Assembly: GCA_019565575.1 (NCBI GenBank)
Contig: CP067379.1
Span: 1,426,001 to 1,490,000, forward strand
Origin: Flavobacterium covae
GTDB taxonomy: Bacteria > Bacteroidota > Bacteroidia > Flavobacteriales > Flavobacteriaceae
DNA: 64,000 nucleotides
Reading direction: 5' to 3'
Shown: piece by piece, positions 1 through 64,000 of the stretch
Layout of the letters: each line of letters begins with the position of its first letter
How positions within the stretch are numbered: position 1 is the stretch's first letter
The notes under the pieces: generated by a model
Seen by the model: the letters and a program-made list of their open reading frames with translations, nothing else
Database searches by the model: none
What the model was told of the DNA's origin: nothing
Translations under genes and position numbers: made by a program

Positions 1-1065
1 TTATTAATCGAAGGGATGATTACCTCTTCGTATGCTTTAGGCGCTAACTTATCTTATATCTACATCCGTGGAGAATATATGTGGGTTTTCAAAACGCTTG
101 AAAGAGCGATTAAAGAAGCTTACGCTGCGGGATGGTTAGGAAAAAATATATTAGGAACTGGATACGATTTAGATTTACACGTGCATTGTGGTGCAGGAGC
201 TTACATTTGTGGTGAGGAAACAGCCTTAATCGAATCGTTAGAAGGTAAAAGAGGGAATCCTCGTCTTAAACCTCCATTTCCTGCCATTTCAGGGTTATGG
301 GCAAATCCAACAGTAGTAAACAATGTAGAATCTATTGCTGCGGTGCCTTGGATTGTTTTAAACAAAGGAGAAGAATACGCAAAAATAGGTATTGGTCGTT
401 CTACAGGAACTAAATTGATTTCGGCTTCTGGTCATATTAAAAATCCTGGGGTTTACGAAATTGAATTAGGTCTTTCGGTAGAAGAATTTATGAATTCTGA
501 TGAATATCTAGGAGGTATGTACGATGACCGACCATTAAAGGCATTAGTGCCAGGTGGTTCTTCAGTGCCTATTTTACCAGCACATTTAATTTATAAAACG
601 GCTAATGGTGATGATCGTTTAATGACCTATGAATCCTTATCTGATGGAGGATTTGCTACAGGTTCCATGTTAGGTTCAGGTGGATTTATCGTTTATAATG
701 ATACAACTTGTATTGTTCGTAACACTTGGAATTTCTCTCGATTCTATCACCACGAATCTTGTGGGCAATGTACCCCATGTCGTGAAGGAACAGGATGGTT
801 AGAAAAAATCCTTTGGAGAATTGAAAACGGACAAGGACGTGAAGAAGATATCGAATTGTTGTGGAGTATCCAATCTAAAATTGAAGGAAACACGATTTGT
901 CCATTAGGTGACGCGGCATCATGGCCGGTGGCTGCGGCGATTCGTCACTTTAGAGAAGAATTTGAGTACCACGTTCGTTTCCCTGAAAAAATTAAAAATA
1001 GAGACCACTACGTAAATGAGCCTTTCGAAAAAGTAAGACATTTAGTAGCGAAGCAAACTGTATAA
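1..1065 (+). CDS. nuoF: NADH-quinone oxidoreductase subunit F (5' truncated)
   Basis: Flavoprotein of the complex I peripheral arm: it oxidises NADH through FMN and passes electrons to the N3 4Fe-4S cluster. The reading frame is open from the first base of the window, so the N-terminus lies upstream; about 354 residues are visible. The glycine-rich CGAGAYICGEETAL stretch typical of NuoF is at about residue 63, the CGQCTPCREGTGW cluster motif at about 252-264, and the fourth cluster cysteine in GNTICPLGDA near residue 300. It ends with TAA and is followed, across a 99-bp hairpin-forming spacer, by nuoG. Start and promoter are outside the window. Identification is firm. Confidence 0.97.
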   Translation, partial: LLIEGMITSSYALGANLSYIYIRGEYMWVFKTLERAIKEAYAAGWLGKNILGTGYDLDLHVHCGAGAYICGEETALIESLEGKRGNPRLKPPFPAISGLWANPTVVNNVESIAAVPWIVLNKGEEYAKIGIGRSTGTKLISASGHIKNPGVYEIELGLSVEEFMNSDEYLGGMYDDRPLKALVPGGSSVPILPAHLIYKTANGDDRLMTYESLSDGGFATGSMLGSGGFIVYNDTTCIVRNTWNFSRFYHHESCGQCTPCREGTGWLEKILWRIENGQGREEDIELLWSIQSKIEGNTICPLGDAASWPVAAAIRHFREEFEYHVRFPEKIKNRDHYVNEPFEKVRHLVAKQTV

Positions 1066-1164
1066 AGAGCCCCTCCCAACCTCCCCAAAGGGGAGGAGCA
1101 GGAGAATAGATAATATTAATTTTAATTTCCCGATTCCCCCTTTGGGGGTTAGGGGGCTGATAAT
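1066..1164. repeat. long imperfect inverted repeat between nuoF and nuoG
   Basis: The spacer starts with AGCCCCTCCCAACCTCCCC and ends with CCCCCTTTGGGGGTTAGGGG, which are imperfect reverse complements, so most of the spacer can fold into one long G/C-rich hairpin. The left arm also contains its own small hairpin (CTCCCCAAAGGGGAG). It is far richer in G+C than the surroundings. It resembles short G/C-rich intergenic repeats of Flavobacteriales (recollection, not a search). It may stabilise or attenuate mRNA between nuoF and nuoG. Confidence 0.7.
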
Positions 1165-2193
1165 ATGAAAGTAACCATAGACGGACAATCGATAGAAGTC
1201 GAACCAGGAACAACTATCCTGCAAGCGGCTCGTATGATAGGAGGCGAGAGTGTGCCCCCTGCGATGTGTTATTATTCGAAGTTAGAAAAAACTGGTGGTA
1301 AATGTCGCTGTTGTTTGGTAGAAGTGACCAAAGGTAGTGATGCGAACCCAACTCCTATGCCTAAACTTGTTGCCTCTTGTGTAACAGGTGTTATGGACGG
1401 TATGGAAGTGAACAGTAAAAATTCGACTCGTGTGGAAGAAGCACGTAAATCGGTAACAGAATTTTTGTTAATCAACCACCCATTAGACTGTCCTGTTTGT
1501 GACCAAGCAGGTGAGTGTGATTTACAAAATTTAAGTTTCCAACATGGTAAATCGGAAACGCGTTTTATTGAAGAAAAACGTACGTTTGAACCAGAAGATA
1601 TCGGTCCAAACATTCAATTGCACATGAATCGTTGTATTTTATGTCAACGTTGCGTGGCAGTTGCTGACCAATTAACAGACCACCGTGTACATGGGGTAAT
1701 GGACAGAGGAGACCATGCAAATATCTCTACTTGTATTTCTAAAGCTATCGACAATGAAATGTCAGGAAATATGATTGATGTTTGTCCAGTAGGTGCCTTA
1801 ACTGATAAAACATTCCGTTTTAAATCACGTGTTTGGTTTAGTAAACCATACAATGCACACAGAGATTGTGACAAATGTTGCGGAAAAACTACCGTTTGGA
1901 TGTTTGGTAATGAAATCCAACGTGTAACGGGTCGTAAAGATGAATTCCATGAAGTAGAAGAATTTATCTGTAATACATGTCGTTTTGACAAAAAAGAAGT
2001 TAACGATTGGACAATTGAAGGACCGCGTAAATTCGAAAAATTCTCGGTTATCAACCGTAACAAATATGCGCTTAATGCTCCAAAAGTGGAAATCCAAACA
2101 GAAGACCATATTTTATTTGGACGTGAGCAAGACCGTAAGAAAATTAGTATGACCAATGTTCCTTTAGAGAACAACGATAATTCAAATCAATAA
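1165..2193 (+). CDS. nuoG: NADH-quinone oxidoreductase subunit G, short form
   Basis: Iron-sulfur subunit of complex I that wires electrons from NuoF towards NuoI. The N-terminal 2Fe-2S ferredoxin domain shows the cysteines in PAMCYY, GGKCRCC and VASC; the His/Cys ligated cluster motif HPLDCPVCDQAGECDLQ follows at about residue 109; a CILCQRC plus CPVGALT 4Fe-4S site lies at about 154-215. The protein is 342 residues and lacks the large molybdopterin-oxidoreductase-like C-terminal domain of E. coli NuoG (about 900 residues); a short NuoG is normal in Flavobacteriaceae. Extra CDKC and CNTC pairs near 230-270 may bind a further metal. Uninterrupted; nuoH starts 3 bp after its stop. Confidence 0.93.
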   Translation: MKVTIDGQSIEVEPGTTILQAARMIGGESVPPAMCYYSKLEKTGGKCRCCLVEVTKGSDANPTPMPKLVASCVTGVMDGMEVNSKNSTRVEEARKSVTEFLLINHPLDCPVCDQAGECDLQNLSFQHGKSETRFIEEKRTFEPEDIGPNIQLHMNRCILCQRCVAVADQLTDHRVHGVMDRGDHANISTCISKAIDNEMSGNMIDVCPVGALTDKTFRFKSRVWFSKPYNAHRDCDKCCGKTTVWMFGNEIQRVTGRKDEFHEVEEFICNTCRFDKKEVNDWTIEGPRKFEKFSVINRNKYALNAPKVEIQTEDHILFGREQDRKKISMTNVPLENNDNSNQ

Positions 2194-2196
2194 GCA

Positions 2197-3235
2197 ATGG
2201 AACAAGCATTAATTATAGAAAAAGGAATTATCATCGTAGCTGTTTTTGCCATCACTATGTTGGCAGCTATGTACACTACGTTAGCAGAACGTAAAATCGC
2301 AGCTTGGTTACAAGACCGTATCGGTCCTAACCGTGCGGGTAAAGGAGGTATTTTACAACCCCTAGCCGATGGTTTAAAACTATTTGCTAAAGAAGAGTTT
2401 ATGCCTGATACACCTAATAAATTTTTATTCATATTAGGTCCTGCAATCTCCATGAGTATGGCATTAATAACCAGTGCTGTATTACCTTGGGGGGATTCTA
2501 TCCAAATTTTTGGAAGAACGGTTATTCTTCAAGCAGCTGAATTAGATGTGTCCATTTTATACGTATTTGCTGTATTATCAATCAGTGTTTACGGAATTAT
2601 GATTGGTGGATGGGCATCAAACAACAAGTATTCCTTAATGTCTGCTTTACGTGCATCATCGCAAATGATTTCTTATGAAGTTGCTATGGGATTATCCATT
2701 ATTGCAGTAATTATGATGAATGGTAACTTAAGTTTGAGAGAAATTGCCAACCAACAACACGGTATGAACTGGAATGTGTTTTACCAACCATTAGGTTTCA
2801 TCATTTTCTTAGTATGTTCTTTTGCTGAAACAAATAGAACTCCTTTCGACTTAGCAGAATGTGAGGCTGAGCTTATTGGTGGTCACCACACAGAATATTC
2901 ATCTATGAAAATGGGATTCTATTTATTTGGTGAATATGCGGCTATGTTTGTTTCTTCAGCTATTATTTCTATCTTATATTTTGGAGGATACAATTATCCT
3001 TTCATGGATATGGTTGCTGGAAGCTTTAGGGCAAAATGCTGCGAACATCATAGGAATCATGGCTTTGTTTGCTAAAATATTATTCTTCATCTTCTTCTAT
3101 ATCTGGGTTCGTTGGACTATTCCTCGTTTCCGTTATGACCAGTTGATGAATTTAGGTTGGAAAATGTTAATTCCTTTAGCGATTGCCAATGTGGCAATAA
3201 CAGGAATTGTGATTGTGATAGCTGATAATATGTAA
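2197..3235 (+). CDS. nuoH: NADH-quinone oxidoreductase subunit H (one assembly frameshift)
   Basis: Membrane subunit at the quinone-binding junction of complex I. About eight hydrophobic segments; the family signature [21 protein letters not shown] is at residues 28-48 and the conserved [19 protein letters not shown] loop near 213-231. The frame breaks at 3017-3023, where CTGGAAG stands in place of CTGAAG; removing one G restores [17 protein letters not shown], matching the length of homologues. The rest reads through to [15 protein letters not shown] and the stop at 3235. The break is one of twelve at the same heptamer and is almost certainly a sequencing artefact. Operon member; downstream is a foreign ORF6N gene rather than nuoI directly. 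Confidence 0.94.
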
Positions 3236-3302
3236 TTTTTGAGGCTTCTATTTGGCTTCTTAAATTTTAAAAGAAATATTTAATAACGCCAAATATAATA
3301 GT

Positions 3303-3827
3303 ATGAGCCAAAATGAGATTACAATTCCAGATGAAATTATTTCTAACAAAATATATTTCATAAGAGGTCAAAAAGTTATGTTAGATAAAGATTTAGCAGA
3401 ACTTTATCAGGTTGAAACTAAAAATTTAAAACGCCAAGTAAAAAGAAATATTGAACGTTTTCCTGAAGATTTCATGTTCGAACTTAGTGAGGAAGAATTT
3501 GAAATCTTGAGGTGCCAATTTGGCACCTCAAGTTGGGGAGGTACTAGATATAGACCGATTGCTTTTACTGAAAACGGTGTTGCGATGTTGTCTAGTGTGC
3601 TTAATAGTCCAATAGCTATTAAGATGAATATTCAAATTATTAGAGTGTTCACTAAAATTCGTGAAGCCTTATCAGATAATTTGAACATTAAATTAGAAAT
3701 AGAAGAAATTAAAAAGAAACTTTCGAATCACAGTAAAAACATCGAGCTAGTATTCAACTATCTAGATGAGCTGATTGAAAAGAAAGATAATACAAAAGAA
3801 AGAACCCAAATAGGTTATAAAAAGTGA
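3303..3827 (+). CDS. ORF6N domain DNA-binding protein inserted in the nuo operon
   Basis: A 174-residue protein whose N-terminal 100 residues match the ORF6N domain (related to KilA-N/Bro families found in phage antirepressors): IYFIRGQKVMLDKDLAELY, then LKRQVKRNIERFPEDFMFEL, then FTENGVAMLSSVLNSPIAI. The C-terminus is a charged helix, likely coiled coil (about 120-160). ORF6N proteins are associated with phages and mobile DNA; their host role is unknown. It sits between nuoH (67 bp upstream) and nuoI (start 4 bp after its stop), same strand, so it is probably co-transcribed with complex I. Intact, with a 27-bp palindrome inside the coding region. Nothing in complex I biology explains it; an inserted gene is the likely reading. 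Confidence 0.85.
   Translation: MSQNEITIPDEIISNKIYFIRGQKVMLDKDLAELYQVETKNLKRQVKRNIERFPEDFMFELSEEEFEILRCQFGTSSWGGTRYRPIAFTENGVAMLSSVLNSPIAIKMNIQIIRVFTKIREALSDNLNIKLEIEEIKKKLSNHSKNIELVFNYLDELIEKKDNTKERTQIGYKK
3506..3532. repeat. 27-bp palindrome inside the ORF6N gene
   Basis: CTTGAGGTGCCAA, one T, then its exact reverse complement: a perfect 13-bp inverted repeat with a single central base. It lies inside the ORF6N coding sequence and encodes part of ILRCQFGTSS. A symmetric site this long could be an operator for the protein itself or an mRNA hairpin; this is inference. Confidence 0.7.
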
Positions 3828-3831
3828 TAAA

Positions 3832-4368
3832 ATGTCAATAGAAACCATTTCATTATCAGGAAGAAAAAAGGAGGTCTCTAATAAGAAGATGACTTTCTGG
3901 GAAAGCTTGTATCTGGTTGCGATTGTGAAAGGATTGTTTACAACGATTCGTCACTTGTTCAAAAGAAAGGTTACCATTAAGTATCCTGAACAAGTACGTC
4001 CGTTCAGTCCAGTTTATCGTGGACAACACATGTTGAAACGCGATGAACAAGGTCGTGAAAATTGTACGGCATGTGGTATGTGTGCTGTAGCTTGTCCAGC
4101 AGAAGCAATTACCATGACAGCAGCCGAACGTAAAAAAGGAGAAGAGCATTTGTATAGAGAAGAAAAATATGCTTCAACGTATGAAATTAATATGTTGCGT
4201 TGTATTTTCTGTGGTTTATGCGAGGAAGCTTGTCCTAAAGATGCGATTTATTTGACAGAATCAAAAGTGATTGTAAAATCAGCATCAAACCGTGAAGACT
4301 TTATTTACGGGAAAGATAAATTGGTAATGCCATTAGATATGGCTATTAAGAACTCAAAAACAAACTAA
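3832..4368 (+). CDS. nuoI: NADH-quinone oxidoreductase subunit I
   Basis: Ferredoxin-like subunit carrying clusters N6a and N6b, the last relays before quinone. Two 4Fe-4S motifs are plain: CTACGMCAVACP at about residue 76 and CIFCGLCEEACP at about 121. Length 178 residues, normal for the family; an amphipathic N-terminal stretch would anchor it to the membrane arm. The start ATG at 3832 is 4 bp after the ORF6N stop, so its translation may be coupled to the inserted gene. Uninterrupted; nuoJ begins 1 bp after the stop. Confidence 0.96.
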   Translation: MSIETISLSGRKKEVSNKKMTFWESLYLVAIVKGLFTTIRHLFKRKVTIKYPEQVRPFSPVYRGQHMLKRDEQGRENCTACGMCAVACPAEAITMTAAERKKGEEHLYREEKYASTYEINMLRCIFCGLCEEACPKDAIYLTESKVIVKSASNREDFIYGKDKLVMPLDMAIKNSKTN

Positions 4369-4369
4369 A

Positions 4370-4879
4370 ATGTCGATAATTACACTTTTCTATATTTTAG
4401 CGGCGATTACTCTTGCTACGGGTTTCATGACTGTAGTAAGCAAGAATCCTATCCATAGTGCCATTTATTTGGTATTGTGTTTTTTTAGCATTGGTGGGCA
4501 CTACTTGTTGTTCAATGCGCAATTCTTAGCCTTAGTTCACATCATTGTATATGCAGGTGCTATCATGGTTTTGATATTGTTTACCATCATGTTGATGAAT
4601 TTGAACAAAGAAAATGAACCCAATAAGGATATGTTATCCAAAATATCCGCTACCCTTGCTTTTGGTTTATTATGCTTTGTGTTGTTAGCTACTTTTGTAA
4701 AGGCTATGCCTAAAATTCAGGAGTATAAAAACACAGGAGCGGATTTCCAATCTATCAAAGTTTTGGGTAAAGTATTGTTAAATGAATATATGGTACCTTT
4801 TGAATTTGCTTCTGTATTGTTATTAGTTGCTATGATTGGTGCAGTATTATTGTCTAAAAAAGATAAATCAATTCAATAA
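4370..4879 (+). CDS. nuoJ: NADH-quinone oxidoreductase subunit J
   Basis: Small membrane subunit of the proton-pumping arm, 169 residues with five hydrophobic segments. The stretch [20 protein letters not shown] and the following [20 protein letters not shown] (TM3, which carries the functional pi-bulge region in homologues) are characteristic. Start ATG is one base after the nuoI stop and nuoK follows immediately, consistent with one transcript. Uninterrupted. Confidence 0.94.
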
Positions 4880-4880
4880 G

Positions 4881-5201
4881 ATGGAGAGTATTTTATCACA
4901 AATAGGAATTGAAAATTACATATACTTAGCAGTATTACTGTTTAGTATTGGAGCTTTTGGTGTGTTGTACCGTCGTAATGCTATTATTATGTTTATGTCG
5001 GTTGAAATTATGTTGAATGCGGTTAACTTATTGTTAGTTGCTTTTTCAACCTATCATCAAGATGCACAAGGACAAGTTTTTGTATTTTTCTCCATGGCCG
5101 TTGCTGCTGCAGAAGTGGCCGTAGGATTGGCTATCTTGGTTTCTATCTTTAGAAATACAGGTTCGATTGATATTGATAATTTAAAGAATTTAAAAGGGTA
5201 A
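4881..5201 (+). CDS. nuoK: NADH-quinone oxidoreductase subunit K
   Basis: 106-residue membrane subunit with three hydrophobic helices, part of the proton channel. The conserved glutamates are in [13 protein letters not shown] (about residue 39) and [13 protein letters not shown] (about 75). I choose ATG 4881, one base after the nuoJ stop; an open frame extends upstream to about 4836 but overlaps nuoJ and gives an atypical N-terminus. nuoL starts 6 bp after the stop. Confidence 0.94.
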
Positions 5202-5207
5202 ATACTA

Positions 5208-7090
5208 ATGGAAAAAAATTTAGCTTTAGTATTATTGTTAGCACCTTTATTTGGATTTTTAGCCAATATATTTTGGGGTAAAAAAGCAGGTAAAGGATTT
5301 GTAGGACTGTTAGGGACATTATCTATTTTAATATCCTTCTTTGCTACCACGTATTTTTTCACGTTAATCCAATCGACTGGAAAAGGAGTGCAAATTGACT
5401 TATTCCAATGGATTTCTTTGGAAAAATTCAACATTAACTTTTCGTTCTTGTTAGACCAATTATCTGTTTTATGGTTACTATTCGTTACAGGTATTGGTAC
5501 TTTGATTCATATGTATTCCGCTAGCTATATGCATGACGATGAGAATATGCATAAGTTTTTTGCTTACTTAAATCTATTCGTATTCTTTATGATTACGTTA
5601 GTAATGGGTAGCAACTTATTGATTCTTTTCATTGGCTGGGAAGGTGTAGGATTATGTTCTTATTTACTTATCGGATTTTGGTATAAAAACCAAGAGTATA
5701 ATGATGCTGCTAAAAAGGCATTCATCATGAACCGTGTTGGAGATTTAGGTTTATTAATTGGTATCTTCATCTTAGCTTATGTTTTTGGAAGTTTAGAATA
5801 TTCAGAAATCGCTAATGGTATTTTTGAAAAAGGATTGGCTGTTAAAAATGCCGGATTACTATCGGTTGCCGCTTTATGTTTGTTCATTGGAGCAACAGGT
5901 AAATCAGCGCAGGTGCCTTTATATACATGGTTACCTGATGCGATGGCGGGACCAACTCCTGTTTCTGCCTTAATCCACGCTGCAACCATGGTTACCGCAG
6001 GTATTTTTATGGTAACGCGTTTAAACTTTGTGTTTGATTTAGCACCATCGGTTCAACAAATCATTGCAATTATAGGTGCTGCAACAGCAGTTTTAGCAGC
6101 AGCTATTGGTTTAGTACAAAACGATATCAAAAAAGTATTGGCTTATTCTACCGTTTCTCAATTGGGATTAATGTTTTTAGCTTTAGGTTTAGGAGCTTAT
6201 GAAGTAGCCGTTTTCCATGTAATTACACATGCTTTCTTTAAGGCTTGTTTGTTCTTAGGTTCTGGTTCAGTTATTCATGCTTTACATGGTGAGCAAGATA
6301 TGCGCAACATGGGTGGTCTGAAAAAAGTGATGCCTATTACGTATATGACCATGATGATTTCTACCTTAGCCATTTCAGGTATTTTCCCTTTTGCTGGTTT
6401 CTGGTCAAAAGACGAAATCTTGATGACCGCTTTTCATGGTAGTAAAGCTTTATGGGTAGTAGGTTCTGTTGCTTCAATAATGACCGCTTTCTATATGTTC
6501 CGATTGATGTATTTGACTTTCTTGGGTGAATTTAGAGGAACAGAAGCACAAAAGAAACATTTACATGAAAGTCCAAAGTTAATCACTATTCCTTTGATGA
6601 TTTTAGCAGCTTTAGCTGTAGTGGGTGGTGCTATTAACTTACCTGGTAGCACTTGGTTATCGCATTATTTAGCTCCATTATTCCACAAAGCACATGAGGC
6701 GCATCATTTAGATGGTACTGCTTATATGTTAATGGCAATTGCTACAGTAGGAGCTTTAGTTGGAATTTATTTAGCGTATTCAAAATATATTGCCAAAAAG
6801 AAGTGCCTGTTCAAGACGAGCAGTTACAAGGTTTTGCTAAAGTTGCTTACCATAAGTTCTATGTAGATGAAATCTATGAAGCGGTTATTGTTAAACCTAT
6901 CTATCAATTATCTCATTTCTTTAGAAAATATACAGAAGTATTTATTTCAGAAATTATATTCAGTTTTGCTAAAATAGCAGAATTATTAGCCAATCAAGGA
7001 AAATTAATTCAAAATGGAAATATAGGAGTGTATTTACTAGCCTTTGTAATAGGACTATCTTCCATTTTGATTTATATATTTTTAGTTTAA
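5208..7090 (+). CDS. nuoL: NADH-quinone oxidoreductase subunit L (one assembly frameshift)
   Basis: Largest antiporter-like proton-pumping subunit. Signatures include FIGWEGVGLCSYLLIGFWY (about residue 142), the lysine/aspartate-rich AAKKAFIMNRVGDLG, and TWLPDAMAGPTPVSALIHAATM (about 240). The frame breaks in an A5 run at 6795-6799; adding one A gives IAKKEVPVQDEQLQGFAKVAYHKFYVDEIYE and continues to the normal C-terminal amphipathic and membrane helices ending at 7090. The break is a homopolymer undercount, not a truncation. Restored length is about 627 residues, normal for the family. nuoM begins 12 bp later. Confidence 0.94.
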
Positions 7091-7102
7091 TACAATAGTA
7101 CA

Positions 7103-8545
7103 ATGAACGTATCATTTTTACTTGTTTTATTATTATTCGGATCAGTTGCAACTTATTTATCAGGAAATAAGTTAGCAAAAAGGGTAGCTCTTACTTTTAG
7201 TTTAGTTGCCACCGTATTTTCTTTTTATACATTGAATATTTTTCAAAGTGGTGCAAATCCTAGTTTTATAGAACAATGGATTCAATATCCTAATGTATAT
7301 GTTGCATTTGAAATAGATGGTTTGTCACTAGCTATGATTCTATTGTCAACTACACTTACCTCAGTAATTGTGTACTCGTCTTTTGGAAATTCATTTGAAA
7401 ATAGCAAAGTATTTTATTCTTTAGTCGTTTTTATGAATTTTGCAATGGTAGGTACTTTTTTAAGTGCAGATGGTTTATTATATTATATTTTTTGGGAATT
7501 AGCATTATTGCCTATTTATTTCATTGCTTTGTTATGGGGTAATGGAGATTTAGAAGAGCGTAAGCGTGCCATTATGAAATTTTTTGTATTTACTTTAGCG
7601 GGCTCTCTGTTTATGTTAGCAGCTTTTGTATATCTATTTCAAAAAGCAGGATCTTTATTATTAGCTGATTTATATGCAATTCGATTGACTGAAAATGAGC
7701 AATTTTGGATTTTTTTAGGATTCTTCTTAGCTTATGCTATTAAAATTCCAATTTTCCCTTTTCATACTTGGCAAGCAAATACGTATCAAAAAGCACCTGC
7801 TGTAGGTACGATGTTATTGTCAGGTATCATGTTAAAAATGGGATTGTATAGTGTTATCCGTTGGCAATTGCCATTAACACCAATAGCGGCAAAAGGAATG
7901 ATCAATATATTATTAGTCTTAAGTATTATTGGCGTAGTGTATGGCTCTATTGTTGCTTTAAAACAACGTAATTTGAAGAAATTATTAGCTTATTCTTCGT
8001 TAGCACACGTTGGCTTAATCGCTGCATCAGCGTATACACTTTCGTTAGATGGATTAAGAGGGGCTGTTCTGCAAATGATTGCACACGGTTTTGTAGTAGT
8101 AGGTTTGTTCTTTGCAGCGGAAGTTATTGAAAGACGTTTTAATACACAAGAAATTGCAGAAATGGGAGGTATTCGTATACAAGATACAAAATTTGCTTCT
8201 CTATTTATGATTGTTATGTTAGCATCGGTTGCATTGCCATCAACCTTTAATTTCATTGGTGAATTTACTGCTTTATACAGTATTTATAATGTAAATATTG
8301 TATTTGCAGTGACAGCTGGTACAACTATTATATTAGGTGCTTTTTATATGCTTAAAATGTTCCAAAATGTAATGTTAGGTGAAGCAAATACCAAATCTTT
8401 TGCCGCTGTAACTACGCAGGAAATTACTGTTTTCGTTATATTGATTGTTGTTTTATTATTTTTTGGTTTATATCCGAAACCAATTAATGATTTAATTACT
8501 CCAGCATTAAAAGAGATAGTTTTAAAAATTAATAATATAAATTAA
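7103..8545 (+). CDS. nuoM: NADH-quinone oxidoreductase subunit M
   Basis: Antiporter-like proton-pumping subunit, 480 residues, about 14 hydrophobic helices. The catalytic-type glutamate is in FWELALLPIYFIALLWG (about residue 130), followed by PFHTWQANTYQKAPAVGTML (about 218) and LKKLLAYSSLAHVGLI (about 291), all typical of NuoM. Uninterrupted despite the many indels around it. A 60-bp AT-rich gap separates it from nuoN. Confidence 0.95.
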   Translation: MNVSFLLVLLLFGSVATYLSGNKLAKRVALTFSLVATVFSFYTLNIFQSGANPSFIEQWIQYPNVYVAFEIDGLSLAMILLSTTLTSVIVYSSFGNSFENSKVFYSLVVFMNFAMVGTFLSADGLLYYIFWELALLPIYFIALLWGNGDLEERKRAIMKFFVFTLAGSLFMLAAFVYLFQKAGSLLLADLYAIRLTENEQFWIFLGFFLAYAIKIPIFPFHTWQANTYQKAPAVGTMLLSGIMLKMGLYSVIRWQLPLTPIAAKGMINILLVLSIIGVVYGSIVALKQRNLKKLLAYSSLAHVGLIAASAYTLSLDGLRGAVLQMIAHGFVVVGLFFAAEVIERRFNTQEIAEMGGIRIQDTKFASLFMIVMLASVALPSTFNFIGEFTALYSIYNVNIVFAVTAGTTIILGAFYMLKMFQNVMLGEANTKSFAAVTTQEITVFVILIVVLLFFGLYPKPINDLITPALKEIVLKINNIN

Positions 8546-8605
8546 ATTGAGGTTTTGTTTTAGTTTTTAAAAATTAAAAACATATATCTTAAATCATTAT
8601 TATAG

Positions 8606-9983
8606 ATGAATACATTAATTGCTATATCAGGATTAGGAATAATTGTTATGTTAGCTGAAATGCTAAATGCAAGAAAAGCTATTGTGCCTTTAACCATTGT
8701 AGGGCTATTGGTTATTTTAGGTTTTAACATTTCTGAGTACAACCTATTAGGTACCTATTTAAACAACATGATGTTTGTAGACCGTTTTTCTGTCGCTTTT
8801 TCTAGTTTGTTTATCATAATTACGATCTTTCTTATTGCTATGGGAGGTGAGTTTTATAAAGAAAAAATGACTAGAATTTCTGACTTTGTATCCATAAAAG
8901 TTTTTCTTTTGGCAGGTGGTGTAACCATGGTGTCTTTTGGTAATTTAGCAATGTTTTTTCTAGGAATTGAGATTCTTTCTATTTCATTGTACGTTTTAGC
9001 AGCAAGTAACCGTACAAATTTACGTAGCAATGAAGCAGGAATGAAATACTTTTTAATGGGAGCCTTTGCTTCTGGAATTATACTTTTGGAATTGCCTTGA
9101 TCTATGGTGCTACAGGAAGTTTTGATTTGCAAACAATTTATCAGATTATACATACTACTACTTACCCTCAATGGTATAATATTGGTTTGATATTTGTTTT
9201 GATAGGAATGCTTTTTAAAGTAGCAGCAGCTCCTTTTCATTTTTGGTCGCCTGATGTTTATGAAGGCTCTCCTGCACTTACGACAGCCACCATGAGTACT
9301 TTGGGAAAAGTGGTTTCTATGGCAGCTCTATTTAAATTAATTACTTTATTAGTCCCTTTTCAAACCTATCATTTTCAGATGTTAGTAGTGGTTGTTTCAA
9401 TAGCCTCTATGATGATTGGAAATATTATGGCATTACGTCAAAACAATGTAAAACGTATGTTGGCTTTTTCAGGTATATCTCATGCAGGTTTTATGTTAAT
9501 GACTTTAATTGTGCCTAATTTTGCTGCCAATATACTATTTTATTATGCCACAGCTTATACTATTTCAGGATTAGCTATTTTTGCTATAATTTTATATGTA
9601 ACAAAAAGAAAAGAAAATGAAACTATTGATCTTTTTAATGGTTTAGGAAAGACACACCCTGTTGCAGCTTTAATTGTAACAACTTCATTACTCTCTATGG
9701 CGGGTATTCCTATTTTTTCAGGTTTTTTTGCTAAATTCTTTCTATTTAATCAGGTTGTAAATTCAGGTTGGATTATTTTGGTTATTATAGCTGTTATTGC
9801 ATCTATTATTAGTGTTGGGTATTATTTTAAATTAATTTTGGCAATGTATACCAAATCATCAAATAATACGAATGATCAAAAAAATGAGATACCTTTTGTT
9901 TATCTTTTTTAGGAATTATTGGTTTAATTGCAAATTTAATAATCGGTTTCTTTCCAAATATATTACTAAATTTAATTAGGTAA
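8606..9983 (+). CDS. nuoN: NADH-quinone oxidoreductase subunit N (two assembly frameshifts)
   Basis: Third antiporter-like subunit and last gene of the nuo operon. Conserved segments include FFLGIEILSISLYVLAASNR, KVAAAPFHFWSPDVYEGSP and NVKRMLAFSGISHAGFML. Two homopolymer undercounts split the frame: T4 at 9084-9087 (one more T gives ILLFGIALIYGATGSFDL) and T6 at 9905-9910 (one more T carries the frame to a stop at 9981-9983, about 24 residues later). Restored length is about 459 residues, normal. A strong terminator follows at 10001. Confidence 0.92.
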
Positions 9984-10000
9984 AGGAAAATTAAAATTAA

Positions 10001-10038
10001 AAAGGGAAATATCTTGAATTCAGATATTTCCCTTTTTT
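10001..10038 (+). terminator. Rho-independent terminator of the nuo operon
   Basis: AAGGGAAATATCT and its reverse complement AGATATTTCCCTT enclose a short loop and run into a T6 tract. It starts 18 bp after the repaired nuoN stop. Confidence 0.9.
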
Positions 10039-10093
10039 ATATAATAAATTCAGATCATATTTTGGGCTTTGTACTAGAGATAAAAGAGCATAC

Positions 10094-10423
10094 TACCATT
10101 TAAACTTTGAAATTTTCTCATAATACTATTTTTTTATCCTTGAGACGGTCCAAAAAGTTCGCAATCTTGTTATTTCGACCAAAGAGAGAAATCACGTAAT
10201 TTTGATTATGAGACTCCTCCTTATGGAGTGACAAACTACATGTTGATCTAGACACCATCCTACCAAAAGCAATAAAAATTAGTGTTGGTTCTCGATGTGC
10301 TTTGGAATCGAACTAACGATGATTTCAATTATATACTGAACCATCTGTTCGAGTTGTTTTGAAATAAAAAAAACTATCCAGAATTTTACTTTTTAATCCA
10401 GTATATTTTAAGTTTAAATGGTA
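10094..10423. mobile_element. 330-bp MITE-like element, copy 1
   Basis: Bounded by a perfect 14-bp terminal inverted repeat: TACCATTTAAACTT at 10094-10107 and AAGTTTAAATGGTA at 10410-10423. The outer TA on each side would fit insertion at a TA dinucleotide. The interior has no credible gene. It closely matches 32339-32664 over its whole length, including the internal AAAAAGTTCGCAATCTTG and TTTTACTTTTTAATCCAGTA. Small size, inverted ends, no transposase and dispersed copies fit a non-autonomous (MITE) element. It lies between the nuo terminator and the 3' end of the SPOR gene. Confidence 0.8.
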
Positions 10424-10520
10424 TAAAAGTCATAGAAAAATATTTACATATATAATGAGCTTCATAAAACCAAAAAGATTTAAGAATACTTGATTTTTAC
10501 GTGGTAATTTGAAACAAGTA

Positions 10521-10911
10521 TTATTGTTTATTAGGTTTAATTAAAAAGGCATTAGGGTATTTTTTCTTTAAATCTGATAATTTTTTTCAGCTTCTATTCG
10601 TGTTTTAAAATTGCCAACCCAAACTTTATAAATAGGAGTATGAAATACAATGGTTCCGTCTAAATTTTTGTTGTTTTTTCGAAATTCAATTAATGTTTTT
10701 TTAGCTTCTTCGTTTTCCCCTGTAAAAATTTGAATTTTAAAATAATCATAAAGAGGAATATTGTTGTTTATTTTTCTTTTTCATTCAAAAGTTGTTCAAA
10801 TCTTGGATCTTGTTGAATGTTTTTTTGTGGATTTTGTGCATTTATAGATAGACTAAAAAAAGAAGAAATACTGATGTAAAGTGCAGATTTACAAAATGTT
10901 AAAATATTCAT
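10521..10911 (-). CDS. SPOR-domain secreted protein (two assembly frameshifts)
   Basis: Read on the minus strand from ATG at 10911: a signal peptide (about 24 residues ending SINAQ), a short charged linker, then an SPOR-like repeat: YDYFKIQIFTGENEEAKKTL, followed by FHTPIYKVWVGNFKTRIEAE and KKLSDLKKKYPNAFLI. SPOR domains bind denuded glycan strands of peptidoglycan, often at the division site. The frame is broken at two homopolymers: T5 at 10778-10782 and T7 at 10581-10587 (forward strand); one extra base in each restores a protein of about 130 residues ending KPNKQ. Each fragment alone is too short to be called by usual gene finders. A TAnnTTTG match (TACATTTG) lies 19 bp upstream of the start. 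Confidence 0.75.
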
Positions 10912-11013
10912 AATAAGTCATTTTTTAAGCAAATGTAAGATATAATTAAAAAATAATACCTTTTAAATTATTTAGAACAATTATAAATTAATATTTAAGA
11001 TATATTTAAGGTT

Positions 11014-11042
11014 TTGAGAATACTTCATAAGTCGTATTTTTG
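11014..11042 (+). promoter_or_regulatory. promoter of the act-cta operon
   Basis: TTG at 11014-11016, an 18-bp spacer, then TATTTTTG at 11035-11042. This matches the Bacteroidota housekeeping promoter (TTG, 17-23 bp, TAnnTTTG). An 85-nt leader precedes the actA start at 11128. Confidence 0.75.
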
Positions 11043-11127
11043 TCAGAGTTTTTTAAATGGTGTATTGTATTCGGTGCAATTTGTACTGTAGAAAATATGC
11101 CAAATTTAGATGATAACCATTTAATTT

Positions 11128-12465
11128 ATGAAAAAGGTGGGAAACCATAAATCGTTTTTAAGAGTAGTAGCGTTAAATCTAGCGTTTCTATTATCTGTTT
11201 CTTTAAGTTCTTTTGCTCAAGAACCTGCTGCTTCCAGCGCCAGCTGATGCTGCTGCGGCTCCAGCTGCTGCCGGAGATGCTGCTGCGGGGAAGGCTTTGT
11301 TTAACGCAAATTGTGCAGCATGTCACAAGTTAGATGCTAAAATGACAGGCCCAGCGCTTCGTGGTGTTGCAGAACGTCGTGATAGAGCTTGGTTAGGGCA
11401 GTGGATTAGAAATTCAAAAGGTTTAATTGCATCAGGAGATGCTGATGCTGTGAAAGTTTTTGAGGAGTTTAATAAGGTTCCAATGACAGCCTTTCCTCAG
11501 TTGTCAGATGCTGATATTGATAACATTATAGCCTATACTTCCAGAACCTAAAGAGGAAGTTAAAGCACCAGCTGCTGGTTCAGCTGTAAATGCTGGAGCT
11601 ACAGATTCTTCTGGTGTTTCTAATAACGTAGTGCTAGGATTGTTAGCAGTAGTGTTAGCGGTTTTAGTAGGAATGTTATATATGGTTTACAATACCTTAC
11701 GTAAAATTTCAGCTGCTAATGGAGTAGAAGTAAAAGATCGTAAGTTGAGTCTGTTGCCTTTATGGAAATCATTTGCTAGAAACCAATTCTTAGTGTTGGT
11801 GTCTACCATTTTGTTGATTTTAGTGAGTGCTTATTTCGCTTATGGTTATTTGATGCAAGTGGGTGTAGATCAGGATTATGCGCCAATTCAGCCTATCCAC
11901 TATTCTCATAAAATTCACGCAGGAGATAATGGTATTGATTGTAAATACTGTCACTCTGCAGCTCGTACAAGTAAAAATGCGGGTATTCCTTCATTGAATG
12001 TTTGTATGAACTGTCATAAAAACATTTCTGAATCTCAAGGAGATAAAGATTCTACTTATGTAGAATATACTAAAGAATTCTATACTGCTGAAATCCAAAA
12101 ATTATACGATGCAGTAGGATGGGATAAAACAGCTCAAAAATATACAGGAAAACAAAAACCAGTTAAATGGGTTAGAATTCACAATTTACAAGATTTTGTA
12201 TATTTTAATCACTCTCAACACGTTTCAGTTGCTGGAATTGAATGTCAAAAATGCCATGGTCCTGTAGAGACTTTTGAAATCATGAAGCAGCATTCTCCAT
12301 TAACTATGGGATGGTGTGTGAACTGTCACCGTGAAACAGCAGTTAAAGTAGAAGGAAATGCTTACTACGAGAAAATCCATGCTGAACTTTCTAAAAAAAT
12401 ACGGTGTAGACAAGTTGACTGCAGCGCAAATGGGAGGTTTAGAATGTGGTAAATGTCACTACTAA
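11128..12465 (+). CDS. actA: alternative complex III multiheme cytochrome ActA (three assembly frameshifts)
   Basis: Multiheme c-type cytochrome of the quinol:cytochrome c oxidoreductase, taking electrons from ActB. After an N-terminal signal peptide ending SSFAQ and an Ala/Pro-rich stretch, a monoheme domain (CAACH) precedes a membrane helix and five further sites: CKYCH, CMNCH, CQKCH, CVNCH and CGKCH. That makes six CXXCH motifs, one more than the pentaheme ActA usually described. Frame breaks: CTTCCAG at 11231-11237 and 11538-11544 (removing one C gives AASAPAD and IIAYTSEPKEE), and an A7 overcount at 12393-12399 (A6 gives ELSKKYGVDKLTAAQ). The repaired gene ends at 12465 and is about 445 residues. 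First gene of the act-cta operon. Confidence 0.92.
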
Positions 12466-12498
12466 TAATTTATTAAGAAGCTAATTTTTATATATAAT

Positions 12499-15400
12499 AT
12501 GTCATCAAACAAAAAATACTGGAAAAGTGTTGAGGAGCTAAACGAAAATAGCTCTATTGTTGAGACGCTTAGAAATAACGAGTTTGTTGAAGAAATTCCA
12601 ACAGATGAGTTTTTAGGTGATGCTGCTACACTTGCATCGTCTAATACAACACGTCGTGATTTTCTTAAGTATGTAGGATTCAGTACAGCTGCTGCAACTT
12701 TAGCGGCTTGTGAAGGTCCAGTGCATAAGTCTATCCCTTATGTAGTTCAACCTGAGGAAATCATTCCTGGAATTGCAGATTATTATGCTACTTCATTCTC
12801 GGATGGTTTTGATTTTGCTAATATCTTGGTAAAGACCCGTGAAGGGCGCCCTATTAAGATTGAAAATAACAAAATAGAAGGTGCAAACTTCCATGCTAAT
12901 GCTCGTGTTCATGCGTCTGTGTTATCGTTGTACGATAGCTTACGTCTAAAAACTTCGAAAATAGCTGGAAAAGAATCTTCTTGGACTGGAAGCAAATGCT
13001 ATGATTAAAGCTAGTATTGCTGGAAGCAAAAACGAAAGGAGGTAAAGTGGTTCTATTAACTAATACTTCTGCTTCACCATCTACAGATCGTTTAATCGGT
13101 CAGTTCCTAACAGCTAACCCTAATGCAAAGCATATAGTATATGATGCAGTATCTTCATCAGAAGCATTAGATGCTTTTCAAATGGTTTATGGTGAAAGAG
13201 CTTTAGCAGATTATGATTTCTCTAAAGCAAATGTAATTGTGTCAATTGGTGCTGATTTCTTAGGAGATTGGCAAGGTGGTAGTTTTGATGCAGCTTATGC
13301 CCAAGGACGTATTCCTCAAAATGGTAAAATGTCTAAACATTACCAATTTGAAGCAAATATGACATTATCTGGTGCTGCTGCTGATAAGCGCGTTCCTATG
13401 ACAGTTGCTGCCCAAAAACAAGCATTAGTTCAAATTTATAACATAATCACAGGTGCCTCTATAGGAACTTCAAATAATTCTGAAGTTGCAAAAGCAGCTC
13501 AACAATTAAAAGCAGCTGGAAGTAAAGGGGTATTGGTTTGTGGCATCGATGATAAAAATGCACAATTGTTAGTATTAGCAATTAACCGTGCGTTGTCAAG
13601 TGAAGCTTTCAATACAGGAAATACACGCCAAATCCGTAAAGGAAATAACGCAGATGTTAAACAATTAATTGCAGATATGAATTCAGGTGCTGTTCATACC
13701 TTAATTATGAATGGTGTTAATCCTGTTTATACTTTACACAATACTAAAGAGTTTACAGAGGCATTGAAAAAAGTAAAATTAGTAGTTACTTTTACAATGA
13801 AAGAAGATGAAACAGCTTTAAGTTCTACTATTGCTGTACCTACTCCTCATTATTTAGAATCTTGGGGTGATGTAAGCATCGTAAAAGGTAGCTATGCTAT
13901 CACACAGCCTACTATCCGTCCATTATTTGATACAGTTCAATTCCAAGATGCTTTATTGTCTTGGACTGGAAATGGTCAGTCATACTATGATTATATCCGT
14001 GGTGCTTATACTGGTGCTAAAACTTGGAACCAATTAGTACATGATGGTGTTGAATTTACAGTTTTACCATCTACTTCTGGTGCAAATACTGATTTCAATG
14101 CAGCAGCAGCAGTTTTAGCAAATGCTAAATCAGCAGGCATGGAATTAGTGTTATACACTAAAACAGGTATGGGTGATGGGCAACAAGCAAACAACCCTTG
14201 GTTACAAGAATTCCCAGACCCAATTACACGCGCTTCTTGGGATAACTACATTACTATGTCTAAAGCTGATGCTGAAGGTTTAGGGATTGAAAACTGGAAT
14301 GTTGCAAATGGTGGTTTGAATGGTCACACCGCTAACATCACTGTCAATAAAGTGAAGTTAGAAAATGTACCTGTTATGATTCAACCAGGTCAAGCTAAAG
14401 GAACTATCGGTTTAGCTTTAGGTTATGGTCGTAAAGCTTCTTTAAAAGAAGAAATGCAAGTGGGTGTTAACGCTTATCCTGTTTATACAAATTTTAATAC
14501 CGTACAAAATATTTCGGTTGAAAAAGGAAATGGCGAACATGAATTTGCTTGTGTACAGCTGCAAAAAACCTTAATGGGTCGTAACGATATCATTAAAGAA
14601 ACTACTTTAGAAATTTTTAATACAAAAGACGCTGCTGAATGGAATGTGATGCCAATGGTATCTCTAGATCATAAAGAAGTTCCTTCAACTTCAGTAGATT
14701 TGTGGGAATCTTTCGATAGAACTATCGGTCACCACTTCAATTTATCAATCGACTTGAATGCTTGTACAGGTTGTGGAGCATGTGTTATTGCGTGTCACGC
14801 TGAAAACAACGTTCCAGTGGTAGGTAAGTCAGAAGTAAGAAGAAGCCGTGATATGCACTGGTTACGTATCGACAGATACTATTCTTCTGAAACTACTTTC
14901 GAAGGTGATAACGAGAAAAAACATTCAGCTTCTGGTTTATTAGATTCAAGAAACAAATACATCGAGTTAGAATCTGCTTCTGAGAATCCTCAAGTAGTAT
15001 TCCAACCCGTAATGTGTCAGCACTGTAACCACGCTCCGTGTGAAACAGTATGTCCAGTTGCAGCAACTTCACATGGTCGTCAAGGTCAAAACCACATGGC
15101 GTACAACCGTTGTGTAGGTACTCGTTACTGTGCAAACAACTGTCCTTACAAAGTGCGTCGTTTCAACTGGTTCTTATACAATAAGAATGAAGAGTTTAAC
15201 TACCACATGAATGATGATTTAGGTCGTATGGCATTAAATCCAGACGTAAACTTACGTTCTCGTGGGGTTATGGAAAAATGTTCAATGTGTATCCAAATGA
15301 CACAAGCTACTATCTTAAAAGCGAAAAATGAAGGTCGTGTAATTCAAGATGGTGAATTCCAAACGGCATGTTCTAATGCATGTACTTCCAGGAGCTATGG

Positions 15401-15528
15401 TATTTGGTGATGTGAATGACAAGGAATCTCAAGTAGCTAAATTAGCAGCAGGAGAGCGTTCTTACCATTTATTAGAGCACATCGGAACACAGCCAAATGT
15501 GGTTTACCAAGTTAAAGTTAGAAATTAA
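12499..15528 (+). CDS. actB: alternative complex III iron-sulfur subunit ActB (three assembly frameshifts)
   Basis: Large subunit with a molybdopterin-oxidoreductase-like N-terminal part (without cofactor in this family) and a C-terminal iron-sulfur part that relays electrons to ActA. N-terminal TRRDFLKYVGFSTAAATLAAC is a Tat-type signal followed by a lipobox-like cysteine. The cluster motifs CTGCGACVIACHAENNVP, CQHCNHAPCETVCP, CVGTRYCANNCPYK and CSMC lie from about residue 750 on. Three frame breaks, all in CTGGAAG/CTTCCAG: 12986-12992, 13020-13026 and 15385-15391. Removing one base each gives SSWTEANAMIKASIAEAKTK and ACTSGAMVFGDVND, the latter fitting the family spacing. The true stop is 15526-15528. 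Confidence 0.94.
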
Positions 15529-15554
15529 TATTAATTGAAATAAGATAAAGGATT

Positions 15555-16961
15555 ATGTCGTCTCATTACGAAGCACCTATCAGAAAGCCTTTAGTACTTG
15601 GTAGCAAAAGCTACCATGATGTAACGGTAGACGTAGCTCGTCCTGTAGAAGGAAAAGCGAACAAACAATGGTGGACAGTATTTTATATCGCATTAGCTAT
15701 GTTCCTTTGGGGAGCTAGCTGTATGCTATACACTATAACCGAAGGTATTGGTACCTGGGGGTTAAATAAAACAGTAGGTTGGGCATGGGATATTACCAAC
15801 TTCGTATGGTGGGTAGGTATCGGTCACGCAGGTACATTAATTTCTGCCGTATTATTATTATTCCGTCAAAAATGGAGAATGGCTATTAACCGTTCAGCCG
15901 AAGCAATGACTATATTTTCAGTAGTTCAGGCTGGTCTATTTCCTATTATTCACATGGGACGTCCGTGGTTGGGTTATTGGGTGTTACCTATACCAAATCA
16001 ATTCGGTTCGTTATGGGTGAACTTCAACTCGCCATTATTATGGGACGTATTTGCAATTTCAACATACTTATCAGTTTCATTAGTTTTCTGGTGGACTGGT
16101 TTATTACCTGACTTTGCTATGTTACGCGACCGTGCGGTAACTCCATTTACAAAACACATTTACTCTATATTATCTTTTGGATGGTCAGGTAGAGCTAAAG
16201 ACTGGCAACGTTTTGAAGAGGTTTCTCTTGTATTAGCTGGTTTAGCTACTCCGTTAGTACTTTCAGTACACACGATTGTATCATTTGACTTTGCTACTTC
16301 GGTTATCCCAGGATGGCATACAACGATCTTACCTCCGTACTTCGTTGCAGGTGCGATTTTCTCTGGATTCGCGATGGTAAATACATTGTTGATTATCATG
16401 AGAAAAGTGTCGAACTTAGAAGATTATATCACGATCCAACATATTGAGTTAATGAATATCGTTATCATGATTACGGGTTCAATCGTAGGTTGTGCGTACA
16501 TCACTGAGTTATTCGTTGCTTGGTATTCAGGAGTAGAGTATGAGCAATATGCTTTCTTAAACCGTGCTACAGGTCCTTACTGGTGGTCATACTGGGCAAT
16601 GATGACTTGTAACGTATTCTCTCCACAGTTCATGTGGTTCAAGAAATTAAGAACGAGCATCATGTTCTCTTTTATCATCTCTATTGTTGTAAACATTGGT
16701 ATGTGGTTTGAGCGTTTCGTAATCATCGTAACTTCATTACACCGTGATTACTTACCATCTTCATGGACAATGTTCTCTCCAACATTTGTGGATATAGGTA
16801 TCTTCGTAGGTACAATTGGTTTCTTCTTTGTATTGTTCTTATTATATTCTAGAACATTCCCTGTAGTTGCTCAAGCAGAGGTTAAAACGATCTTGAAAAC
16901 ATCAGGTGATAACTACAAAGCAGATAGAGAAAAAAATGGTCATAATCACGATAATCACTAA
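15555..16961 (+). CDS. actC: alternative complex III membrane subunit ActC (NrfD-like)
   Basis: Integral membrane quinol-binding subunit of the NrfD/PsrC family, 468 residues with about ten hydrophobic helices. Family signature GIGHAGTLISAVLLLFRQKW is at about residue 92, followed by FPIIHMGRPWLGYW. The quinol site lies on the periplasmic side facing ActB. The C-terminus ends in the His-rich KNGHNHDNH. Uninterrupted; actD starts 6 bp after the stop. Confidence 0.95.
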   Translation: MSSHYEAPIRKPLVLGSKSYHDVTVDVARPVEGKANKQWWTVFYIALAMFLWGASCMLYTITEGIGTWGLNKTVGWAWDITNFVWWVGIGHAGTLISAVLLLFRQKWRMAINRSAEAMTIFSVVQAGLFPIIHMGRPWLGYWVLPIPNQFGSLWVNFNSPLLWDVFAISTYLSVSLVFWWTGLLPDFAMLRDRAVTPFTKHIYSILSFGWSGRAKDWQRFEEVSLVLAGLATPLVLSVHTIVSFDFATSVIPGWHTTILPPYFVAGAIFSGFAMVNTLLIIMRKVSNLEDYITIQHIELMNIVIMITGSIVGCAYITELFVAWYSGVEYEQYAFLNRATGPYWWSYWAMMTCNVFSPQFMWFKKLRTSIMFSFIISIVVNIGMWFERFVIIVTSLHRDYLPSSWTMFSPTFVDIGIFVGTIGFFFVLFLLYSRTFPVVAQAEVKTILKTSGDNYKADREKNGHNHDNH

Positions 16962-16967
16962 TAAGTC

Positions 16968-17491
16968 ATGAGTCATAAAGTTATACATGCACTATATAAT
17001 GATGATGATGTGTTAATGGATGCTGTAAAAGCGACCCGTAAAGCACACCACCATATCGAAGAAGTCTATACTCCATTCCCGGTTCACGGTTTAGATAAAG
17101 CAATGGGGTTAGCACCAACAAGAATTGCTATTGCAGCATTCTTATATGGATGTACAGGTTTATCATTTGCTACTTGGTTATTGAATAATATCATGATTAA
17201 TGATTGGCCTCAAGATATTGGAGGTAAACCAAGTTTTGCATTTTATCAAAATATGCCCGCTTTTGTGCCGGTAATGTTTGAAGAAACTGTATTTTTGCCG
17301 CTCACTTAATGGTAATTACTTTTTATATGAGAAGTAAACTATGGCCATTTAAAGAAGCTGAAAATCCAGATGTACGTACAACAGACGACCATTTTTTAAT
17401 GGAGGTAGCTGTTAATAATAATGAAGACGAATTAACTTCTTTCTTACAAAGCACGGGTGCTGTGGAAGTGAAAGTGGTAGAAAAGCATTAA
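16968..17491 (+). CDS. actD: alternative complex III subunit ActD (DUF3341, one assembly frameshift)
   Basis: Small membrane subunit with two transmembrane helices, DUF3341 family. Begins MSHKVIHALYNDDDVLMDAVK and has the IEEVYTPFPVHGLDKAMGL motif that defines the family. A T5 run at 17293-17297 should be T6: this gives VFFAAHLMVITFYMRSKLWP and continues to the stop at 17491. Restored length is about 174 residues, as expected. actE follows by 6 bp. Confidence 0.93.
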
Positions 17492-17497
17492 TAGATT

Positions 17498-18046
17498 ATG
17501 AGAAGAGTAGTATATTCCTTAACAGCAATAATGGGGTTATCTTCATTACTGTTTTCATGTAAAAGTGATGATAAGCCAAACTATCAGTTTTTTCCAAATA
17601 TGTATGAGTCAGTGGCTTATGAGACTTATTCTGAATCAAATGCTTTCAAAAATGGTAAAGAAGGACAATTACCTGCTCAAGGTTCTATCAAGAGAGGTTT
17701 TGTTCCTTATGAATTACCTAATACTCCAGCTGGATATGAAGCATCAAAAGCAATGAAATCTCCTTTAGATTCTTCTGCTGTAAACATGGAGAAAGGTAAA
17801 GAATTATTTGATATTTACTGTATTTCTTGTCATGGTGAAAAAGGAGATGGTAAAGGTAAATTAGTTCAAAGAGAAAAGTTCTTAGGAGTACCTAGTTATA
17901 AAGATCGTGCAATTACTGTAGGTAGTGTTTTTCACGTAGAAACGTATGGTTTAAATGCAATGGGTTCACATGCTAATCAATTAAATAAAAAAGAAAGATG
18001 GCAAGTGGCTGAGTACGTAATGAAACTTAAGTCTGAATTAAAATAA
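17498..18046 (+). CDS. actE: alternative complex III monoheme cytochrome c lipoprotein ActE
   Basis: Periplasmic monoheme cytochrome, 182 residues. The signal peptide ends in a lipobox (SSLLFSC at residues 15-21), so the protein is likely membrane-anchored. One heme site CISCHG is at about residue 108, followed by GDGKGKL; the candidate axial methionine is in GLNAMGSHANQL. The class is thought to hand electrons on to the oxidase or a soluble carrier. Intact; part of the operon with 6-19 bp spacers. Confidence 0.93.
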   Translation: MRRVVYSLTAIMGLSSLLFSCKSDDKPNYQFFPNMYESVAYETYSESNAFKNGKEGQLPAQGSIKRGFVPYELPNTPAGYEASKAMKSPLDSSAVNMEKGKELFDIYCISCHGEKGDGKGKLVQREKFLGVPSYKDRAITVGSVFHVETYGLNAMGSHANQLNKKERWQVAEYVMKLKSELK

Positions 18047-18065
18047 TAAAATACGCGATTAAGTT

Positions 18066-19560
18066 ATGTATACATTTTCAAGCAAATTAAGAACCTTATC
18101 ATTTGTTCTAATGGCACTTGGTCTCTTAGGAATAGGGTATGGTTTTTTCAATGCGCCTAAGACTACTGAGGACGTAGAAAAAATATTAGCAGCTGATGCA
18201 CATGGTGAACACCATGTTGCACCAGCACATGCTGACGCTAAGCATGAAATGACTTCTGAACATAAAGAAGAAACTCATGCAGATAAAACAGTTGCAACTG
18301 ATTCTGCTGTAGCTACTATGGAAGAATTAGATACTATAGCTGCGGCTAAAGGTGTAAAAGCAACAATGCACACAGAGGCAGCTTCTCACGAAGAAGTAAA
18401 ACATCAAGAAAAAGCTGTAGAAGGTACTGGAAGCAGTTTTACACGATGATCACAAAGAACATATTGAACATGTGTTTCATCAATTGCAAAATAAACCATG
18501 GGCAGCATTGTATGTGGGAGCATTATTTGTATTCTTGATCTCGCTGGGCGTATTAGCATTTTATGCTATTCAATGGGCAGCTCAAGTAGGTTGGTCTCCA
18601 GCTTTATTTAGAATAATGGAAGCAATTACATCTTATATCGCACCTGGTGGTATAATAGTATTTGTAATTTTAGTATTGGCAGGAATTCATATCAATCATT
18701 TATTTATATGGATGGATCCAGAAGTAGTAGCTCATGATCATTTGATTCAAGGGAAATCAGGATACTTAAATGTACCATTTTTCTTAATAAGAGCAGCTAT
18801 ATTTTTAGGAGGATGGATTTTTTATCGTTATTACACTCGTAAAAATTCGCTAACTTTAGATGAAACAAAAGATTTATCTTACTATAAAAAGAATTTTAAA
18901 GCATCTGCGGCATTCTTAGCATTTTTCTTAGTTTCTGAGTCTATGATGTCTTGGGATTGGATTATGTCAGTAGATCCACATTGGTTCTCTACCTTATTTG
19001 GATGGTATGTATTTGCCTCTTTCTTTGTAAGTGGTATTACTGTGATTGCTTTAATTACTTTATATTTAAAAACAAACGGATATTTAGAGTTTATCAATAA
19101 TAGCCATTTTCATGATTTAGCTAAATTTATGTTTGGTGTTTCTGTATTTTGGACTTATTTATGGTTTTCACAGTTCATGTTAATGTGGTATTCTAATATT
19201 CCAGAAGAGGTGACTTATTTTAAATTTAGAATTGAAAACTACAATTTACCATTCTTTGGTATGGTTGTTATGAACTTTATTTTTCCATTGTTAATTTTAA
19301 TTAATTCTGATTTTAAACGGGTACCTTGGATAATAACTATGGCTGGTGTTGTAATCTTATGTGGTCACTATTTAGATTTCCATAATATGATTTTTCCTGC
19401 AACTGTAGGTGATCAATGGTTTATCGGTGCAGCAGAAATCGGATCGGTAGCTTTCTTTGCAGGTTTATTTATTTACGTTGTATTTACTGCTTTAACTAAA
19501 GCTCCTTTATTAGCAAAAGGTAACCCTTATATCGAAGAAAGTAAACATTTTCATTATTAA
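18066..19560 (+). CDS. actF: alternative complex III membrane subunit ActF (one assembly frameshift)
   Basis: Second large membrane subunit, quinol:cytochrome c oxidoreductase quinone-binding subunit 2, with about ten hydrophobic helices. An N-terminal helix is followed by a His/Ala/Glu-rich loop (about residues 38-120, many HA, HE and HH pairs). The frame breaks at CTGGAAG 18427-18433; removing one G gives VEGTEAVLHDDHKEHIEHVF and joins the two parts exactly. SMMSWDWIMSVDPHWFSTLF near residue 300 is typical of the family. Restored length is about 497 residues. ctaC begins 19 bp after its stop. Confidence 0.93.
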
Positions 19561-19579
19561 TAATTAAACAAGAAAACAG

Positions 19580-20758
19580 ATGACAACTTTGTTGGTTCTA
19601 ACAGTTTTAGTCTTATTATCGATTGCTATATGGCAAATGACTAAAATTTTCGACTTGACTCAAGTGGGTAGAAAGGATGATGATTCACAAATTGCTACCG
19701 ATAATGATAATAAAGTTCATGGATATTTAATGATTGGTTTTCTTGGATTCCTTTACATTTTTATGATCTATGGATTGTTAAAATGGGGACATTTAGCTTT
19801 AGGTACGCCAGCATCTGAACATGGACCTGATTATGATCATTTAATGAGTATTTCATTAGGGATTATATTTTTAGTGCAAGCAATTACACAAGTATTATTA
19901 CATTATTTTGCCTTCAAATACAGAGGTGAAGAAGGTAGAAAAGCTTTGTATTATGCAGATAATGACAAATTAGAGTTTATTTGGACCATTATTCCTGTAA
20001 TAACTTTAGCAGGTTTGATCCTTTACGGTCTTTATACGTGGACAAATATCATGTTTGTTGATGAGAATGAAGATGTAATAGTTGTGGAGTTATATGCTAA
20101 ACAATTTAGTTGGGAGGCTCGTTATGCAGGTAAGGATAATGTGTTAGGTAAAGCAAATGTACGTTTAATTGAAGGAGTTAATACTTTAGGAGTTGATTTA
20201 AATGATCCTAATGCACAAGATGATATTGCGGTTCAAGAATTACATATTCCTAAAGGTAAAAAAGTATTATTCAAATTACGTTCACAAGATATTATTCACT
20301 CTGCCTATATGCCTCATTTTAGAGCGCAAATGAACTGTGTTCCAGGGATGGTAACTGAATTTGCTTTTACTCCTACTATGACAACAGATGAAATGCGTCA
20401 AGATCCTGCAATTGTAGAAAAAGTAGCTGCAATTAATAAAATAAGAGCAAAGAAAAGTGCTGAATTGTTAGCGCAAGGAAAAACAGCTTTAGATCCTTAT
20501 ACTTTTGATTATTTAGTTTTATGTAACAAGATTTGTGGAGCATCTCACTATAATATGCAGATGAAAATAGTGGTGGATACACCAGATCAATTTCAATCAT
20601 GGTTAAAAGATAAAGGTACTATCGTTAAAGCTGTGAAAGAAGAGCAAGCTGCAAAAGCGGCTGAAGTTGCGGGTGCTAAAAAAGAAGTAGAAGCTCCTAA
20701 AAAGGCGGATACTACAGTTGTAGCTGAAGTAGCTGATTCAACAGCTGTTAAAAAATAA
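19580..20758 (+). CDS. ctaC: cytochrome c oxidase subunit II
   Basis: Carries the CuA site that accepts electrons from cytochrome c. The CuA ligands are intact: the upstream histidine in QDIIHSAYMPHFR and the CNKICGASHYNM motif at about residue 314. Three N-terminal hydrophobic segments rather than the usual two. At 392 residues it is long; the extra length is an Ala/Lys/Glu-rich C-terminal tail (from about 340). No heme c motif follows, so it is not a caa3 type. Intact; ctaD follows after 33 bp. Confidence 0.95.
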   Translation: MTTLLVLTVLVLLSIAIWQMTKIFDLTQVGRKDDDSQIATDNDNKVHGYLMIGFLGFLYIFMIYGLLKWGHLALGTPASEHGPDYDHLMSISLGIIFLVQAITQVLLHYFAFKYRGEEGRKALYYADNDKLEFIWTIIPVITLAGLILYGLYTWTNIMFVDENEDVIVVELYAKQFSWEARYAGKDNVLGKANVRLIEGVNTLGVDLNDPNAQDDIAVQELHIPKGKKVLFKLRSQDIIHSAYMPHFRAQMNCVPGMVTEFAFTPTMTTDEMRQDPAIVEKVAAINKIRAKKSAELLAQGKTALDPYTFDYLVLCNKICGASHYNMQMKIVVDTPDQFQSWLKDKGTIVKAVKEEQAAKAAEVAGAKKEVEAPKKADTTVVAEVADSTAVKK

Positions 20759-20791
20759 TATAACCTAATCAAGAAATTTAAATAGAAATAT

Positions 20792-22595
20792 ATGGCAGCA
20801 GCACATGAACACGATCACGCACACGATCACGATCACGCACACCACCATAAAGATACGTTCATTACTAAATATATTTTTAGTATAGATCATAAGATGATTG
20901 CTAAACAATACCTTATTACGGGTATTATAATGGGAATCATTGGGGTAGTAATGTCTTTATTATTCCGTATGCAGATTGCATGGCCTGAAGAGTCTTTTGG
21001 GATTTTCAAAATGCTTTTAGGTGAAAAAATGGCTCCAGGAGGGGTAATGCGTAACGATATTTATTTAGCGTTAGTTACAATACATGGTACTATTATGGTA
21101 TTCTTTGTATTGACAGCTGGATTAAGTGGTACTTTTAGTAATTTACTTATTCCATTACAAATTGGAGCTAGAGATATGGCTTCCAGGATTTATGAACATG
21201 GTTTCTTATTGGTTGTTTTTCCTGTCTGCTGTAATAATGATTTGTTCTTTATTTGTTGAGTCAGGACCAGCATCTGCGGGTTGGACAATTTATCCGCCAT
21301 TATCCGCTTTACCACAAGCTATTCCAGGCTCAGGTACAGGTATGACGTTATGGTTAGTTTCTATGGCTATATTTATTGCTTCCTCTTTAATGGGATCTTT
21401 GAACTATGTGGTTACAGTTATTAATTTAAGAACTAAAGGGATGTCTATGACTCGTTTACCATTAACAGTTTGGGCTTTCTTTATTACGGCAATTATTGGT
21501 ATTGTTTCTTTCCCTGTATTGTTATCAGCAGCTTTAATGTTAATAATGGATAGAAGCTTAGGTACTTCTTTCTTCTTATCGGATATATTTATTTCGGGAG
21601 AAGTGTTACATTATCAAGGAGGATCACCTGTATTATTTGAGCATTTATTTTGGTTCTTAGGACACCCAGAGGTATACATCGTATTATTACCAGCTTTAGG
21701 AATCACTTCCAGAAATTATTGCTACCAATGCTCGTAAACCAATTTTTGGTTACCGTGCTATGATTGCTTCAATGTTGGCTATTGCATTCTTATCAACTAT
21801 TGTTTGGGGACACCACATGTTCTTGTCAGGAATGAATCCTTTTTAGGATCAGTATTTACCTTTACAACATTGTTGATTGCAATTCCTTCTGCTGTAAAAG
21901 CCTTCAACTATATAACTACATTATGGAAAGGTAATTTACAAATGAATCCAGGAATGTTATTTTCTATAGGTTTAGTTTCTACGTTTATTTCAGGAGGTTT
22001 GACAGGTATTATTTTAGGTGACTCAACTTTAGATATTAATGTTCATGATACATACTTTGTGGTTGCTCACTTTCACTTAGTAATGGGTATTTCTGCATTA
22101 TATGGATTCTTTGCTGGTGTTTACCATTGGTTTCCAAGAATGTTTGGTAGAATGATGAATAAAACTTTAGGATATATTCACTTCTGGATTACAGCTGTTT
22201 GCGCTTACGGTGTTTTCTATCCGATGCACTTTATTGGTATGGCTGGTTTACCTCGTCGTTATTATACAAATTCTAACTTCCCGTTATTTGATGACTTGGC
22301 AGATGTAAATGTATTGATTACTGCTTTTGCATTAATAGGTGCAGCTTTTCAATTAATATTTATGTGGAATTTCTTCTATAGTATTTTCTTTGGTAAAAAA
22401 GCAGAGCAAAATCCATGGAAATCAAACACATTAGAATGGACCGCTCCAGTAGAGCATGTTCATGGAAATTGGCCAGGTGAATTACCAACTGTACATCGTT
22501 GGGCTTATGATTATTCTAAACCAGGACATGAGGATGATTTTGTGCCTCAAACTGTTCCAATGAAAGAAGGAGAACAAGAATTACATCACGCTTAA
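20792..22595 (+). CDS. ctaD: cytochrome c oxidase subunit I (three assembly frameshifts)
   Basis: Catalytic heme-copper subunit. The N-terminus is His-rich (nine histidines in the first 20 residues). Conserved pieces include the heme ligand in VTIHGTIMVFFVLT, the CuB/tyrosine region FWFLGHPEVYIVLLPALGI, and the HDTYFVVAHFHLVMG ligands. Breaks: CTTCCAG at 21180-21186 (one C fewer gives RDMASGFMNMVSYW), CTTCCAG at 21706-21712 (gives GITSEIIATNARKP), and T5 at 21840-21844 (T6 gives SGMNPFLGSVFTF). The restored protein is about 600 residues. ctaE and ctaF are not next to it. A strong terminator follows. Confidence 0.95.
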
Positions 22596-22613
22596 TTATA
22601 AAAACTTTCTTTT

Positions 22614-22645
22614 AAATGCCTCTCAATTGAGAGGCATTTTTTTTA
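22614..22645 (+). terminator. Rho-independent terminator of the act-cta operon
   Basis: AAATGCCTCTC and its reverse complement GAGAGGCATTT around AATT, followed by a long T tract, 18 bp after the ctaD stop. Confidence 0.92.
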
Positions 22646-22692
22646 TTTTTATCCTTTCCTTTATAATTGGTTTTAAAATTATTTTAGTATTT

Positions 22693-23376
22693 ATGAAACA
22701 CTTCTTTTTACTTGTCTTTTTTGTTTCGTTTTGTAGCTTTTCTCAAAATTCTCCCGAAATAAAAGTATTAGATTCCTTATATAGAGAGGATCAATTCTAT
22801 TTAGGAATTACTTATAATATACTTAATAATAGACCGCAAGGAGTTTCTCAAAATTCAACTTCAGGAAGTATTTTTTTGGGTGCTTTAAGAGATATACCTA
22901 TTAATAAACTAAGAACTTTTGCTTTGGCTCCAGGAATAGGTTTTACGTATTCTAATTTTAAACAAAACTTACTTATTAAAAATATTGGACTTACTATTGA
23001 TTATTCAATTATTCCCAAAGATGAAATATATGATAAAAATCGTTTTTCGCTCGTAACACTTGATATTCCGTTAGAACTTCGTTGGCGTAACTCTACTCCT
23101 CAAAGTCATCGTTTTTGGAGAATTTATGGAGGAATAAAAGCAAGTTATGTACTCTATAATCAGTCTCAGTTTATTAATTCTAAATATGAGTACAAAGTGG
23201 TAAATAACCCTGATTTTAATAAATTTCTTTATTCTGTTTATCTTACAGCAGGATATAATAGTGGTAATTTTTATGTGTCGTATGGTTTAAATGATTTTTT
23301 TAAGAAATCTCTTTTTACTGAAAGTTCTCAAAAAATTCGTTCATTAAATTTGGGTCTAATGTTTTATATTTTGTAA
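22693..23376 (+). CDS. outer-membrane beta-barrel protein (PorT/porin family-like)
   Basis: About 227 residues from ATG 22693: signal peptide MKHFFLLVFFVSFCSFSQ, then alternating hydrophobic/aromatic strands ending in LNLGLMFYIL, a typical C-terminal barrel strand with terminal hydrophobic residues. This fits the outer-membrane beta-barrel (OMP_b-brl_2/PorT-like) group common in Flavobacteriaceae. The frame is open upstream to 22627, but that region holds the preceding terminator, so the later start is preferred. Function unknown; it need not be linked to the oxidase genes. Confidence 0.75.
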   Translation: MKHFFLLVFFVSFCSFSQNSPEIKVLDSLYREDQFYLGITYNILNNRPQGVSQNSTSGSIFLGALRDIPINKLRTFALAPGIGFTYSNFKQNLLIKNIGLTIDYSIIPKDEIYDKNRFSLVTLDIPLELRWRNSTPQSHRFWRIYGGIKASYVLYNQSQFINSKYEYKVVNNPDFNKFLYSVYLTAGYNSGNFYVSYGLNDFFKKSLFTESSQKIRSLNLGLMFYIL

Positions 23377-23422
23377 GAATTAATCCTTTTGATACATATT
23401 ATTAGTACTGTTGAAAAATATT

Positions 23423-24022
23423 TTATTGAAACATAAATATAACAAATTGTGGAATAGCTCCAATGATAGAACCTAATACTAATTCTGATATAGAATGAGC
23501 TTTCATGATCCATCTAGATAAAGCAACACAACTGCTAAGTACCATGAGAATAACAAATAGTATCATATAGTAAATTAAATCTAAATTTGTATAATTAAGA
23601 ATTATCCATGAACTTGTACCTAACATACTAATCATGTGGAGACTAATTTTTTTATTTACTAAAACAAAATAAAAAGCTATAATAGTACTAACACTACTGG
23701 CCCAAAAATAATTTGATAATTTTAAGTAATTATTGGGACTTGTTAGAGTAAGTATGATAATAAGATATAAAATTAATTGAAGAACAAGAGGAATCTTCCG
23801 CTCTTGTACATTACGGATCATACTATCTTCTATTTTTTTAGTTTGTATTAAAAAATAATATACAATTATAGGTATAAATAAGGTAATGAAAAATGCTTTA
23901 TAGATATAATGTATACAATTGTTTAAAATTTTATTAATAAAAAATATGTAAAATAGGATGTTATAAAAGGAAATAAATAAAGGATGGAAAACATAAGAGA
24001 AAAACGGAAATATCAGTTTCAT
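23423..24022 (-). CDS. conserved integral membrane protein, PAP2-like
   Basis: 199 residues with about six hydrophobic segments, on the minus strand and convergent with the barrel-protein gene. A charged cytoplasmic-type segment RNVQERKIPLVL (about 72-83) and the late motif SRWIMKAHSISELVLGSIIG resemble the spacing of PAP2 phosphatase motifs (SR-x5-H), but the expected KxxxxxxRP and PSGH motifs are not clear. It could therefore be a membrane protein of the PAP2 fold without proven phosphatase activity. Intact. Confidence 0.6.
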   Translation of the reverse strand: MKLIFPFFSYVFHPLFISFYNILFYIFFINKILNNCIHYIYKAFFITLFIPIIVYYFLIQTKKIEDSMIRNVQERKIPLVLQLILYLIIILTLTSPNNYLKLSNYFWASSVSTIIAFYFVLVNKKISLHMISMLGTSSWIILNYTNLDLIYYMILFVILMVLSSCVALSRWIMKAHSISELVLGSIIGAIPQFVIFMFQ

Positions 24023-24243
24023 TTTGTCAAAAGATAAAAAATAAAGAGTTAAATATAAAAGTAAATTAAAAATTAAACGATATAAAACTCTTTATTTTTT
24101 AAAATTACTATTGTTTTTCTGCATAGCAAAAGGTCAAGATAAAATATTAATTCTAAAGTTTAAATACTAATAAAGTGTAGATTTTTATTTAATTCATATT
24201 TTATATTAGACTAGAAGGAGATAGCATAATATTATGATGATTT

Positions 24244-24301
24244 ATTAGTTTAAAAAGAATAAAAATTAGAACCTTTTTATTTTTATTCTTTTTAAACTAA
24301 T
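24244..24301. repeat. 22-bp-stem palindrome upstream of the metal efflux island
   Basis: ATTAGTTTAAAAAGAATAAA at 24244 has its exact reverse complement ending at 24301; the perfect stem is about 22 bp with a 14-nt loop. It lies 44 bp before the DUF6660 start and 221 bp from the divergent membrane-protein start. Without a clean T tract it is an odd terminator; a regulatory hairpin or small element end is equally possible. The rest of 24023-24345 is AT-rich with no gene seen. Confidence 0.6.
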
Positions 24302-24345
24302 ATTTATTTTTTGTTTCTAGCTTTTTTTTTTATTTATTTGTACCG

Positions 24346-24678
24346 ATGAGATTGTTATATATTATATTATCTATTTATTTCCTGGTATTGTCGGGGCTAC
24401 CTTGCTTGGATATGATAGAACATGATATATCTATGGCTAAAGACCTTCAATCTGATCAGCACAGTAAAAATCACTCTCATAAAGAAGATGATGATTTATG
24501 TTCCCCTTTTTGTGTATGCAATTGTTGTGGTATTCAAGTATTAGTTTACCAATCAATTATTTCATACGATTTAGAGACTTTTTCTATCATAAAAACTGAA
24601 AATAAAGAATCACTCTACAAGTCCGTTTTTTATACTAATTTTTATAATAATATTTGGCAACCACCTAAAATAGGATAA
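24346..24678 (+). CDS. DUF6660 family Cys/His-rich secreted protein
   Basis: 110 residues with an N-terminal hydrophobic signal sequence, a His-rich stretch (HSKNHSHKEDDD) and a Cys cluster CSPFCVCNCCGIQV at about residue 52-65; it ends in the IWQPPKI motif of the DUF6660 family. Members are typically found just upstream of CusA/CzcA-type efflux genes in Bacteroidota, as here. The Cys and His residues suggest metal binding, perhaps as a periplasmic chaperone or sensor for the efflux pump; function unproven. Intact, first gene of the metal island. Confidence 0.8.
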   Translation: MRLLYIILSIYFLVLSGLPCLDMIEHDISMAKDLQSDQHSKNHSHKEDDDLCSPFCVCNCCGIQVLVYQSIISYDLETFSIIKTENKESLYKSVFYTNFYNNIWQPPKIG

Positions 24679-24771
24679 TAAGTTTTATTGCAATGCGTAG
24701 TTTTAACTATGCAAATTTTTTTAATAGCAAATAATCTATTTGCTTATTATCAACTTATTATATTATTTTCA

Positions 24772-27700
24772 ATGTTAGATAAAATCATACAATTCAGTAT
24801 AAAAAATAAGTTTTTTATACTGCTTTTTACTATTATACTATTAGCTTGGGGAAGCTATTCAGTAAAACAACTACCTCTTGATGCTTTACCAGACGTAACG
24901 AATAATCAGGTACAAATTATTACTACTGCACCTACTCTTGCGAGTCAAGAAGTAGAACAATTGATTACATATCCATTAGAACAGTCTGTAAAGACAATTC
25001 CAAAAATAGTAGAATTACGTAGTATTTCGCGATTTGGATTGTCTGTTGTGACAGTTGTTTTCAAAGATGATGTAGATATTTATTGGGCTCGTGAACAGAT
25101 TTTTCAACGTTTAAAAGAAGCACAAGAAAACATTCCAGATTATGCGGGTTCTCCTAGTTTAGCTCCTATTTCTACAGGACTTGGTGAAATTTATCAATAT
25201 GATGTATATGCTAAAAAAGGATATGAAGATAAATATGATGCTATACAATTAAGAACAATTCAAGATTGGATAATTATACCACAATTACAAGGTATAGAAG
25301 GTGTAGCTGAAGTAAGTACTTGGGGAGGTAAACTAAAACAATATGAAATAGCAGTTAATCCTAATACCCTTAACAGTTTGGGGGTTACTATTTCAGAAAT
25401 TTTTCAAGCCCTTGAAAAAAATAACCAAAATACAGGGGGTGCTTATATAGAAAAAGACCAATACGCATATTTTATTCGCGGGGTGGGAATGGCTACAGGT
25501 ATTCAAGATTTACAAAATGTAGTAGTTAAAAATCGTAATGGAGCGCCTGTTTTAATTCGTGATGTAGCGACTGTTCGAGAAGGTATTGCATTACGTTATG
25601 GAGCTTCTACTAAAGATGGAAAAGGAGAAATCGTGAGCGGATTAGCACTCATGCTTAAAGGAGAAAACTCAAGTGCAGTAGTTAATCGTGTGAAAGAAAA
25701 AAATGAAGCAAATTAACAAAACACTCCCTGAAGGAGTAATAGCGGAAGCCTTTATAGATAGAGGTAAATTAGTAGATAATGCTGTTGGAACAATTACAAA
25801 GAATTTAATAGAAGGAGCACTTATTGTAATTTTTGTATTAATACTATTTTTAGGAAATTTAAGAGCAGGACTTATTGTAGCATCTGTAATACCTTTATCT
25901 ATGTTATTTGCCGTAATTCTTATGAATTATTTCGGAATAAGCGGTAATTTAATGAGTTTAGGAGCAATAGACTTTGGAATTATTGTAGATGGAGCGGTAA
26001 TTATTGTAGAAGCTACAATGCATCATTTACTCCTTGTGAAAAGGAAAGAACCTCTTACTCAATCAGAAATGGATGAAGAAGTATATCAGTCTGCTTCAAA
26101 AATTAGAAGCAGTGCTGCTTTTGGCGAGATAATTATCTTAATAGTCTATTTACCAATCCTTGCTTTGGTAGGCACTGAGGGAAAAATGTTTAGACCAATG
26201 GCTATGACTGTTGGATTTGCCATTATAGGAGCATTTACATTATCACTTACATACGTACCCATGATGTCAGCATTATTTTTATCAAAAAATACAGAACATA
26301 AAGAAAATTTTAGCGATAAGATGATGCAATGGTTAGAAAAAAATATACCCCTATATTAGAAAAAGCATTAGCTTTTAAAAAAATAATTTTAGGTATAGCT
26401 GTCGGAATATTTTCTTTAGCATTACTGATTTTTCAAAACATGGGAGGAGAATTTATACCTACCATTGAAGAAGGAGATTTAGCTATAAACGCTACTATTA
26501 TGACAGGAAGTTCCTTATCTCAAACAATAGAAACTACTACAAAATACGAACAAATATTGAAAGCTAAATTTCCCGAAATTAAAACTATTGTAACAAAAAT
26601 AGGAAGTGGTGAAATTCCAACAGATCCAATGCCTATTGAAAGTGGAGATTTAATCATTGTATTAAAAGATAAAAGTGAATGGGTAACCGCCGATAATTGG
26701 GAAGATTTGGCCAATATGATGAAAGAAGAAATGGAAGCCATTCCAGGAGCTAATATTGAAATTTCTCAACCAATTCAAATGCGCTTTAATGAATTAATGA
26801 CAGGAAGTCGAAGTGATATAGCGATTAAAATTTTTGGTGATGATCTAGAAGTATTAGATGTTAAAGCAAAAGAATTAATCTCCAAAATAAACACAATAGA
26901 AGGTATTGGTGATTTAAAAGCAGAAAAAAGTCAGCGGTTTACCACAAATAACGATAAAATATGATTATAACAAAATTGCATTATATGGTTTGAATATAAC
27001 AGATATTAATAAAATTGTACGTTCCTCTTTTGCTGGTGAAAGCGCAGGTAAAATCTACGAAAATAGCAAACGTTTTGATGTTGTAGTTCGACTTGATAAA
27101 AACTTTAGGACTGATATAACAGATGTAAATAATTTATTTATTCCATTGAATAGCGGACAACAAGTACCTCTATCGCAAGTGGCATCAATAACCTACGAAC
27201 AAGGTCCAGTACAAGTTTCCAGAGAAAATGGAAAAAGAAGAATAACCGTTGGATTAAATGTTCGAGGACGTGATATAAAAAGTGTAGTAGAAGAAATTCA
27301 GTTAAAATTAGATAAGAATTTTAAACTCCCACCAGGTTATTTTATAACGTACGGTGGACAATTTGAAAATTTAGTGGAAGCAAACAAACGATTATCAGTA
27401 GCATTACCTATAGCACTTGCTTTAATTATGGTATTGTTGTATTTTACATTTAATAGTATTAAACAATCTTTGTTGATTTTTACAGCCATTCCTCTTTCAG
27501 CTATAGGAGGCGTTTTTGCTCTTTGGTTACGAGGAATGCCTTTTAGTATTTCTGCTGGAATTGGTTTCATAGCATTATTTGGCATAGCTGTTTTAAATGG
27601 AATAGTACTTATATCATATTTCAATCAACTTAAAAAAGAAGGAATTACGGATCCTGTTAAACGTGTATATCTAGGTACTAAAACAAGGTTACGTCCTGTA

Positions 27701-29085
27701 CTAATGACCGCAGCAGTAGCTTCATTAGGGTTTATGCCAATGGCTCTTTCTACTAGTGGAGGAGCAGAAGTACAAAAACCTTTGGCAACTGTAGTTATTG
27801 GAGGTCTAATATCAGCCACTTTATTAACCCTAATCGTTTTGCCTATTCTTTATTTAATATTCGAAAAAGGAATTAGCCATCGTAAAAAGGAAACACTTCC
27901 TTTATTCCTATTATCTTATTGTTCTTTAGTACCCTAAGTTTTGCACAAAATGTAAAAAACATCACACTACAAGAAGCAATTGAGTTAGCCAAAAAAAATA
28001 ATAACGAATTAAAAATTGCAGATAAAGAAATTGAAAAACAAAAAAGCTTAAGAAAAGCCGCTTTCCAGCCAGATCCTTTACAAGTTCAGTACCAAGGAGG
28101 TCAATTTAATGCGAAAGAATTTGACCACAATATAACAATTCAACAGTATTTCCCTATTGGAGGTATTACTAAAGCAAATAAAGAATTACAAGATGAACTG
28201 GCCAAATTAGCCGAAAAGAAGAAAGCAATTACAGAATATGAATTAGAAAAAGCAGTAACACTCACTTTTTATCAATATTTATATGGAGTTGCTACTCAAA
28301 AATTAAATGAAGACCTAAATATCATCTATGCTAATTTTTTAAAGAACGCAGAACTTAGACACAAAACGGGTGAAACAGGAAGTATAGAAGTTATCAGTGC
28401 TAAAGCCAAAGTAAAAGAAATTGAAACTCAAAAAAAACAAATCATTCATGATTTATCAATCTATCAAAAACAATTACAATTTTTTTTACAAACAGAAGAA
28501 ATTATTGTACCGAATGCTATGATTCCTTTAGAATATAAAATAACATCAATAAATAAAAATAAAGCAGAAAACCTAGTCGTAGATTTTTATAAACAACAAA
28601 TTTCCGTAAATCAAAAAGAAACGGCTATTTATAAAGCTTTAAGAATACCTAAAATAGGGATCGGATATTTTTTTCAGACTATTCAATTACAATCACCCTT
28701 CCAAGGTTTTACTGTAGGGTTGCAAATCCCTTTATTTGGAAATGTAAACCATTCAAAAATAAAAGCTTCCGAAATTAATGCTGCTCAAACAGCATTATTA
28801 CTAAATAAAAATAAATTAGTAGTTCAGCTGCAAAATCAAGAATTACTAGAATCTTATGAAAAATATAAAAAAAACTTAGAATATTATCAAAACGAAGGTT
28901 TGCAATACGCAGAGCAAATCATTGTGTCAGCACAAAAAAGCTATGCTAATGGAGACTTAAGTTACTGGTCTTATATTAATTTTTTAAATCAAGCAATTGA
29001 TATTAAAAAACAAAACATAGAAGTAACAAATGCGTATAATCAAAGTGCAATTGCTCTACAATATCCATCAATCCCTAATAACTAA
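24772..29085 (+). CDS. CusA/CzcA-type heavy-metal RND transporter fused to a TolC-like domain (four assembly frameshifts)
   Basis: Inner-membrane proton-driven metal exporter. RND pump signatures: FFILLFTIILLAWGSYSVKQ at the N-terminus, LPDVTNNQVQI, and the TM4 acidic motif DFGIIVDGAVIIVEA of the heavy-metal (HME) class. Frame breaks: A7 at 25697-25703 (should be A6), A7 at 26337-26343 (A8), an extra base in CAGCGG near 26934 (gives SQGLPQITIKYDY), and T3 at 27901-27903 (T4). The last repair joins the pump directly to a TolC/OEP domain (LPFIPIILLFFSTLSFAQNVKN onward), giving one protein of about 1,437 residues. Such RND-TolC fusions are common in Flavobacteriia. Start taken at ATG 24772; an upstream open frame from 24688 gives no recognisable N-terminus. 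Metal specificity not evident. Confidence 0.88.
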
Positions 29086-29096
29086 TAGATACTAAA

Positions 29097-30300
29097 ATGA
29101 ATCATATAAAATCACAATTAAAAAAAATTGTATTACTTAATGCCTTAATCTTAATTCTTTTTTCCTCTTGTAATGAAAAGAAAAAAGAAGAAGCTGATGA
29201 AACAAAATCCGAAAATGAAATAGCATTAACTAAAACACAATATAAAACGATTGGTATTGAAACAGGTAAAATAGAAAGCAAAAACCTAAACAGTGCTATA
29301 AAAGCAAGTGGTTATACAACTGTGCCCCCCACAAAACAGAGCCAACGTATCCACCTTGATAAATGGAGTGGTAAAAGATATTTATGTTTTAGAAGGTACT
29401 TATGTAACAAAAGGAAAAATTCTCGGAACTATTCAAAACTTAGAAGTAACTAAAATTCAAGAAGATTATCAAACAGCTATAGCAAACATTGAATATTTAC
29501 AACTAGAATATAATCGCCAAAAAACATTAACAGAAGAAGATGTAAACCCAAAAAAAACTTTTCAAGAAGTAAAATCAAAATTAGCTATTGAAAATGCCAG
29601 AGCACAAGTCGCAAAAAACAAGCTACAAGCTTTAAATATAAGTTTAAAGGGAACGACTTCGTTAATCCCTATTTTAGCTCCTATTAGCGGATATGTAGGT
29701 AAGATAAATATTACAAAAGGATCGTTTGCAGATACAGGATTAGCTCTGTTTGAAGTTGTTAATAACAGCGAAATGCACCTAGATCTAAATGTGTATGAAA
29801 AAGATCTAGATAAAATTGCAATAGGTCAAGAAATTGATTTTATTCTAACAAATCAATCCAATAAAATTATTAAAGGTAAAATATTTGGTATTAACAAATC
29901 TTTTTCTAACGAAAGTAAAACGGTTGCTGTACATGCTAAAATTAATTCTAATGATAGCAAAGATCTGATTACTGGAATGTATGTTACTGCAAATATTAAC
30001 GTAACAAATCAAACCGTTTTAGCCTTACCAAAAGACGCAATAGTTAAAAATGGAGAAAAATATTATATATATATTCAAGAAGATTCTCATAAAGACAGTA
30101 CAAAAGAAATACATGGAAATGAAAAAGAAGAAGAAAATGAAATTCATTTTAAAGCATTAGAAATTCTTCCTGGTACAACTGACTTAGGATATACTGAAAT
30201 AAAACTAATTGAACCTGTACCTAATAATGCTAAAATTGTTACAAAAGGAGCATTTTATTTACTATCGCAATCTAAAGGAGGAGGAAAACACGAACATTAA
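29097..30300 (+). CDS. periplasmic adaptor (membrane fusion) lipoprotein of the metal efflux pump (one assembly frameshift)
   Basis: CusB/CzcB-type HlyD-family adaptor linking the RND pump to its outer-membrane channel. N-terminal lipoprotein signal with lipobox LFSSC at about residue 24. The lipoyl half-motifs (VSTLINGVVKDIYVLEGTYV and LIPILAPISGYVGKINITKG) flank an alpha hairpin, then beta-barrel and membrane-proximal domains. C6 at 29325-29330 should be C5, giving YTTVPPQNRANVSTLINGVV. Ends with a His-containing tail SKGGGKHEH. Follows the pump gene by 11 bp. Confidence 0.88.
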
Positions 30301-30311
30301 AACCTGTTAAA

Positions 30312-32306
30312 ATGAAAAATCAAGATATTCATAACCCAAATCCGAAAAAGATCAACATTCCGATAAAAAATCGGGATGTTGTACTACAAAAACAGCACAT
30401 TCAAATCATGAAGGACATCATCATAATGATAATAGTAGTCCTCTTAAAATGTTTTTTTTTCCTCTAGTTTCCTTTGTTTTACTAATAATAGCAATATGCT
30501 TAGAAAATTATATCCCTCAATCATGGTTTTCTGGTTGGGTAAGAATAAGTTGGTACATATTGGCCTATTTGCCTGTAGGAATTCCTGTTTTGAAAGAAGC
30601 TTTTCAAAGTAGTATTAAAGGAGATATTTTTTCAAGAATTCTTATTAATGTCCATCGCTACAATAGGCGCATTTGCTATAAAAGAATTTCCAGAAGGAGT
30701 GGCTGTTATGCTCTTTTATGCGGTAGGAGAAGTATTCCAAACCTTAGCAGTTACTAGAGCTCAATTAAATATAAAATTACTATTAGATCAAAGACCTGAC
30801 GAAGTAACCATTGTTGAAAACAATATTTTTAAAACAATAAAAGCCTCTCAAGCAAAAATAGGAAATATTATACAATTAAAACCAGGTGAAAAATTAGGTT
30901 TAGATGGTGAACTTCTTTCTGAAAAAGCAACTTTTAATACAGCAGCTCTTACTGGCGAAAGCAAACCTGATACAAAAATAAAAGGACAAACCGTTTTAGC
31001 TGGAATGATAAATCTAAACACAGTAGTACAAATTAAAGTAACCACAGATTACAAAGATAGTAAGTTGTCTAAAATACTTGAATTAATACAAAATGCTACC
31101 GAACAAAAAGCACCAACCGAATTATTTATTAGAAAATTTGCTAAAATTTATACTCCAATTGTTGTCGTTCTAGCCATTTTAATTTGTGTTATTCCAATTA
31201 GTTTTGTTTCTAATTATGTATTTAATGATTGGTTATATAGAGCGTTAGTGTTTTTAGTAATTTCATGTCCTTGCGCTTTAGTTATAAGTATTCCTCTAGG
31301 ATATTTTGGAGGAATTGGAGCTGCCTCTAAAAATGGAATTTTATTTAAAGGAAGTAATTTTTTGGATACTATAGCTAATATTCAAAATGTGGTAATGGAT
31401 AAAACAGGAACCATGACAGAAGGGGTTTTTAAAGTGCAAGAAGTATCTTTTAATTCTAAATTCAATAAAAATGAAATTTTAGAAATGGTAAATGCGCTCG
31501 AAAGCCAAAGTACACACCCTGTCGCGTCCGCTATTCAACAGTTTGTGGGCAATCCTAATCCTTCTTCTGTTGAGTTAAAAAATGTAGAAGAAATAGCAGG
31601 GCATGGCTTGAGAGCATTTGTAAATGAAAAAGAATTATTAGTGGGGAATTTCAAATTAATGGATAGATTTAATATTCAATACGATATAAATCCAGAAAGT
31701 ATTGTTTATACCCTAATTGCAGTAGCTTATGACAAACATTTTGTAGGTTATCTTACAATAGCTGATGTTATAAAAAAAGATGCGCAAGTCACAATTAATA
31801 AATTGAAATCACTCGGTGTAAGAACCACAATGCTTAGTGGGGATAAGAGTACAGTAGTAAAATTCGTAGCCTCTGAATTAAATATTGATCAATCATTTGG
31901 CGATTTATTGCCAGAAGATAAAGTAAATAAAGTAAAAGAAATTATAGCTCAAAAAGAAACCGTTGCCTTTGTGGGAGATGGGGTAAATGATGCTCCTGTC
32001 ATTGCTTTAAGTGATATAGGAATTGCTATGGGAGGTTTAGGAAGTGATGCAACTATAGAAACAGCAGATGTCGTTATTCAAGATGATATGCCAAGTAAAA
32101 TTCCAATGGCAATAGAAATAGGTAAACAAACCAAAAAAATTGTTTGGCAAAATATTACTTTAGCTTTTTTAGTAAAAGCTATTGTTTTAATTCTTGGAGC
32201 AGGAGGAATAGCTACCATGTGGGAAGCCGTTTTTGCAGATGTAGGAGTTGCTTTATTAGCTATTTTAAATGCAATTAGAATTCAACAAATGAAATTTAGA
32301 GTATAG
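30312..32306 (+). CDS. heavy-metal P1B-type ATPase (two assembly frameshifts)
   Basis: Metal-exporting P-type ATPase of the inner membrane, Zn/Cd/Pb-like class by its SCPCALV transmembrane motif (about residue 318). Also visible: the phosphorylation site DKTGTMTEG, the HP motif STHPVASAIQ, and hinge GDGVNDAPV. There is no HMA domain; the N-terminus instead is Cys/His-rich (GCCTTKTAHSNHEGHHH). Breaks: A5 at 30345-30349 (A6) and an extra A in TTCAAGAATTC at 30631 (TTCAGAATTC gives FSEFLLMSIATIGAFAI). Restored length about 664 residues. Last gene of the island, 11 bp after the adaptor. Confidence 0.9.
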
Positions 32307-32338
32307 AAAACATTCAAATCATTGGTGAAATAATGTAA

Positions 32339-32664
32339 TACCATTTAAACTTTGAAATTTCCTCATAATACTATTTTTTTAACCTTGAGACTATTCAAAA
32401 AGTTCGCAATCTTGTCGACCAAAGGAAGAAATTACATAATGTTGATTATGAGACTCTTCCTTCGTCGGAGTGACAAACCGCATGTTGATCCAGGCACTAT
32501 TCTACAAAAGCAACAAAAATTAGTGTTGGTGTCTCGGTGCGCTTCGTGCTCGAACTACCTGATTACAATTATATACTCAACCGTTTGTTAGAGTTGTTTT
32601 AAAATGAAAAAAATATATCAAGAATTTTACTTTTTAATCCAGTATATTTTAAGTTTAAATGGTA
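32339..32664. mobile_element. 326-bp MITE-like element, copy 2
   Basis: Ends are TACCATTTAAACTT (32339-32352) and AAGTTTAAATGGTA (32651-32664), identical to the ends of the 10094-10423 copy, with a similar interior in the same orientation. It begins 32 bp after the P-type ATPase stop. Short reading frames inside it are not credible genes. Confidence 0.8.
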
Positions 32665-32749
32665 TAATTAATTAAAGATAGAGCTATTTATGTTTATAAA
32701 TACTGAATCTTAAAAGTAATAAGATGTATTATTGCTAGAAAAAATCAGA

Positions 32750-32945
32750 AATAAAAAAGAGAGACTGTCAAAAGAAATGTTTTAACATATAGATTGTTCC
32801 TTTTATAACAAGAAAAGTCATATTAATAACATGATATGATCAGCTTGACTATTTTGCTGGAGGCTTTTTTAAATTTAACCAGAGCAAAGAAATTAAAAGA
32901 AATAAAATAATATAATAAGCATTTTTAGGACAGTCTCTTTTTATT
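32750..32945. repeat. AT-rich element bounded by inverted AGAGACTGTC ends
   Basis: AGAGACTGTC at 32760-32769 and its reverse complement GACAGTCTCT at 32929-32938, each preceded or followed by an A or T run, enclose about 160 bp with no gene. The rest of the 740-bp gene-free stretch 32665-33404 is very AT-rich and shows nothing else I can name. It may be a remnant of an insertion-sequence end pair or a second small repeat family. Confidence 0.45.
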
Positions 32946-33404
32946 TTATTGTGTCTATGAGGCTTTATTTAGTAAGATCTCTTTTTTAATGAAAAATAAA
33001 AAATGGAGTACTCCCTAGAATCAAAGTCATATCATTTGCAATAAATTTCAATACGTAATCTGGGTTAAAATAATATTTATTTTTTGATTTGTTTAGATTA
33101 AAAAATTAAAGAACAATCTTTTAGTATTATGATTATGTTTGTTTTGTTGTCAGTGAAAATAATAATTAGATTCTTGTTTTAAAAAAAACATTTGTTAATA
33201 ATAAGATAAAATGAAATTATTTTTAAAATTTCTATAGATAATAAAAAAAAATAATAGATCTATTTGTAAAAAAAATGGATAAAAAATATTTTAAATAAAA
33301 AAATACATATCTTGTAGAACATAAACAAAAACTAAAAAACATTATTTTTTATTTACTCTATAATAATCGTTAGAATCCCATGGAGGGGGTTTATTAAAAA
33401 GTGT

Positions 33405-33821
33405 ATGAAGATGAAAAGAATATTGTTTTTATTAACGACGTTGTTAAATATAGCTATTAGTACTGCTCAATCAGAATCTAAAACTATAGATCCTAGATTT
33501 ATAGGCTGTTGGGAAGGTACTGAAGTAGAACAATTAGAAAAAGGAATTAGTAATCAATGGAAAACCTGTCGTTTTGCTAATGGAAGTTGCGTGTTTTCTT
33601 TGGTTCGTATAGATGAAAAAGATAATGTAAATGAAGCTACTTATAAAGGAAGATGGTGGGTTGAAAATGATAGATTTTATGAAATCATTGATAAATACAA
33701 AGAGCCAGAAGTAAATGAATATGAATATGAATTTGTAGGGGAAAGTGTGCGATTTACGAGTACAAAAATATCAGGTTATAAAAACACCTATTATACATTT
33801 ATGGATCATAAAATAGATTAA
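33405..33821 (+). CDS. secreted lipocalin-like hypothetical protein
   Basis: 138 residues: signal peptide ending NIAISTAQ, then GCWEGTEVEQLEKG and repeated short strands with aromatic residues (GRWWVENDRFYEI, YTFMDHKID). The pattern of a GxW near the start of the mature protein and short beta strands recalls lipocalin-like secreted proteins, but no family is assigned with certainty. The start may be 33411. It stands alone between a gene-poor repeat region and the convergent rpoN. Confidence 0.65.
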   Translation: MKMKRILFLLTTLLNIAISTAQSESKTIDPRFIGCWEGTEVEQLEKGISNQWKTCRFANGSCVFSLVRIDEKDNVNEATYKGRWWVENDRFYEIIDKYKEPEVNEYEYEFVGESVRFTSTKISGYKNTYYTFMDHKID

Positions 33822-33989
33822 TTTGTTTCTTTTTTTAGTTTATATGATATAAAAGCAGTCTAAAAAATTATGGAATTAATTGTTTTGATTAGAACAAGAA
33901 ATTCTATAGGCTAACAGAAAGTTTCTTACAGTTTTAAAGTTAAGGGACGAAATATGATAGGTTTTTCTTAGACAGCTTTTTATAGAGGA

Positions 33990-35459
33990 CTAAATTTTTT
34001 TACGCATTCTAGCAACAGGAATATCCAATTGTTCGCGATATTTAGCTACGGTTCTTCTTGCAATAGGATAGCCGCGCTCTTTTAAAATAACAGCTAATTG
34101 ATCGTCAGGTAAAGGCTTACTTTTTTCTTCTTCTTTAATAACTTGCTGGAAGGATTTTTTTGATTTCTATAGTTGAAACTTCCTCACCCTGATCATTCAT
34201 CATGGCCTCGCTAAAAAAATCTTTGAGTAATTTAGTGCCATAAGGAGTATCTACATATTTGCTATTTGCAACACGAGAAACAGTAGAAATATCTAAACCA
34301 ATCATATCAGCAATATCTTTTAAAATCATTGGTTTTAATTTCGTTTCATCACCCTCTAAAAAGTATTCTTTTGAAAAAGCATAATAGCATTCATGGTAAC
34401 ATATAATGTTTCCTGACGTTGTTTGATAGCATCAATAAACCATTTAGCAGAATCTAATTTTTGCTTAATAAATTGAACTGCATCGCGTTGTGCATTGGAT
34501 TTATCTTTAGAATCTTTATAGGTTTTCATCATTTCTTGGTAGTCCTTAGAAACATGAAGTTCTGGAGCATTTCTACCATTTAAAGTTAGTTCTAATTCGT
34601 CATCATTAATACGGATCACAAAGTCAGGAACTATATGTTCTGTAATTTTGTTATTGCCTGAAAAAGATCCTCCTGGTTTAGGATTTAATTTCTCAATTTC
34701 GTCAATTGCTTTTTTTAAATGTTCTTTAGAAATGCTGTACTTTTGGAGTAATTTTTCATAATGTTTTTTAGTAAAGGCATCAAACTGTTCTTCTATTATT
34801 TTAATTGCTAATTCAATAGATTCAGTTGGAGTTTTGTGTTTTAATTGGAGTAGTAAGCATTCTTGTAAATCACGAGCCCCTACTCCAGACGGTTCTAATT
34901 CATGAATGATAGAGCAAAGAATTTTATTTACACGAGTTTCATCAGTATAAATAGCTTGCGTAAACGCCATATCATCTACAATATCTAAAATACTTCTTCT
35001 TAAATAGCCATCATCATCCATACTTCCAATTAAAAATTCGGCTATGTCATTCTCTTCATTAGTTAAAACAAATGTATTAAGCTGATTGATTAGATCCTGA
35101 TGAAAGCTAACAGAAGCAACAAAAGGGGCTTCATATTCCTCCTCATCATCACTATAGTTATTACTTTGTGTTTTATAATCAGGTGTTTCGTCGTTGCTTA
35201 AATATTCATCTATATTAATATCATTGGCATCAATGCTTTCTGAATCATCAAAGTCATCATATTCATCGGTGTCAAACTCGTCTTTTTCAAACCTTTCTTC
35301 ATCTTCTACGATTCCTCCTTCTAAAGCGGGATTTTCGTTCATTTCCTCCATTAAACGTTGTTCAAAAGCCTGAGTAGGTAATTGAATTAACTTCATCAAC
35401 TGAATTTGTTGAGGGGAAAGTTTTTGAGATAATTTTAAGTTTAAATTTTGTTTTAACAT
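33990..35459 (-). CDS. rpoN: RNA polymerase sigma-54 factor (two assembly frameshifts)
   Basis: Sigma-54, which requires AAA+ activators. The N-terminal activator-interacting region reads KLSQKLSPQQIQLMKLIQLP, followed by a long acidic linker (about residues 55-115), the core-binding region, the HTH segment DIADMIGLDISTVSRVANSKYV, and the RpoN box ARRTVAKYREQL close to the C-terminus (VARMRKKI, stop 33990). Breaks: T4 at 34369-34372 (T5 gives FQKEYFLEGDETKLKP) and CTGGAAG at 34146-34152 (CTGAAG on this strand gives IKKILQQVIKEEEKSKPLPD). Restored length about 490 residues. Downstream of asnS on the same strand with a 78-bp gap. Confidence 0.94.
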
Positions 35460-35537
35460 TTTTAATTATTCGATTATTTGTTGAATTGGTTATTTCAAAA
35501 TAAATAGGAATAACCAATTCAACGAATCTGTTATTTA

Positions 35538-36983
35538 TTAAAATTCAGCGTTTTGTGGAGTTCTTGGGAAAGGAATTACGTCGCGAATATTACTCATACC
35601 AGTTACAAATAACACTAGGCGTTCAAAACCTAAACCAAAGCCTGAGTGAACAGCAGAGCCAAAACGACGTGTGTCTAAATACCACCATAGTTCTTCTTCA
35701 TGAATTCCTAATGCTTTCATTTTTTCAGTTAGGACATCTAAACGTTCTTCTCTTTGTGAGCCTCCTACAATTTCTCCAATACCAGGGAATAAAATATCCA
35801 TAGCACGTACGGTTTCTTTTCCTAGTTCTGTATTTTCATTCAAACGCATATAAAAAGCTTTGATTTTTGCAGGGTAATCAAAAAGGATTACAGGACATTT
35901 AAAATGCTTTTCTACTAAGAAACGCTCGTGTTCGCTCTGTAAGTCGGCTCCCCATTCTTCAATTAAATATTGGAATTTTTTCTTTTTATTAGGTGTTGAA
36001 TCTTTTAAAATATCAATAGCTTCTGTATAAGACACACGTTTGAAATTGTTATCTAAGACAAAACTTAACTTTTCTAAAAGAGCCATTTCACTACGCTCTG
36101 CTTGTGGTTTTTGTTTTTCTTCGTCTAACAAACGGGTTTCTAAGAATTTTAGATCTTCTGAACAATTATCAACAGCATATTTGATTACATATTTAATAAA
36201 ATCTTCTGCTAAATCCATATTATCCGCTAAGTCATTAAATGCTACCTCTGGTTCAATCATCCAGAATTCAGCTAAATGACGTGACGTATTTGAGTTTTCT
36301 GCGCGGAATGTAGGACCAAAAGTATAGATTTGACCTAATGCCATTGCGTATGCTTCGCCTTCTAACTGGCCTGATACGGTTAGATTGGTTTCTCTACCAA
36401 AAAAATCTTCTTTAAAATTAATGCTTCCATCTTCATTTCTAGGAGTATTTTCAAAAGGTAGAGCGGTTACGCGAAACATTTCACCTGCACCCTCAGCATC
36501 AGAACCTGTAATAATAGGTGTGTTTACATAGTAAAACCCTCTTTGTTGAAAATATTGATGTACAGCAAAGGATAAGGCTGAACGTACACGCATGATTGCG
36601 CCAAATGTATTCGTACGAATACGTAAATGCGCATTTTCACGTAAAAACTCTAAAGAGTGTTTCTTAGGTTGCATTGGAAATTTTTCAGGATCACTGTCTC
36701 CTAAAATTTCCAATTTAGTAACTTGTATTTCGTATTTTTGACCCGAACCACGGCTTTCTACTAATTCACCTGTTACTGCTACAGCAGCTCCTGTTGTAAT
36801 TCTTTTTAAAGTATTTTCAGCCGTATTTTCAAAATCTACTACACACTGGATATTATGAATCGTTGAACCATCGTTCAAAGCAATAAATTGATTATTTCTA
36901 AAAGTTCTTACCCATCCTTTAGCGGTTACTTCATGTAATGTTTTAGTACTGTTTAGTAAGTCCTTAATTTTGGTATGTTTCAT
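35538..36983 (-). CDS. asnS: asparaginyl-tRNA synthetase
   Basis: Class IIb aminoacyl-tRNA synthetase, 481 residues. An N-terminal OB-fold anticodon-binding domain ([15 protein letters not shown]) is followed by the catalytic core: motif 1 region around [19 protein letters not shown], motif 2 [20 protein letters not shown], and motif 3 [13 protein letters not shown] near the C-terminus. Intact and full length. Same strand as rpoN, which follows it; asnS-rpoN adjacency is common in flavobacteria. Confidence 0.97.
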
Positions 36984-36999
36984 TTTATATCTATAGGTT

Positions 37000-37369
37000 T
37001 TAAAAATTAGAATTCAGAATGACTGAATCTAAAAAGATTTTTTAATCTTATAATCTGCAAATATAGTGGATTTGCTCAAAAAGTGAAAGTTATTATCTTT
37101 AGTAAAAAATAAAAGCGATGAGAATTGTTTTGGCTTTAGTTATTTCTACTTTGGCTTTATATTTTTGTAAGAAAAAAAGGAAAAATGTGTTATTTCTCAA
37201 AAATGGAATAAGTATGCAAATCGTTTAAATATGCCACTAAAGACTCAAAAGAAAATGTTTTGCCTTTTCTATCCCTAAAATACAAATGAAATTGGGAATT
37301 AAAACTTTATAGTTGATGTCTATTCTAATTTTATATTACTATCAATTCAGACTAACTTTGCCTAATATG
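37000..37369. other. gene-free AT-rich region with a possible tiny lipoprotein fragment
   Basis: No solid gene. From ATG 37118 a short frame reads MRIVLALVISTLALYFCKKK, a lipoprotein-like leader, then stops or shifts within an A7 run; if the run is miscounted it could extend to about 50 residues. There is no homology I recognise. Confidence 0.3.
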
Positions 37370-37545
37370 AGGCTGTACAAAAAATAATAAATCAATATAC
37401 AGTTTATTACTCCGATAAAGAGGAGTTTCATAATCAATATTATGTGATTTCTCCCTTTAGTTGAAATGACAAGATTGCGAACTTTTTGGGCAGTTTCAAG
37501 GTTAAAAAAATAGTATTATGAGGAAATTTCAAAGTTTAAATGGTA
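37370..37545. mobile_element. MITE-like element, partial copy 3 (176 bp)
   Basis: The right end AAGTTTAAATGGTA (37532-37545) is identical to the full copies, and the adjoining AAGATTGCGAACTTTTTGGG is the reverse complement of the left interior of copies 1 and 2. The opposite end starts at TGAGGCTGTACAAAA rather than the expected terminal repeat, so this is a truncated or differently bounded copy in inverted orientation. The rest of the gap up to 37770 shows no gene. Confidence 0.7.
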
Positions 37546-37770
37546 TGATTTTTTCAATTATATAAAATCTAGATTACGCATTAGAGATTTATTATAAATG
37601 AAAATGATTTTGAATCAAAAAAGAATTTCGTTTCTTGTTCTCAATGTATTAAAACTGAAATTACGGTAAAAAAATCTATGTATTTTCCTTTTTTATTCTT
37701 TTTGTTTTCATCAGAAAACCTAACAAATACTCTGGGGTAAATGAGATGTTAGGAGAATAGTTTTAAAGTC

Positions 37771-39538
37771 TTATATTACACCCATTTTTTTCATTAAGAA
37801 AGTGGCACTTTTATTTTTACAAACACCTTCTCGTAGTTTATAATCAAAAGATAATTCATTGTTTTGTATTTCTACTTCAAAACATTTGTTAAAAAGTTGG
37901 TTTTTATAGGTTTCCCTCATTTTACATACTTCTAAATCATGTGTAGCAATGCAACCAATTGCTTTTTGGGAAATGATTTTTTTAATTACCTCAATAGTTC
38001 CATTTTGTTTATCATCAGAATTGGTTCCTTTTAAGATTTCATCAAGTAAAACAAAACAAACTTCGTTTTCTAATTTTTCGACAATTTGTTTTAATCTTTT
38101 CACTTCAGCAAAAAAGTACGATTCGCCATCTGATAATGAATCTGATTGTCTCATGGAGACTATAACATCGTAAGGGTGTACACTTGCTTTAGTAGAACAA
38201 ATAGGTGCTCCAATACCTGCCAAAACCATGTTAATACCTAAGGTTCTTAAAAAGGTGCTTTTACCAGCCATATTTGAACCTGTAAGAATAACAAATTCAT
38301 TAGCTTTTAATACAAATGTATTACATATTCTTTTATTTGATTGTAGTAATGGATGTCCAATGTTTTCAAAATTAATTTCTCCATCTGTATTAATTTCTGG
38401 AAATACAAAATTTGAATTGTTATATGAAAAGTTAGCTAAACTATTAAGAGCTTCAAACTCACCTACAATTTGTAGCCAAGTTTTTATTTCCTTTGAAAAT
38501 TGATTTTTCCATAAATATAATTTTCTTAGTGTATGAATATGATAAAGAAAAAAACCGTTTACAAAAACAGCTCCTAAAACGTTTTGTACACTATTAATAT
38601 TAGTGACTATAGTAAATAATTTTTGGCTGTTTTGAAAGGCTGATTGATTTTCTTTTTGTAGTTTGGATTGAAGTGCAATGAGTTTTAAATTTTCAAATTT
38701 TTCAAATTCAATTACTTTAAGGATAGAAGTATATGATTTTATAGATTGTAAGATTTTATCCGAATTAGCTATTTCTTTCTTAATTTTTTTTAATTGACTT
38801 ATTGTTATTAATAGATTGACGATGAATAAAGCAGAGGTTAAATTATAAAAGAAAGCATTTTGAAAAAAAAAAGTTGCTAAAGAGGTTAATAGGATGGCTG
38901 TGGGCAATAAAAAGAAATAAAAACAATAGATGATGTAAATGTTTTTTCTTTCTTATTGGTCCAATGAATTAGATTTTCATATTTTTCTTGATGATCTTCG
39001 CTAAACTGAGCTAGAGCTAATAAATGCTGCCTCCATTCAATTTTTTGAGACAATTCTTTTATTGCATCTTGATTTTCTTTTATTTCTTCATTACTTAATT
39101 TTCCTTGAAGTAAGTTAGCTAATTTTTCTTTTCCTACGAAAGTAGCGGTTCTATTAAGATTTTGAAATAATGATTTTCTTCCAAATAAATCCAAATCAAA
39201 GGAACAAAAATGATTCGAGTTTATGTATTCTGTTCCTTCTTCAAAAGGAATGCTTTTTCCTGCTAGATACTGAATTTCATGGTTATTGATTAAAATCAGT
39301 TTTTGATGTAATTTTTTCTTCCATTTTATTTTTTGATGTTGATTAACCAAAACAAAAAAAAGGAGAATAGAAAAAAGACCAAGCACAAGAAAAAAGAATC
39401 TTTATTTTTAAAGTAGTTGTAACTAAAAAATAGAAAAGAGACAATAAAAAGAAAACGCATTAAGCTTATTACTGTGAATTTTGTATTTAGTTTATTAACA
39501 ATTAGAGTGTTTTGATCTATAAGTTGGTTGTATTTCAT
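37771..39538 (-). CDS. membrane-anchored MutS-family ATPase (two assembly frameshifts)
   Basis: MutS-related protein lacking the mismatch-recognition domain. N-terminal pair of hydrophobic helices (LMRFLFIVSFLFFSYNYF), a clamp/lever-like helical part, two further hydrophobic segments, then the ATPase: Walker A TGSNMAGKSTFLRTLG, CSTKASVHPYDVIVSMRQSD, Walker B CFVLLDEILKGTNSDD, and IGCIATHDLEV. Breaks lie in homopolymers: one in the A8/A6 runs near 39354-39376 and one in A5 at 38909-38913 (A6 gives VFISFLLPTAILLTSL). Restored length is about 588 residues. It is not canonical MutS1 or MutS2 (no Smr domain); such proteins are widespread in Bacteroidota with unknown function. Confidence 0.82.
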
Positions 39539-39621
39539 TTTTGGTTAATCAATTTTTAATTGAAGAATCTTTATAGTATATTTAATCTTAAAAAGAGGAT
39601 TTTATTAAGAATAGGACTATA

Positions 39622-42041
39622 TTAAATTTCTTTTTTTTCGAAAGCATCTACCTCTTCATCAGTAGGTTCTAAAATATCAATAATTGGTTCGGGTAATTCT
39701 TGTTTGTTAGCTAATGTTTTGTTTAGTGATAGGACTAATGAAGGTAATAAAACGAGGTTAGATAACATTCCAAAACTCAAAGTTAAGGCTACTAATCCTC
39801 CAAGAGCTACAGTTCCTCCGAAGCTTGATAACATAAATACAGAAAAACCAAAGAAAAGTACTATTGAGGTGTAAAACATACTAATTCCTGCATCATCAAA
39901 TGTGGCAAAGACTGATTTTTTAATCTTCCAATCGTTACGAGAAAGTTCTAAACGATACTGAGCTAAAAAACGTAATGTATCATCTACTGACATTCCAAAA
40001 GCAATTCCAAAAACTAAAATTGTAGAGGGTTTTAATGGTATGCCTAAAAAGCCCATTAATCCAGCAGTCATTAATAGAGGTAATAAATTAGGTATGATTG
40101 ATACTAATACCATTTTGAATGAACGAAACATAATAGCTACTAAGCCAGCTGTTAAACCAAAAGCCATTAATAAAGAGGAAAGGAGATTGTCTAATAAATA
40201 TTGCGTTCCTTTTTGGAATACAGAGGGTTTTCCTGTAATAATAACGTCATAGCGTGGCGATGGAAAAAGTTTGTCAATTTTGGCGCGTAATTGTGTTTCA
40301 ATTGCCTCCATTTTTTCACCGTTTTCATCTTTAATAAAAGTAGTTATTCGTGCATAGCGACCTGTATTATCTACATAACTTTTCATTAAATTTTCTTTCG
40401 AATTTTTAGTTGCATTTTTAGCATACGAAAGGATAAAGGCTTGCTCTTGAGTAGTTGGCAACTCATAAAAATCAGGATTTCCGTTATAGTATGCTTGTTT
40501 AGCATATTTTACTAAATTAACAACAGAGAGTGGTTTTGAAAGTTCAGGAATGTCATGAATTGTTTCCTGTAACTCTTCCATGCGCTTAAGCATTGAAAGC
40601 TTCATTACTCCTTTTTTACGTTTGGTGTCAATCATAATTTCCAAAGGCATTACACCGTCAAACTCTTTTTCAAAAAAACGAATATCATTAAAAAAAGCCG
40701 TTTTTTTAGGCATATCTTCTATTATTGAACCCGATATTTTGATTTTATGAATACCAATCATTCCAATGATTAGTAAACAAACGGAAATGGTGTATACGGC
40801 TACTTTGTTATATTTTACGGTATTAACAATCCATTTAAAAAAAGAGGTTAAGTATTCTCTTTCTAAATGTCCTAAGTGTCTTGAAATAGGAGCTGGTATA
40901 TAGCTAAAAAAAACAGGTATGATAAGTATACATAGTACGTAGATAGCCAAAATATTAATAGATGTAATAATTCCAAATTCAACTAATAAAGTGTTATTTG
41001 TGGCAATAAAGGTTGCAAAACCAAAAGCTGTTGTTAGGTTCGTCATTAGGGTAGCAGTACCTGTTTTGGTTATAACGCGTTGTAAGGCTTTTGTTTTATT
41101 TTTGTGCTTGTAGTATTCTTGATGATATTTGTTAATTAAAAAAATACAGTTAGGGATGCCAATAACAATTACAAGAGTAGGAACTAGTGCTGTTAAAACC
41201 GTTATTTCATAATTTAGTAAACCTAATAATCCGAAGGACCACATAACGCCAATAATTACAATTAAAAGTGAAATTGCAGTAGCTCGAAATGAACGGAAAA
41301 AGAAAAAGAAAATGAGTCCTGTGACAAATAAGGCTGCACCTATAAAAAGACCAATTTCATCTATAATGGTTTTAGCGTTTAGTGTGCGAATATAAGGCAT
41401 ACCAGACTTGTGAAGTATGAGTCCTGTATTCTTTTCAAATTTTTCAAATTCAGGAATGAGTTTGTTTAGTACATAATCTTTTCGTTTTTTAGTATTTACT
41501 ATTTTTTTGTCAATATAAATAGCAGAACGAATAGCTCCTGATTTTTTGTTATATAACAGACCCTCATAAAAAGGAAGGCTATCTAACAATTGTTTTTTTA
41601 TATTGTTTAGATAATTTTGTTTATTAGTTTGCTTAATATCAACTAGATTTTTTAATCTAAAAGAGTGTTGTGTTTCGTCTTTTTAAGTGTTTTTAGATTT
41701 TCAGGTGAAATAACTAAATCCACTTCAGGATGTTTTTGAATGTTATGTATCATAACACTCCAAGCTCTAAAAACTTTAGGAGTAAATAATTTAGCATCTT
41801 TTGTAGCCACGACTATTAGGTTTCCCTCTTCTCCAAAAGTTTTTAAAAAATGTGTGTAATCAATATTTATTTTATCGTCTTGAGGTATTAGGTTTGCCTC
41901 TGTTTGAGTAAAACGAATGTGTTTCCACTGAGTAACCAGTCCTATTGTTAGTATAATAACGATTGATAGGACTGTAATTTTGTTACGTAAAATAAATCGG
42001 GCAATTAATTCCCAAAAACCAAGGCTTAATAATTTTCTCAT
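39622..42041 (-). CDS. MMPL/RND-family exporter (one assembly frameshift)
   Basis: Inner-membrane RND-superfamily permease with two MMPL-type halves, each with a large periplasmic loop and about five to six helices. Conserved stretches include LTALVPTLVIVIGIPNCIFL in half one and FGIAFGMSVDDTLRFLAQY in half two. It is of the lipid/hopanoid exporter kind rather than an HAE1 drug pump; no adaptor or TolC gene is adjacent. A missing T near 41655 splits the frame; repair gives HNTLLDLKNLVDIKQTNKQ. Restored length about 807 residues. C-terminus is acidic (ILEPTDEEVDAFEKKEI). Confidence 0.85.
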
Positions 42042-42213
42042 ATTCTATAAAAGCGATTACAAATTTAGAAAACCAATTTTATTTTTTAGGTCAATTTGCC
42101 TAACTTTTATGGATAAGATATTGTAGAATTATTTTTTGATTAAATCTTGTAGAGATTGTTTTATATGACTGCATAATTTATCATATTTGTAAGCATTATG
42201 TATTTACGAAAAA

Positions 42214-44484
42214 ATGAAAAAACTTAAAAACGCTATTTTTTATTTTACTGTTACGGGAGTCTTTACAACCTTAATGTATTGGATTGTACAGCAAGGAAAA
42301 AATTTAGAAATAGGTAGAAAAATTATAGCTCCTAATTCGAGTAATACGTTATGGGGACAATTTTTAGAGTCTCTTATTCATAATGTCAAACATCCTTTAG
42401 CAATTTTATTAGCACAGATCATTACAATAGTAATAGTGGCACGTTTTTTTGGTTGGATTTTTAGAAAAATTGGACAACCATCTGTAATAGGCGAAATTAT
42501 TGCAGGTATATTTTTAGGACCTTCTGTAGTAGGGATGTATTTTCCTGAAATTACAGCTCTTATTTTTCCTTCCAGAGTCGTTGGGTAATTTACAATTTTT
42601 AAGTCAGATAGGTCTCATTCTTTTTATGTACGTAATAGGAATGGAATTAGATCTAAAAGTATTAAAAAATAAAGCCAATGATGCGGTAGTAATAAGTCAT
42701 GCTAGTATTATTATTCCTTTTGCTTTAGGAATGGTATTAGCTTATTTTGTATATCATAAATTTGCACCTCAAGGAGTAGAATTCTTATCTTTTGCTTTGT
42801 TTTTAGGAATTGCTATGAGTATTACAGCTTTTCCTGTTTTAGCACGTATTGTACAAGAAAGAGGATTGCATAAAACCAAGTTAGGTACAATTGTAATTAC
42901 TTGTGCAGCAGCTGATGATATAACAGCTTGGTGTTTGTTAGCAGCAGTCATTGCTATTGTTAAAGCGGGGACTTTTGCTAGTTCATTGTATATAATTGCG
43001 TTAGCCGCTATTTATGTTTTAATTATGTTGTTTTTCGTAAAACCATTTTTGAAACGAGTAGGGGATTTGTATTCAAAAAGTGAAAGTTTGAGTAAACCTG
43101 TAGTAGCAATCTTTTTTTAACTCTAATTATTTCGTCATACTGTACTGAAATAATAGGAATTCACGCCTTATTTGGCGCATTTATGATGGGAGCTATTATG
43201 CCAGATATTGCTAAATTTAGACATATCTTTATTGATAAAGTAGAAGATGTTTCCCTTATACTGCTACTCCCTTTATTTTTTGTTTTTACAGGATTAAGAA
43301 CACAAATTGGATTAATTAATGAACCTTACTTGTGGAAAGTAACAGGCTTCATTATCTTAGTTGCTGTAACAGGTAAATTCATTGGAGGAGCACTAACATC
43401 TAAATTCGTTGGACAAACATGGAAAGACAGCTTTGTAATAGGAGCACTCATGAATACACGTGGTTTAATGGAGTTAGTAGTACTAAATATAGGGTATGAT
43501 TTAGGAGTGCTTACTTCTGAAATCTTTACTATGATGGTTATTATGGCTTTAGTAACAACCTTCATGACAGGTCCTGCTTTAGATTTAATTAATTTTATTT
43601 TTAAAACGAAAGATCAAATACTTCCTGAAATTACAGAAGGATTACATAAATTTAAAATATTAATCTCATTCGGAAATCATGAAAAAGGTAAATCATTACT
43701 GAAAGTAGCCAATGCTCTTACCAAAAAACAAAAAGAAAATTCTGCTATTACGGCCATGCACCTTTCTGTAAGTGATGAAATGCACGGTTATAATACAGAA
43801 GAATATGAAAAAGAATCATTTGTACCCATTTTAGAAGAATCTAAAAATTTAAACCAAGAAATATTAACTATTTTTAAGGCGACCGTAGATATAGAAACAG
43901 ATATTGCTGAAGTAGCAGGTAAAGGAGATTACGATTTACTTTTAGTTGGTTTAGGGAAATCTATTTTCGAGGGTTCTCTTTTAGGAAAAGTAATTGGTTT
44001 TACAACTCGATTAATAAATCCAGATCGACTATTAGACAAGTTAACAGGAAAAGAAGGTTTGTTTGCTAATTCCATATTTGATGAGAGAACCCAGCAGATA
44101 ATATCTAAAAATAAAACACCTCTGGGAATATTAGCTGATAATGAATTGCAATCTTTAGATAAGATCTTTGTACCCTTCTTTTGTTCAGAAGATGCTTTTT
44201 TAGTAGACTATATTCAAAAGTTTGTATACAATAATAATTCTAAGGTAAATGTAGTAGATCTAAAACATCAACTAGAAAGCAATTATCTGATAAAAAATGC
44301 AATCGAATCACTAGATCGAGAATTTCCAGACAATATTTCTATAGTTAAAGAAAGTCAAGTTCAAAAAGCCTTTTTGGTTAAACAAGATTTGATGCTAATT
44401 AGTCTTGAAAGTTGGAAGAAATTAGTAGCCTCTAATAATTTATGGTTAAGTAATTTACCATCTGTATTAATTATTAAACCCTAA
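42214..44484 (+). CDS. cation:proton antiporter, CPA2 type (two assembly frameshifts)
   Basis: Membrane antiporter exchanging Na+ or K+ for protons. N-terminal Na_H_Exchanger domain with signature GQPSVIGEIIAGIFLGPSVV and LARIVQERGLHKTKLGTIVI, where TCAADDITAWCLL carries the paired aspartates of CPA2 transporters; the soluble C-terminal half (from about residue 480) looks like a universal-stress-protein fold. Breaks: CTTCCAG at 42569-42575 (CTTCAG gives LIFPSESLGNLQFLSQIG) and T7 at 43112-43118 (T8 gives VAIFFLTLIISSYCTEIIG). Restored length about 756 residues. Its 3' end overlaps the convergent DUF5686 gene by 18 bp. Confidence 0.9.
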
Positions 44485-46701
44485 ATCAATTATTAAACTT
44501 AGTTTTATAGCCAGATTATCTTTAAAAGTAGGTAACTGATTAGGCCCAAATCTATAAAAGCTTGATATTCCTAAGCCATTATAGATTTGGGTTATTTCTA
44601 TACCTGACTCCCAATACCCTTTATCTAATGTTTTAAAAGTAATGTCTTTGTGATTCTCTTTTGCATTAAGATTTCCTATTCCATATCTAAGTACAGCGTT
44701 AAAAATAGGATTTATTTGTCTATTAATTTCCCATTTTGAAAACTGATACTGAATATGAGTATAAAGTTGTTTATTTGAAAAAAATTCATTGAAAAACATT
44801 GTTTCAAAACTATCCCTACCCGCAAAGTTAACTCGTTCAATAATCTTTTCTTTTTGTAAATTATTAGGAGAATGACTATATAGATGGGTAATAGGAACCT
44901 TTCCATCTATGTAACCCATTTCTAACTGAAAATCAATTTTATGATTATTAAATACCTTTTTTTGATATTCAAATCGAAAATCAAATCGAGTATATTGAAA
45001 TACATCATTTAGCGAATTAGGAAACGTTTTTGAAAATTGAAACGTAAATCTAGGATATTCTTTTCTATATTCAATTCTACCACTGGGGGTTTGCATATAC
45101 TTACTAAAAGGATTCCATTGAGAAGAAAAACAAAAAGTATTTATATTAAATTCTTTATAAGAGTTACCATTCGTCTCATAACGATATTTAAATAAAGGCG
45201 TAATATTGCTCTTTGTTATCTGAAGAATAGATTCTGTTTTAGGTATTATTTTGTTTTCTATAAAAGCTCTCAGTGTACGATGATTATAAAAAGTAGTTAA
45301 ATTAAAAGGTCTTGAATCGTAAATTTTGAAAGCTTTTTTGTTTATTTCGAAGTTATTATTAGCTATTTCTGTTATATCATCTTGATAACCAAAACCCAGC
45401 CATGTTTCAGCACTACGATCTAATAATAAAGAAACAGAAGCCCCTTTTTTGAAATCATAATCTTTAGTACCATAGCCAAAATATGCCTCTGTTCTAAAAT
45501 ATTTAGAAAAATGATCATTAGTAATACCTCCTAAGCCTAAGCGTATCCCTTCGTGATTATTGTATCTAAAAAGATACCTCAGATCCAAATCAAAAAAAAC
45601 TATAGGATAATATCCTTTTATGATTTTACGACCAATTTTTAGCTTGTTTTCATATTTTCGAGCATCTATTAAACTATCTAAAGAAAGATAAGTAGGTAAA
45701 CTTCGTTTATCAATAGAATCTTGAAAAGATTCAAACCAAGTAGATTCTTTTCTTTTGCTCGCTTTATTTGATAACGATATAGGAAAGTATTTCTTATTTA
45801 TAACAAAGTCGCCTAAAGTAAATTTAGAATATTGAGTAGTAACGATTATTTCAATAAAATCAGAAGCATATTTTTTTCCTGTAGGATTATATTTCTTTTC
45901 AGATCCCTCAAAAGTTATATATTCGCCTAAAATTTTTACTGGATATTTACTATTTCCTTTTTTTAAGATTAATTGCGTGCGCAAAGGAAACCAAGTGTTT
46001 ACGGTTTTATTATAATTATAATGATGATAAGAATGGCATTCAATCTTTCCTAATGTATAAAAATATGCCCTAGCAATATTAAAATTTTCAGTATCTATAA
46101 AATAATCTCCTTTTACTAAATCTGGATTTTTGTTGTTTTTAGGACAAAACGTTATTTGAACCAGTTTACGATTTTGATCAGAAACATAATTAGTAATAGA
46201 AAATAAATACTTCGTTAAACCTTTTTCCGAAATGGGATTGATATATTCTTTTTCTGCAATTTCTAATTTAGAATTATATAAATTAAAAGGATGAAGTTGT
46301 AAGGTAAAATATTCTACTATCGGTTCCTTAAAACCAGCCATGCGCGTAGCAATTATTTCTTCCTTAATGTTTTTATTATTTTTTGTAATTATAGAAATTT
46401 TTTCTGCTTGATATAAATGTTGTTTTGAAATGATCTTTTTAAATTTATAATCAGAAGAATCTATTTCTTTAATGACTTTATTTCCTTTCTTAAACTTATA
46501 AATAGTATCTATATGTCCATAAGAATCTTTTGGATCGGCTGTAATGATTAGGTTGTTATAACTTGTTAATTGATATTTAAGCCCTTGGTTTGTATATTGA
46601 TGAAGTAAAACTTTTCTTATGTAGTAATCAGCACTCTCCTGACCATATAAATATAGGGGGAATAATAAAATAAAGAATATTAGGTAGTTAAGTTTAGGCA
46701 T
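44467..46701 (-). CDS. DUF5686 family outer-membrane protein
   Basis: 744 residues: signal peptide MPKLNYLIFFILLFPLYLYG, a mixed N-terminal half typical of DUF5686 (FKKGNKVIKEIDSSDYKFK and YFIDTENFNIARAYFYT), and a C-terminal half rich in alternating strands with aromatic residues that should form an outer-membrane barrel ending LAIKLSLIIDLGFNN. Many homologues begin with a carboxypeptidase-regulatory-like (CarbopepD_reg_2) domain; it is absent here. Intact. Role unknown. Convergent with the antiporter gene. Confidence 0.8.
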   Translation of the reverse strand: MPKLNYLIFFILLFPLYLYGQESADYYIRKVLLHQYTNQGLKYQLTSYNNLIITADPKDSYGHIDTIYKFKKGNKVIKEIDSSDYKFKKIISKQHLYQAEKISIITKNNKNIKEEIIATRMAGFKEPIVEYFTLQLHPFNLYNSKLEIAEKEYINPISEKGLTKYLFSITNYVSDQNRKLVQITFCPKNNKNPDLVKGDYFIDTENFNIARAYFYTLGKIECHSYHHYNYNKTVNTWFPLRTQLILKKGNSKYPVKILGEYITFEGSEKKYNPTGKKYASDFIEIIVTTQYSKFTLGDFVINKKYFPISLSNKASKRKESTWFESFQDSIDKRSLPTYLSLDSLIDARKYENKLKIGRKIIKGYYPIVFFDLDLRYLFRYNNHEGIRLGLGGITNDHFSKYFRTEAYFGYGTKDYDFKKGASVSLLLDRSAETWLGFGYQDDITEIANNNFEINKKAFKIYDSRPFNLTTFYNHRTLRAFIENKIIPKTESILQITKSNITPLFKYRYETNGNSYKEFNINTFCFSSQWNPFSKYMQTPSGRIEYRKEYPRFTFQFSKTFPNSLNDVFQYTRFDFRFEYQKKVFNNHKIDFQLEMGYIDGKVPITHLYSHSPNNLQKEKIIERVNFAGRDSFETMFFNEFFSNKQLYTHIQYQFSKWEINRQINPIFNAVLRYGIGNLNAKENHKDITFKTLDKGYWESGIEITQIYNGLGISSFYRFGPNQLPTFKDNLAIKLSLIIDLGFNN

Positions 46702-46840
46702 TGGGAGCTTTTTACCAAAATTACAAAAAGCTTTTTATATTTTATGATTTTTAGATTACAGTTTTAATTTTAAAAAATAAAAGTAAAACTCTCAATTGTA
46801 ATAGTATTAAATAATTAAATAAAAGTTAAATTTGTTATTA

Positions 46841-46857
46841 TAATAGTAATACTATTA
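46841..46857. promoter_or_regulatory. palindromic operator upstream of the TetR regulator
   Basis: TAATAGTAATACTATTA is a perfect 8-bp inverted repeat around a central A. A related half (TAATAGTATTA) lies about 40 bp upstream. A -7 box TATATTTG is at 46866-46873, so bound protein would block the promoter. Likely autoregulatory site of the adjacent TetR protein, controlling the whole secretion cluster (inference). Confidence 0.65.
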
Positions 46858-46888
46858 TTTTTTTATATATTTGTTCAAAAAAATAAAG

Positions 46889-47560
46889 ATGAAACATCTT
46901 CTGTCAAATATGAAAATAGCGGTTAATGACAAATTATATGTCAAGGATCCTGAAACCTCAGAATTGGGAAGGAAGATTATCGAACATAGTATTATCCTTA
47001 TTGATGAAATAGGTTTCGAATTATTTACGTTTAAAAAATTAGGAGAGCGTATTCAGTCAAATGAGAGTTCTATTTATCGTTATTTCGAAAATAAGCATAA
47101 GCTAACCCTGTACTTGTCTTCTTGGTATTGGGCATGGATGGAATATCATATTGTTTTTAAGACAACAAATATTTCAGACTCAATAGAAAAGTTAGAAAAA
47201 ACTATTAAAATTGTATCTCAAAATATACAAGATGATGCCAGTACATCGTATATAAATGAAACCATTTTAAACAGGATTATCGTTTCTGAGTTTACTAAAA
47301 CTTTTTTAACTAAAGAAGTAGATGAGGAAAATAAAGAAGGTTATTTTGTGGTATATAAAAGAGTTGTAACGAGAATAGTTGATATTATTAATGAAATAAA
47401 TCCCTCCTATAAATATGCCAAAACATTAGCCTCCACTATAGTAGAAGGAGCTCTACATCAACAATTCATTAAACAACATTTTAAAACGATTACAGATTTT
47501 AATGAAAAAGATGATGTGTCTGAATTTTTTATTGATTTAGCTAAAAAAACTATATTATGA
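46889..47560 (+). CDS. TetR family transcriptional regulator
   Basis: About 223 residues from ATG 46889 (an equally good start is 46910, MKIAVNDKLYVKDPE). The N-terminal HTH reads LGRKIIEHSIILIDEIGFELFTFKKLGERI, with the recognition helix in QSNESSIYRYFENKHKL, classic TetR layout. The C-terminal ligand domain is helical and unassigned. It overlaps the ABC transporter gene by ATGA (47557-47560), so regulator and transporter are translationally coupled. The palindrome at 46841 is its probable operator. Confidence 0.88.
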   Translation: MKHLLSNMKIAVNDKLYVKDPETSELGRKIIEHSIILIDEIGFELFTFKKLGERIQSNESSIYRYFENKHKLTLYLSSWYWAWMEYHIVFKTTNISDSIEKLEKTIKIVSQNIQDDASTSYINETILNRIIVSEFTKTFLTKEVDEENKEGYFVVYKRVVTRIVDIINEINPSYKYAKTLASTIVEGALHQQFIKQHFKTITDFNEKDDVSEFFIDLAKKTIL

Positions 47561-49208
47561 CACCCTTTGAACGATTTAAAAAACTCATTTCTTTAGATAA
47601 AAAGATATTTCTCAAATCTTTTTGTACGCTATTTTTTCAGGGATAATAAGTTTATCATTGCCATTGGGTATACAGTCTATCATTAATTTTATACAAGCAG
47701 GACAAGTAAGTACTTCTTGGATAGTATTAGTGATGGTTGTAATTATAGGCGTTGCCTTAGTTGGCATTATGAAAATTATGCAATTTAGAATTACCGAAAA
47801 CTTACAACAAAAAATATTTGTTCGTGCTTCTTTTGAGTTTGCTTATCGATTTCCAAGAATAAAAACAAGCGAATTTCGTGACGAATACCCACCTGAATTA
47901 GCCAATCGTTTTTTTGATACCTTAAATATTCAAAAAGGTGTATCCAAATTACTTCTAGACATTTCAACAGCTTTATTACAAATCCTATTTGGAATTGTCT
48001 TACTATCCCTATACCATTCATTTTTTATTTTTTTCGGAATTATATTAATGACGCTATTGTACTTAATCTACCGAATGAATTTTACAGCTGGATTAGCAAC
48101 CAGTCTAAAAGAATCTAAATACAAATACAAAGTAGCACATTGGTTACAAGAAATTGCACGGAATCATATTAGTTTTAAAAATCAAAATTTATTTTTATTC
48201 TCCTTAGAAAAAAATGATAAGCTAGTAAATGAATATTTAGAACAAAGAGAAAACCATTTTAAAATCCTTCGTAAACAGTTTATCCAATTAGTAGGTTTTA
48301 AAATTTTACTAACAGCAGGATTATTAATAATAGGAGGAGTATTAGTGCTAAATCAACAGATGAATATAGGTCAGTTTGTAGCAGCAGAAATAGTAATCCT
48401 AAGTATTGTAGCAGCAGTTGAAAAATTATTTTCAGGTTTAGAACTATTTTACGATGTTCTTACCTCCCTAGAAAAATTAGGAGCAGTTGTTGATAAAGAA
48501 GTAGAAATACTGACAACAGAAAAAAGACTATATAAATTAGATAAAATAACTACTATAAAAATAGAAACCAAAGACTTAGCCTTTACATACAAAGGATCTG
48601 ATATTCCTACTTTATCTAACATTAATATCAAAATAGAATCAAAAGATAAAATACTAATAAAAGGAGATAATGGGGCAGGAAAAACAACACTTATACGTTT
48701 GTTAGCACGTTTAATAGAACCCACATCAGGAACCATTTATCTCAATGAAACCAATTATAAAAAATACGCATTAGAAGAATTTAGAACCCAAATAGGTATT
48801 ATTACACTCAATGAAGCTCCTTTTGAAGGAACTATCCTAGAAAACATTACTTGTAATAATCCTTCTATTACTATAGAACAAGTATTAGATGCCTTAGAAA
48901 AAGTAAAATTAACCGAAGTAATTAAAAATCTTCCCAACGGACTAGATACTCAGCTTTTTCCTGAAGGAAAACAAATTAATTCGTCGGTAACCCAAAAAAT
49001 AGTTTTGGCACGTTGTATTATTCAACAACCTAAGATTTTATTCCTTGAAGATCCAGTAGACAAATCAGATGACAAATCAGCAAAAGAAATAATTGATTAT
49101 TTAACCAGTAATGAAAATGATTGGACACTAGTAGTGATCAGTAAGAACCCCTATTGGGAACAAAAATGTAATAAAACATTTAAAATAAATAACGGTCATT
49201 TAGTATAA
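47557..49208 (+). CDS. ABC transporter, fused permease and ATPase (one assembly frameshift)
   Basis: Type-I-secretion-like half transporter of about 550 residues. N-terminal six-helix ABC membrane domain (FSGIISLSLPLGIQSIINFI, then FRITENLQQKIFVRASFEFA), then an ATPase domain with Walker A IKGDNGAGKTTLIRLLARL at about residue 366. The signature and Walker B region is unusual: VTQKIVLARCIIQQPKILFLEDP, with no clear LSGGQ and FLEDP in place of FLDEP. No peptidase C39 domain. A5 at 47599-47603 should be A6: MTPFERFKKLISLDKKDISQIFLYAIFSG. Start ATG overlaps the TetR stop. Confidence 0.86.
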
Positions 49209-49211
49209 GTC

Positions 49212-50562
49212 ATGCTTAATATAACTCACAACAGAATAGAAAAATCAGTTGATTTGACCAAATATAAATCAACTAAAGTATTTGCGGAGAATAAACAATA
49301 TAAAATAATAAAACGAATTTTTGTAAGTACAGGAATTCTTTTATTATCCTTCCTTTTTCTTCCTTGGACACAAAATATAAAAGGAGGAGGATATGTAACT
49401 ACACTTAAGCCCAATCAGAGACCTCAAGAAATTCAAACAACCATTGCAGGACGTATAGAAAAATGGTTTGTACAAGAAGGAGATTTCGTCAAAAAGGAGA
49501 TACCATTGTTTATATTTCAGAAATTAAAGAAGACTACCTTGATCCTAATTTGGTTCAAAACACAGCTAATCAGGTTAGAGCAAAAGAAAGTGCTGTAGTA
49601 TCCTATGATCAAAAAGTTAAAGTTCTAGAAAAACAAATAGGAGCCATAGAAACAGAAAAAAAATTAAAATATAAACAAGCTCAAAACAAACTTAAACAAT
49701 CCTATTTAAAAACAAAAAGTGATAGTATTGATTTAGAAGTTGTAAAAAATCAACTAAAAATTGCTCGTACACAATTTAATCGTTCAGTAAATTTACATAA
49801 AGAAGGATTAAAACCTCTAACAGATGTAGAAGAAAAAAGAATGAAACTTCAAGATCTAGAAGCAAAAAACAATACTCAAGAAAATAAATACATTGCCGCT
49901 AAAAATGATGTGTTGAATGCCCAGATGGAACTTCATCGTATTCAAGCTGAATATGCTGAAAAAGTAGCTAAAGCAAGTAGTGATAAACAAACAGCTTTGA
50001 GTTCGCAATATGATACAGAGGCACAAGTAAATAAATTGAAAAATCAATATACTAATTATAAAATTAGAAATAGACTATACTACATTACAGCACCGCAGGA
50101 TGGTTATGTAAATAGAGCCTTACAATCAGGAGTAGGAGAAACTATAAAAGAAGGTACCTCCATTGTAAGCATAATGCCTGCTAATTTTGAAATTGCAGTA
50201 GAAACATATATTGACCCCATTGACTTTCCTTTAGTTAATAAAGGAGAAAAAGTTAGAGTATGGTTTGATGGATGGCCTACTATTGTATTTAGTGGATGGC
50301 CAGGTGTATCTTATGGTACATTTGGAGGTGTTATTGTAGCAAAAGAAAACTTTATTAGTGATAATGGAAAATATAGGGTACTTATAGCACCTAATCCCAA
50401 AGATAAAAAGTGGCCTCATTTGTTAAGTATAGGAGCAGGTGCAAAAACTTTAGCACTATTAAATGATGTACCTATTTGGTTTGAAATTTGGAGAACTTTA
50501 AATGGTTTTCCCCTAATTTTTATAAAGTGGATAATAAATCAAAAGAAGAAAAGAAAAAGTAA
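49212..50562 (+). CDS. HlyD-type membrane fusion protein (two assembly frameshifts)
   Basis: Periplasmic adaptor of the same secretion system. One N-terminal membrane helix (VSTGILLLSFLFLPWT), lipoyl halves around ETTIAGRIEKW-like text (IQTTIAGRIEKWFVQEGDFV) and YYITAPQDGYVNRALQSG, separated by a long alpha-helical hairpin (about residues 110-270). A5 at 49491-49495 should be A6 (FVKKGDTIVYISEIKEDY). C4 at 50510-50513 should be C5: the frame then reads GFPPNFYKVDNKSKEEKKK and stops at 50560-50562. Without that repair the sequence appears falsely fused to the next gene. Confidence 0.86.
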
Positions 50563-51937
50563 TGAAAAAACTATTTTTAATACTCTTTTTAGTTCAATAG
50601 GAATGGTAGCACAAACCCAAGAACTCAGCTATGACGAGTTCTTAGGATATGTGAAAAAATATCATCCACTCGTAAAACAAGCAAATCTGAACATATCAGA
50701 ATCACAGGCACAATTAATGCAAGCACGTGGTGCCTTTGATCCTAAAATTGAAATTGATTTTGACAAAAAGAATTTTAAAGAAAAAAATTATTACTCTCTT
50801 TTTAATAGCAGTTTTAAAATTCCAACTTGGTATGGAATTGAATTTAAAGCCGCTTTTAACAATAACGAAGGACTTTTTGTAAATCCAGAAATAAAAACAC
50901 CTAATAAAGGATTGACATCTTTAGGAATTAATGTACCTATCGGACAAGGTTTATTCATAAATCAGCGAATGGCGGATATTCGTAAAGCCAAATTAGCACT
51001 TACACTTAATACCGCAGAACGTGATTTGCAAGCTTTAGATCTATTGTATGAGGCATCTATAAGTTATTTTAATTGGAAGCGTGTTTATCACGAAGTACAA
51101 TTATATGAATCTTACTTAAAAAATGCCTCCATTCGATTTCAAGGAGTTCAAAAGCTTATAGAGCAAGGCGATAAACCCGCCATAGATAGTATAGAAGCCG
51201 GAACAATAGTAAAAAATCGTTTGTTAAACTTGGAAGACGCAAAACTAAAATTAACAAAAGCGAAACTAGAAGTATCTAATTATATCTGGACCGAAAATAA
51301 TATTCCTCTAGAAATTAATGAGAGTATTCATCCCGAAATAGAATTAGAAACAACAATACGAAATACTTTATCCAGAATAGAATCAAATCAGTTAAAAATT
51401 GAAAATCATCCCAAAATAAAAGCATTGAATACTAAAATAGAAATGTTAACTATTGAACAACGATTAAAAACCAATGCGCTTTTACCAAAGTTAGATTTTA
51501 GCTATAATTATCTTTCTGAACCCGATTATTTTGGGAAGTATCGTTTTCAAGATTACAAGTTAGGTATCAATTTTATAATGCCTTTGTTTTTAAGAAAAGA
51601 AAGAGGAAATTTAAAGTTAGCAAGTTTGAAAATACAAGATATACAATTTAGTTTACAATTTGAAAAACAACAATTAAAAAACAAAATAGAAGCATTAAGT
51701 CAAGAAAAAAAATCATTAGAAAAACAACTTCAACTTAATAAAAAGCTGGTGTCTGATTTTCAAAAAATGTTGTCAGCAGAAGAACGTTTATTTACAATGG
51801 GAGAAAGTTCCTTGTTCTTGATTAACTCAAGAGAAAATTCCTTAATAAGTTCTAAACTTTCTAATATTACTTTAGAAAACAGGTTTTATAATTTATTGAT
51901 TAGTGTTTATAGATCATGGGGCAGTTATGATTTATAA
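50562..51937 (+). CDS. TolC family outer-membrane channel (one assembly frameshift)
   Basis: Outer-membrane efflux protein of the secretion cluster, about 458 residues. ATG 50562 overlaps the adaptor stop by one base (TAATG). Signal peptide MKKLFLILFLVSIGMVAQTQ is recovered by adding one T at 50593-50594; the mature part begins ELSYDEFLGYVKKYHPLVKQ. Long helices of the periplasmic barrel follow, with the second half-repeat around LDFSYNYLSEPDYFGKYRF. It completes a TetR-ABC-HlyD-TolC operon; no substrate gene is apparent on either side. Confidence 0.86.
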
Positions 51938-52168
51938 AAAAGTTGTGAACTAGGTTCTGTATTTCATTTTTTGTTTCGTGTTATTTTTCAATAAAGGATG
52001 CCTCAAAAAAGTATTAAAGGGTTGAGGCATACCCGTTAGAAAGAGGAACCTAGTCCAACTTTAATGTAAAGATATTTAAAAATAAATCTTTTCCTATACG
52101 AATATATTTTAAAAATAAAATGCACGAAATTTTTTCTTAAATATGTTTTTACATTGAAAACAGAAAAG
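51938..52168. other. intergenic region with a hairpin after the secretion operon
   Basis: ATGCCTCAA at 51998-52006 pairs with TTGAGGCAT at 52022-52030 (9-bp stem) 60 bp after the TolC stop. It lacks a T tract, so terminator function is uncertain. No gene seen in 51938-52168. Confidence 0.4.
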
Positions 52169-52333
52169 GAGGTTGTCCAAAAAGTGTAGTTTGTTACCCC
52201 GTAAGTAAGAGTCTTATAATCAGTATTGTGTGATTTCACCCTTTGGTAGAAATGAACAAGATTCCGAGCTTTTTGGAAAGTCTCTAGGTTAAAAAAATAG
52301 CATTATGAGGAAATTCCAAAGGTAAAATGGTAT
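52169..52333. mobile_element. MITE-like element, degenerate copy 4
   Basis: Starts GAGGTTGTCCAAAAAGT and contains GTGTGATTTCACCCTTTGG, GAACAAGATTCCGAGCTTTT and TTAAAAAAATAGCATTATGA, all related to copy 3 in the same orientation. Its terminal repeat is degraded (AAGGTAAAATGGTA). The sequence beyond it (52324 on) is the first of two direct repeats that flank the next gene. Confidence 0.6.
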
Positions 52334-52388
52334 AAAACGATTTTAAAAAATATTTCGTTTATTACTAAAAAAGGTCTCATTTTTTTTC
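52324..52388. repeat. direct repeat, left copy, flanking the outer-membrane barrel gene
   Basis: About 48 bp from AAATGGTATAAAACGATTTT onward are identical to 55448-55497 except for a difference in A-run length, with further similarity (GGTCTCATTTTT versus GGTCCCATTTTT) after it. The two copies bracket a single gene, 52527-55296. Confidence 0.75.
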
Positions 52389-52526
52389 CTAAAGGCGGCA
52401 TTTTTATTTAACAGAATTTCCATAACTAAAAATATTGTAGTTTTAGCTATGCATAAAAATCTTACCTCGTTTAAAAAATATAACTTGTAAAAATTGTACA
52501 CTTTATATTATAACAAACCCTCAGCT

Positions 52527-55296
52527 CTAAAAACTGAATCTAGTTCTAGTTGGTTTTTCTTTACCAGCGAATTTTTCAATTTTATAAGTTAGTGAAAACA
52601 TTGCATAACGTCTTAAAACAATATTTTCTTCATCACGTATAGCTGTACTGGTTACAACTCTGGTTGCATTTTGATTCTGGTTTAACACATCGTACACTTT
52701 TACTTTTGCAATCATCTTTTTATCAAAAAAGCTATAAGACAAACTTGTATTCCATAAATAAAAATCTTTTTAAAACCATCAGCAATATTTGAATTGTAAT
52801 TATAAGAAAAATCATTACCAAACATCCAGTTTTTAGGCCAATAATTAGTGGTTTGTAAACTTAATTTATGAGTAACTATGCTTGCCGAATTTATAAAATA
52901 ATTAGTATAATTTGTCTTTGAAATTGGCACCGAATAACTTGAATTCATAGAAAAAAGCTCTCCAAAATCATAATTCAAATTAACCCTTGGTGTCACGTTA
53001 AAAGTTCTAGCTTCAAATTCGACACCATTGTTAAAACCTTTAGACAAACCATAATTAATATTTGCACCTAAAGTCAACTTAAGGGTATGAGCATCTTTTT
53101 TGAATGTTTTATTCCCACTCAATCCTAACCGAGTATTAAATGTACCGCTTGTATTTTTGTATGTAGTGATTCTCTTTCTATCTGCATCAAAATCAGTTGA
53201 ATTTACAATTTGGTTTTCATATAAATTACTCTCAAAGTAGAAATTATAGCCTGCTTTTTTTTGAACTATTAAAGTTTCTAAATTGTCCATATATATTATG
53301 AGATTTATTTACAGAAACATTCTCATTACCAACAAATGTATTCAATGGATTTGACAAGTCGATAACAGGTAAAATTTGATCTGCTTCTGGAAATTCATTT
53401 ATAAAATCATAAATCAAACACATAGACTTTGTTTTTGAAAAAATATAATAAAAATATATAGTAGCATAGGGATAAGCTAAGGTCCTGTTAACCTCATTAT
53501 AATTTGATAAGTAGATTGAATTTGCAGTGAAATTAGCAACCGTAGTCCCTAAAGAAAAACTCAAATTAACTTTCTTTTTATTAATCGCCAATCCACCAAA
53601 GACTGAATTTTTACTTAAATTTGATGAAAAAATAGAACTCAACTGATCGTTAAAATTAGTATACGATTGTGTGAAAGCACTAAAATCAAAAGTTTGCTTA
53701 TCATTTTTCTTATTATTCCTCTCAAAATTATATCCTATACTTAACTGTAAAGAGTCTTTTATAGGTTCAAGATATTCTAAAGTAAGATTATAGTTTTGTT
53801 TATTATTTTTAGCTTTAAAAGTTTGGTTTCTAGGGTCTTCTAAAAGACTCAAATAAAATTTTGTAAATGAATTATTTACTTGATTACCTAACTCATTTGT
53901 AATATCATTATCAAAATTCAAACTTAAATTTCGCCCTTTTCTTCTAAATGATTTATTAATTGTTAGCGTATTAGTAAAATTATTACTTTCATTTGTACTT
54001 GTTTTGCTGCCATTGCTTTCATTTAGAGTGGTGCCTACTTCATTTTTTGAAACTTCTGAATTTTTATTCGATAAATCATTTTTAGCAAGAAGAAAACTAG
54101 GATTAATAGAAATTACAAAAGTAGAATCGATTTGATATTCAAATTCGGTTCCTAACTTATTTACAAATCTACTTTCATTTGAAACCGATTCAGATTCAGT
54201 AATAAATTTGCCGGTAGCTAATAAATTTTCTAAACGTGTTTTATTCGTATTATTAGAATTAGTACTTGTAAAGAAATAATTTGCATTTAATGAAAAATCT
54301 TTTATTGGTTCATCTGTATAATTAATACCTACTAGATTAGACTGCATAATTCCTTTATTATTATCAAAATGAATATTACCTATACCCAAAAGCCCCGAAT
54401 CGTTATAATAAATACTGTTCCTACCACCACCCATATTGTCGAAAATTTCGTCCATCGAAAACCCTGCGGCATTTATATTATTTGAAGAAGCTAAAACACT
54501 TATTTTCGTTTATTCTTAAAATAATTCACTAAAGCACTACTTTCATAGCGCTCTTTTGTACCTAAGCCTCCCATGAATTTACCAAATAAACCTTTTTCCT
54601 TATCTTTATCGATAATTAGGTTAATACTTGCTTCATTAGACTTTGCCTTTTGTTTTGACAATTCCTCTTTTTTTGTCTTTGAATCTGTTATTTGAACTTT
54701 TTTAATCAATTCAGAAGGTAGGTTTTGAAGAGCTATTTTTCCGTCTTTATCAAAAAAAGGTTTTCCGTTAACCAAAATTTTATTTACTTCTTTTCCGTTA
54801 ACCGTAATCTTTCCGTCTGTTCCTACTTCAACGCCTGGCAATTGTTTTAAAAGCGTTTCAACATTTGCATCAGGACGGACTTTAAAGGAGCTTGCATTAA
54901 ATTCTAAACTATCTTTTTTATCCTGATAGGTGGCGCTTCCGATTTTACTACAATTTCGTCTAAAACTTTTGATGCTTTTGTAATTTCTATACTCTCTAAC
55001 TTTAAATTTAAGTTTAATTGTTGAAATTCCTTCTTATAATCTTCATATCCTTGATGTGAAACTCTTAAATAAAAAGCCTCTTTAATAGGTTTGAATTTAA
55101 ATTCAAAAGCTCCCTTAGCATTGGTAATCGTATAATCTATTATTGAGGAGTCTTTTACTTTTGTGACATATACAGTAGCTGCTTCAAGAGCTAATTTACT
55201 TTCTGAATCAACAATTTTACCTGTTATATTTACATCTTGAGCAAATGTAAAAAATGGAATAAAGATAAGAAGTACGCGAAAATACAGATTGGGCAT
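52527..55296 (-). CDS. outer-membrane beta-barrel protein with carboxypeptidase-regulatory-like domain (four assembly frameshifts)
   Basis: TonB-receptor-like barrel of about 920 residues without a TonB box I can name. Signal peptide MPNLYFRVLLIFIPFFTFAQ; CarboxypepD_reg-like domain (ITGKIVDSESKLALEAATVY); plug-like part (VRPDANVETLLKQLPGVEVG, VNGKEVNKILVNGKPFF); then a long barrel (OMP_b-brl_3 type) ending TRTRFSF. Indels in homopolymers or short repeats near 54928, 54503-54506, 53255-53262 and 52767-52771 split it; one extra base in each restores, for example, YQDKKDSLEFNASSFKVRPD and GFKKDFYLWNTSLSYSFF. The whole gene is bracketed by direct repeats at 52324 and 55448. Substrate unknown. 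Confidence 0.82.
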
Positions 55297-55447
55297 GATT
55301 TTTTTCGTTTTTTATTTTAAAGCACAAATAAACTCAAAATAAATTATTTTAAAAGTTTAATCAAAAAATATGACACTCTCATATAAGCAGAATTACCTAC
55401 ATACGCTAAAATAGAGCACAATTTGCAAATTTGACATAATTTGTGTT

Positions 55448-55512
55448 AAATGGTATAAAACGATTTTAAAAAATATTTCGTTTATTACTAAAAAAAAGGT
55501 CCCATTTTTTAG
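55448..55512. repeat. direct repeat, right copy, flanking the outer-membrane barrel gene
   Basis: Matches 52324-52388. Here it runs directly into an intact terminator hairpin for the CoA-transferase gene, so this may be the original location and the left copy the derived one (inference). Confidence 0.75.
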
Positions 55513-55516
55513 GGAC
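55490..55516 (-). terminator. Rho-independent terminator of the CoA-transferase gene
   Basis: On the minus strand, GTCCC-TAAAAAAT-GGGAC is followed by a C and a T8 tract, 16 bp after the stop at 55533. Confidence 0.75.
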
Positions 55517-55532
55517 AGCTTTCTTTTTATTA

Positions 55533-56807
55533 TTATATATTTTTTAAATATTCTGTATATTCCTTTTCAATGCGTTCTTGATGAGAAGGATGCGCAATTT
55601 TTACCATTTCACCTACACGTTGTTTGAGTGTTTTTCCATATAGGTCAGCTATACCATTTTCTGTAATAATATACTGCACATGTGAACGAGTAGTCACTAC
55701 ACCAGCTCCTTGTTTTAAGAAGGGAACAATTCTACTCTCACCTTTTTTCGTAATAGAGGGTAAAGCAATAATTGCTTTTCCTTTTTCGCTAAGTGAAGCC
55801 CCACGAATAAAATCCATTTGTCCGCCCACTCCCGAGTACATTTTCATTCCTATAGAATCAGCACAAACTTGTCCTGTTAAATCCACCTCAATAGCTGAAT
55901 TAATAGCCACCATTCTTTTGTTTTTTCGTATTCTAGCCGTGTCATTTACAAATGAAGATTCTTTCATTTCAATAAAAGGATTGTCATTTACAAAATCGTA
56001 CAATCGTTGAGAACCTATTAAAAAAGTAGCCAATACTCTTCCTTGTAATATCCCTTTATAATTACAGTTAATAATATCTTTTTCAATCAAGTCAATTACC
56101 CCATCACTAAACATTTCAGTATGTAATCCTAAATCTTTATGATTCGTAAGTTTAGATAATACAGCATTAGGTATAGAACCAATGCCCATTTGTAAGGTAC
56201 TTTTGTTTTCTATTAAACTAGCTACATAACTTCCTATTTTTTCTTCTTCAGCAGAAATAGGAGCTATCTCATGACCAAATATAGGATGATTAACCTCTAC
56301 CATATAATCTATTTCGGTTTCGTGTAGGATTCCGTCTCCAAAAGTTCTTGGCATTTGAGGATTTACCTGAGCAATAACAATTTTAGCATTTTCTATAGCT
56401 GCTAAACTGGCTTCCACAGAGGTACCCAACGAGCAATAACCATGTTTGTCTGGTGGTGATACGTGAATAAAAACAACATCTAATAGAACCACTTTTTTTC
56501 GAAACAAATTAGGTAATTCACTTAAAAAAACAGGAGTATAAGAACCATTTCCCTCCTTTAGAGTATGACGCACATTGGCTCCTATAAAAAAAGAGTTAAC
56601 ATGAAAACTATTTGCTAAAGCAGGATCTGCATAAGGAGCCTCCCCTTCTGTATGCAAATGGCAAATTTCTACATTTTTTAACTCCGATGCCCTATCCGTT
56701 AAAGCCCTAGTTAATATACTGGGAGCAGCTGCAGCCGCTTGTATATAAACTCGATCACCAGATTTGACCACTTTTACAGCTTCCGCTGCTGATACATATT
56801 TACTCAT
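55533..56807 (-). CDS. acetyl-CoA hydrolase/CoA-transferase family protein
   Basis: 424-residue member of the AcH/4-hydroxybutyrate CoA-transferase family, which moves CoA between acyl groups through a glutamyl-CoA thioester. N-terminal domain with GDRVYIQAAAAAPSILTRAL, FIHVSPPDKHGYCSLGTSVE; C-terminal domain with TLQMGIGSIPNAVLS, GLHTEMFSDGVIDL and GVGGQMDFIRGASLS. ATHR-like TTRSHVQYIITENGIADLYGKT near the end is diagnostic. Substrate not determinable from sequence; acetate/succinate or butyrate-type exchange is likely. Intact. A minus-strand -7 match (TAAATTTG) is at 56825-56832. Confidence 0.9.
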   Translation of the reverse strand: MSKYVSAAEAVKVVKSGDRVYIQAAAAAPSILTRALTDRASELKNVEICHLHTEGEAPYADPALANSFHVNSFFIGANVRHTLKEGNGSYTPVFLSELPNLFRKKVVLLDVVFIHVSPPDKHGYCSLGTSVEASLAAIENAKIVIAQVNPQMPRTFGDGILHETEIDYMVEVNHPIFGHEIAPISAEEEKIGSYVASLIENKSTLQMGIGSIPNAVLSKLTNHKDLGLHTEMFSDGVIDLIEKDIINCNYKGILQGRVLATFLIGSQRLYDFVNDNPFIEMKESSFVNDTARIRKNKRMVAINSAIEVDLTGQVCADSIGMKMYSGVGGQMDFIRGASLSEKGKAIIALPSITKKGESRIVPFLKQGAGVVTTRSHVQYIITENGIADLYGKTLKQRVGEMVKIAHPSHQERIEKEYTEYLKNI

Positions 56808-56903
56808 AACCTAAAATTTTATCTCAAATTTAAGTGTTTACTAAGTATCGTAATATGATAAATCTCATGCTTAAAAATAGAGTGTTTATTAAAACTATTA
56901 TTG

Positions 56904-56911
56904 TATTTTTG
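56904..56911 (+). promoter_or_regulatory. -7 box of the map promoter
   Basis: TATTTTTG fits TAnnTTTG and lies 18 bp before the map start. No convincing TTG at the usual distance upstream. Confidence 0.5.
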
Positions 56912-56929
56912 CAAACTTACTTTTAAGAA

Positions 56930-57755
56930 ATGAGTAAAATAATATTAAAAACACGCGAGCAGATAGAATTAATGCGCGAAAGTGCTTTAGTTGTATCCAA
57001 AACTTTAGGGATGTTAGCTTCCAGAAATCAAGCCTGGAGTAAGTACCCTATATTTAGATAAATTAGCTGAAAATTTTATTCGTGATCACGGAGCAACACC
57101 TGCTTTCTTAGGTATGTACGGTTTTCCTAACTCACTATGTATGAGTCCTAATTCGCAGGTAGTTCATGGAATCTCCAACGGATAAACCGTTAGAAGAGGG
57201 CGATATTATTTCAGTAGATTGTGGAGCCTTAAAAAATGGGTTTTATGGAGATCATGCCTATACTTTTGAAGTAGGAGAGGTGGATCTAGCCACTAAAATG
57301 CTTTTAAAAACCACAAAAGAATCACTATATATTGGTATTCGTGAATTAAAAACAGGAAACAGAACAGAAGACGTTGGTCATGCAATCCAAAAATATTGTG
57401 AAAGTCATGGTTATGGTGTCGTTCGTGAACTGGTAGGGCACGGTATAGGGCAAACAATGCACGAAGCACCCGAAATGCCTAATTATGGTAAAAAGGACGT
57501 GGAAAATTATTGGAAGAAGGCTTAGTAGTAGCAATTGAACCAATGATTAATATGGGAACTAAAAATATCAAGCAACATAAAGACGGCTGGACCATTACCA
57601 CTGCTGATGGAAAACCTTCTGCCCATTTTGAGCACGATGTAGCCATAATTGATGGAAAACCAGAACTCCTTTCAACCTTTGCATACATTTATCAAGCGTT
57701 AGGCATACAAAGTAATGAAGAGGATGAATTTAGAGCTAATAAATTAGTATTTTGA
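56930..57755 (+). CDS. map: type I methionine aminopeptidase (three assembly frameshifts)
   Basis: Removes N-terminal methionine from nascent proteins; cytosolic, two-metal enzyme. MSKIILKTREQIELMRESAL, then metal ligands in DIISVDCGALKNGFYGDHAYTFEVG, VRELVGHGIGQTMHEAPEMPNYG and VVAIEPMINMG, with HFEHDVAI near the end. Breaks: CTTCCAG at 57018-57024 (CTTCAG gives GMLASEIKPGVSTLYLDKLAE), an inserted base in ATCTCCAAC near 57173 (gives VVHGIPTDKPLEEGDI), and A5 at 57490-57494 (A6 gives GKKGRGKLLEEGLVVAIEP). Restored length about 275 residues. Being essential, it cannot really be broken. Confidence 0.94.
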
Positions 57756-58640
57756 TAATCCTTCAATAGAAAGTGCGGATATAATCATAGATGGAATTAC
57801 CTTAATAGCTGGACAAAATGATTCTAGTAAAAGTATTGTAAGTAAAGTTACGTACTCAATAATAAAAGGATTTAATCAAAATAAAAATTCTTTTGACGAG
57901 GAATTTATGAATAGCAACACATTATTATTAAGAAAATAGTAAAAGAAATTAATAAATTCGATAGCACTTCGTTGAAAGTATCCCAAACAAAATCAATAGA
58001 TAAAAGTTAGATAGAATTGGTTAGTTTTTTTGATAATTTAGAACTTGATACTGATATTAAGAAAAATATTTCTACAAAAATATTTTTCCTAGAAGATTAT
58101 TAACACAAAGAAACCAATATCATTCTTAAAAAAACAACTAATTTTTATTTTGAAGAAAAAATAATCATGAATTAAGTTCGGAAATTATTGATGTAAATAA
58201 TCAACCTAGTAAAATATATGGATTCATTTCTAATGCCTTTCACATATTAAACAAAATAAAATATGAGGTTCAATAAAAAATAAAATTTATATTAGATGAG
58301 ATTATTCTTGGTAAAGGGATTTAAGAGGTAAGTTTTAATAAACAATATTAAAACCATACTCGTTTTGTAAAATATCTCGTTGAATAAAAAAATGTTATAA
58401 ATTGGATAACTTTATCTCTTAACAATAGCAAAGTTGACCCTTTAGATCTTAAAGAAAGTAATATTTTTTTATTGAATTTAAAGATGAAAAGGTTACAATC
58501 TGACCCATAATTGAAAAAAATGGAAGTTGTTTCTGAAATTTTTCAAACAATCAACAAAAGACTAAACATATATTTAAAAAATAGTGTCTAAACTAATGAT
58601 TTTTATGAAAGAAAAATAACATTCATACTTGTTCTTAGTT
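57756..58640 (+). pseudogene. decayed AAA-ATPase gene remnant
   Basis: From 57756 a 58-codon stretch reads ADIIIDGITLIAGQNDSSKS, a Walker A region like the N-terminus of AAA15/RecF-like ATPases (GxNxSGKS, here with Ser in place of the conserved Gly). It stops at 57940. Beyond it, blocks in several frames retain protein-like text (LKVSQTKSIDKS; SSEIIDVNNQPSKIYGFISN; FILDEIILGKG) broken by many stops, far more than the sequencing-type indels elsewhere. It seems a genuinely decayed gene, possibly of defence or mobile origin. It fills the 930-bp gap between map and the methyltransferase gene. Confidence 0.55.
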
Positions 58641-58684
58641 CAAAAAAAATGATACCACGATTTTAAATTACCATAAAACAAAAA

Positions 58685-59455
58685 ATGAAAAAAATATTTA
58701 AATTCTTTTTAAATGTAATCCCAAGACCAATTCTGATAAGAATTAGTTTTATAGTACGTCCCATATTAGCATTTGTATTAAAAGGAAACCAATTTACAGA
58801 TCCTATAGACGGAAAAAGTTTCAGAATGTTTCTTCCCTATGGTTATGGTAATCAAAGGAATAATGTTCTTTCACCCAGTACACTTTCATTAGAAAGACAC
58901 CGTTTGTTGTGGTTATATCTTCAAAATGAAACTGATTTTTTTATAGCTAAGAATAAAAAAAAAGTATTGCATTTTGCTCCAGAACAAGAGTTCTATAAAC
59001 GGTTTAAAAAACAAATGAATATAGAATATGTTACTACCGATTTATTTTCACCATTAGCTGATGTAAAAGCAGATATATGCAATCTTCCGTTTGAAGATAA
59101 TTCGTATGACATTATTTTTTGTAATCATGTTTTAGAACATATTCCAGATGACACAAAAGCCATGCAAGAATTATATCGTGTACTTAAACCAGGAGGAATG
59201 GGAATTTTTCAGATTCCACAGGATTATTCACGACAAACTACCTTTGCTGATGATACAATAACAGATCCAAAAGAACGTGCAAAAATATTCGGACAATATG
59301 ATCATGTGCGTGTATATGGACTAGATTATTTTGATAAATTAAGAAGTATAGGTTTTACCGTTAAAGAAGTAGATTATACAAAAATATTGGGAGACTCATT
59401 GATTCAAAAATATTGTTTAGCAAAAGGCGAAATTATTCCCGTTTGTTTTAAATAA
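58685..59455 (+). CDS. class I SAM-dependent methyltransferase
   Basis: 256 residues. After a basic/hydrophobic N-terminal segment (FKFFLNVIPRPILIRISFIV), the Rossmann-type methyltransferase domain shows VLHFAPEQEFYKRFK (motif I position, without the usual GxGxG), YVTTDLFSPLADVKADICNL, the acidic post-motif DIIFCNHVLEHIPDDTKAMQ and RVLKPGGMGIFQIP. This is the Methyltransf_11 group. Substrate unknown; the EHIPDDTKAM motif resembles glycan or lipid-modifying enzymes. It is not a DNA methyltransferase by motif (no DPPY/NPPY). Intact, with its own terminator. Confidence 0.85.
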   Translation: MKKIFKFFLNVIPRPILIRISFIVRPILAFVLKGNQFTDPIDGKSFRMFLPYGYGNQRNNVLSPSTLSLERHRLLWLYLQNETDFFIAKNKKKVLHFAPEQEFYKRFKKQMNIEYVTTDLFSPLADVKADICNLPFEDNSYDIIFCNHVLEHIPDDTKAMQELYRVLKPGGMGIFQIPQDYSRQTTFADDTITDPKERAKIFGQYDHVRVYGLDYFDKLRSIGFTVKEVDYTKILGDSLIQKYCLAKGEIIPVCFK

Positions 59456-59473
59456 AAGAAAAATAAATTATCT

Positions 59474-59516
59474 AAAAGGAGGAGTTTTATTAAAAATGAT
59501 GAAATTCCTCCTTTTT
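59474..59516 (+). terminator. Rho-independent terminator after the methyltransferase gene
   Basis: AAAAGGAGGA and its reverse complement TCCTCCTTTT enclose a 22-nt AT-rich loop and end in a T run, 18 bp after the stop. Confidence 0.8.
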
Positions 59517-59554
59517 AAATGAAAAAATAATACCAATTATAAAAATTTAAAAAA

Positions 59555-62433
59555 ATGTCTTTTTCATTAGCACTCGATTTATCATGGAATGAAGTAGAAG
59601 AACGTTGGGTTCCCTTTTTGTATTTAATCAATACAAACCAACTCCCTTTGTATGTTTTTAAAACAGCTAATGAAGAAACTTTAAAAAGTGTTTCAAAAGA
59701 ATTAAGTGAGGAAGAAAAAAAAATATGGATTTTAGTAATTGATTTGAAAACAGAAAATATTCTTAAAAAATTTACAAAGAATAAAAAAATAACTTCATTA
59801 AAATTACTAAAAGAAGATAAAACTATCAAAAAACTTTTACAAGAGTACTTAAATAGAAAAATAGAAGCTATTCTAAAGGCTATTCAAGATTTAGAACTCC
59901 CTTTTAGTGTAAACTTAAATTCAAAAAAGAATTTTATATTAATCAGGTACATTTTGCCAATAAAACAATACCTGCTCAATTACATTTTACTAAAAATGAA
60001 GAAGGAATTATTTATACACTTACTCTTGTTGATAATGAAAAAACAATATATCCAAACCAACATGACATAAAAATACTTACCCAGTTTCCTTGTTGGATTG
60101 TTTTAGACAAACATCTAGTTTCAATCTCTGATATAGACGGATTGAAGTTAAAGCCATTTTTAAAAAACCAATCGGTACATATTCCTAAACGAATGGAAAC
60201 CGAGTATTTCAAAAAATTCATTTATGATATTATAAGAAAAGTAACCATAAAAACAGAAGGTTTTGAAATTCAGACTTTTGATGAGATAGTTGCTTATAGT
60301 ATAAAAGGAAGTCATGATTTTTTAAACAAACAATTTTTTATTCAGATTCTTTTTGATTACAAAGGATATTCTTTTTTATCCAATACGAATAAAAAACAGC
60401 ATTCCTTTATAGAATTTGAAGAAGACAATACCGTAAAAGTACTTCAGTACAAAAGAAATCCTTCAAAAGAATTAGCAATAGAAAAAAAACTAATTGATTT
60501 TGGATTTGAAAAAAATAGAGAAGGAAACTTTTACTTGTCTAATTCCTCTGCCGAATTAGATAGTATAGAATTTATTTTGAAACAAAAAGAAAATTTACAA
60601 GCACTAGGCTTTCTTTTAGATCCATTTTTAATTGATCATAAAAAAATTCAAACCAATAAAACAACACTTTCTTTACAAAGTACTGAGCAAGCTGATTGGT
60701 TTGATTTGAAGATGACAATTTCCTGTGGAAACTATAATTTTCCTTTTTTAGATATTGTATCCAATATTAAAAATGGAAACCAATGGTTTTTACTTCCAGA
60801 TGATACCTATTTTATCATTCCTCAAGAATGGATGAAACACTATAGGGTACTAGCTCAATTTGGGACAAAGCAAACAGATGGAGGAATTAGTTTACCCAAA
60901 AGTCATTTCCAGAATTTAAATTTAGAAAACGTTATTTTAGAAACAGAAAAGGATGTAAAACAAACCTTGATTTACGAGCATTCAGACTCGTTAAAAGCCA
61001 CTCTAAGACCTTATCAAATCCAAGGAGTACAATGGCTTTTAAATCATTATATAAACGGAGTAGGAGCTTGTCTAGCTGATGATATGGGATTGGGTAAAAC
61101 CTTACAAACATTAGCTTTGCTTATTGCAGTGCAAGAAAATAAACGATTACAAGAATCAGTTGTAACCTCTGAAATAGATCTATTTGCGGAGTCAAAAATA
61201 GAAGAAGAGCCATTAAGAGCATTAATTGTAGTGCCTTCTTCATTAGTATTCAACTGGTATAATGAAGCTAAAAAATTTGCACCTCATTTCAAATGTATAA
61301 AATACATAGGAACAGATAGAAAGATATTGGGGAAAAAGTTAAATCGTTACGATCTTATATTTACCAGCTTCTCTATATTAAGTAGAGACAACGTATCATT
61401 ACAAAAAATTCCTTTTCATTATTTAATCGTAGATGAAAGTCAACAAATAAAAAACCGAAATTCTAAAATATTCAAAGCCTTAACAACCTTACAAGTAGAA
61501 CATAGAATTTCGTTAAGTGGTACACCTATTGAAAATTCATTAGCAGATTTATGGTCACAAATGCAATTTATAAATCCAGCAATATTAGGAGAGTTCCCTT
61601 TCTTTGATCAATATTTTAAAAAGCCAATTGAAAAATATAAAGATGAAAGTAAAATAGAAGAACTAAAAAATATCATAAATCCCTATATTCTAAGAAGAAC
61701 CAAGACAGAAGTGCTAAAAGATCTTCCCGATTTAATAGAACAAGTAGTATACTGTCAAATGGATGAAGAACAAGAAAAACAATACGAAGAAGAAAAATCC
61801 AAAGCTCGTAACTACCTCCTTAAATTAGAAGATTCATCTTCTATGATACATATATTAAATGTACTAATGAAACTACGTCAATGGAGTAATCATCCTAAGT
61901 TAGTTGATCCCAGTCTAACAATGGCATCGGGTAAGTTTTATGATGTAACTGGATATTTAGATACTTTGGCAAAAGCAAAGAATAAAACCTTAATATTTAG
62001 CTCGTTTGTAAGTCATTTAGCTATTTATGAAGATTGGTGTGTTCAAAATAATATTCGTTTTTGTTCATTAACAGGCACTACATCCGTAGAACAAAGAGAA
62101 AATAACGTAAGACAATTTCAAACAGATGATGAAATCATATTCTTTTTATTTCTTTAAAAGCAGGAGGAGTAGGACTTAATTTAACAAAAGCTTCTTATAT
62201 TATTTTATTAGATCCTTGGTGGAATCCTTTTGCAGAAAAACAAGCCATAGCAAGAGCTCATAGAATCGGACAAGAAAATAAAGTAAATGTGGTTCGTTTT
62301 ATCACACAAAAATACAATCGAAGAAAAAATATTGCAATTACAACAAAATAAAAAAGAATTATCCGACAGTATTATTGATGAAAGTGTTATTCCTGAATCA
62401 ATAACCGAAAATTTAGCATATTTCTTGCAATAA
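59555..62433 (+). CDS. SNF2-family DEAD/DEAH-box helicase (three assembly frameshifts)
   Basis: Bacterial SNF2/Rad54-like ATP-dependent DNA translocase, about 960 residues. After a long N-terminal region without known domain (to about 480), the ATPase core shows Walker [16 protein letters not shown], Walker [21 protein letters not shown] (DESQ rather than the usual DEAQ/DEAH), [17 protein letters not shown], and helicase C with [20 protein letters not shown] and [15 protein letters not shown]. Breaks: A6 at 59923-59928 (A7), T5 at 62143-62147 (T6 gives [16 protein letters not shown]), A5 at 62309-62313 (A4 gives [18 protein letters not shown]). Stop at 62433. Probably DNA repair or nucleoid remodelling. 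Confidence 0.9.
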
Positions 62434-62511
62434 ATTGAACAATAATAGGTTTAAAGTAGTAATTTAGTTTTCAATATGCTAATTAATGTAGTTTTAACTA
62501 AGTCATAAACT

Positions 62512-63758
62512 ATGAAATCAATTTACATCTTAATACTCGTACTTTTTAGTCATTATGCTTGGTGTCAATTAGTTGAAAATGCCGCGCCATTTAATATTAA
62601 AACCATTGCATTTAAACAAAGTAATCATGTAGTATTTCCTTTTTTGAATTAGGAGACGAATTTGAATTTAGTTTTGATGATTTATATGGAAATGAGGAGG
62701 ACTATTATTTTAGCTTAACCCACTGTAATTATGATTGGAACACATCTGATCTAACTAGAAACGAATATTTAACAGGGAATGATAATCAACGAATTCAAGA
62801 TTATCAAAATTCTTTTAATACCCTGCAAGGTTATTCACATTACCGTTTGAATTTTCCGAATAATTTTTGTCAAATTACAAAAAGTGGAAATTATATACTT
62901 TCTATTCTAAATAAAAATAAAGAAATAATCTTTTCAAGAAAGTTTATAATTTATGAAAAAAGAGTAGAAGTACCCATTCAAATCAAACGCTCCAGAACTC
63001 TAAATGATATAGCAGAAAAACACAATGTTGAATTTGCTATAAAATCTAAAAACATCCTTTTTCAAAATCCATTACAAAATATAAAAATTGCACTCTTTCA
63101 AAATGGACGATGGAATACAGCCAAGTATAATATAAAACCACAATATACGATTGGTAATGATTTGATCTATCGTTATAATACTGAAACACAATTTTGGGCA
63201 GGAAATGAATATTATTATTACGATAATAAAGACATAAAAACACCTACTAACAATATAGCAAGAGTAGATTCAAATTCAGGTCTGTATAAAACCTTGTTAT
63301 ATTCCAATGAAGTTAGAAAAGGCAAAGGATATACCTTTTTTCCAGATATTAATGGAATTTTTCAGAATAGAAACATTTTTGCACGAGACAATAATGATGT
63401 AGAAACAGATTATACGTGGGTTTATTTTTCCTTATTTGCACCCAATTATCTAAAAGATGTCACTATTTATGTAACAGGTCTATTTAATAATTATCAAATG
63501 ACAGATGAAAATAAAATGGATTATAATGTAAGTAAAGGAATCTATGAAAAAGCTATTATGATTAAACAAGGATTTATAAACTACAATTATACTTTAGTAA
63601 ATACAAAAAATCAAATAGATCATCAGAACGCCATTGACGGAAATTATTATCAAACAGAAAATAAATATCAAGCTTTTGTGTATTATCGAGCTAACGGAGA
63701 ACGTTTTGATCGCATAATAGGAGTAGGAGAAGCAAGTTCACAAAATATTACCAATTAA
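62512..63758 (+). CDS. type IX secretion plug protein, DUF5103 (one assembly frameshift)
   Basis: About 415 residues. Signal peptide MKSIYILILVLFSHYAWCQ; the DUF5103 signature segment YYFSLTHCNYDWNTSDLTRN, then EYLTGNDNQRIQDYQNSFNT and LQGYSHYRLNFPN. In F. johnsoniae a member of this family forms the Plug that closes the SprA translocon from the periplasmic side (established knowledge). T6 at 62640-62645 should be T7 (VVFPFFELGDEFEFSFDDL). Same strand as apaG, 69 bp upstream of it, an arrangement usual in flavobacteria. Confidence 0.88.
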
Positions 63759-63799
63759 ATTTAACAAATATTAAAAATAAAAATAGCTTTATTTTTCGT

Positions 63800-63807
63800 T
63801 AAATTTG
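63800..63807 (+). promoter_or_regulatory. -7 box of the apaG promoter
   Basis: TAAATTTG fits TAnnTTTG and lies 20 bp before the apaG ATG. No clear TTG upstream at 17-23 bp. Confidence 0.5.
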
Positions 63808-63827
63808 TACTTACAACAAAAGGCAAA

Positions 63828-64000
63828 ATGGTTACTCAAGTTACAAAAGGAATCAAAATTTCGGTAGAGACAATTTTTGAAGGGACTTACTTTAAAAACC
63901 AGTCCGTGCATTTTGCATTTTCATATCATATTACCATTGAAAATCATAGTAAAGATCAAGTGCAACTTCTATCACGTCATTGGGACATATATGATGCACT
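63828..64000 (+). CDS. apaG: ApaG domain protein (3' truncated by window end)
   Basis: The first 57 residues of ApaG are present: MVTQVTKGIKISVETIFEGT, then HFAFSYHITIENHSKDQVQL, then LLSRHWDIYDA, the last being the diagnostic LxxRHW motif. Fibronectin-III-like fold, about 125-128 residues in full; binds nucleotides or divalent metal efflux partner in other bacteria, exact role unsettled. Intact as far as visible. Confidence 0.93.
   Translation, partial: MVTQVTKGIKISVETIFEGTYFKNQSVHFAFSYHITIENHSKDQVQLLSRHWDIYDA

Follow-up and report, generated by a model that had tools for sequence, protein, structure and literature searches.

The ORF6N gene and its neighbors

We analyzed a 64,000-nucleotide stretch of the Flavobacterium covae genome (the window), in which an ORF6N gene lies within the complex I operon. 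The upstream neighbor is nuoH (NADHdh, PF00146), and the downstream ORF encodes a two-[4Fe-4S] protein, which we read as nuoI. Both the ORF list and Pfam agree with an earlier note on this DNA that the ORF6N gene is intact, runs in the operon direction, and is separated from nuoI by 4 bp. The features discussed here are:

2197..3235, + strand: nuoH, frameshifted in the present assembly (ORF list, Pfam)
3303..3827, + strand: ORF6N gene, 174 aa, with an N-terminal HTH/winged-type domain and a long C-terminal helix (PF10543, 131 bits; AlphaFold2 model)
3417..3446, + strand: codons of the predicted recognition helix, residues 39-48 (T-K-N-L-K-R-Q-V-K-R) (AlphaFold2 model, core covariation)
3432-3434, + strand: R44 codon of the predicted recognition helix
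3504..3534, strandless: in-gene palindrome, 31 bp, proposed binding site of the ORF6N protein (inverted-repeat scan, cross-gene pairing)
3522..3557, + strand: codons of the low-confidence hypervariable loop 74-85, wing-like, between predicted strands (AlphaFold2, alignment)
3832..4368, + strand: nuoI, beginning 4 bp past the ORF6N stop (ORF list, Pfam)

The ORF6N frame is free of internal stops, and its product scores 131.2 bits with the PF10543 ORF6N profile (cut-off 27.8). Together with the predicted HTH, this bears out the earlier assignment to a DNA-binding family. The protein reached 22.5 bits with the profile of the phage Rha regulator (PF09669), below the cut-off of 29.9 for membership. 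In Pfam searches with E up to 0.001, ORF6N and this sub-threshold Rha match were the only hits and KilAC was absent; Pfam also revealed no nuclease or recombinase domain. An AlphaFold2 model of the monomer (mean pLDDT 83) contains helices 28-35 and 39-48, which form the HTH, strand 58-60, helix 63-73, the low-confidence loop 74-85, and strand 86-89. A PDB sequence search gave a single match (E 0.33), and Foldseek returned weak matches throughout, with a Ski-like fragment ranking first (E 0.11).

nuoH is split between two overlapping frames (2197-3075 and 2927-3235) by a frameshift. Further window genes, by eye nuoL-like, nuoN-like, and a molybdopterin-type subunit, are split in the same way (5208-7090, 8606-9912, 12499-15410). 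Since several window genes are frameshifted and the listed completeness of the genome is 88%, indel errors in the assembly are likely. The window gene is the sole ORF6N match in this 3.4-Mb genome, which answers the earlier suggestion to look for the same gene at other loci. A repeat scan of positions 2800-4400 confirmed that element ends are absent beside the gene, the longest direct pair being 32 nt at 72%. With nuo genes as neighbors and no element ends in this interval, the gene does not have the surroundings of mobile-element cargo. The same interval contains one terminator-like and eight promoter-like sites, all at chance level. Comparison with relatives (seven of eight chosen relatives recovered by the script, palindrome codons excluded) indicated purifying selection, as pN was 0.13-0.18 and pS 0.72-0.81. 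The leader of the gene (3284-3302, ACGCCAAA ahead of the ATG) resembles those of the nuo-site genes L122, L145, L153, and L204.

We surveyed the nuoH-nuoI junction in 150 Flavobacterium genomes. nuoI was matched in 135, from which 136 loci were read; after setting aside one locus in which nuoH was out of reach, 135 junctions in 134 genomes remained. A full ORF6N gene occupies the junction in 15 of the 134, the window included. The earlier note had set a one-off insertion against an ordinary operon member, and this patchy distribution fits neither. The other junction proteins are 49-78% identical to the window protein in amino acids. One junction (L131) retains a C-terminal ORF6N remnant and another (L214) a doubtful one (E 0.005), while a single genome bin has the gene on one contig and lacks it on another. 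Truncated ORF6N copies occur at other places in the genus. The three closest relatives by NuoI have no ORF6N gene at the junction and a nuoH-nuoI gap of 3-4 bp; by NuoH and NuoI combined, the nearest row to the window is a carrier, Flavobacterium sp. H122. Four extra carriers, in which we verified the order nuoH-ORF6N-nuoI, came from the contigs of relatives. On the NuoH+NuoI tree (137 rows), the best topology cannot explain ORF6N presence with fewer than 13 changes, and well-supported branches force at least 8; label shuffling needs 18 on average. On the ORF6N tree (139 rows, loop columns omitted), the nuo-site genes require 4 changes. From the change counts on both trees, mostly related ORF6N genes appear to have held the nuo site, with repeated loss or exchange. 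Flavo-1 RNA (RF01705) lies in the nuoH-nuoI spacer of 13 of 16 hand-chosen junction loci (for example, L131 2058-2139). None was found in the window, and a role for this RNA was therefore dropped.

The label "phage-type" in the earlier note did not survive a wider search. Bacterial genome contigs were one source of relatives (452 confirmed, 80 of them kept), and 21 of 72,556 plasmid records carry relatives. With tblastn, 5 of 50,697 phage records matched and none covered 80% of the window protein; among 2.9 million viral contigs, a pattern scan sensitive only to close relatives returned three loci. Thus, close ORF6N relatives are rare on phages. A comparison of E. coli strains by DNA query gave zero matches. 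On two small Segatella copri plasmids (L285 and L339; 2,955 and 4,140 bp), the listed genes are one replication gene and one ORF6N gene with an internal palindrome, and nothing else.

A palindrome within ORF6N coding sequences

The window gene contains a palindrome that is absent from the observations of the earlier note. It is odd-centered at 3519, with perfect arms at 3506-3518 and 3520-3532, and the full 31 bp run from codon 68 to the first base of codon 78. In 124 ORF6N genes (ORFs of at least 130 codons), the best in-gene palindrome scored 11.5 on average, compared to 6.25 after synonymous codon shuffling, and in 111 of these its center fell at reference codons 66-78. Arm pairing extends to offset 15 and ends at offset 16. 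At offsets 2-13, 1254 of 1488 pairs are complementary; when arms were swapped between genes, the mean was 879 and the maximum 926. Partners vary jointly, as offset 4 is C-G 42 times, G-C 33 times, and A-T 30 times. The arms and the peptides they encode differ between genes, yet the aligned place stays palindromic, and the perfect palindrome is retained in relatives although synonymous divergence is saturated.

A palindrome of score 9 is present at the site in 136 of 165 ORF6N genes and missing from 29. Because loci L247-L276, which are included in our main sets, had been fetched by palindrome pattern, we repeated the count without them (108 of 136). Code, tree, loop, and selection analyses used 139 of the 165 genes (150-215 aa, stop-free), of which 137 have a palindrome of score at least 6; in 7 of the 139, the palindrome is read in a different codon phase. 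Among plasmid records, 7 of 10 ORF6N genes in eight records have the palindrome, namely those of Treponema, Sulfuricurvum, Butyrivibrio, Segatella, Bacteroides, and two of three Parabacteroides genes. No palindrome of score 9 was found in the plasmid-borne ORF6N genes of Alistipes and Haliovirga or in the third Parabacteroides gene.

The core pattern occurs in 55 of the 150 Flavobacterium genomes (a control pattern in 1 of 150) and in 5 of 61 genomes from a wider sample of the phylum. Among the at least 75 copies listed, 43 are inside an ORF6N match, 31 are within 1 kb of one, and 1 is elsewhere. The window genome has a single site, in the ORF6N gene itself, at up to 3 mismatches in 25 or 2 in 17. 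Since the window genome holds one copy and the copies listed for relatives are confined to ORF6N neighborhoods, we rejected a dispersed REP-like repeat.

Long palindromes were also seen inside the domain match of KilA-N genes (PF04383) in 5 of 12 scanned loci, out of 14 matches (L289 917-948; L290 1686-1729; L291 1653-1690; L292 1695-1726; L295 1663-1698). A further locus (L280) has one palindrome within and another upstream of its KilA-N gene.

Covariation of the palindrome core with the predicted recognition helix

Information scores were computed for 122 genes whose core was clean and belonged to one of the four commonest classes. Residues 44 and 41 shared 1.59 and 1.46 bits above shuffled with core pairs 4-5, while elsewhere, beyond helix and palindrome, the top columns reached 0.29 bits. 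Residue 44 and the core pair as E44/CG, Q44/CA, R44/GC, and K44/TC, and the Q-A, R-G, and E-C combinations are familiar side-chain preferences. Of 136 genes, 131 follow this rule on one arm or both (shuffled mean 41, maximum 60), and 107 of 112 do so when pattern-fetched loci are removed; one gene besides the 136, with L44, falls outside the code. The window gene, with R44 and a GC core, obeys it, and so do genes from distantly related bacteria. Residue 48 is R in 135 of 135 genes with C at offset 3, and N or S in both genes with A. The association is looser between residue 40 and offset 7, and between residues 60, 43, and 40 and offset 8. The palindrome persists in its outer arms (offsets 9-15), yet beyond the loop no residue shows strong covariation with this part.

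We applied the rules to 38 held-out genes from the same phylum and from plasmids, which are new sequences that retain some kinship with the first set. Two of the 38 had no palindrome of score 6. The remaining genes all obeyed the residue-44 rule on at least one arm (36/36; shuffled mean 11.4, maximum 22), 31 did so on both, and all 36 obeyed the residue-48 rule. Judged by this covariation, a site matching the gene's own helix lies within the gene in both sets.

Relatedness fails to explain the code, since residue 44 is different in 18 of the 19 close pairs whose cores differ and in 1 of the 27 whose cores agree. A tree built without helix and loop columns places 39 changes in the core and likewise 39 in residue 44. 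Where branches were well supported, tree-aware independent pairs ran in the same direction or tied, with none opposite; the three sets comprised 5 pairs (p = 0.0625), 4 pairs (p = 0.125), and 4 pairs with one tie (p = 0.25), so that none falls below 0.05 alone. Control columns had no trend, among those listed of 22.

Residue 74, which the palindrome encodes, is also informative about the core (1.49 bits). This would be expected if residue 74 packed on residues 41 and 44 and the covariation were a matter of the protein only, with DNA symmetry arising from codon choice. However, synonymous codon shuffling abolishes the palindrome, and the code survives both a change of reading frame, as 7 of 7 genes with other-phase palindromes obey it, and a change of codon. 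Glycine-74 is encoded by GGA with K44 alone (6/6) and by GGC, GGT, or GGG with R44 (37/38), and the code also holds across synonymous serine codons. These comparisons largely refute the protein-only account, to which we give next to no credence. We considered too that the palindrome acts as a hairpin in mRNA, a structure open to an odd-centered inverted repeat whose middle varies. G-U should be tolerated along the whole of an RNA stem; over offsets 2-15, though, relative to arm-swapped expectation, G-T (0.35) was lower than A-C (0.52), with Watson-Crick pairs at 1.42. At offsets 4-8 alone, G-T mismatches were kept better (0.52) than A-C (0.34). Mismatch patterns as a whole thus favor a DNA site, while the core by itself leans slightly the other way. 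RNA pairing, moreover, would not demand that core pairs track an HTH residue, and it is this helix code that led us to choose DNA over RNA, an mRNA hairpin being extremely improbable. Together, the gene comparisons show that the palindrome is maintained at the level of DNA and that its core follows the predicted recognition helix.

Proposed self-recognition, alternatives, and known systems

Some loci contain additional, free palindromes, which we defined as lying within 500 bp, scoring at least 9, and having a CAA-TTG-like middle. Upstream, 15 of 28 obey the residue-44 rule (shuffled 10.0, p = 0.016), and 20 of the 28 are located 26-57 bp ahead of the start. Downstream, 9 of 21 obey it (shuffled 10.3, p = 0.82). 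Copies were also compared with their own gene's palindrome, after removing any free copy identical to an internal palindrome. Upstream copies within 160 bp matched at 10.5 of 15 positions (shuffled 9.2; n = 22, p = 0.0002), and downstream copies at 10.62 (shuffled 10.63; n = 25, p = 0.50). Treating all free palindromes as cognate operators is thus justified only in part: upstream copies resemble their own gene's palindrome beyond the shuffled level, and downstream copies do not. This incomplete following of the code is the main loose end.

A model that we consider probable is that the ORF6N protein recognizes the palindrome in its own coding sequence and regulates itself. The covariation gives strong support to the protein recognizing its own gene. 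Physical binding to the palindrome is what this covariation suggests, and autoregulation, by a protein bound roughly 210 nt past the gene start, is a less certain proposal than binding. Two ORF6N subunits would read the two half-sites of the 31-bp palindrome, with residue 48 reading offset 3, residues 44 and 41 reading offsets 4-5, and residues 40 and 43 reading offsets 7-8. The bound protein might hold back RNA polymerase at the palindrome and so limit its own expression; in the window genome, this limitation could extend to nuoI and later genes on the same transcript. In some relatives, the extra palindromes ahead of the start may add promoter control or allow looping.

Two further explanations dispense with self-regulation. 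The patchy presence at the junction and the truncated copies elsewhere in the genus are what would be left by a phage relic that landed between nuoH and nuoI by chance and has no role. The intact frame, purifying selection, a perfect palindrome kept at saturated synonymous divergence, and the rarity of relatives on phages all speak against this origin, which we regard as very unlikely. More weight belongs to the possibility that the palindrome is mainly a site of recombination or cassette exchange, and that recognition, instead of controlling expression, serves swapping within a module that is selfish or diversifying. The segment swapped between genes, or between a gene and nearby free palindromes, would be the loop plus palindrome. 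Indeed, genes at least 90% identical elsewhere may differ by a whole loop type. We counted 127 pairs, some sharing members, that are more than 75% identical outside the loop and less than 60% within it, and two nuoH-nuoI genes (L134 and L133) are 95% identical outside and 59% within. Mixed-type palindrome arrays follow the gene in several loci with common neighbors, and in L255 and L266 homology breaks at the right end of the palindrome, with more palindromes within approximately 50 bp. On the other hand, the protein has no nuclease or recombinase domain by Pfam, no element ends flank the gene, and helix residues outside the swapped loop change along with it. On balance, we find exchange as the main function unlikely, if well short of negligible, and prefer self-recognition with autoregulation. 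As observations from the array loci, L274 has five 31-bp palindromes of several types in tandem past the ORF6N stop, and some array loci have downstream a gene that by eye is wecB-like.

If self-recognition is correct, the window protein would be a DNA-binding protein with its own gene as sole address, inside a respiratory operon, and this would explain how an ORF6N gene can settle in an operon such as nuo while bringing its own control. The recognition sequence of an uncharacterized family could be read directly from its genes, the residue-to-base-pair rule would make the specificity of many uncharacterized proteins predictable and cheaply testable, and natural switches of helix and site would serve the study of how DNA specificity evolves. 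We lean, with less assurance, toward a self-addressed family, in which ORF6N and perhaps KilA-N genes of several phyla carry the target beside its reader and switch or travel as a module.

The window protein resembles ORF6N/KilA-N (Bro/APSES) domain proteins in its PF10543 match and in its predicted HTH with a wing-like loop. Passages of a 2016 eLife paper (PMC4862756) describe KilA-N recognition sequences as little known outside the fungal branch, and, as far as those passages go, little is known of the targets of ORF6N and most KilA-N proteins. The same passages report that a fungal relative, PCG2, reads DNA through its wing; in the ORF6N genes studied here, by contrast, the helix bears the specificity signal and the site is within the gene itself. 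Phage FNU1 provides an example of an ORF6N-KilAC antirepressor (in the portion of PMC6591296 consulted), with which the window protein shares the ORF6N domain but not a KilAC match. In the literature that we searched, an ORF6N binding site or an in-gene self-site was unreported; because that literature held no preprints and few subscription papers, novelty is provisional.

Rickettsia palindromic elements and REP sequences are palindromes that lie within coding genes and are dispersed, whereas 74 of the 75 ORF6N-type copies listed are inside an ORF6N match or no more than 1 kb away from one. lac O2, the gal internal operator, and purR provide palindromic operators inside coding sequence, and a palindromic operator in a gene is what the proposed ORF6N site has in common with them. 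It differs from these in lying inside the gene of its presumed binder, at a fixed place, in several phyla, and in two reading frames, and in changing jointly with the recognition helix.
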